Below, in pieces: positions 1-32,059 of a stretch of DNA of 32,059 bases. The stretch's first letter is position 1. Every line of letters begins with the position of its first letter. Both the position numbers and the translations under genes were made by a program. Under the pieces are notes generated by a model. The model saw only the letters and a list, made by a program, of their open reading frames with translations, was not told where the DNA came from and did not search any database. Source of the stretch: Bacteroidales bacterium (GTDB lineage: Bacteria > Bacteroidota > Bacteroidia > Bacteroidales > UBA932); assembly GCA_017399905.1 (NCBI GenBank), contig JAFQAR010000004.1, positions 1-32,059 on the forward strand. The letters run 5' to 3'.

Positions 1-1
1 T

Positions 2-601
2 CTCCTTCGAGTATCTACTACAGAACAGATAGAAGCAAATCCTGATCGTTACATCGGTGGTGAGACCTATTCCATCTATAAGAACTATCCGACGGGTAAA
101 TTTACCATGACTGATAAGATTGCCACCGACTGGTTTCTTGTTGAGGAACTTATTCCTGAACAACAGTGGACTTTGACTGATGAGACCAAAGAGATTCTCG
201 GTTATCATTGCAAGAGTGCAAAATGCAGTTTCCGTGGCAGGGATTATACAGCATACTACACCGATGAGATCCCTGTTTCTGACGGTCCTTGGAAATTTGG
301 TGGTCTGCCTGGTTTTATTATGGAGGTGCGTGATGCTGACAACCACTATTCATTTACCTGTGTCGGTATCAACTCTAAAGCAGACCGTCCTATAACCATA
401 CCGGAGGTGCAGTATAACAAGACCTCTCGCGTAAAGTTTTATCAGGCAAAATATCGTTATGACACCAATCCTTTGGGCTACCTTGAAACAGTGAGTGGTA
501 TAAAAGTGAATGTTACGAGTAATGGAGAAGCTCGTGAAGACCTAAGCAAGCCTCGCGAACTCACCTACGATTACATCGAGAGGGATTGGAAAAACTATTA
601 A
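2..601 (+). CDS. GLPGLI family protein, 5' end outside the window
   Basis: The frame is open from base 2 to the TAA at 599-601, so the N-terminus and any signal peptide lie upstream of the window. The family signature GLPGFI, preceded by GPWKF, is encoded near 302-319, and the downstream pattern (MEVRD, then a beta-rich tail) fits GLPGLI proteins of the Bacteroidetes. These are predicted secreted or periplasmic proteins of unknown function. They are commonly followed by a carboxypeptidase-regulatory/TonB-receptor-like gene, and one follows here after an 11-bp gap. In other genomes such pairs are often accompanied by M56/BlaI regulators; whether they are present upstream cannot be seen. The first internal ATG (107) is not the true start, because coding sequence with a sensible composition continues upstream. 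Identity is firm; the function is unknown. Confidence 0.88.
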   Translation, partial: LLRVSTTEQIEANPDRYIGGETYSIYKNYPTGKFTMTDKIATDWFLVEELIPEQQWTLTDETKEILGYHCKSAKCSFRGRDYTAYYTDEIPVSDGPWKFGGLPGFIMEVRDADNHYSFTCVGINSKADRPITIPEVQYNKTSRVKFYQAKYRYDTNPLGYLETVSGIKVNVTSNGEAREDLSKPRELTYDYIERDWKNY

Positions 602-612
602 ACAGATATCTT

Positions 613-3198
613 ATGAGACTTATAACCACGATAATTGCAATGTTCTTTGGTCTGACCGTTACATACGGTCAAACCAAAGAAATCTGCGGTAAAGTATTTG
701 ACCAAGAGGATAACTCTCCGATAGCGGGAGTAATCGTACAAATCAAGGACTCAGTAGGTAATTCGTATCAGTACACTATAACCAATAACAAAGGAGAATA
801 TTGTATCAGGTATAATGTATCGGTGGCAGAACTTCTGCGATTTCAGTGTATGGGTTACAAAACTCAAGAAATAAATATTTCTGAAATTCAGTCGACTAAT
901 ACTATCTATATGATTTCTCAACCTACCCAATTACAAGATGTCATAATAAAAGCTCCCGATATCGAACAGCGGAGTGATACGCTTACATATTATATGAGCA
1001 AATATGCTACTGTAGAGGATAAGAAGATTTCCGATGTACTCAAACGCTTGCCGGGTATCAAAGTCGAGGATAATGGCCAAATCAAGTACAATGGAGAGCC
1101 TATCAACAAGTTCTACATTGACGGTTCTGACTTTATGGACGGTCGTTATGGTATCGCTACCGAGAATATCAATCCTGCGGATGTGGCAAGCGTAGAGGTG
1201 TTGGAGAATCATCAACCTATGCAGGTACTGAAAGGATTGGAGTTTTCGGATCAAGCGGGATTGAATATCAAACTTAAAGAAGAGGCTCGCCATCGTTGGA
1301 TTGCCATTCTCAATGGCGGAGTAGGTTTATCTCCTCTGTTATATGATGCCTCTGCTTTTGCGATGCGTATAGCCGGCAAGTGGCAGAATATGGAAAGTGT
1401 TCGTGTGAATAATACCGGCTGGAATCCAGCTTCGCAAAGTACACAACATATTGACAACCGTATATTCGGTAACGGATATGTCGATATGCTTTGGGATGAC
1501 TATATAGATGTAGGCATACAAAGTTCGCCAATTGATGAGAGTCGTACGCGTGATAACCTCTCATTACTGGCCAATACATCAAACTCTTGGCATATCGGCG
1601 AGGGAAAAGATGTGAAATTCAATCTGACATACGAAGGCGACAAGTTGGACTACCTGACAGGATATGAGACGAACTATTTTGATGATGACATTCCTTCATT
1701 CATAGAACGCAATCAAATGCGTACTCAGGCTCACCGCATAGGTGGTCAATGGGCGTTGCAAGTGAATCGTCCCACATTTTTCTTGAAGGATAATCTTTAC
1801 ATTGATGCAGACTGGAGCAATGCGGTGTCAGACATAGGTGGCACATTGTCTTTGTCTCAAAAATCCGAAACACCATCTTTCAGTGCAACGAATGACTTGC
1901 AGTTGGTGAAGCGTATAGATGATAATCTTCTCACGATATCTTCCCGCAACAGATATGCGTATAAGCCGCATACATTGTTGGTTACAGAGAATGATGAGAT
2001 TGCAGAGAATATTACGAGTGGTGATTTTCGTTCGGTAACGGAAGCCCGCTATGGTTGGATATTTGGGAGATGGAACATCTATGCTCATGGTGGAGTAGAT
2101 TTTAACCAACACAATATGGAGAGCAATCTTTATGGTTTGCAGTTGCCATACGCTATGCAGAACGATGTAAACTTCTCTCTGTTGAACGCATACATCGCAC
2201 CCGAAGCATCATACGAGTCATACAAATGGAGAGTAACATTGTCGGTGCCTACAGGTTACAATCTCCATCATGTTAGAGACAGGAAAGTAGAAGGTAACAT
2301 TACCGATAATTATGTGGCAGTAACCCCTTCATTATATGTACGTCATCAGATAAGTGCAAAAATGGAGATAGCCGCACAGCTTAGGTATTCATTGACGCCT
2401 CCTAAAGCATCAACATATATTTCAGGGCTGCTGATGACTGATTTTAGGAACTTATATATGGCTACTCCTATTACCGAATATGGTGATACCCGATCTGTTA
2501 CGATGACATTCAAATATAGGAATCCGATAACATCGTTATTCTTCAACTTTACAGGAAAATATGAATGGAGCAGTAACCCATATATGACCAACCAATTATT
2601 TCTTGGTGATTATATACTCAGTGCCTTATCTCCAATGCGGAATGATGGTCGCAATCTGATTTTGAATGGTGGCATAAGCAAAGGTTTGATGTCAGGCAGA
2701 ATGACGATAGGACTTGATGCTGGATATATCCACATGTGGGATAATGCCATGAGGCAGAACATCATTTCGCCATATAGATTGCAAGTGCTCAATGTGCAAC
2801 CGTATTTGAAAGGCCATTTTACAAACTGGTTCTCGGCAGATTATCGTTTGGCTTATTCAAGAAATGTGCTGGATATTGATGATGCGGAGAATAGCAATAA
2901 TGATGCTTTGAAACAGTATATGACGCTAACATTTGTTCCTCATAAGAAATGGCAACTTACCATCGGAGGAGAGCACTACTACACAAGGTTTTCTTCTGGA
3001 AACTCTGCTAATCTGATACTCCTTGATGCGTCTGTTCGTTGGAATGTATCAAAGCGTGTGGATATAAGCCTGACCGCGAGCAATCTGCTGAATCAACGAG
3101 AATACAGATATGTCAATTATGGCTTGCTCAGTGAAACAAATTATATGTATCGTCTGCGAGGACGGAATATTATGGCAAGTGTGGAGATAAGATTATAA
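613..3198 (+). CDS. TonB-dependent receptor-like outer-membrane protein with N-terminal carboxypeptidase-regulatory domain
   Basis: This is an 861-residue predicted outer-membrane protein. The ATG at 613 is preferred over the in-frame ATG at 586, because it begins directly with a signal peptide (MRLITTIIAMFFGLTVTYGQ) and does not overlap the GLPGLI gene. Residues of about 25-105 form a carboxypeptidase D regulatory-like beta-sandwich (GKVFD...PIAGV...NKGEY). A plug-like segment follows (ISDVLKRLPGIKVEDNGQIKYNG, then NKFYIDG), and after it a long series of alternating beta-strands ending in MASVEIRL, as expected for a barrel. No TonB box was identified, so active TonB-driven import is not shown. 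Together with the GLPGLI gene it forms a probable two-gene unit of unknown substrate. Base composition is lower in GC than the housekeeping genes downstream (for example 25/60 at 1921-1980 against 36/60 at 16021-16080), which suggests acquired cargo. Confidence 0.85.
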   Translation: MRLITTIIAMFFGLTVTYGQTKEICGKVFDQEDNSPIAGVIVQIKDSVGNSYQYTITNNKGEYCIRYNVSVAELLRFQCMGYKTQEINISEIQSTNTIYMISQPTQLQDVIIKAPDIEQRSDTLTYYMSKYATVEDKKISDVLKRLPGIKVEDNGQIKYNGEPINKFYIDGSDFMDGRYGIATENINPADVASVEVLENHQPMQVLKGLEFSDQAGLNIKLKEEARHRWIAILNGGVGLSPLLYDASAFAMRIAGKWQNMESVRVNNTGWNPASQSTQHIDNRIFGNGYVDMLWDDYIDVGIQSSPIDESRTRDNLSLLANTSNSWHIGEGKDVKFNLTYEGDKLDYLTGYETNYFDDDIPSFIERNQMRTQAHRIGGQWALQVNRPTFFLKDNLYIDADWSNAVSDIGGTLSLSQKSETPSFSATNDLQLVKRIDDNLLTISSRNRYAYKPHTLLVTENDEIAENITSGDFRSVTEARYGWIFGRWNIYAHGGVDFNQHNMESNLYGLQLPYAMQNDVNFSLLNAYIAPEASYESYKWRVTLSVPTGYNLHHVRDRKVEGNITDNYVAVTPSLYVRHQISAKMEIAAQLRYSLTPPKASTYISGLLMTDFRNLYMATPITEYGDTRSVTMTFKYRNPITSLFFNFTGKYEWSSNPYMTNQLFLGDYILSALSPMRNDGRNLILNGGISKGLMSGRMTIGLDAGYIHMWDNAMRQNIISPYRLQVLNVQPYLKGHFTNWFSADYRLAYSRNVLDIDDAENSNNDALKQYMTLTFVPHKKWQLTIGGEHYYTRFSSGNSANLILLDASVRWNVSKRVDISLTASNLLNQREYRYVNYGLLSETNYMYRLRGRNIMASVEIRL

Positions 3199-3354
3199 AC
3201 ATAATATGAGATTCCTTAAGGAATAAAATAAGTTTTGGAAACACAATAATACCGACTACAGTCACTAGGAAGTTCGCCATTATAGTGTTGCTGTCTTGTG
3301 TGGAAGTATAATTGACTTTCTCAATAGAACATTCTATTCAGCGAGCGTCAATCC

Positions 3355-3523
3355 TTTATCCCTTTTGTCGGATGCAAAGGTAGCCAAACCTCTTTTAGAA
3401 TAAGAAAAGGTCAAGCGGTAAACCGTTTGGAACTGTTTCTTCCTCCGTTGGAGAGTAAACAGTTCCAAAACCTTTTCCTATTCATCGGTTTGGCTTGAAT
3501 CAGCATCCGGCAACGGAGATAAA
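3355..3523. repeat. Long imperfect inverted repeat
   Basis: The left arm 3355-3438 and right arm 3457-3523 are reverse-complementary over most of their length. The inner 13 bp are perfect (TTTGGAACTGTTT at 3426-3438, AAACAGTTCCAAA at 3457-3469), and the loop itself contains CTCC/GGAG (3443-3446 and 3450-3453). Further out, GCCAAACC pairs with GGTTTGGC, and a CGGATGC-type block matches its complement GCATCCG. The left arm carries about 18 extra bases (around 3411-3425). RNA or cruciform folding is plausible. It could be an element end, a transfer-origin-like site or a decayed palindromic repeat. Confidence 0.8.
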
Positions 3524-3693
3524 CGACTGACGAAATAATAGACTAAAGAACAGCATAAATAATAGGTCCAACTTGATAACCTATCATTCACACGGCTCTA
3601 TTTCTTTCAGAGGCGTATTATTTTCGACAGAGAGAAATTTGGCAAGCGACAGATTTCACTCCCTCCAAAATAATAGATTGATGAAAGCGTGCT

Positions 3694-3724
3694 TTTGCCG
3701 TTCTTGGAAATTGTCGTACCTTTG
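3694..3724 (+). promoter_or_regulatory. Bacteroidetes-type promoter TTTG-N19-TACCTTTG
   Basis: TTTG at 3694-3697 is separated by 19 bases from TACCTTTG at 3717-3724, an exact fit to the -33/-7 consensus for the primary sigma factor of Bacteroidetes. The only immediate downstream frame is eight codons (3740-3766), so the promoter appears orphaned. Transcription would read on toward the truncated BspA gene. Confidence 0.65.
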
Positions 3725-3973
3725 TGCAGAAAACGTGGAATGATGGAAGCATCAAACTGCAAATAGCACTGAAAAGAGAAGAAACACCCTTTATTGATAC
3801 GCTTTGAGTGTTAAGAAACAATAAAAATGTTAAATCTTCACCTTTTAGAATGCACCCTTAAAGGTTATGACCATATTTCTGACTTATTACTCGCAAAATA
3901 TTGAGTAATAACTGGTTGTAAATACTCTGGTTGTAAGGCGATCGATGAGTTTGATTTCAGCACATTGAATCAG

Positions 3974-5425
3974 ATGGGTCATTATGCATTTGCTTCCAGC
4001 GGTATCGTAAGCGTGACTATTCCTGAAGCAATGGATGCTGTACCTTATGGTGCTTTCAGTGGATGTGAATCCCTTGAAACTGTTGTCCTTCATTCAGGTG
4101 TGTCGGAAATCGGATACTATGCCTTCGGCAGCAACCGTGATAATTATAATGAAAAATATTCGGCATGTATAAATCTTAAGAACATTGATCTTACAAATGT
4201 TAAATCTTTGGGTGAAGGCGCATTCTTTGGCTCAGGTTTGACCGAGGTGACCATTCCTAAGGCAGTAACGAAGATTCCGGAATCTGCTTTCTGCGCTTGT
4301 GCTTCGTTGGCAACAGTAAATCTTCATGATGCTGTGACGTCAATAGGAAGAGATGCTTTCGGCTCTTACAGTTTCTATGATTCTGAAACAGGAGAAGAAT
4401 ATACTTTGTCATGCTCAAGCCTAAAGAATATAGATCTTCCAGAGAGTCTTATTGTGATTTATGACAATGCTTTCTCTGACTCGGCAATCGAAGGCGAATT
4501 GATAGAAGGAACAAAGATAGTTGCTCTTGATATTCCGGCTGGTGTGTCTGATATCAGATATGGTGCTTTCAGAGGTTGTATGAATCTTGCGGCAGTGAAG
4601 ATGAATACATCTGATGTCCCTGAAGGTGAAAACATGTTCCCATCTGCGACTGTGATTTATGTTCCAGCAGATGCGGTTGAAACATACAAATCTTCAGATT
4701 GGGGATATTATACGATTCTCCCGTATGATATGATGTCTGTCAGTCTCGGACTTACAGTAGCGCTTGGAGACGAAGTCACTTATTCTGACGGTTATTTCAA
4801 TGCGCCGATGAGTGTTACTGTTACAGGTGATGATGCTAATCTTTCAAATGTCGATGAGTATGGATATTATGTCAAGATTCTTAACAGATGGGGAGAAGCA
4901 GAGATGGAGTATTACCCTGTTGATGCTTTGAACGTGGCGACAGAAACGACATTTACCATATATTCGGAGTATGTCTCATCTGATTATGAAAATCATAAGG
5001 CTATAGTTTCTGCCAATATAGGCGCATATGTCAGAATTGATGATGACACCGTGGTTACATATTCAAATACCCCTGTGGAAGTCGTTTACGACAAGAAGCC
5101 TTCTGTAAAGTTTACAGACGTCACCACTTCAGTTGATGGCTCGGTCAATTTTGAACTTACATATGAAGTTGAAGGAGCTTACTGGATTTACAATGAGCAA
5201 CTCAATAAGGAAGGCAATGGCTATTTCAGCATGTCGTCAGTCTATATTGAGGATGGAGTGAATACGACTTCCGGATCATGGGATGTTTATGAAACTCCTG
5301 CGGACGGATACATCTATTTTTATTATTATGACAGAAATTATGTAGACTATACATCGAACTTTGTCCATCTTTCAATGGATGCGGATTCTGTAGTATCTGC
5401 TGAGATAGTGGATTCGATGGAATAG
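3974..5425 (+). CDS. BspA-like LRR_5 surface protein, 5'-truncated
   Basis: The protein has about seven or eight leucine-rich repeats of the BspA/LRR_5 type (for example SVTIPEAMDAVPYGAFSGC, EIGYYAFGS, TEVTIPKAVTKIPESAFCAC) over the first 240 residues or so. A beta-rich C-terminal region follows that I do not recognise. Such proteins are normally exported and bind host or matrix ligands. The repeat pattern does not begin at the first ATG (3974): it continues upstream in the same open frame (GCKAIDEFDFSTLNQ) back to a TGA at 3902-3904. Within that extension there is no ATG, no signal peptide and no repeat-free N-terminus. The gene has therefore lost its 5' end, probably when the sequence to the left was inserted, and is likely non-functional or expressed only as an unexported fragment. 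The stop is one base from the end of the convergent lnt gene. Confidence 0.75.
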   Translation: MGHYAFASSGIVSVTIPEAMDAVPYGAFSGCESLETVVLHSGVSEIGYYAFGSNRDNYNEKYSACINLKNIDLTNVKSLGEGAFFGSGLTEVTIPKAVTKIPESAFCACASLATVNLHDAVTSIGRDAFGSYSFYDSETGEEYTLSCSSLKNIDLPESLIVIYDNAFSDSAIEGELIEGTKIVALDIPAGVSDIRYGAFRGCMNLAAVKMNTSDVPEGENMFPSATVIYVPADAVETYKSSDWGYYTILPYDMMSVSLGLTVALGDEVTYSDGYFNAPMSVTVTGDDANLSNVDEYGYYVKILNRWGEAEMEYYPVDALNVATETTFTIYSEYVSSDYENHKAIVSANIGAYVRIDDDTVVTYSNTPVEVVYDKKPSVKFTDVTTSVDGSVNFELTYEVEGAYWIYNEQLNKEGNGYFSMSSVYIEDGVNTTSGSWDVYETPADGYIYFYYYDRNYVDYTSNFVHLSMDADSVVSAEIVDSME

Positions 5426-5442
5426 GTCACTTCTTTGTGACC
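5425..5442. terminator. Small hairpin between convergent BspA-like gene and lnt
   Basis: GGTCAC (5425-5430) and GTGACC (5437-5442) form a 6-bp stem with a six-base loop. It spans the last base of the BspA-like gene and the last codons of lnt. No strong T-run follows on the plus strand. It may act as a weak bidirectional terminator where only one base separates the two genes. Confidence 0.35.
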
Positions 5443-7052
5443 GATTGCACTGCGAGTGCGAGAAGCATGAGCAGGAAGACAAAGGTGCAGATCCTTCCGG
5501 TTATGTCGCCGTGGCTTACAAAGAATGTTATGTCGTCGCGAAGCGGAATCTTGCCTTCTATCACAGCCGGCTCCCACCAAGGGGTCGGCTGCTGTATTTC
5601 TCCGGTCGGGGTGATTATCGCGCTCACGCCTGTGTTCGCGCAGCGGGCGATTGCGCGGCGTGTCTCTATTGCACGGAGTGATGCGTAGCTCAGATGCTGC
5701 CGGTAGCCGGGTGTGTCCTTCCACCATGCATCGTTGGTTATTATGGTCATTGCACGTGCGCCTTCGAGTATATAACCGGTGTAGTATTCACCATATACTG
5801 ATTCATAACATACGGCGCAGCCTAATGGAATTGACCTGTCTCCGTCCTTTACATTCAGAAGGCTGATACCGTCCTGTCCTACGCACCTTCCCATCACGCC
5901 GCCGAGCATGTCGTCGATCGGACAGAATATCCTCGGATATGGCGTATGCTCTACCGCTACGACAAGCTTGCTCTTGTGGAATATCTGCGTATCTGCACTG
6001 CCGTCAACCATGAGGGCTGAATTGTGTGATTCCACCCACATTCCGTCAGCGACCTTGCGTGCAGTGTATGACGGTGCATCAGGAGAATAGATATAGTCAT
6101 ATGTTGAAGCTCCGAAAAGCATGGATACATGCGGGTAGCTTTCCAGGAAATTCACGAATCCCTTCCATGTCTGGCTGCGCTGGTATTCTCCGCAGATGAC
6201 TCCTCCGGTGAATGTCTCCGGAGCTATGAGGAGAAGGGGAGCGGCTGTGCTGTCGTTTTTCCTCCCTTTCATCGATTTCTCAGCCATAGACAGGAGGATC
6301 CCGTTCTGCTGGGCCTGGGTCATAGCCTGGAACTTGTTGTAAGGGTCTATGTTGGGCTGGACGATGAGGACCTCGAGCTGTTCTCCCTCTTCCATTGAGC
6401 CGCGATATTGCCTTTCTGTAACGAAAGATACGGCAGGAGGAGCAAGGAAAAGCATGCATAGACCGAGTGCTGCAGCTGACTTCGCCTTTCCGTTCCAGCT
6501 GAACAGGCTTCCGTCCGACAGGCTGACAAGCAGGCCGAATATGCTCAGGTTGCATGCCCAGATCCAAAGTGAACCGCCGAGTGTTCCGGTGAACTCATAC
6601 CATTGTATCGCCCATGTCGTCCTGGCAAACGAGTTTCCGAGCACAAGCCATGGCCATGAAATTTCGGCATCAAAGTAGAAGCGCTCCCATGCTATCCATG
6701 CCGTCATCAGGAATATGTATGGCAGGGAACCTGAGAACCTTTTCTTGCTGAGGCGGAAAAGCCCGAAGACCAGCGACATCTGAAGGGAGTTTGCAAAGAT
6801 GGCGAACAGGCCTCCGCCGACGGTTGCGTTGCATACCCAGAAGGTCGTGAATGTGTTCCAGAGCACAAAGGCGGAATAGTGATATACCCATATGCGTTTC
6901 CTTCCCTGCAGGTCTGCAATCCTTTCCATACAAAGCAGCGGAACAATTCCGAACAAGGCTAGGAAGCCTGTATGAGGAACAAGAAACGGGACGGACATCA
7001 TTGCTGCGAACAGCACTACTAGTCCCCATATGAGCATATTTTCTCTTTTCAT
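5427..7052 (-). CDS. lnt: Apolipoprotein N-acyltransferase (Lnt)
   Basis: Lnt transfers an acyl chain from phospholipid to the N-terminal cysteine of lipoproteins in the inner membrane, the last maturation step before sorting. The 541-residue product has about six N-terminal membrane segments (to about residue 210), a periplasmic nitrilase-fold domain and a final membrane helix (CTFVFLLMLLALAVQSV). The catalytic triad is visible: E279 in IAPETF, K362 in FHKSKL and C415 in CAVCYES, with the conserved Glu two residues after the Cys. NDAWWKDTPG and the RAIETRRAIARCANTG block also fit. The start at 7052 (MKRENML) is chosen over 7079 because the likely -7 element of its promoter (7077-7084, minus) lies across the longer start. 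The gene is divergent from the exporter operon. Confidence 0.93.
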   Translation of the reverse strand: MKRENMLIWGLVVLFAAMMSVPFLVPHTGFLALFGIVPLLCMERIADLQGRKRIWVYHYSAFVLWNTFTTFWVCNATVGGGLFAIFANSLQMSLVFGLFRLSKKRFSGSLPYIFLMTAWIAWERFYFDAEISWPWLVLGNSFARTTWAIQWYEFTGTLGGSLWIWACNLSIFGLLVSLSDGSLFSWNGKAKSAAALGLCMLFLAPPAVSFVTERQYRGSMEEGEQLEVLIVQPNIDPYNKFQAMTQAQQNGILLSMAEKSMKGRKNDSTAAPLLLIAPETFTGGVICGEYQRSQTWKGFVNFLESYPHVSMLFGASTYDYIYSPDAPSYTARKVADGMWVESHNSALMVDGSADTQIFHKSKLVVAVEHTPYPRIFCPIDDMLGGVMGRCVGQDGISLLNVKDGDRSIPLGCAVCYESVYGEYYTGYILEGARAMTIITNDAWWKDTPGYRQHLSYASLRAIETRRAIARCANTGVSAIITPTGEIQQPTPWWEPAVIEGKIPLRDDITFFVSHGDITGRICTFVFLLMLLALAVQSVTKK

Positions 7053-7076
7053 AATCCGTGAACACTGAACTTGGCA

Positions 7077-7084
7077 CAAAGATA
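7077..7084 (-). promoter_or_regulatory. Probable -7 element for lnt
   Basis: On the minus strand the sequence reads TATCTTTG, matching TAnnTTTG, 24 bases upstream of the lnt ATG at 7052. A clear -33 TTTG is not seen at the expected distance. It lies back to back with the plus-strand element at 7098-7105. Confidence 0.5.
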
Positions 7085-7097
7085 TGAATAATTTTAC

Positions 7098-7105
7098 TAC
7101 CTTTG
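7098..7105 (+). promoter_or_regulatory. Probable -7 element for the LysE-to-PqqD operon
   Basis: TACCTTTG matches the Bacteroidetes TAnnTTTG element and lies 39 bases upstream of the ATG at 7145. The best -33-like sequence (TTGG at 7071-7074) is too far upstream for the usual spacing, so only the -7 element is well supported. The element rules out a start at the in-frame TTG 7103. Confidence 0.5.
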
Positions 7106-7144
7106 TCTGTTTGCTGTTATTGCGTAAAGGAGAACATTGCAGTT

Positions 7145-7792
7145 ATGTTTGTAGATTTGCTTAAAGGATTTCTCGTAGGAATGTGTGCGTCGGCCCCTAT
7201 CGGTCCGATAGCCATCCTTGTCGTGCAGAAGTCCCTGAGCAAGGGGCACAAGGCCGGATTCGTCTCGGGACTCGGTGCAAGTGTAGTGGATACCCTTTAT
7301 GCATCAATCGCCATTTTCGCCCTTGCGTTCGCCCAGAAGTTCATTGAGGACCATCAGAGCCTCATTCTGCTAGTAGGAGGGGCTGTGCTCATAATCGTGG
7401 GCGTGTCAATGGCTTTTTCAGATCCGTTCCGGAAGATGAAGGCGGACGGCGAATCATCCGTTTCGCCTAAGGATTTCGGTCAGGCTGTCGCTATGGGCCT
7501 CTCAAATCCTATGGCCATCTTCGTGATGTTCACCCTTTTTGCTTTCTTCGGACTTGCGGATGATTCTCCTCATAACTGGAAAGTGGCACCTATCATCCTT
7601 TCGGTCAGCCTCGGCTCAGTTACATACTGGTTCAGCATGTCGTGGCTGCTGAGCCGTTTCAGGTCCAACTTCAGGATGAGGACGATATTGTGGATAAGCA
7701 GGATAACTGGAGCATTGATTGTAATAATAGGCATAGCCTTGCTCGGGCAGGGACTTTTCAATGTCGCTTTCCGGGGCATGCCGATAATATAA
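7145..7792 (+). CDS. LysE family translocator
   Basis: This is a 215-residue integral inner-membrane protein with about six hydrophobic segments. The N-terminal motif CASAPIGPIAILVVQKSL and the mid-protein SNPMAIFVMFTLFAFFG match the LysE/RhtB family, which exports amino acids or related small molecules; the substrate here is unknown. The ATG at 7145 is used because the longer frame (TTG 7103) overlaps the promoter element. It is the first gene of a seven-gene unit, and DUF362 follows after 4 bp. Nothing links its substrate to the genes behind it. Confidence 0.82.
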   Translation: MFVDLLKGFLVGMCASAPIGPIAILVVQKSLSKGHKAGFVSGLGASVVDTLYASIAIFALAFAQKFIEDHQSLILLVGGAVLIIVGVSMAFSDPFRKMKADGESSVSPKDFGQAVAMGLSNPMAIFVMFTLFAFFGLADDSPHNWKVAPIILSVSLGSVTYWFSMSWLLSRFRSNFRMRTILWISRITGALIVIIGIALLGQGLFNVAFRGMPII

Positions 7793-7796
7793 AGCT

Positions 7797-8942
7797 ATGG
7801 AAAAGTCAAAAGTATTCTTCACAGACCTGAGGACCGTGCCAGGTAACGATCTTCTCACAAAGCTTGAGAGACTGATCAGAAGAGCCGGTATAGCCGACAT
7901 TGATTTCAAGGACAAGTTCACCGCGATCAAGATTCACTTCGGTGAGCCCGGTAACATGGCATATATCCGCCCTAATTATGCGGCGCGTGTCGTTGATGTA
8001 ATACGTTCACTCGGAGGAAAACCCTTCCTCACCGACAGCAATACCCTTTATTCCGGTGGACGTTCAAATGCGGTGGATCATCTGGATGCTGCAATGGAGA
8101 ACGGTTTCAACAGAATCGGTGCCCATGCTGACGTGATAATTGCCGACGGACTGAAAGGTACCGATTACAAGGAGGTTCCATGTGGCGGAAGCTATTGCCC
8201 GTCTCCGAAGATCGGTGCGGCCATAGCTGATGCGGACATCGTGATTTCGATGAACCACTTCAAGGGACATGAACAGAGTGGCTTCGGCGGAGCTCTCAAG
8301 AATCTCGGAATGGGATCTGCGAGCGTCGGCGGAAAGCTCGAGCTTCACTCGTCATCGCAGCCTTGCATTGATGTAGAAAATTGCATCGGATGCCGTATCT
8401 GCGAGAAATACTGTCGTCACGATGCTGTGAAGGTTGTTGACAGGAAGGCTGTCATAGATTATTCGAAATGTGTCGGATGCGGCCAGTGCGTTGCGGTCTG
8501 CCAGAAGTCGGCTGCGGTGGTGAAGGACTATGACACTTCGGAAGTCCTCAACAGCAAGATTGCGGAATATGCGTATGCTGTAGTGAACGGTAAGCCTTCT
8601 TTCCATATCAGCTTCATCATGAATGTGTCTCCGAACTGCGACTGCTGGAACCATAATGATGCGGCACTTGTTCCGGATATCGGAATAGCTGCCTCATTTG
8701 ACCCTGTAGCTTTGGATTGTGCTTGCGCCGATATGGTCAAGGCTGCTCCAAGCCTTAAGGGCAATGCCATCGCAGACAAGGATACAGCCCACGGCCATGA
8801 CTGCAGCTGCGGATGTGATCCGCATCATAAGGGTGATGACAAGTTCCGCATCGTTCATCCTGATACGAATTGGGAGGCCGGTGTCGAGTACGGTGAGAAG
8901 ATAGGACTCGGATGCCGTGCTTATGAATTGATTAAAGTTTGA
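7797..8942 (+). CDS. DUF362 domain protein with two [4Fe-4S] ferredoxin motifs
   Basis: The 381-residue protein has an N-terminal DUF362 region (KIHFGEPGN near residue 46, then DSNTLYSGGR and NHFKGHEQSGFGGALKNLGMG) and a bacterial ferredoxin insert. Two CxxCxxCxxxC motifs are complete: C196/C199/C202/C206 and C225/C228/C231/C235, as needed for two [4Fe-4S] clusters. No signal peptide or membrane segment is apparent, so a cytoplasmic location is expected. A second part of DUF362 follows (NVSPNCDCWNHND, then DPVALDCACADMV). Residues 332-345 hold an unusual His/Cys-rich stretch (HGHDCSCGCDPHHK) that may bind metal. The physiological reaction of this family is not established; an electron-transfer role is inferred from the clusters. 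It sits 4 bp behind the exporter gene and 4 bp before the PASTA gene. Confidence 0.88.
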   Translation: MEKSKVFFTDLRTVPGNDLLTKLERLIRRAGIADIDFKDKFTAIKIHFGEPGNMAYIRPNYAARVVDVIRSLGGKPFLTDSNTLYSGGRSNAVDHLDAAMENGFNRIGAHADVIIADGLKGTDYKEVPCGGSYCPSPKIGAAIADADIVISMNHFKGHEQSGFGGALKNLGMGSASVGGKLELHSSSQPCIDVENCIGCRICEKYCRHDAVKVVDRKAVIDYSKCVGCGQCVAVCQKSAAVVKDYDTSEVLNSKIAEYAYAVVNGKPSFHISFIMNVSPNCDCWNHNDAALVPDIGIAASFDPVALDCACADMVKAAPSLKGNAIADKDTAHGHDCSCGCDPHHKGDDKFRIVHPDTNWEAGVEYGEKIGLGCRAYELIKV

Positions 8943-8946
8943 TGAC

Positions 8947-9750
8947 ATGTCAGAAAATAAGCAGAAGAAAGGTTTTTTCAGTAATTGGATCGTACGCAAT
9001 CTGCTGCGTGCAGTTGTAATTGTCGTGGTACTTGTAATAGGTGCCGTAATATTTCTGAATGTCGTTACTCAGCATAACAAGGAGATAGATGTTCCTGATT
9101 TCTCGAACATGAGCGTCTCTGAAGCTGAATTTACGGCAGCTCAGGCAGGTGTGAGGGTGGAAGTCACCGACTCTGTCTTCGTCAAGAGGATGAAGAAAGG
9201 CGCAGTGTACAGACAGAATCCTTCTGCCGGAAGCAAAGTTAAGGACGGACGTCGTGTCGTACTTACGATAAATGCAGTCAATGCCAAGAAGGTGACTGTT
9301 CCTGATCTTGTGGGCCTTTCTATGCGTCAGGCCAAGGCCGAACTCCTTTCAAGAGGTCTGGTGCTTAACAGATTGATCTATGTCCAGGACATGGCGACTA
9401 ACAATGTCCTCCGTCAGCTTTACGGCAACCGTGAGGCTGAACCCGGAATGATGGTAGAGAGCGAGTCACCGATCGATCTTGTGGTGGGCTTGAACTCCTC
9501 TGATAACGTTACATATGTTCCGGATGTGACAGGACTGAAGAACATGAGTGCCGTCGATGCTGTCCATGACCATTCGCTGAATGTGAAGCGTCTGAGATTT
9601 GACGAGAGCGTTAAGGATTATGACGACAGCCTCAACGCAATGGTATACCGCCAGGTTCCGGAGCCTTCGGATTCCCTCAAGGTCCATATGGGCGATGAGG
9701 TCACACTTTACCTTACCATGGATCAAAGCCTTATTCCACAGAAGAAATAA
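8947..9750 (+). CDS. PASTA domain membrane-anchored protein
   Basis: This 267-residue protein has a short basic cytoplasmic start (MSENKQKKGFFSNW), one membrane helix at about residues 19-42 (AVVIVVVLVIGAVIFLNVV) and three extracytoplasmic PASTA repeats, at about 50-118, 119-187 and 191-258. Each opens with a VPD signature (DVPDFSNMSVSEAE, TVPDLVGLSMRQAK, YVPDVTGLKNMSA). PASTA domains bind peptidoglycan fragments or support cell-wall protein interactions. No kinase or transpeptidase domain is attached, which is the usual form in Bacteroidetes, where the gene commonly sits next to an RluD-family gene as it does here. A role in envelope or peptidoglycan sensing is inferred. Confidence 0.87.
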   Translation: MSENKQKKGFFSNWIVRNLLRAVVIVVVLVIGAVIFLNVVTQHNKEIDVPDFSNMSVSEAEFTAAQAGVRVEVTDSVFVKRMKKGAVYRQNPSAGSKVKDGRRVVLTINAVNAKKVTVPDLVGLSMRQAKAELLSRGLVLNRLIYVQDMATNNVLRQLYGNREAEPGMMVESESPIDLVVGLNSSDNVTYVPDVTGLKNMSAVDAVHDHSLNVKRLRFDESVKDYDDSLNAMVYRQVPEPSDSLKVHMGDEVTLYLTMDQSLIPQKK

Positions 9751-9762
9751 GATTGTAAGCAG

Positions 9763-10872
9763 ATGAGTCAGCAATATTTCGGTTTTGATGAGGATCCGGT
9801 AGAGGATCTTGACCTGACTGGTGCCGGTGATGAGGTGGCCTACGAGGATGAACAGCAGGAAATGTTCGAGCACTATCGTTTCGATATCGATAAAGGCCAG
9901 ACACCGATGCGTGTCGACAAATATCTGTCGACACATATGGAGTATACATCCAGGCATCGTATCCAGCTGGCTATCAAGGCCGATTATATACGTGTCAACG
10001 ATAAGGTCGTAAAGGCTAACTATATCGTCCGTCCTGGAGATGTGGTGACGTTCGTCATGCCATATCAGAGACGTGGCCTTGAGATCCTACCGGAGGATAT
10101 CCCGTTGAATATAGTGTATGAGGACGATGACGTCCTTGTGCTGAACAAGGAAGCCGGCATGGTAGTCCATCCGGGCCACGGACATTTCAACGGAACGCTT
10201 GTAAACGCTCTTGCGCACCATTTAGGCATATCCCAGGGCCCAGATGCCCAGGACGAAAGGATGGGCGTGCTTGTGCACAGGATCGACAAGGATACGTCAG
10301 GACTGCTCGTGGTCGCGAAGAACGATGAGGCCCAGCTGGACCTCGCCAAGCAGTTCTTCGTCCATTCCATAGAACGGAGATATGTCGCCATAGTATGGGG
10401 AAATCTCAAGGATGATGAAGGTACGATCACAGGAAATATCGGAAGAGACCCTAACGACAGGATGAGGTTCAAGGTCTTTCCGGACGGAGACTACGGAAAG
10501 CATGCGGTAACCCATTACCGTGTCCTTGAGCGTTTCGGTTACGTGACGGTTGTGGAATGTCGTCTTGAGACAGGAAGGACACATCAGATCAGGGTGCATT
10601 TCAATTGGATCGGCCACCCTCTGTTCAATGATGAACGTTATGACGGTTCTGAGATCAGAAAGGGTACCATATATGCCAGATACCGTCAGTTCATAGAGAA
10701 CTGTTTCCGCATACTTCCGCGTCAGGCTCTGCATGCCAAGACTCTCGGCTTTGTGCATCCGCGCACGAAGCAGATGGTACGTTTCGATTCCGAACTTCCG
10801 GCAGATATGCAGGCACTTATCGACAAGTGGCGCAAATATGCGGAAAACATGATTCCGGAACTTGAAGACTGA
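9763..10872 (+). CDS. rluD: RluD-family 23S rRNA pseudouridine synthase
   Basis: The 369-residue enzyme converts specific uridines of rRNA to pseudouridine. After an acidic N-terminal extension of about 40 residues comes an S4-type RNA-binding domain (RVDKYLSTHME...RIQLAIKADYIRVNDKVVKANYIVRPGD, about 50-100). The RluA/RluD catalytic domain follows. The catalytic Asp is D175 in VHRIDKDTSGLLVVAKND, where Ile replaces the commoner Leu after Arg. GRTHQIRVHFNWIGHPLFNDERY is the conserved substrate-cleft block. The RluD rather than RluA/RluC assignment rests on the S4 domain and the PASTA neighbour, so the exact target uridines are not certain. Spacing to the genes on either side is 12 and 4 bp, consistent with cotranscription. 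Confidence 0.9.
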   Translation: MSQQYFGFDEDPVEDLDLTGAGDEVAYEDEQQEMFEHYRFDIDKGQTPMRVDKYLSTHMEYTSRHRIQLAIKADYIRVNDKVVKANYIVRPGDVVTFVMPYQRRGLEILPEDIPLNIVYEDDDVLVLNKEAGMVVHPGHGHFNGTLVNALAHHLGISQGPDAQDERMGVLVHRIDKDTSGLLVVAKNDEAQLDLAKQFFVHSIERRYVAIVWGNLKDDEGTITGNIGRDPNDRMRFKVFPDGDYGKHAVTHYRVLERFGYVTVVECRLETGRTHQIRVHFNWIGHPLFNDERYDGSEIRKGTIYARYRQFIENCFRILPRQALHAKTLGFVHPRTKQMVRFDSELPADMQALIDKWRKYAENMIPELED

Positions 10873-10876
10873 TGCC

Positions 10877-11797
10877 ATGATGCAGAAAAGGACATATAAG
10901 GTGGCAGGACATCTGTTTTCTGTCGTTATGGATGCCGGATCGTTCATCTGGCAGAAGATGGAGGAGTGCTATGGCCCGTTTGAGGTCAGCTCCGATACGG
11001 AGGGCAGTCAGGTCTTCTCCCTGGTTGTGACTGACGGCATCGGACAGGAGAATCTTACTCCCGTCTATTCCAATGTCGGTGACCATGAACCGGGCTTCAT
11101 TGACCTGAATGTCTTCACTACTGATGACGGAGGTCATCTTTTCGAATTCATCCAGCCTATGTCGGAGACCGTCAACGGAAGGATGAAGATCGATGGCAGG
11201 TTTGCCGAAGCTGTCCTTGTCCTTGATGGGAGCCGCATGCACAGGTGGCTTACTTTCAATGTAGCTGTGGATTTCTGCTTCCTCCTGTCTACTTCGTCAC
11301 TCGATACGGTGCTTACTCATGCGTCTGCTGTCCTTTATGAAGGCCGGGCATATCTCTTTCTGGGAAAGAGCGGCACCGGAAAGAGTACTCACAGCAGGAT
11401 GTGGCAGGAGTCTCTTGACGGAGTGGAACTTATGAATGACGACCATCCCGTGATAAGGGTGGATGCCGACGGAAAGGCTTATGCATACGGATCCCCATGG
11501 AGCGGGAAGACACATTGCTATAAGAATGTTTCTGCACCGCTCGGAGGTGTGATAAGAATAGTCAGGGCCCCTCATAACAAGGCAAGAAGGCTTTCACCTG
11601 TCGAGGCATATGCTTCACTTATGACAAGTTGTTCAGGCATGACATGGGATGAAGACCAGGCTCATGGAAGGGACAGGACAATGCAGAAGATAATTTCTGT
11701 GACACCATGCTGGGCCATGGAATGTCTTCCTGAACCTGATGCAGCGTCTGTATGTATGAAGGCTGTCACAGCCCCTTTCAAGGAGGATGAAGCATGA
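10877..11797 (+). CDS. HprK-like serine kinase / PEP carboxykinase-fold protein
   Basis: The 306-residue protein has an N-terminal alpha/beta region of about 140 residues that I do not recognise. A P-loop kinase domain of the HPr kinase/ATP-PEP carboxykinase type follows: HASAV, Walker A GKSGTGKST (163-171), NDDHPVI with paired acidic residues D188/D189, and GSPWSGKTH (205-213). True HPr kinases carry a different N-domain, and no ptsH-like partner is in view. Homologues of this arrangement sit next to a signal-peptidase-like S24/S26 protein and a PqqD-like protein, as here, and HprK-like proteins occur in some lasso-peptide and other modified-peptide clusters. The substrate is therefore suspected to be a peptide, but this is inference. 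ATG 10877 is chosen over the in-frame TTG 10862, which overlaps the RluD gene. The stop overlaps the next start by four bases. Confidence 0.78.
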   Translation: MMQKRTYKVAGHLFSVVMDAGSFIWQKMEECYGPFEVSSDTEGSQVFSLVVTDGIGQENLTPVYSNVGDHEPGFIDLNVFTTDDGGHLFEFIQPMSETVNGRMKIDGRFAEAVLVLDGSRMHRWLTFNVAVDFCFLLSTSSLDTVLTHASAVLYEGRAYLFLGKSGTGKSTHSRMWQESLDGVELMNDDHPVIRVDADGKAYAYGSPWSGKTHCYKNVSAPLGGVIRIVRAPHNKARRLSPVEAYASLMTSCSGMTWDEDQAHGRDRTMQKIISVTPCWAMECLPEPDAASVCMKAVTAPFKEDEA

Positions 11798-12240
11798 AGA
11801 AGATGGTGATGCCGAATGACGTGCTGCTTCCCGCCGTGGGTGAGATTGTGGCCGAAGGTGGGTCAGTCACACTCAGGACCAAGGGTATGAGCATGATGCC
11901 TTTCATCATAGGTGACCGGGACTGCGTACTCCTTGTCAGACCGGAAGAGCTGAAGGTGGGGGATATTGTTCTTGCAAAGGTTGCGAACGGAGCTTTCGTG
12001 CTGCATCGTGTTTTTGAGGTGGATGGTGACTCTCTTGTGCTCATGGGTGACGGAAATCTCGAAGGAAAGGAGAGATGCGGCAGAGGCGATGTCCTTGCTC
12101 AGGCGGTTGCCATAATAAAGGAGGATGGCAGGGAAATAGACTGCACGTCTGCAGGACATCTTCGCAAGGCCAGGATCTGGCGTCTGCTGATGCCGTTGCG
12201 CCGTTATCTGCTGGCTGTTTACAGAAGAATAATAAAATGA
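11794..12240 (+). CDS. S24/S26 family (signal-peptidase-like) peptidase with a Ser-His dyad
   Basis: The 148-residue protein has the S24/S26 serine-protease core. The nucleophile is S33 in RTKGMSMMPFI. LKVGDIVLAKV precedes H71 in FVLHRVFEV, and GDGN (85-88) matches the conserved GDN box. At the position where LepB-type enzymes have a catalytic Lys, this protein has His, as in SipW/Sec11-type peptidases, so a Ser-His dyad is likely. No N-terminal membrane anchor is present. The C-terminus is strongly basic and amphipathic (RIWRLLMPLRRYLLAVYRRIIK) and could associate with the membrane. The ATGA overlap with the kinase gene indicates translational coupling. It may cleave the leader of a modified peptide or act as a regulatory protease; the substrate is unknown. 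Confidence 0.8.
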   Translation: MKKMVMPNDVLLPAVGEIVAEGGSVTLRTKGMSMMPFIIGDRDCVLLVRPEELKVGDIVLAKVANGAFVLHRVFEVDGDSLVLMGDGNLEGKERCGRGDVLAQAVAIIKEDGREIDCTSAGHLRKARIWRLLMPLRRYLLAVYRRIIK

Positions 12241-12247
12241 AAAGCAT

Positions 12248-12514
12248 ATGAAGATAGTGGAAGGATTCAGGTTGCGTGACGTTATGGGACAGGCAACTGT
12301 TATAGGAGAAGGAGTCGGACAGGTCAACTTCAACAAGCTGGTGACCTTGAATGAGTCGGCGGCCTATCTGTGGAAGTCTGTGGAGGGAAAGGAATTCGAG
12401 ACCGCGACACTGGCTGGACTCCTGATTGAGAAGTATGGTATCGATGAGGCTCTTGCCCTCAAGGATGCGGAGTCGATTTCGACGCAATGGAAGGAAATAG
12501 GTCTTGTCGAATAA
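12248..12514 (+). CDS. PqqD-like peptide-binding protein
   Basis: The 88-residue protein matches the PqqD fold: a short beta-strand N-terminus (FRLRDVMGQATVIG), the core signature LNESAAYLWK (about 34-43), and a C-terminal helical part (FETATLAGLLIEKYGIDEALALKDAESISTQWKEIGLVE). PqqD proteins and domains bind leader peptides and present them to modifying enzymes in ribosomally made peptide pathways. It is the last gene of the operon, 7 bp after the S26 peptidase gene, and its TAA touches the terminator stem. No precursor peptide or radical SAM enzyme is adjacent, so the substrate must be encoded elsewhere, or the trio has another role. Confidence 0.82.
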   Translation: MKIVEGFRLRDVMGQATVIGEGVGQVNFNKLVTLNESAAYLWKSVEGKEFETATLAGLLIEKYGIDEALALKDAESISTQWKEIGLVE

Positions 12515-12558
12515 ATGCAAAAGGAGAGAAGCTAATCAAGCTTCTCTCCTTTTGCATT
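12514..12558. terminator. Perfect 20-bp hairpin between convergent PqqD-like gene and rng
   Basis: Arms 12514-12533 and 12539-12558 are perfectly complementary over 20 bp with a five-base loop (AATCA). The stem is AT-rich at its base with a GAGAAGCT core. It follows the PqqD stop directly and includes the last nine codons and the stop of rng on the other strand. A bidirectional intrinsic terminator is the simplest reading. Confidence 0.85.
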
Positions 12559-14088
12559 GTAGAATTCATTCTGCAGGACTGTGAAATCTGTCGATTCCAC
12601 GACTTCTATCTTGCATCTGTACTTCTTCTTCCATTTTCCGATTATTGATGAGAAAAGTCCTTTTGTGAGGTATGCTCCAAGAATAGGGCTTACCTTAAGG
12701 GTCAGTTCTGTGATCTTCTTTTCGGTCACATAGTATGACAGCCTTCTCTCGATCGCTTCGTCAATGACTACACTGGATGATATCTTTCCTGTGCCGTTGC
12801 ATACCGGACACACTTCCTGTGTGTTTATCTCGGTCGCCGGGCGTACTCTCTGCCTTGTTATCTGCATCAGTCCGAACTTTGTCAGAGGAAGCACGTTGTG
12901 CTTTGCTCTGTCAGTTTCCATCAGCTCCTGCATCTTCTTGAACAAGGCGTTTCTGTGTTCGTTTGACTCCATGTCGATGAAGTCCACTATCACGATTCCG
13001 CCCATGTCCCTGAGCCTGAGCTGTCTTGCAATCTCTTCGGCCGCATAGCAGTTGATGTCAAACGTGTTCTGTTCCTGTTCCTTGTTCTTTGAACGGATGC
13101 CGCTGTTGACATCTATCACATGCAGAGCTTCTGTGTGCTCGATCACCAGGTATGCACCCTGCTTGATGGGAACCACCTTTCCGAATGAACTTTTAATCTG
13201 TCTCGTTACTTCGAAGTGGTCGAAGATCGGTGTCTTGTCCTTGTATAACTTGACGATCTTTTCCTGCTCCGGTGAGATCAGTGAAATGTACTTGCGGGTC
13301 TCCTCGTAAATGGTCTCGTTGTTCACATAAATGTTTGTGAATGAGTCGTTGAGCAGATCCCTGAGGATGGTGGTTGTCTTGCTGTACTCTGTAAAGAGCA
13401 GTTGCACTCCTTTTGATTTTGCCAGTTTCTTCCAGGAATTTTCCCATTTTTCTACAAGAGACATCAGCTCCGCGTCAAGTACTGCGGCATTCTTGCCTTC
13501 TGCAGCAGTGCGTATGATGGCTCCGTAATTCTTTGGGAGAATGTTCCTGACCAGTGTCTCAAGTCTCCTCTTTTCCTCTTTTGAGGAAATCTTCTGGGAT
13601 ACGCTTACCTTCTCGGCGAAGGGAAGCAGTACAATGTTTCGTCCTGCCAATGAAATTTCCGCAGTCAGTCTTGAACCTTTTGTCGATATCGGCTCCTTGA
13701 CGATCTGGACAATGACCATCTGTCCGGGAGTAAGCACGTTTTCTATCCTTCCTTCCTTTTCAAGTATAGGTCCAGGCTTGATGTGCTTGTATATCCCCTT
13801 GTTGTCCGAGTTCTGATTCACCCTTTTGACGAATTCGTCAAATGATCTGAAGTACAGTCCCAGGTCAAGATAGTGGACAAATGCCTCTTTCTCGTCTCCG
13901 ATGTCGACAAAGGCAGCATTCAGGGCAGGAAGCAGCTTCTTTACTTTTCCGAGGTAGACATCTCCTACCGAAAAGCTGTGGCCCTGGCTGGACTCCTTGT
14001 TGAGCTCGATGAGCCTGTGGTTTTCCATCAGCGCTATCGAGACTTCCGTTGAGTTTACGTCAACAATCAGATCTTTTACAGACTCCAT
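12532..14088 (-). CDS. rng: Ribonuclease G / RNase E family endoribonuclease
   Basis: The 518-residue enzyme cleaves single-stranded RNA and matures rRNA 5' ends. The N-terminal S1 domain (about 39-130, FSVGDVYLGKVKKLLPALNAAFVDIG) carries an insertion at about 80-112. The catalytic metal-binding aspartates are D326 in HVIDVNSG and D369 in IVIVDFIDM, and the Zn-link that joins dimers is C427-P-V-C430 before NGTGKI. No long RNase E-type scaffold tail is present, so it is an RNase G-sized protein. The start MESVKDLIVDVNSTEVSIAL has the expected family N-terminus. The last codons form one arm of the shared hairpin. An upstream terminator (14121-14151) separates it from the HU transcript, so it must have its own promoter in the 32 bases between. 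Confidence 0.92.
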   Translation of the reverse strand: MESVKDLIVDVNSTEVSIALMENHRLIELNKESSQGHSFSVGDVYLGKVKKLLPALNAAFVDIGDEKEAFVHYLDLGLYFRSFDEFVKRVNQNSDNKGIYKHIKPGPILEKEGRIENVLTPGQMVIVQIVKEPISTKGSRLTAEISLAGRNIVLLPFAEKVSVSQKISSKEEKRRLETLVRNILPKNYGAIIRTAAEGKNAAVLDAELMSLVEKWENSWKKLAKSKGVQLLFTEYSKTTTILRDLLNDSFTNIYVNNETIYEETRKYISLISPEQEKIVKLYKDKTPIFDHFEVTRQIKSSFGKVVPIKQGAYLVIEHTEALHVIDVNSGIRSKNKEQEQNTFDINCYAAEEIARQLRLRDMGGIVIVDFIDMESNEHRNALFKKMQELMETDRAKHNVLPLTKFGLMQITRQRVRPATEINTQEVCPVCNGTGKISSSVVIDEAIERRLSYYVTEKKITELTLKVSPILGAYLTKGLFSSIIGKWKKKYRCKIEVVESTDFTVLQNEFYNAKGEKLD

Positions 14089-14120
14089 CAGGAATTTCAG
14101 TGATAAGATAAATTTAAAAT

Positions 14121-14151
14121 AAAGAGACCGACCATCCGGGTCGGCCTCTTT
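14121..14151 (-). terminator. Intrinsic terminator behind the HU / bS22-like transcript
   Basis: Arms 14121-14133 and 14139-14151 (AAAGAGACCGACC and its near-complement, one mismatch) enclose a five-base loop. Read on the minus strand the hairpin is followed by TTTATTTTAAATTT, a good U-tract. A 6-1-6 palindrome (TAGCAG/CTGCTA, 14151-14163) abuts it. Confidence 0.8.
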
Positions 14152-14188
14152 AGCAGACTGCTAAAATGGCAGACACTGCGATGAGAAA

Positions 14189-14281
14189 TTACTTTCTCTT
14201 CTTGTGTCTGTTCTTGCGCAGGCGCTTCTTGCGCTTGTGCGTTGCCATCTTATGCCTTTTATGCTTCTTTCCGTTTGGCAT
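14189..14281 (-). CDS. 30-residue bS22/mS38-like ribosomal protein (AURKAIP1/COX24 domain)
   Basis: A short minus-strand frame starts at ATG 14281 and ends at TAA 14189-14191. The product begins MPNGKKHKRHKMATHKRKK and ends RHKKRK: 30 residues, mostly Lys, Arg and His. The pattern K-R-x-x-K-M-x-x-H-K-x-x-K-R-x-R-K resembles the conserved core of mitochondrial mS38 (AURKAIP1/COX24) and the small actinobacterial protein bS22, both of which sit in the small ribosomal subunit. Near-identical short proteins are widespread in Bacteroidetes and are easily missed because of length. It lies 33 bp behind the HU gene and ahead of a clear terminator, so both are probably on one transcript. Opposite-strand frames here are low-complexity shadows. 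The ribosomal role is inferred from the motif. Confidence 0.78.
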   Translation of the reverse strand: MPNGKKHKRHKMATHKRKKRLRKNRHKKRK

Positions 14282-14314
14282 AATAATAAAGGTTTTTAAA
14301 TATGATGATTATTG

Positions 14315-14587
14315 TTATTTTACAGTGTTGACAAATACTTTGGCAGGCTTGAATGCCGGAATGTTGTGTGCCGGAATTGTCATTGTAGTATTCTTTGTGA
14401 TGTTTCTTGCGGCCTTCTCAGCTCTGTGCTTGATGATGAAGCTGCCGAAACCACGGAGGTAAACCGGATTGCCTTTTGCGAGAGAGTTCTTTACACTCTC
14501 CATGAAAGACTCTACAACAATCTGAACTGTTGCCTTCTCAATGCCTGTTGCCTTGGCAACTTCATTTACGATCTCTGCCTTAGTCAT
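14315..14587 (-). CDS. HU family DNA-binding protein
   Basis: The 90-residue protein has the full HU/IHF fold: N-terminal helices (MTKAEIVNEVAKATGIEKATVQIVVESF), the central signature LRGFGSFIIKHRAEKAARN and the DNA-inserting arm ending in IPAHNIPAFKPAK with the conserved Pro. HU proteins bend and compact DNA as dimers; whether this paralogue is general or specialised cannot be told. A well-formed promoter (14641-14672) lies upstream, giving a leader of roughly 45-50 bases, and the bS22-like gene follows on the same strand. Confidence 0.93.
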   Translation of the reverse strand: MTKAEIVNEVAKATGIEKATVQIVVESFMESVKNSLAKGNPVYLRGFGSFIIKHRAEKAARNITKNTTMTIPAHNIPAFKPAKVFVNTVK

Positions 14588-14640
14588 AACTTATCTATTT
14601 TTAATTTTTAAATCAAAAAACTATTATCGATATATCCGTG

Positions 14641-14672
14641 CAAAGTTAGACTGAATTTTTCAATTAACCAAA
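14641..14672 (-). promoter_or_regulatory. Promoter of the HU / bS22-like unit, TTTG-N20-TAACTTTG
   Basis: On the minus strand TTTG (14672-14669) is followed after 20 bases by TAACTTTG (14648-14641), an exact fit to the Bacteroidetes -33/-7 consensus and spacing. Transcription should start near 14634. Confidence 0.8.
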
Positions 14673-14726
14673 TTGACGTGATAAAATTCAATGAAAATGT
14701 ACACCTTAAACTGACTTTATGTATTT

Positions 14727-14822
14727 ATTCTGCCACAGAATGGATTTTTGAACAGCTGGCACAATGCTTGACCATATATGTTGCGGTTTATATTTAAGGA
14801 GAAATTCTGCCATTTTGGCAGA
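14727..14822 (+). promoter_or_regulatory. Paired TCTGCCA palindromes upstream of lon, candidate operators
   Basis: ATTCTGCCA occurs twice, at 14727-14735 and 14804-14812. The first copy lies in ATTCTG-CCA-CAGAAT (14727-14741). The second lies in TCTGCCA-TTT-TGGCAGA (14806-14822), ending 20 bases before the lon ATG. Two inverted repeats sharing one half-site suggest a binding site for a regulator. No TAnnTTTG element was found in this intergenic region, so the lon promoter itself is not located. Confidence 0.4.
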
Positions 14823-14842
14823 TATGAGAAAGAGAAGTGCTT

Positions 14843-17242
14843 ATGAAAGACTTGATGAATGACATTTTATCTGCGTCAGGTGCCGAGGTCAGCATCATTC
14901 CTGTCGTGCAGGGTGACGGCGGGATCAAGGTGGATGAGTCCCAGCTGCCTGACACATTACCTATATTGGCATTGAGGAATGCCGTACTTTTCCCCGGTAC
15001 GGTCTATCCGATCACTATCGGAAGGGAAAAATCAATACGTCTCATCGCGGATGCCGAAAGGGACAACACCTTCATCGGAGCCGTTCCGCAGAATGACCTT
15101 TCTGTAGAGGACCCTCGTGATGCTGACCTGTACCGTTATGGAACAGTGGCGAAGATAGTAAAGACCCTCGAGATGCCGGACGGAACGATAACCGCCATAC
15201 TTCAGGGCTACAGAAGATTCGAGATCGACAGCATATATGCGTATGAGCCTTACATGCTGGGACGGGTGAGATATCAGAAGGATCTCGTTCCGGAAGGCGA
15301 CATACATACCAGGATGGTAGCGGAGTCCCTGAAGGAGAAGGCGGGTCAGATCATCCGTTCTTCATCATTCGTTCCCCGCGAGGCTGCTTCTGCATTGAAG
15401 GGTATCGACAATTTCGAGTTCCTTGTCAACTTCATCGCCACTACGATCGAGGTGGAGAACTTTATGGATAAGGTGGAACTTCTTCAGTATGACGATCTTT
15501 CAGTCAGGGCCATGAAGCTCCTTTCTGTGCTTGATACCCAGGTGGAGCTCCAGAAGATCAGGCAGGAGATCAATCAGAAGGTAAAGTCGGAGATAGACCA
15601 GCAGCAGAGGGAATATTATCTGAACAATCAGCTCAAGACCATTCAGGAAGAACTTGGAATGGATGAGGTCGAGGAATTCACCCAGCTCAGGGCAAGGGCT
15701 GAAGAGAAGCTTTGGCCTGCTTCAGTACAGGAGATCTTCGAGAAGGAGATGGCAAAGCTGGAGCGTTACAACCCGAGTTCGCCGGACTACAGCATACAGT
15801 ACAACTATATACAGTTCATGCTCGATCTTCCTTGGGGAGAGATCTCGAACGATAACATGGACCTCAAGAATGCCCGGAAAGTGCTTGACGAGGATCATTA
15901 CGGACTCGAAAAGATAAAGGAAAGGATAATCGAGTATCTTGCGGTACTCAAGCTCAAGGGCGACATGAAGTCTCCTATCCTCTGCCTTTACGGCCCTCCG
16001 GGAGTCGGCAAGACAAGTCTTGGCAAGTCTGTGGCAAGGGCATTGGGCCGCAAGTATGTGCGTATTGCCCTGGGTGGCGTACATGATGAATCTGAAATCA
16101 GAGGACACAGAAAGACGTATGTCGGAGCCCTGCCTGGACGTATACTCAACGGAATCAACCGCGCGGGTACATCCAATCCGGTGATAGTTCTTGATGAGGT
16201 GGATAAGCTGAGCAGTGATTTCAAGGGAGATCCTTCTTCAGCATTGCTTGAAGCTCTTGATCCGGAGCAGAATACGGCTTTCCACGACAATTATCTCGAT
16301 ATCGATTACGATCTTTCGAATGTGCTTTTCATCACTACAGCCAACAACATCGACACCATCCAGCCTGCGTTGAAGGACAGGATGGAGATGATCAATGTGA
16401 GCGGCTATCTTGCTGAAGAGAAGATGGAGATCGCAAGGCATTATCTTATCCCTAAGCAGATAGGGGAGCATGGCCTTGACAAGAGTCAGATGAAGATAGA
16501 CAAGGCTGCTCTCGCGAAGATAATCGATGAGTACACACGTGAATCCGGCGTCAGAGGCCTCGAGAAGCAGATCGCTAAGATTGCGCGAGTGACAGCAAAG
16601 AAGATCGCGCTCGAGGAGAAGTATCCGAAGACCATCAAGCCGGACCATCTCAAGGAATATCTCGGTCTCCCTACCAACGTTCATGACGTCCAGAAGGGAA
16701 ATGAGGCTCCGGGAGTCGTTACAGGTCTTGCGTGGACTTCCATGGGAGGTGAGATCCTTTTCATCGAGAGTTCTGTAAGCAAGGGTAAGGGAGTTCTGTC
16801 CATGACTGGAAATCTCGGCGAAGTGATGAAGGAGTCCGCTCAGATAGCCTTCCAGTATCTGAAGGCGCATCCGGAACTTACCGGACTGACGTACGAAGAG
16901 TTCATCGAGAAGGATATACATGTGCATGTTCCTGAAGGAGCGGTTCCTAAGGACGGACCGTCTGCCGGAATCACGATGGTCAGCTCGATGGTGTCTGCCT
17001 ATCGTCAGCAGAAGGTAAAGAGCGGCATCGCAATGACCGGAGAGATGACCTTGAGAGGACGGGTGCTTCCTGTTGGAGGTATAAAGGAGAAGATTCTTGC
17101 TGCCAAGAGATCCGGCATCCATACGATCGTCATATCTGAAGAAAACAGAAAAGATGTGGAGGATATAAAGGAAATTTACATAAAAGGTCTTACCTTTGTT
17201 TACGTTAAGAATATTCAAGAGGTAATCGAATACATTTTTTGA
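14843..17242 (+). CDS. lon: ATP-dependent protease Lon (LonA)
   Basis: Lon is a cytoplasmic AAA+ protease that degrades misfolded and regulatory proteins. The 799-residue product contains the N-terminal substrate-recognition domain (LPILALRNAVLFPGTVYPIT, then coiled-coil at about 230-275), an AAA+ module with Walker A GPPGVGKTS (384-392) and Walker B VIVLDEVDKL, and a C-terminal protease domain. The catalytic Ser-Lys dyad is S707 in PKDGPSAGITM and K750 in GGIKEKILAAKR, 43 residues apart as in other LonA enzymes. ATG 14843 is preferred to the GTG at 14837. Two TCTGCCA palindromes lie just upstream. The stop overlaps the ung start (TGATG), so translation is coupled. Confidence 0.96.
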   Translation: MKDLMNDILSASGAEVSIIPVVQGDGGIKVDESQLPDTLPILALRNAVLFPGTVYPITIGREKSIRLIADAERDNTFIGAVPQNDLSVEDPRDADLYRYGTVAKIVKTLEMPDGTITAILQGYRRFEIDSIYAYEPYMLGRVRYQKDLVPEGDIHTRMVAESLKEKAGQIIRSSSFVPREAASALKGIDNFEFLVNFIATTIEVENFMDKVELLQYDDLSVRAMKLLSVLDTQVELQKIRQEINQKVKSEIDQQQREYYLNNQLKTIQEELGMDEVEEFTQLRARAEEKLWPASVQEIFEKEMAKLERYNPSSPDYSIQYNYIQFMLDLPWGEISNDNMDLKNARKVLDEDHYGLEKIKERIIEYLAVLKLKGDMKSPILCLYGPPGVGKTSLGKSVARALGRKYVRIALGGVHDESEIRGHRKTYVGALPGRILNGINRAGTSNPVIVLDEVDKLSSDFKGDPSSALLEALDPEQNTAFHDNYLDIDYDLSNVLFITTANNIDTIQPALKDRMEMINVSGYLAEEKMEIARHYLIPKQIGEHGLDKSQMKIDKAALAKIIDEYTRESGVRGLEKQIAKIARVTAKKIALEEKYPKTIKPDHLKEYLGLPTNVHDVQKGNEAPGVVTGLAWTSMGGEILFIESSVSKGKGVLSMTGNLGEVMKESAQIAFQYLKAHPELTGLTYEEFIEKDIHVHVPEGAVPKDGPSAGITMVSSMVSAYRQQKVKSGIAMTGEMTLRGRVLPVGGIKEKILAAKRSGIHTIVISEENRKDVEDIKEIYIKGLTFVYVKNIQEVIEYIF

Positions 17243-17910
17243 TGAACGTACGTATAGAGGAGAGCTGGAAGAACGCATTGGCGGGCGAATTTGAGAAACC
17301 ATATTTCGCATCGCTGGTGCGTTTCCTTCATGAAGAGAAGGCTGCGGGAAAGAGGGTGTTTCCCCCTGGCAGCCAGATATTCAGGGCCTTTGACCTTACT
17401 CCGGTAAACAATGTCAAGGTCGTCATCCTTGGACAGGATCCTTATCATGGGCCGGGACAGGCGCACGGGCTGTCTTTTTCGGTCCCTGACAACATTCCGG
17501 CCCCTCCATCGCTCAAGAATATCTTCAAGGAGATAGAGTCGGACCTGGGAGTAAGGATGAGCGGATATCCCAATCTTGAGAAATGGGCCCGGCAGGGGGT
17601 GCTTCTCCTGAACGCCGTGCTTACTGTAAGGTGCGGTGAAGCGGCCTCACACAGCAGGATCGGATGGGAGGAGTTCACGGATGCGGTGATACGTTACATT
17701 TCCGACGAATGTGAAGGTGTGATCTTCATGCTATGGGGAAATTTCGCACGCAGCAAAAGAGACCTCATCGACCGCTCCCGACATTATGTGCTTGAGGCGG
17801 CCCATCCTTCTCCACTGGCACGAGGCGCCTTCTTCGGTTCAAGACATTTTTCACAGGCCAACAACATTCTCGTCTCACGGGGTTGTCAGCCTATAGACTG
17901 GACACTTTGA
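17242..17910 (+). CDS. ung: Uracil-DNA glycosylase, family 1
   Basis: The 222-residue enzyme removes uracil from DNA and opens base-excision repair. The water-activating loop GQDPYHG (64-70, catalytic D66) and the C-terminal HPSPL loop (H188) are intact. LLLNAVLTV, which contributes the uracil-binding Asn, and the Pro-rich loop APPSLKNIFKE also match family 1 UNG. Length is that of bacterial Ung. The ATG at 17242 shares its A with the lon stop codon; a TTG three bases earlier is not needed. coaD follows after one base. Confidence 0.96.
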   Translation: MNVRIEESWKNALAGEFEKPYFASLVRFLHEEKAAGKRVFPPGSQIFRAFDLTPVNNVKVVILGQDPYHGPGQAHGLSFSVPDNIPAPPSLKNIFKEIESDLGVRMSGYPNLEKWARQGVLLLNAVLTVRCGEAASHSRIGWEEFTDAVIRYISDECEGVIFMLWGNFARSKRDLIDRSRHYVLEAAHPSPLARGAFFGSRHFSQANNILVSRGCQPIDWTL

Positions 17911-17911
17911 C

Positions 17912-18370
17912 ATGAAAAGAACAGCATTATTTCCGGGATCTTTCGATCCGTTCACGGCAGGACATCTTAATATCCTCAAAAGGGCATTGACCATGTTCGA
18001 TGAGGTGACCGTCGCTGTCGGAGTCAATATAGACAAGAGGGGATTCTTCCCTAATGAAAAACGTATAGACATCATAAGGCAGGCCACGAAAGGTCTTGAA
18101 GGTGTCAGCATCATACAGTATGACAACCTGACGATTGACAAATGCCGTGAACTCGGCATCAGACATATCGTCAGAGGAGTAAGGAATATGATCGATTTCG
18201 AGACAGAGAGGTCCATTGCGGATGCCAACAGAAAGCTGGCACCGGAAATAGAGACCATAATCATTCCGACTGCTCAGGAGTTCGCACACATCTCGTCGAC
18301 TGCTGTACGTGACCTTCTCAAGCACGGGGGTGACACGTCTCTTTTCGTACCTGAAGGAGTGGAACTCTGA
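17912..18370 (+). CDS. coaD: Phosphopantetheine adenylyltransferase
   Basis: The 152-residue enzyme catalyses the fourth step of coenzyme A synthesis, joining ATP and 4'-phosphopantetheine to dephospho-CoA. The nucleotidyltransferase motif is complete: PGSFDPFTAGHLNI (8-21, with TxGH), RGVRN (88-92) and HISSTAVRDL (126-135, the ISSTxxR signature). Length is typical. It is sandwiched between ung and the DUF5106 gene with a 1-bp gap and a 1-base overlap, so it is almost certainly cotranscribed with lon. Confidence 0.96.
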   Translation: MKRTALFPGSFDPFTAGHLNILKRALTMFDEVTVAVGVNIDKRGFFPNEKRIDIIRQATKGLEGVSIIQYDNLTIDKCRELGIRHIVRGVRNMIDFETERSIADANRKLAPEIETIIIPTAQEFAHISSTAVRDLLKHGGDTSLFVPEGVEL

Positions 18371-19869
18371 TGAAACGTATTCTTCTCATACTGCTGCCGC
18401 TGTTTCTCCTGGTGAAGACGGGGGAAATGAGTTCTTTTGCCCAGCAGCTTGATTCAGCCCGCATGAACGCCCTTTCTTCCAGACTGTCTGAATATTTCGA
18501 GGCGTTGAAGCATGAGAGCCTTGATGTCCAGAAGGCCGAGTGTGACTTTCTGATTTCAAGCTGTACGGATTCTCTCGTACGTCAGTTCGTAGCCCTTTCC
18601 ATTTATGACCATTATGCGGATTCAAGGATAATGGGAGCGGAAGCCGTGACCATACATCTCATAGATGAATGGTTCATACCCGGCAAGGTCAGCATGCGTG
18701 ACGATATGGAACTTCTCGGCGCCAAGGTCTTTGCCGAATTCAACAGAATGTCTCAGCTGGGCTGTGTCGCCCCTGAACTTACGATGGCTTCGCCCGACGG
18801 CAATATGCACACAGTCTTCGGGCCGGAAGATCGGTCCGGACGTTTCCGGGTCCTGTATTTCTATGATACGGATTGCGCGAAATGCAAGGTGCAGACCATC
18901 ATGTTGCGCAATATGCTGGAGGCGGAGGATTTTCCTGTAGACCTTATTGCAGTCTATGCGTCCGACAAGCGTGATGCGTGGGAGAAATATGTCAGGGACA
19001 GCTTTTCCATAGAATCGGACAGGACAAGGATCCTGCATCTCTGGGACCCTGAGCTCGATTCTGATTTTCAGCGTAAATACGGCATAATCCAGACTCCGAG
19101 GATGTTTCTTGTCAGTCCTGACGGAAGGATTCTGGGCAGAGGACTTGATGTCCAGGCTCTTTCGGTCATGCTGCATGGCATATTCGATGAAGTGGAGCTG
19201 GAGTATGGCTCAGAGGAGTCTGCTGCCTTGTATGACGGTATATTCATGGAAGATGCACTCACGCGTAAGGATATAGCTGATGTAGCTGACCATATCGCGG
19301 AGTCGACCCTTGCGGAAGGTGATACCGTGATGTTCCGTCAGATGACAGGAGACCTGCTCTACTGGCTGGCTTCACGCAGAGGGGAGGGCGTGAAGGAAGG
19401 AACGGATTACCTTATCGATACATATATCCTTGACCGCTCCGACATATGGAAGACTGCAGACGACAGCCTGAAGGTAGTCGGCTTTGCGGAAATGACGGAT
19501 GACCTGCTTTCTATGGCAGTTCCGGGAACGAAGATAGCCGATATCAGGCTTCCGGCTGTCCGTTATGCCTCCGGCAGGGAGAAGTACGGAATGTTCAGGC
19601 TCGCCAAGCTGAAAGGGAATCCGGGCATAATCATCTTCTATACGGAAGGCTGCCATGTTTGTGATGCTGAGAAAGCCGCAGCAAAGGAATTCGTCAAGAC
19701 TGATCCGAAAGCAAGAATTCTGATGGTCAATGTGGATGAGATCATATCTTCATCTCCTGCTCTTGCAGACAGGCTCTTCCGTTCGTTTGACCTTTCTACA
19801 TTGCCTTTTATTGTTCAGACTGATCGTAAAGGATTGATAATGAGACGCTACATGTCTTTGGTCGATTGA
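18370..19869 (+). CDS. DUF5106 / thioredoxin-like exported protein with two CxxC motifs
   Basis: The 499-residue protein starts with a signal peptide (MKRILLILLPLFLLVKTGEMSSFAQ). Residues of about 28-125 are helical and match the N-terminal region of DUF5106 proteins of Bacteroidetes. A thioredoxin-like domain follows, with C169-A-K-C172 and a cis-Pro loop (TPRMFLVSPDGRILGRG, P243). After a helical linker comes a second thioredoxin-like unit with C428-H-V-C431 and a cis-Pro loop LPFIV (P479). Two active-site-like pairs in one chain suggest a periplasmic thiol-disulfide reductase or oxidase. The TRX identity is firm; substrate and direction of electron flow are unknown. It shares its start with the coaD stop (TGATG). 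No clear terminator follows it. Confidence 0.82.
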   Translation: MKRILLILLPLFLLVKTGEMSSFAQQLDSARMNALSSRLSEYFEALKHESLDVQKAECDFLISSCTDSLVRQFVALSIYDHYADSRIMGAEAVTIHLIDEWFIPGKVSMRDDMELLGAKVFAEFNRMSQLGCVAPELTMASPDGNMHTVFGPEDRSGRFRVLYFYDTDCAKCKVQTIMLRNMLEAEDFPVDLIAVYASDKRDAWEKYVRDSFSIESDRTRILHLWDPELDSDFQRKYGIIQTPRMFLVSPDGRILGRGLDVQALSVMLHGIFDEVELEYGSEESAALYDGIFMEDALTRKDIADVADHIAESTLAEGDTVMFRQMTGDLLYWLASRRGEGVKEGTDYLIDTYILDRSDIWKTADDSLKVVGFAEMTDDLLSMAVPGTKIADIRLPAVRYASGREKYGMFRLAKLKGNPGIIIFYTEGCHVCDAEKAAAKEFVKTDPKARILMVNVDEIISSSPALADRLFRSFDLSTLPFIVQTDRKGLIMRRYMSLVD

Positions 19870-19976
19870 TCTGCATCAGCCCTTGAAAAAATTTTCCAGC
19901 TGCAATGCAGTTTGGCTCACCGTTTGATTTGGGGAAGAAAAACAGTTGTTGGAAAACGACCTAAATCCCCAAGAAC

Positions 19977-20189
19977 ATGTGTGACTTTATCGAGGATTAT
20001 CTGAGAAATCCGTCCGCAGCAATTTCAGAAGCTCTCCGCAGAGTGCGTGAGATGAATGGTTCAGCCCGGTTTGATGATCAGCTTGTCTACAGGCAGATCG
20101 CTTCTCCGGAATTCCGCCTTTATGAAGAAATGATATTCTGTCCGTCAGTGGACGAACACTCTTCAGCCTCTATGCGTCCGCAGGCATAA
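19977..20189 (+). CDS. Small hypothetical protein
   Basis: A 70-codon frame runs from ATG 19977 to TAA 20187-20189. The product begins MCDFIEDYLRNPSAAISEAL and is charged and probably helical, with no membrane segment, signal peptide or motif I recognise. Codon use resembles that of neighbouring genes, which is why it is listed. It lies 107 bp behind the DUF5106 gene, and the rmuC promoter begins 4 bases after its stop. The 107-bp gap upstream contains no convincing promoter. Confidence 0.45.
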   Translation: MCDFIEDYLRNPSAAISEALRRVREMNGSARFDDQLVYRQIASPEFRLYEEMIFCPSVDEHSSASMRPQA

Positions 20190-20192
20190 TCC

Positions 20193-20224
20193 TTTGTTTT
20201 CTGCGATGACTTTGCATATCTTTG
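20193..20224 (+). promoter_or_regulatory. Promoter of rmuC, TTTG-N20-TATCTTTG
   Basis: TTTG (20193-20196) and TATCTTTG (20217-20224) are separated by 20 bases, an exact fit to the Bacteroidetes consensus. The start point of transcription should be near 20230, so initiation codons upstream of that (TTG 20194, ATG 20206) cannot be used from this promoter. Confidence 0.8.
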
Positions 20225-20241
20225 TATCTATGACAGATACA

Positions 20242-21498
20242 ATGATATTCCATATTGTGGCCGCAGTGCTTCTGACAGCTCTGCTCACATATCTTGCGGC
20301 AGCGCTCGCTGCCGCCAAACGCGACAGGAAAGAAACCGTCAGGCTGATGGAAGAAAGCCATCGCCGCGAGATCCGGCAGCTTAAGCAGGCACATGAAGAA
20401 GCTCTCGGAAGGCAGCTTGAAGCGCTGAAGGCGCAGATGACGGCCGAGAGCGAGAGGGTGCTGAAAGCAAGGGAGGAAGAGCTTGACAGGAGGGCTAAGA
20501 CCACGTTCGAGAATCTTACCGGCGGGCTCGACCGTAACATGAAGGAGATGAAGGATGCTTTCGAAAAGAACCGGAAGACCCAGACTGAAACCACCCAGTC
20601 GCTCAAGGACAATATAGAGCATGCAGTACGTAACCTCAAGGAACAGACGGCTGCCATTGGCGGCAAGGCGGATAATCTGGCGGACGCACTCAAAGGACGG
20701 AACAAGACCCAGGGCAATTGGGGAGAGGTGATCCTGGACAATCTCTTTGCTGCCGAGGGACTCAGGGAAGGACGCGATTATGACAAGGAAGAGACTCTTC
20801 GCGACGAGTTCGGCAATCTGGTACACAACGAAGATACTGACAGGAGGATGCGTCCTGACTTCATACTGCACTATCCCGACGGGAATGATGTCGTCATCGA
20901 TTCAAAGGTGGTACTTACTGCCATGTATGACTATTTCTCAGCAGAAGACGAGGCCTCCCGTGCAGATGCGTCGAGACGTAATCTTGCTGCTGTGAAGGAG
21001 CAGGTCCGCAGGCTGGCCAGGAAGGACTACAGCCGATATCTGAAACCCGGACACAGGATGCTTGACTATGTGGTGATGTTCGTGCCGGTATATTCCGCTT
21101 TGAGACTTGCATATGAGGAGGACCGTAACCTATGGCATGATGCATATGCTCAAGGAGTGCTTATCACTACAGAGGAGACCATGATGCCTTTTCTTCGTAT
21201 GATCAGCATAGCGTGGAAGAGCCATGAGCAGGTGGCTAACCAGCAGCAGATAATTGCTGCGGCCGAGCTCATGCTCTCGCGTGTGTCCGATTTCTGCGCC
21301 GCTCATGCCAGGATGGGAGAGAAGCTTGAGGATGCCTTGAAGTATTACGATACTTGTGACCGCAAGCTTCGTGAACGCGGACAGAGCATAGTAGGAGCCG
21401 CGAACAGACTAATCAGCTACGGCATACCCAGGAACAGCAAAAAGCTCCTCCCTCCGGAAACCGGCATGGAAGAGATTGACGGTTCTGAAGCAAGATAG
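20242..21498 (+). CDS. rmuC: DNA recombination protein RmuC
   Basis: The 418-residue protein has an N-terminal membrane helix (FHIVAAVLLTALLTYLAAALAAA), a long coiled coil at about residues 25-150 rich in Glu, Lys and Arg, and the RmuC nuclease-like domain (GNWGEVILDNLFAAEGLREGRDY, MRPDFILHYPDGNDVVIDSKVVL, then TPMMPFLR-type and HEQVANQQQI blocks). RmuC is thought to limit DNA inversion between short repeats and resembles a restriction-endonuclease-fold nuclease; PDF...VIDSK fits that core. ATG 20242 is chosen because the promoter's likely start point is near 20230; ATG 20230 would be leaderless. It is slightly shorter than enterobacterial RmuC, mainly in the coiled coil. Confidence 0.9.
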   Translation: MIFHIVAAVLLTALLTYLAAALAAAKRDRKETVRLMEESHRREIRQLKQAHEEALGRQLEALKAQMTAESERVLKAREEELDRRAKTTFENLTGGLDRNMKEMKDAFEKNRKTQTETTQSLKDNIEHAVRNLKEQTAAIGGKADNLADALKGRNKTQGNWGEVILDNLFAAEGLREGRDYDKEETLRDEFGNLVHNEDTDRRMRPDFILHYPDGNDVVIDSKVVLTAMYDYFSAEDEASRADASRRNLAAVKEQVRRLARKDYSRYLKPGHRMLDYVVMFVPVYSALRLAYEEDRNLWHDAYAQGVLITTEETMMPFLRMISIAWKSHEQVANQQQIIAAAELMLSRVSDFCAAHARMGEKLEDALKYYDTCDRKLRERGQSIVGAANRLISYGIPRNSKKLLPPETGMEEIDGSEAR

Positions 21499-21553
21499 CA
21501 CATACAGACAATATTATTGTACGATTGAGAAAGTTCTTGAGGATTGGTTATGC

Positions 21554-21561
21554 TAATTTTG
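21554..21561 (+). promoter_or_regulatory. Probable -7 element for the esterase gene at 21582
   Basis: TAATTTTG fits TAnnTTTG and lies 20 bases before the ATG. No -33 TTTG is seen at 19-21 bases upstream, so the assignment is tentative. The 83-bp gap after rmuC has no other obvious signal. Confidence 0.4.
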
Positions 21562-21581
21562 GCTAACAAATATCCTTAAAG

Positions 21582-22697
21582 ATGAGAAGAGTTTTGTCAG
21601 CAGCAGTTGCTATGATATGTTTTGCATCTGCATCCTATTCGCAGGGATGGTTCCGTCAGCCGACACCCAATGACACCTTGCGTTCTACAGTTGTCCTTCC
21701 CGACAATTCCGTCATTTTTCAGATTTATGCTCCAAAGGCGGAGACTGTATCTTTGACCGGTGACCTTCCATGGGACAAGCCTGTACACTTCAGAAAGATG
21801 GATGATGGAGTGTGGAAGGGTAGACTGTCTCCTATGGAAGATGGTGTTTACCGCTATAAATTCATTGTGGACGGAGTGGCCGTTTACGATCCTAAGGCTC
21901 CTTTAGCATCAGAAACCTCTGCTCTTCTTACGCTGGATGCCGGTTCTGATGTTTTTTTTGCAATGAAGAATATCCCTCATGGAGCCGTTGCGGAGAGATA
22001 TTACTGGTCGGAAACTCTTGGAGAGATGCGCCGTCTCCATGTATGGACTCCTGCCGGTTATGAGAAATCAACCGAAAAGCTTCCGGTGCTTTACCTCGTA
22101 CATGGTGGAGGAGATACCGATAATTCGTGGCCGGGAGTCGGGGCTGCCGGGCTTATTCTCGATAATCTGATGGCTGAGGGAAAGATGACGCCTATGGTCG
22201 TGGTTATGCCGAACGGTTCGATAGCCATGCCTGACGGCAATATGATAGGAGAAGTTCCTGTTTTTGCCGACGATATGGTCAGTAGCATAATACCGTTCAT
22301 AGAAGGTAATTACAGGGTTTGTGGCGATCAGGCCAACAGAGCTATGGCAGGCCTTTCGATGGGTGGAATGGAGACTCTTGAGGTGACATTGAACCATCCG
22401 GAGATGTTCAGCCATGTATGGGTGCTGAGCGCCAGCTTTGCTCCGGGCAACAAGGAAGTCTATGAATATGAGCGTATGCGTCTGAAGAAAGAGGCGGACC
22501 GCTATAACAGGAATTTCAAGCAGCTTGTCTTTACACAGGGCGGGCCTTCGGACATCGCTTACAACAACTGCAAGGAAACCCTGAAGCTTTTTGATGAAGC
22601 AGGAATAAGTTATGAGTATCATGAGGTTCCGGGTGGCCATTCATGGACGGCTTGGAGACAGAATCTGTACGATCTGGCGCAGAGACTCTTCAAGTAG
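21582..22697 (+). CDS. Secreted E-set/CE1-type carbohydrate esterase
   Basis: The 371-residue protein has a signal peptide (MRRVLSAAVAMICFASASYSQ), an N-terminal CBM48-like early-set domain (about 35-115: IFQIYAPKAETVSLTGD, DGVYRYKFIVDG) and an alpha/beta-hydrolase domain of the esterase D/feruloyl-esterase type. The likely triad is S259 in AGLSMGGMET, D324 in GGPSDIAYNN and H353 in PGGHSWTAWRQNL; LPVLYLVHGGGDTDNSW provides the oxyanion region. Bacteroidetes enzymes with this two-domain layout remove feruloyl or acetyl esters from plant polysaccharides such as xylan, so the same is inferred here without knowing the acyl group. It shares architecture with the esterase at 29593. It ends at a strong hairpin convergent with a GH3 gene. 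Confidence 0.85.
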   Translation: MRRVLSAAVAMICFASASYSQGWFRQPTPNDTLRSTVVLPDNSVIFQIYAPKAETVSLTGDLPWDKPVHFRKMDDGVWKGRLSPMEDGVYRYKFIVDGVAVYDPKAPLASETSALLTLDAGSDVFFAMKNIPHGAVAERYYWSETLGEMRRLHVWTPAGYEKSTEKLPVLYLVHGGGDTDNSWPGVGAAGLILDNLMAEGKMTPMVVVMPNGSIAMPDGNMIGEVPVFADDMVSSIIPFIEGNYRVCGDQANRAMAGLSMGGMETLEVTLNHPEMFSHVWVLSASFAPGNKEVYEYERMRLKKEADRYNRNFKQLVFTQGGPSDIAYNNCKETLKLFDEAGISYEYHEVPGGHSWTAWRQNLYDLAQRLFK

Positions 22698-22717
22698 TGT
22701 AGCAAAGCGTGTGTGTA

Positions 22718-22758
22718 AAGAAAGATGGCTGGCAAATCGATTGCCGGCCATCTTTCTT
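22718..22758. terminator. Bidirectional hairpin between convergent esterase and GH3 genes
   Basis: Arms 22718-22735 and 22741-22758 pair over 18 bp with a single mismatch (a G-U pair in one RNA) around a five-base loop (ATCGA). The outer AAGAAAG/CTTTCTT gives U-rich 3' flanks in both directions. It sits 20 bp after the esterase stop and 30 bp from the GH3 stop. Confidence 0.85.
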
Positions 22759-22788
22759 GATTTATGATATGATGAATCTGATGCCGCT

Positions 22789-25065
22789 TCAGCGGATCTC
22801 GGTCTCAATGGTCTGTCGGATGTCATCGGATGCAGCTCCTACGAGAATCTGTACCTTGCCCGGCTCCACAGTCCATCCGTTCGTCTCCATATCCCAGTGT
22901 GCGAGTTCGCTTACCGGGAATTCGAGAGTGACGTTCTTTGTCTCTCCGGCCTTGAGTGTTACCCTTTCGAAAGCTTCAAGCTCCTTTACAGGACGCTCTA
23001 TCTTTGTATCAGGCCTGCTTACATAAAGCTGAACCACTTCGTCAGCTTCCATGTCTCCGAGATTGGTGATGTCAAGGCTTACCTGAATCATTCCCTTCTT
23101 CTTCCTGCATGATAGTGCGCCGTATTCGAAGTCAACATAGGAGAGACCATGTCCGAATGCGTACATTACAGGAACATCCTTTGCCTCGAACCATCTGTAA
23201 CCTACAAATATGCCTTCCCTGTACTCTGATACAGGTGCAGGAAGATTTGCTATATACTCCTGGATCTGTTCGCGGGTATAACCTGTTGCATCGAGACGGT
23301 ACATGAGGGTGAAGAGGTCTTCGCCTGTGTTGTTGCCAGGGAAGCTGCCTGTAGCATATGCTGGAGAATCCTCAAGCTTGCGAGGGAATGTGAAAGGTAG
23401 TTTTCCTGAAGGGGCGATGTCTCCGAAGAGAACCTCTGCGAGGGCTGTACCACCTTCGAGACCGTTCCACCATCCCTGTACGATGGCAGGAGAATATGGT
23501 TCAAGGGCACGAAGATCTGTCGGACCTCCGGAAATCAGTACGGTAGTTACGTTCGGATTCGCTTCATGAAGAGCCTTGATGACTTCGTTCTGACCGCATG
23601 GCAGGTCTATGTTCTTACGGTCGCTTCCTTCTGTCTCAATGGATTTGTTGGTTCCGCCGAAGAAGATGACCATGTCAGCGTCCTTTGCGAGGGCGACCGC
23701 CTCAGCAAGAAGTGCAGGATCTGCAGACTCGTCTGTAGAGTTTGCTACAAGCGGGTCAACAGGACCGCCTCCGAATCTTCCCCAAGCCATTCTCATGACG
23801 TAGTTCTTATATCCCGGAGCATAAACCACTTCTACTCCGGCCTCGGCAGCTCTTTTTCGGATACCCTCGAGAGGAGTAACTTCATAAAGGGTCTTGACAC
23901 CGGCACCGATACCTCCTGCGGCTGTTGTCAGAACCGCATTTTGTCCGATAACCGCAATCTTCTTTACTTCGTCGGAGATCGGGAGATTGCCTTTGTCGTT
24001 CTTGAGAAGCACGATTGACTTCTGTGCTATTTCATATGCAACCTGCTGAGTCTCAGGTTGAGATGTCATGATAGTGTTTGCGACGTCCTCTGGAACTGGT
24101 TCGATCGCGAAACGCAGACGAAGGATTTCGCGTACCTTTGCATCAATGACAGACTCGTCAAGTGCACCGTTCCTTACGGAATCTATGAGTGCCTGACCGA
24201 AATAGTTGTCACCTGTCATCTGTACGCAAAGTCCGCCGAGAGCTGCGCCCATTGTGCTATGTGTTCCGCCCCAGTCTGAAACCGTCATGCCTTTGAAGCC
24301 CCACTCGTCGCGGAGGATCTCATTGTTGAGATGTGCATTTTCAGAGCAATAGTAGCCGTTTACCTTGTTGTATGCCGGCATCACACACATTGCACCACCT
24401 TCCTTGACTGCAGCCTCGAAAGGTTTGAGATAGATTTCGCGCATTGTACGTTCGTCAGCTATTACATCTACGCTTCCGCGGTTTGTTTCTTGATTGTTGA
24501 GGGCGTAATGCTTTAGGCATACAGCTGTTCCAGCATCTTGTGAACCGATGGTGTATTCTACCGAAAGGCGTGCGGCAAGTACAGGATCCTCGCTGAGATA
24601 TTCGTAAGTGCGTCCTCCTACCGGAAGCCTCTGGATGTTGATTGCCGGGCCGAGGATGATATCTTTACCTCTGAGACGTCCTTCCTTTCCCATTGCCCAT
24701 CCGTTCTTGCGTGCCATTTCCTTTGACCATGTAGCGGCAAGAGCGGAACCGGTAGGGAAGTATGTTGCTGAGTCAAGAGTCCATCCGAGCGAACGGAAAC
24801 CGTCACCGTTTTCCTCACGGATGCCGAAAGGACCGTCAGTATATTTGATGTCCTGGATGCCTAGACGTGGAACGCCTTCAGAAGACATGTTTGTCTTGCT
24901 GTGCAGCATTTCTACTTTTTCTTCAAGACTCATCTGTGCGATGATCTCGTTGATCTTCTTGTCGTTCACTGTGAGTCTGTCCTGAGGAGACATGCTTTTG
25001 CAGCCTGCGAGTGCGACAATTGCCGCAACGCATGTCATAATTGCTGAAAGTTTGAGCTGTTTCAT
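22789..25065 (-). CDS. GH3 family beta-glycosidase lipoprotein with C-terminal Fn3-like domain
   Basis: The 758-residue protein begins with a lipoprotein signal (MKQLKLSAIMTCVAAIVALAGC, acylated Cys 22), so it should be anchored in a membrane. The start at 25065 is chosen because it leads straight into this signal; the in-frame ATG 25086 adds seven residues before it. A GH3 (beta/alpha)8 domain follows with LKHYALNNQE and the nucleophile D264 in GMTVSDWGGTH. The alpha/beta sandwich domain carries ETEGSDRKNIDLP, which probably supplies the acid/base Glu. A fibronectin III-like domain closes the chain (VSLDITNLGDMEADEVVQLYV). This is the full three-domain layout of beta-glucosidases and related exo-enzymes, though xylosidase activity cannot be excluded. 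It is divergent from a second GH3 gene. Confidence 0.9.
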   Translation of the reverse strand: MKQLKLSAIMTCVAAIVALAGCKSMSPQDRLTVNDKKINEIIAQMSLEEKVEMLHSKTNMSSEGVPRLGIQDIKYTDGPFGIREENGDGFRSLGWTLDSATYFPTGSALAATWSKEMARKNGWAMGKEGRLRGKDIILGPAINIQRLPVGGRTYEYLSEDPVLAARLSVEYTIGSQDAGTAVCLKHYALNNQETNRGSVDVIADERTMREIYLKPFEAAVKEGGAMCVMPAYNKVNGYYCSENAHLNNEILRDEWGFKGMTVSDWGGTHSTMGAALGGLCVQMTGDNYFGQALIDSVRNGALDESVIDAKVREILRLRFAIEPVPEDVANTIMTSQPETQQVAYEIAQKSIVLLKNDKGNLPISDEVKKIAVIGQNAVLTTAAGGIGAGVKTLYEVTPLEGIRKRAAEAGVEVVYAPGYKNYVMRMAWGRFGGGPVDPLVANSTDESADPALLAEAVALAKDADMVIFFGGTNKSIETEGSDRKNIDLPCGQNEVIKALHEANPNVTTVLISGGPTDLRALEPYSPAIVQGWWNGLEGGTALAEVLFGDIAPSGKLPFTFPRKLEDSPAYATGSFPGNNTGEDLFTLMYRLDATGYTREQIQEYIANLPAPVSEYREGIFVGYRWFEAKDVPVMYAFGHGLSYVDFEYGALSCRKKKGMIQVSLDITNLGDMEADEVVQLYVSRPDTKIERPVKELEAFERVTLKAGETKNVTLEFPVSELAHWDMETNGWTVEPGKVQILVGAASDDIRQTIETEIR

Positions 25066-25235
25066 AAATATGGTTAGTTGAATCATTTTCTTCTGTAATG
25101 TCGAATCCTGTCAAGGCATCTGTTTACTTTGTAAATATAGTCACATTTTGTCCATACGCGCATACAGCGTCAAGCTTTTTAAACAAATAGAAAATATTAT
25201 GAACGCAAATGAAAATATCCGTAAGGTTAATTGAC

Positions 25236-25243
25236 TAAATTTG
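25236..25243 (+). promoter_or_regulatory. Probable -7 element for the GH3 gene at 25313
   Basis: TAAATTTG fits TAnnTTTG, about 70 bases before the ATG. No TTTG lies at the right distance upstream. The 247-bp gap between the divergent GH3 genes (25066-25312) shows no matching element for the minus-strand gene and no strong palindrome. Confidence 0.4.
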
Positions 25244-25312
25244 TAACAGATAATGATTGCCATGTCCCTTTCCGGGCCTCGCAACGACATATTGAAAACT
25301 GATGACTGACAT

Positions 25313-27640
25313 ATGAAACGCATTGTGTTATTACCATTGGCTGCGGCATTGCTGCTGACGTCATGCTCCGGTCCGAAGTGGCAGGAGGAAGTTACAGAGA
25401 ACGGGTATAACGTGATTACGCAGAAGAAGGGTCAGACACTTGCTTATGCCCCTGCTTCTGGAATCTCTATCCTGACGGTTGAAGGGTATGCCTTCAAGGA
25501 CCTTGACAGGGACGGGGAACTGGATCCATATGAGGATTGGCGTCTTTCTGCAGCGGAAAGAGCAACAGACCTTGCTTCTGAACTGACGATAGAGGAGATT
25601 GCAGGAATGATGCTCTACAGTTCACATCAGTCCGTACCTTCGCGTGGAGGCATGTTCGGAGGTGCGACATACGACGGAAAACCTTTCGATGAGAGCGGTG
25701 CTTCGGCATCTGACCTGTCCGATGCTCAGAAACGCTTCCTGACAGAGGATAACCTCAGGGCGGTACTTGTGACGACGGTTGAATCACCGGCTGTCGCTGC
25801 GCGCTGGAACAACAACATGCAGGCTCTGGCGGAAAGTCTGGGACATGGAGTGCCCGTGAATACCTCATCCGATCCGCGTCATGAAACCTCTGCCACTGCA
25901 GAGTATAACTATGGTGCAGGCGGTGATATTTCGCATTGGCCTACATCCCTCGGTCTTGCGGCTACATTCGAGCCTGCTCTGGTAGAGGAGTTCGGCCGTA
26001 TTGCTGCAGAGGAATATAGGGCCCTCGGCATCTCCACTGCGCTTTCTCCTCAGATCGATCTGGCTACAGAACCGCGCTGGACACGTTTCTACGGCACATT
26101 CGGAGAGAGTCCGGAACTTGACGCTGACATGGCCCGTGCATATGTGGACGGATTCCAGACCAGTACTGGAAAAGATGAAATTGCAGACGGATGGGGCTAT
26201 AGGAGCGTCAATGCAATGGTGAAGCATTGGCCGGGCGGAGGACCTGGGGAAGGAGGCCGCGACGCGCACTATAACTATGGAAAGTATGCCGTATATCCCG
26301 GCGGTGCATTCGAGACTCATCTCAAGCCCTTCACGGAAGGTACATTCAAACTCAACGGCGCTACCGGTATGGCCTCGGCCGTAATGCCATATTATACCAT
26401 ATCTTCAGGTGTTGATCCTTCAGGAAAGAATGTAGGCAACAGTTACAGCAAGTATATCATAACTGATCTGCTTCGTGACAAATATGATTATGACGGAGTG
26501 GTATGTACTGACTGGAACATTACTTATGACAATCTTGGAATCGACAGGTTCGACGGTAAATGCTGGGGTGTCGAGGAACTTTCCGTAGCCCAAAGACATT
26601 ATGAGTGCCTGAAGGCAGGGGTGGACCAGTTCGGAGGCAACAATGACAAAGGACCTGTACTTGAGGCATATGCAATGTGGGTGGAAGAGTTCGGGCAGGA
26701 ATCTGCAGATGCCCGTTTCAGAGATTCTGCTCGCCGTCTTCTTCTCAACTCTTTCCGTACCGGACTCTTCGAGAATCCTTACCTCGATCCTTCTCTTTCA
26801 GAAGAGACAGTCGGTAAGCCTGAGTTCATGGAGAAGGGATATCAGGCCCAGCTCAAGTCTGTAGTGATGGTAAAGAATTCGGACAATATCCTTCCATTAA
26901 AGTCTGACGAGGACAGGCTTAAGGTGTATGTACCTCAAAGATACTTTCCTCAGATGGTAAACTTCTTCGGTATCGTGACACCTGAGAGATGGGAGCCTGC
27001 ATTTGATCAGGGTCTTCTTGAGAGATATTATGAGCCGGTAGCTGATCCGTCTGAAGCCGATTTTGCAATCGTTGTCATTGATGCTCCGACATCCGGCACA
27101 GGATACAGTATGGAAGACGTGAAGAAAGGTGGCAACGGCTACATTCCTATCAGTCTCCAGTATTCAGATTACACAGCAGAGCATGCCCGTGAAGTGTCTC
27201 TCGCTGGAGGAGACCGCCTTGAGAAGTCTGCCAACAGATCATACAAGGGCAAGAGTGTCAAGACTGTCAATAAGACTGACCTTGAGATAGTCGTCGAGAC
27301 TAAGAAGGCAATGGGTGACAAGCCTGTCATCACAGTGGTAAGTACCGGCAAACCTTTCGTTCCTGAGTTTGAACCATATTCAGATGCAATCCTTGTAAGC
27401 TTCGGTTGTCAGAATCAGGCGCTTCTTGACCTGATAAGCGGTGCTGTAGAGCCTTCTGCTCTTCTTCCTATGCAGCTTCCTGCAGAGATGAAGACAGTGG
27501 AACTTCAGATGGAGGACGTGCCGTTCGATATGGACTGCTATGTTGACGCTGACGGCAACGCCTACGACTTCGCCTACGGCCTGAACTGGTCAGGTCGCAT
27601 CAATGATGCCCGTACTAAAAAATATGGTGTGGTGAGATAG
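25313..27640 (+). CDS. GH3 family glycosidase lipoprotein with EF-hand-like N-terminal loop, no Fn3 domain
   Basis: The 775-residue protein has a lipoprotein signal (MKRIVLLPLAAALLLTSC, Cys 18). Residues 63-74 (DLDRDGELDPYE) form a calcium-binding-like loop with acidic residues at positions 1, 3, 5 and 12. The GH3 catalytic domain includes VKHWPGGGPGEGGRDAHYNYG and the nucleophile D400 in VVCTDWN; the alpha/beta sandwich domain follows (about 500-745). Unlike the GH3 at 22789, it ends shortly after FAYGLNWSG, with no fibronectin-like domain. It belongs to a different GH3 subgroup, so it may act on a different linkage. Exo-beta-glycosidase activity is secure as a family statement; the sugar is not. 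It is divergent from the GH3 at 22789 and convergent with the fusion gene. Confidence 0.88.
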   Translation: MKRIVLLPLAAALLLTSCSGPKWQEEVTENGYNVITQKKGQTLAYAPASGISILTVEGYAFKDLDRDGELDPYEDWRLSAAERATDLASELTIEEIAGMMLYSSHQSVPSRGGMFGGATYDGKPFDESGASASDLSDAQKRFLTEDNLRAVLVTTVESPAVAARWNNNMQALAESLGHGVPVNTSSDPRHETSATAEYNYGAGGDISHWPTSLGLAATFEPALVEEFGRIAAEEYRALGISTALSPQIDLATEPRWTRFYGTFGESPELDADMARAYVDGFQTSTGKDEIADGWGYRSVNAMVKHWPGGGPGEGGRDAHYNYGKYAVYPGGAFETHLKPFTEGTFKLNGATGMASAVMPYYTISSGVDPSGKNVGNSYSKYIITDLLRDKYDYDGVVCTDWNITYDNLGIDRFDGKCWGVEELSVAQRHYECLKAGVDQFGGNNDKGPVLEAYAMWVEEFGQESADARFRDSARRLLLNSFRTGLFENPYLDPSLSEETVGKPEFMEKGYQAQLKSVVMVKNSDNILPLKSDEDRLKVYVPQRYFPQMVNFFGIVTPERWEPAFDQGLLERYYEPVADPSEADFAIVVIDAPTSGTGYSMEDVKKGGNGYIPISLQYSDYTAEHAREVSLAGGDRLEKSANRSYKGKSVKTVNKTDLEIVVETKKAMGDKPVITVVSTGKPFVPEFEPYSDAILVSFGCQNQALLDLISGAVEPSALLPMQLPAEMKTVELQMEDVPFDMDCYVDADGNAYDFAYGLNWSGRINDARTKKYGVVR

Positions 27641-27646
27641 TTTTAT

Positions 27647-27674
27647 GAACACCGTCCACGATAGACACGGTTTC
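27647..27674. terminator. Weak hairpin between convergent GH3 and fusion genes
   Basis: GAA(C)ACCGT (27647-27655) pairs with ACGGTTTC (27667-27674) leaving one bulged C and an 11-base loop. AT-rich sequence flanks both sides. It lies in the 67-bp gap between two convergent stops and is a plausible but weak terminator. Confidence 0.35.
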
Positions 27675-27707
27675 TAAATAAAATCGTGCTTGATGTATGC
27701 AGAAAGA

Positions 27708-29546
27708 TTAAAGAGCAGGATAGATGTACTTCCAGATGAGGTTGATTTCAGCCTGCATGTCATTTACGTGCGCAGTGGTTACGACAACTGCATTCTTCTC
27801 AGGAATTATGATGATGTACTGACCGTTTGCTCCGTCTGCCCTGAAGGCATTGTAGCGGCAGCGCCACATCTGGTAGCCATACCCCTGGAGCCAGTCACTT
27901 TCCTTGGCAAATTCAGCAAGCTTGGCCGCATCATCGGAATTCAGACCGGCGGGTACACATGGCACTTGTGCTGCAGAAGCAGCTTCAATCCACTCTGCAG
28001 GAACAATCTGTTTTCCGTTAAACTGACCCTTCTGGAGAATCATAAGACCCATTTTTGCAAGGTCTTCAGTCTTGAGGTATAGTCCCCATCCGCCGGTGTT
28101 TACACCCTGAGGTGACTCGGCCCAGCTGACGTTGTTGATTCCAAGCGGTCTGAAAAGGCGAGGGAAGAGGTAGTCCACGACTTTCTGACCTGTCACCTTC
28201 TGCACCATAGCCGAAAGAACGTAGGTTCCGAGACTGTTGTAGCAGTAGATTGTGCCTGGCTTATGAGTGACAGGGTGCTCTATAAACACCTTGATCCAAT
28301 TTTCCTTGTTGTCACCCCATACCTTCCTTGTAGGATCTGTCGAGTGACCGCAGTTCATAGTAAGCAGGTGTTTCACATTGATCTCCTGGAGGTACTCTGA
28401 CGGATTCTCAGGGCAGTGTTCTGGGAACAGGTCCACAAGCTTGTCTTCAAGAGAAAGTTTTCCTTCAGCAACTGCAAGTCCCACAGCCATTGATGTGAAA
28501 GTCTTGCTGACAGAGTTGAGGATATGCGGCTCATTTTCCTTGCCTTTGCTCATCCATTTTTCCAGAACAACATTACCATCCTTCACGACCATAATGCTGT
28601 GAAGGTCCTGGCCTTCCTTTGCTACTGCTGCAAAGTACTTGTCGGCTGCCTTTGTCATCTTGGCAGATGCTTCGGCGCGTGGGAGAGACTTTGTGAGGGT
28701 ATTGATGTCGATGAGCTTTATTCCGCGCTCCTGGATGACCTTGAGCACTTCCTCGCTCTTGAGCAGGTCGGTAACGCCCTGACGGTCAACAGCAACGTTC
28801 TCATATCCTACGTGCATAACAGTCTGCATCTCAGAGTCGTTATATGCAGGATGGTCTACGAACATATATCTCTTGCCCTCTTCCATCTTTTCGAGGGCCT
28901 TGATGAAGCTTGCGATCTTCTCCTCAGCTGTGGCTCTTGGGCCGTCATATCCGGTGTAAGAGAAGTTGTACTGCTTGAATGCCTCTCCGCGGTCAATTGA
29001 CGGAAGGTTGTACTCTTCCGAGAGCTTCTGTACGACCTCCATCACCTGAGGGTTGAATGCTGTGGACATCATATGACCTGATATATGCGTAACCTGCGGG
29101 ATGTTCTTGAGGGCCAGTTCGATCTGGGCTCGGAACTCCTTCTCGATCTCGTTGATGTCGAAATTTGCCATATTCTCCATTATCGACTGTCCGGGATAGG
29201 CGGCGTTAGGGCCCATCATCGGGAAGAAGTAGCCGTTCTCATCCACAAGGCTGGGACAGTCTGTAAGTGGTCTCCACTTTACGTTCTCCCATTCGCTTGT
29301 GATGGCAAGATGTACACCTACATCAAGTCCGGGATTCTCCTTCAGCATCTTTACGACCTCAGGGAACCAGGAACCTACAACCAGTACTTCTGCAGATTGT
29401 GCTATTCCGTTCTTATAGGTGTCGATGCTTGCTTCGTTTACGGAGTGCAGGGCTCCCATATCATCGATTCTGATGACCAGCTCCTGGGCATTCGCTGTAA
29501 AGCAGCTCAGCAGGGCAGCTGCAGCCAATAGTTTCAGTGTCTTCAT
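27708..29546 (-). CDS. Fusion of ChbG/YdjC-like deacetylase and beta-lactamase-fold serine hydrolase
   Basis: The 612-residue protein has a signal peptide (MKTLKLLAAAALLSCFTANA). Residues of about 21-290 match ChbG/YdjC carbohydrate deacetylases, with D28/D29 in IRIDDMG, H79 in GVHLAI, and H154/H158 in VTHISGHMM as likely metal ligands or catalytic residues. Residues of about 300-612 match the serine beta-lactamase/EstB-like family: S345-V-S-K348 (SxxK), YNS at 436-438 in place of YxN, and GYGYQMWR with ADGANGQYI as the third region. Such hydrolases are usually esterases rather than antibiotic resistance enzymes. One secreted protein could thus remove an N-acetyl group and a second ester or amide from one glycan. 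It follows the esterase gene by 46 bp across a hairpin, so expression may be partly linked. The frame is uninterrupted across the join. Confidence 0.85.
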   Translation of the reverse strand: MKTLKLLAAAALLSCFTANAQELVIRIDDMGALHSVNEASIDTYKNGIAQSAEVLVVGSWFPEVVKMLKENPGLDVGVHLAITSEWENVKWRPLTDCPSLVDENGYFFPMMGPNAAYPGQSIMENMANFDINEIEKEFRAQIELALKNIPQVTHISGHMMSTAFNPQVMEVVQKLSEEYNLPSIDRGEAFKQYNFSYTGYDGPRATAEEKIASFIKALEKMEEGKRYMFVDHPAYNDSEMQTVMHVGYENVAVDRQGVTDLLKSEEVLKVIQERGIKLIDINTLTKSLPRAEASAKMTKAADKYFAAVAKEGQDLHSIMVVKDGNVVLEKWMSKGKENEPHILNSVSKTFTSMAVGLAVAEGKLSLEDKLVDLFPEHCPENPSEYLQEINVKHLLTMNCGHSTDPTRKVWGDNKENWIKVFIEHPVTHKPGTIYCYNSLGTYVLSAMVQKVTGQKVVDYLFPRLFRPLGINNVSWAESPQGVNTGGWGLYLKTEDLAKMGLMILQKGQFNGKQIVPAEWIEAASAAQVPCVPAGLNSDDAAKLAEFAKESDWLQGYGYQMWRCRYNAFRADGANGQYIIIIPEKNAVVVTTAHVNDMQAEINLIWKYIYPAL

Positions 29547-29566
29547 ATATCTTTATTTTTTAAAAA

Positions 29567-29585
29567 TCCCCGGTCTGGCCGGGGA
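29567..29585 (-). terminator. Hairpin between the esterase and the fusion gene
   Basis: TCCCCGG (29567-29573) and CCGGGGA (29579-29585) form a GC-rich 7-bp stem with a five-base loop. On the minus strand it is followed by TTTTTAAAAAATAAAG. It has the form of an intrinsic terminator after the esterase gene at 29593, but the short gap and lack of a visible promoter for the next gene suggest partial read-through. Confidence 0.7.
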
Positions 29586-29592
29586 TAAAGTC

Positions 29593-30783
<1,191 letters not shown>

Positions 30784-32059
30784 TTACTTCTGAAGTGTCA
30801 GTTCATTGACAGGCTGAGCCGGGGCGAGGACATTGTTGACCTTCCAGCTTTCCGCCTTCTTGAGTCTGTACTCGCCGGTGCCGCGGATGTCGGCAGCATT
30901 AGCACCGAACATTACCTTATATGTACCGGCTGCAGTCTCCCAAGCTGAGTTCGCTTCGTTGAATGACGCCAGAGTATATCTGCATACATCGATTGTGAGG
31001 GTCTGGGACTCGCCAGGAGCAAGTTCCTTGGTCTTAGCAAAGCCCTTGAGCTCGAATGCAGGCTTCTCAAGACCTCCTGCAGGAGCTGCGACATAAAGCT
31101 GTACGGATTCCTTACCTGCGGCAGCACCGGTGTTCTTCACTGTGATTGTTGCTGTGAATCCCTTGTCTGTTGCCTTTACGACAGGCTTGCTGTACTCGAA
31201 AGTGGTGTAAGATTTTCCATATCCGAAAGGATAGGATACTGGTGCACCAGCTGTCTGGAAATATCTGTAGCCTACGTAGATGCCTTCGTTGTATTCAGTG
31301 TAGTCAATGCATTTCTGCTCTTTCTTCTTTCCGCCCCAGAGGAAATCCCACTCTCCGGTCTGAGTCTTCTTATAGTTATATGGGAAGTTTGCGGAAGACG
31401 GTATGTCAAGATAGCTTATAGGGAAGGTCATAGGGAGCTTTCCGGAAGGATTTGCCTTGCCGCAGAGGATGTCAGCCACTGCAAGACCGCCTTCCTGACC
31501 TGGAGTCCAGGCGAGGAGGATAGCGTCTGGAATGTGCTTCCATGATGCTGTCTCGATAGCGCCACCGATGTTGAGTACGACAACAAACTTCTTTCCTGCA
31601 GCGTGGTAGATGTCAGCAAGGTTCTGGATCATCTCGCGCTCAGTGCCTGTAAGTGTCCAGTCACCGTCCTTAGCGTAGCGGTCACCACCCTCACCAGCGT
31701 TTCTTGAAAGAGTGAAGATAGCGATGTCAGTCTGAGGCTCCATTCTTTCAAAGTACTCGCGGCTTACCTCCATCTCTGAAATCACTGGGTCGCCGAGGAG
31801 GACTCCGCCAGTGCCACCGTTGTTTTTGAGTGAAGTCTTTGCGTAAGCGATGTACTGCTCATACCACTTCTGGATGTCCTGGTTAACCTCGAAGCCGTTG
31901 TCAGCAAGACCTTCGGCTACGTTGCGGATATATGGCTTGTTTACGTTACCTGAACCTGTTCCACCAGCGATGAAGTCATAAGAGCCAGTACCGTAGAGAG
32001 CCACCTTCTTAACTCCCTGGAGAGGGAGCACACCATTGTTCTCGAGGAGAACCATTCCC
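30784..32059 (-). CDS. GH3 family glycosidase, C-terminal part (N-terminus outside the window)
   Basis: The frame is open to the right edge of the window, so only about the last 425 residues are seen. They begin in GMVLLENNGVLPLQG, the start of the GH3 alpha/beta sandwich domain. LSRNAGEGGDRYAKDGDWTLTG matches the region that normally carries the acid/base residue. GKLPMTFP and YPFGYGKSYTTFEY are typical GH3 blocks, and the chain ends in a fibronectin III-like domain (TITVKNTGAAAGKESVQLYV). The catalytic domain with the nucleophile Asp and any signal peptide lie beyond the edge. It is the upstream gene of the esterase at 29593 and differs from the other two GH3 proteins here. Confidence 0.85.
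   Translation of the reverse strand, partial: GMVLLENNGVLPLQGVKKVALYGTGSYDFIAGGTGSGNVNKPYIRNVAEGLADNGFEVNQDIQKWYEQYIAYAKTSLKNNGGTGGVLLGDPVISEMEVSREYFERMEPQTDIAIFTLSRNAGEGGDRYAKDGDWTLTGTEREMIQNLADIYHAAGKKFVVVLNIGGAIETASWKHIPDAILLAWTPGQEGGLAVADILCGKANPSGKLPMTFPISYLDIPSSANFPYNYKKTQTGEWDFLWGGKKKEQKCIDYTEYNEGIYVGYRYFQTAGAPVSYPFGYGKSYTTFEYSKPVVKATDKGFTATITVKNTGAAAGKESVQLYVAAPAGGLEKPAFELKGFAKTKELAPGESQTLTIDVCRYTLASFNEANSAWETAAGTYKVMFGANAADIRGTGEYRLKKAESWKVNNVLAPAQPVNELTLQK

Follow-up and report, generated by a model that had tools for sequence, protein, structure and literature searches.

The three adjacent genes at positions 10,877 to 12,514 of a 32,059-nucleotide stretch of Bacteroidales DNA (contig JAFQAR010000004.1, hereafter the window) likely form the modification core of a RiPP system that acts in trans. 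The system would resemble that of the linear polyphosphorylated peptides (LPPs; lppA/K/B/S/D/N), a recently reported RiPP class (Nat Commun 2026, PMC13381572). As described there, an HprK-like kinase, a discrete RiPP recognition element (RRE) and a SipW-like Ser-His peptidase act on the peptide. By analogy with the published LPP biochemistry, the PqqD-type RRE of the window would bind the Y-x-x-P leader of small precursors encoded elsewhere, and the HprK-like kinase would phosphorylate a Ser just past the leader, at about Pro+16. The Ser-His S26 peptidase would then remove the leader from the RRE-bound substrate, and the acidic core peptide would leave the cell through an MsbA-like ABC exporter, presumably encoded here by an unlinked cassette-type gene. 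An NTP_transf_5 protein, where present, may decorate the peptide further.

The trio is tightly packed on the forward strand. The HprK/PEPCK-type P-loop kinase gene (LppK-like; 10877..11797) encodes 305–306 aa, with adjacent ATGs at 10877 and 10880 (305 aa counted from 10880) and an in-frame TTG at 10862. It overlaps by 4 bp the gene of an S26/S24-type peptidase of the SipW/Sec11-like Ser-His type (LppS-like; 11794..12240, 148 aa), which is followed after 7 bp by the PqqD-type RRE gene (LppB-like; 12248..12514, 88 aa). A strong hairpin at 12514..12558 (20-bp stem, -33 kcal/mol, z -9.59, with 0 of 200 shuffles equally stable) lies where the PqqD gene and a ribonuclease G-like gene converge, and is a probable bidirectional terminator. 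The ORF coordinates and this hairpin bear out the original prediction of a tight three-gene arrangement ending at a strong terminator. Upstream, an RluA-family pseudouridine synthase gene (9763..10872, forward strand; TIGR00005, PF00849) is separated from the kinase by 4–7 bp, so a longer operon probably ends with the trio. We take the RluA-family gene as operon context only; the genes upstream of the kinase differ among the relatives mapped. The window was also said to hold no precursor, cyclase or radical SAM enzyme, and we found the same: its best match to the precursor model described below had E=0.88, and neither a cyclase nor a radical SAM enzyme was found in a Pfam scan of five neighbouring proteins. 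Neither an MsbA-like exporter nor an NTP transferase lies beside the trio.

The kinase gave weak, sub-cut-off matches alone in Pfam, mostly to P-loop families; its HprK-related matches in NCBIfam were likewise below cut-off. In neither collection did it reach the cut-off of a family with an unrelated known substrate, in keeping with the original prediction. The HprK-related kinase A system (TIGR04352) shares the HprK-like kinase class and has a PqqD-type partner, but the window kinase scored 18.8 bits against that model's cut-off of 200. In an alignment of 33 sequences, H147, the Walker A residues S164-G165-G167-K168-S169-T170, N186-D187-D188 and G204/P206/W207/S208/G209 are invariant, and a PDB profile search matched ATP-PEPCK (E=3e-4). 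The P-loop, the NDD motif, the conserved His, the PEPCK/HprK matches and homology (137 bits) to the kinase of a Butyrivibrio locus described below point to an HprK-like kinase of the kind found in LPP clusters. The peptidase matched Peptidase_S24 (PF00717, E=3e-6), and its best PDB profile match is SEC11C (E=1e-5). Here S33, H71, D86 and E93 are invariant among 32 sequences, leaving both D86 and E93 as candidates for the catalytic acid. The protein is thus predicted to be an SpI/SipW-like Ser-His-Asp peptidase, as in LPP clusters. The third protein matched PqqD (PF05402, E=7e-11), with the lasso RRE TfuB1 (6jx3) as its best PDB profile match (E=1e-7). Four positions, N35, F50, A70 and D73, are invariant among 35 sequences. 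Two of them, N35 and D73, have identical residues at the aligned positions of TfuB1 and correspond by spacing to LppB N33 and D70, which are reported to contact the YxxP motif (PMC13381572). The PqqD-type protein is therefore a good candidate for a discrete RRE of the LPP kind.

At least 293 kinase relatives were confirmed in one scan. We mapped 118 kinase loci, with the kinase as the selection criterion; some of the contigs are truncated, and some species may be represented in both sources. The S26 peptidase is present in 103 of these loci and the RRE in 101; both lie within 4.5 kb and on the kinase strand in 94, and the tight KIN-S26-PqqD order recurs in 78. This linkage far exceeds chance, and the three genes are not routinely separated in relatives. 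There the cassette is usually larger than the trio: an ABC exporter often lies nearby (73/118) and sometimes an NTP_transf_5-type protein (28/118), both identified by Pfam on representatives. The hosts of the machinery are Bacteroidales (among them Prevotella, Phocaeicola and Alloprevotella), rumen and gut MAGs, and Fibrobacter-labelled MAGs.

The LPP leader pattern YxxPx(V/L/I)xxHQ had 0 matches in the window and the 118 loci. Three looser LPP leader patterns performed much like their reversed-sequence controls over the same DNA (44 vs 41, 76 vs 81 and 15 vs 13). As the leader search was at chance level, we turned to an unsupervised search. Clustering of 912 small ORFs near cassettes produced one large family with a YxxP motif, comprising 24 ORFs in 21 of the 118 loci, 23 of them on the kinase strand. 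An HMM search with this family gave 32 matches in the 118 loci, 29 on the kinase strand. The proteins are ~36–110 aa long, with a leader consensus of about YxxPxxEVVEVxxEGxLxxS and an acidic core, and a Ser is found at Pro+16 in 38 of 56. The YxxP leader and downstream Ser that define LPP precursors are thus present in the system, though not in the window itself. None of the precursors that we tested is recognised by a model in Pfam or NCBIfam, and profile-based mining with these collections may therefore overlook them. The YxxP proteins are the likely peptide substrates of the trio. This as yet unnamed family offers testable substrates for uncharacterised genes that are widespread.

The distribution of the precursors follows that of the kinase. 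Among 99 host-family genomes, 28 of the 38 that carry the kinase also have precursors, as the original suggestion of small ORFs or a conserved leader elsewhere in trio genomes anticipated, vs 1 of the 61 that lack it. With the 10 genomes from which the model was built left out, the counts are 18/28 and 1/61. Outside the host family, precursors were found in 8 of 40 kinase-positive vs 3 of 251 kinase-negative genomes. Fisher tests of this co-occurrence ignore the relatedness of the genomes. No precursor was found at E<=1e-3 in 10 of the 38 kinase-positive host-family genomes or, outside the family, in 32 of the 40 kinase-positive genomes, many of whose kinases are distant.

The window's own genome (81% complete) carries eight precursors at other loci. 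Immediately downstream of each lies the gene of a lipoprotein whose N-terminus has a fimbrillin-like motif. The trio may be one of two candidate sets serving the eight precursors. An unlinked cassette-type ABC exporter (C35:89282-90910) scored 677.7 bits against a cassette-exporter profile, for which 34 held-out cassette exporters gave 445–759 bits and the next own-genome ABC protein tested gave 243. This result overturned an earlier view that the genome has no such exporter, drawn from a best match of 30% identity to one relative. An NTP_transf_5 gene is also present, at C35:121 kb. The scatter of the parts in this genome counts against the model, in which they would act together from separate loci. 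The original idea, a compact set of enzymes for phosphorylation and cleavage of a peptide from another locus, holds on the genomic side, as candidate substrates are present in the same genome. Phosphorylation and cleavage would follow from the likeness to LPP enzymes.

The eight precursors lie just ahead of lipoprotein genes, so their tight partner in this genome is the lipoprotein. Together with the absence of a precursor near the trio and with one 99% complete, kinase-negative genome (G051) that has a clear precursor, this fits a different reading: the YxxP proteins would have a structural or regulatory role alongside the lipoproteins encoded after them, with some other peptide or protein as the target of the trio. 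We consider this improbable, since LPP and lasso RREs are reported to bind just such a YxxP motif (PMC13381572) and the kinase is present in 28 of the 29 precursor-bearing host-family genomes. Furthermore, precursor and cassette can be joined. In Phocaeicola massiliensis (OY725995.1), a single run reads precursor, 1089-aa lipoprotein, PqqD, NTP_transf_5, ABC, kinase and S26 peptidase; counted within positions 63069-76873 of that record, the precursor lies at 291-407 and the cassette at 3946-8297. A Butyrivibrio fibrisolvens plasmid carries a locus of LPP-like make-up in which a 57-aa YVKP ORF lies between the kinase (137 bits as a homologue of the window kinase) and PqqD, followed by an S24/S26 peptidase (91 bits as a homologue of the window peptidase). 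The core of this ORF is unlike that of the precursor family, and no fimbrillin is annotated in the 18-kb stretch.

The pairing with lipoproteins can also be accommodated within a trans-acting RiPP system. One kinase-peptidase-RRE set could mature YxxP peptides from scattered loci, and each peptide would serve only the fimbrillin-like lipoprotein whose gene follows its own, a proposal that we put forward tentatively, as possible rather than probable. If it is true, the acidic phosphorylated (perhaps glycophosphorylated) peptide would belong to a cell-surface structure, as its built-in modified partner, its plug or its tag, and not be a free natural product, and RiPP machinery would be reused genome-wide for surface assembly. 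The lipoproteins are called fimbrillin-like mainly from their N-terminal motif; Pfam Mfa_like_1 matches 8 of 35, and not the Phocaeicola one. These recurrent, large proteins provide a first functional lead, towards surface proteins.

In general, the system appears to be a variant of LPP-type machinery. The two (LPPs as described in PMC13381572) have in common an HprK-like kinase, a discrete RRE, a SipW-like Ser-His peptidase, an NTP transferase, an MsbA-like exporter and no cyclase, as well as a YxxP leader, a Ser ~15–16 residues past the Pro and a partial association with polysaccharide loci. The leaders differ (YxxPxxEVVEVxxEGxLxxS vs YxxPxVLxHQxIxFETxxS in LPPs), as does the Ser position, Pro+16 vs Pro+15 in the LPP consensus. 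Unlike LPP precursors, those of Bacteroidales are often dispersed and in several copies, a large lipoprotein gene usually comes next, and the window trio stands apart from its NTP gene and exporter. The hosts are Bacteroidales and Fibrobacter-labelled MAGs, not Bacillota, to which the class is described as restricted, with a biological role given as unknown. The same text calls the main LPP peptidase cluster "predominantly" Bacillota, so its supplement may contain other phyla. In a search of mainly open-access literature, PMC7533575, PMC10352776 and PMC13381572 among it, we found no description of this cassette or of the YxxP-lipoprotein pair in Bacteroidota. Within those bounds, the LPP-type class, so far reported from Bacillota, would extend to Bacteroidales.

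The second PqqD-NTP-kinase set in the window's genome adjoins Poly_export and Wzz/tyrosine-kinase-type genes, and two relatives (L056 and L061) have a similar arrangement in gene maps. A regulatory protein-kinase module tied to surface polysaccharide export, with the PqqD-like protein as an adaptor, could produce such a neighbourhood. We regard this as very unlikely for the trio, as most trios in the gene maps are arranged otherwise and a leader peptidase and exporter would be superfluous to a regulatory kinase. In Bacilli, too, LPP and paeninodin clusters often lie within capsule loci (PMC13381572).

The original prediction also tied HprK-like proteins to lasso-peptide clusters. The kinase is indeed shared, together with a split PqqD RRE, an NTP transferase and an ABC exporter, by paeninodin/pseudomycoidin-type phosphorylated lasso clusters, but the tie is at least as strong to LPP-type linear peptides (PMC13381572, PMC7533575). 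That the trio belongs to a lasso cluster whose cyclase was lost or scattered is scarcely credible. Asn_synthase (PF00733) occurs in 9 of the 38 kinase-positive genomes, never within 40 kb of the kinase on the same contig, and has no match at E<=1e-5 in the window's genome at its 81% completeness. No macrolactam synthetase was found near the cassettes, and the peptidase is S26-type and not a transglutaminase-like B2 protein. Among recurrent neighbour clusters, of which the ABC and NTP clusters were profile-scanned, no radical SAM or lasso genes were recognised by eye.

Two other neighbours were considered. Cluster c26, which we take to be C10-type peptidases, lies near some Prevotella and Fibrobacter loci and was dropped as a substrate because it is rare (5/118 loci). 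A secreted-looking 145-aa protein (c8, 7 loci) was set aside, as it mostly belongs to a conserved gene order with neighbours that look RpoD- and HtrA-like by eye. Finally, one match from a phage collection, MT835698.1, resembles by eye bacterial DNA bearing the same cassette.

Three plus-strand genes occupy the site of the original prediction: an HprK/PEPCK-like kinase gene (called at 10877 or 10880-11797), an S26/S24-type peptidase gene (11794-12240) and a gene for a PqqD-like protein (12248-12514), with a 4-bp overlap between the first two and a 7-bp gap before the third. A hairpin at 12514-12558 (-33 kcal/mol, z -9.6) lies between the trio and a convergent ribonuclease G-like gene. Because an upstream RluA-family gene ends 4-7 bp ahead of the kinase start, the trio probably sits at the end of a longer transcript. 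The window makes up the whole of contig C6 in an 81%-complete genome whose relatives are Bacteroidales.

We searched PDB sequences with a profile of each protein. The PqqD profile (35 sequences) matched the lasso-peptide RiPP recognition element (RRE) TfuB1 (E=1e-7), the peptidase profile matched SEC11C (E=1e-5), and the kinase profile matched ATP-PEPCK (E=3e-4), whose superfamily also includes HprK. Ser33, His71, D86 and E93 of the peptidase are invariant across 32 aligned sequences, so its earlier description as a Ser-His enzyme holds. The kinase family has an invariant His147 plus Walker A and NDD motifs; all matches of the window kinase to named HprK-related families were below cut-off. 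With the window peptidase as query, a search of its own genome found one copy, that in the window.

Next, we drew gene maps of 118 kinase loci. Of these, 38 come from a set of 99 genomes belonging to the family of the window's genome, and 80 are the best of at least 293 confirmed relatives from a genome contig scan. These 80 span Prevotella, Phocaeicola, Bacteroides, Alloprevotella, rumen Bacteroidales MAGs, and three Fibrobacter-labelled MAG loci. Among the family genomes, the kinase occurs in 38/99 and the RRE in 40/99. The expected co-occurrence of the three families in Bacteroidales was borne out: on the same strand and close to the kinase, 103 of the 118 loci have the peptidase, 101 the RRE, and 94 both, and the tight order kinase-peptidase-RRE is seen in 78. 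Relatives often also carry an ABC exporter close by (73/118) and sometimes an NTP_transf_5-type gene (28/118; both identities are from Pfam on representative cassette proteins), so the window has a pared-down version of a larger cassette. All five gene kinds occur together in 15 loci, and none of the kinase's partners in 3. Of 395 genomes drawn at phylum level, 5 carried the core kinase (E<=1e-30): that of the window, two others from the same order, and two from a different family within the class.

One locus (L054:7937-9448, plus strand) has kinase and S26 peptidase fused in a single 503-aa ORF, which supports the two working together. In two genomes of one genus (L042:7890-10067, minus strand; L043:6056-8242, plus strand), the kinase reading frame (725 and 728 aa) runs on from an upstream ORF that we take from its sequence to be IspG-like, apparently an in-frame fusion to a housekeeping enzyme; a kinase frame of 726 aa is also present at a third locus, L088. 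Record MT835698.1 (L205), labelled Bacteriophage sp., looks like bacterial chromosome and has the kinase, S26 and PqqD genes, with a 561-aa ORF in the exporter position.

The gene set for linear polyphosphorylated peptides (LPPs) comprises a SpI-like peptidase (LppS), a discrete RRE (LppB), an HprK-like kinase (LppK), an NTP transferase (LppN), and an MsbA-like exporter (LppD) (PMC13381572, Nat Commun 2026). As described there, LppK puts several phosphates on core Ser3, leader cleavage by LppS is RRE-dependent, and a crystal structure places LppB N33 and D70 on the leader Pro and Tyr. LPPs are stated to be restricted to Bacillota and their peptidase network is termed "predominantly" Bacillota; the term "bacteroid" is absent from the main text of PMC13381572. 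The Bacteroidales loci have the same gene kinds, with kinase, RRE, and peptidase, and the transferase and exporter in part of the relatives. Unlike in LPP systems, exporter and transferase are not beside the window trio, and the LPP leader consensus was not found near the Bacteroidales cassettes, where patterns based on it scored at chance level only. For these two reasons we treat the window system, which shares most defining features of LPP and by analogy would work like it, as an LPP-like variant and not as a member of the class. We rejected a lasso cluster, since no cyclase gene lies near the cassettes.

We clustered the 912 small ORFs that lie near the 118 cassettes and outside any larger ORF, using no motif as a guide. 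One large family emerged (24 ORFs at 21 loci, 23/24 on the kinase's strand), consisting of YxxP-leader proteins such as MKENYLEPSIEIIEVELEQGFAQSRQTPDLEDGGIENW, which we propose as precursors. An HMM of this family picked out 32 places over the 118 loci; 29 of these share the kinase's strand (binomial p=1.3e-6), and 24 fall within 3.5 kb (p=5e-4), a proximity figure that is partly circular because the seeds were taken near cassettes. Across 56 unique sequences anchored on [YF]xxP, such that Y and P are fixed by how they were selected, the consensus is Y-E-A-P-x-[MI]-E-[VI]-[IV]-E-[VIL]-x-[LV]-E-G-[VG]-[LIF]-[CLA]-x-S. Glu occupies Pro+3 in 34/56, Val or Ile Pro+4 in 47/56, and Ser Pro+16 in 38/56, with a Ser somewhere in Pro+15 to +18 in 53/56. 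The remainder is 26% acidic and 3% basic, and Trp is among the last four residues in 23/56. In 32 precursor genes, the codons for the fixed Tyr, Pro, Glu, Val, and Ser differ among synonyms, as expected of selected proteins. NCBIfam matched 0/8 precursors and Pfam 0/7.

The window itself has no precursor (best E 0.88 with the precursor model), in line with the original prediction, which also suggested looking for small ORFs or a conserved leader elsewhere in trio-bearing genomes. Other contigs of the same genome hold eight: C9:92509; C34:14023 and 26651; and C35:70989, 160596, 169127, 177808, and 185421. An unlinked cassette-type exporter lies at C35:89282-90910 and scores 677.7 bits, on a scale where 34 held-out cassette exporters score 445-759 and the next own-genome ABC protein tested 243. 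At C35:121-123 kb (L033:9967-12232, plus strand), a second PqqD gene, an NTP_transf_5 gene, and a second kinase gene occur without a peptidase and adjoin Poly_export and Wzz/AAA_31 genes. A similar arrangement is seen in loci L056 and L061, the former also with a precursor and a motif-bearing lipoprotein (see below) downstream.

Precursors (E<=1e-3) are present in 29/99 family genomes, in 28/38 with the kinase versus 1/61 without (Fisher 3e-15, kinship ignored). With the ten genomes that fed the model removed, the counts are 18/28 versus 1/61 (7e-11, kinship ignored). An order-level draw outside the family gave 8/40 versus 3/251 (8e-6, kinship ignored), counting distant kinases and possibly including genomes whose loci are in the model. 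All three tests assume independent genomes, which these are not. In genera with both kinase states (g4, g11, g19, g22, g23), precursors occur solely alongside the kinase, with one exception in g15. This genome (G051, 99% complete) has a clear precursor ahead of a lipoprotein at C17:11843 (L180), with neither kinase nor RRE detected. In ten family genomes with the kinase, no precursor passed the threshold.

In the window's genome, each of the eight precursors immediately precedes a large lipoprotein ORF whose TKT...WxxGD-type motif recalls fimbrillins. Of 36 distinct precursor loci from the family, the window's genome included (one locus lacking downstream sequence), 30 are followed by a gene with both lipobox and motif, against 39/847 for the remaining genes of 250 aa or more at the 118 loci; the pattern was our own, loosened after a first look and identical for both sets. 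The 35 available downstream proteins align at a common N-terminus, MKK...C...TKT...W..GD...AxYP. Their most frequent Pfam family is Mfa_like_1 (PF13149, fimbrillin-like), yet it matches only 8/35; others have FISUMP, BspA-type LRR, or Ig-like domains, one has glycoside hydrolase 20, and NCBIfam Mfa1-type models match 2/35. "Fimbrillin" is therefore not proven as a label, and "large lipoprotein with a fimbrillin-like N-terminus" is the safe one. In the window's genome, PF13149 matches 1/8 precursor-adjacent proteins. Seven of its eight PF13149 regions above cut-off are at C35 163-183 kb, in lipoprotein runs headed by a precursor. The lipoproteins of the array at C35:160-186 kb (L196, L197) are large, with N-termini of fimbrillin-like type and C-terminal parts that vary; one has a sub-cut-off exo/endonuclease-phosphatase match there, and others look CotH-like by eye. 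Among the papers listed by our literature searches, none described the precursor family, its dispersal or the lipoprotein link in Bacteroidota.

From LPP biochemistry we infer every enzymatic step of the likely pathway. The RRE would most likely bind the YxxP leader; N35 and D73, both invariant in the RRE, would correspond by spacing to LppB N33 and D70. The kinase would then most likely phosphorylate the Ser after the leader, the peptidase cut off the leader, and the exporter release the acidic core peptide. That precursors are paired with lipoproteins points to a role for the product at the cell surface, alongside these proteins.

Two Fibrobacter-labelled MAG loci (L099, L121) combine YxxP precursors with genes of the kinase, peptidase, and NTP kinds, and no RRE was detected in them with the Bacteroidales profile; nearby genes (cluster c26) are presumably C10-type peptidase-like. 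A Phocaeicola massiliensis plasmid record encodes, in one direction, a precursor (MKENSIETYEAPKVEIIEVEVEKGFATSGGGENGNWTD), a motif-bearing lipoprotein of 1089 aa that matches no Pfam family, PqqD, NTP_transf_5, ABC_tran, kinase, and peptidase. A plasmid of Butyrivibrio fibrisolvens (Bacillota) carries, in a locus that includes polysaccharide genes, a kinase, then a 57-aa ORF containing YVKP and a C-terminal Trp, followed by PqqD and S24/S26. Against the Bacteroidales profiles, its kinase scores 137, its peptidase 91, and its PqqD 66 bits, and the 57-aa ORF matches weakly.
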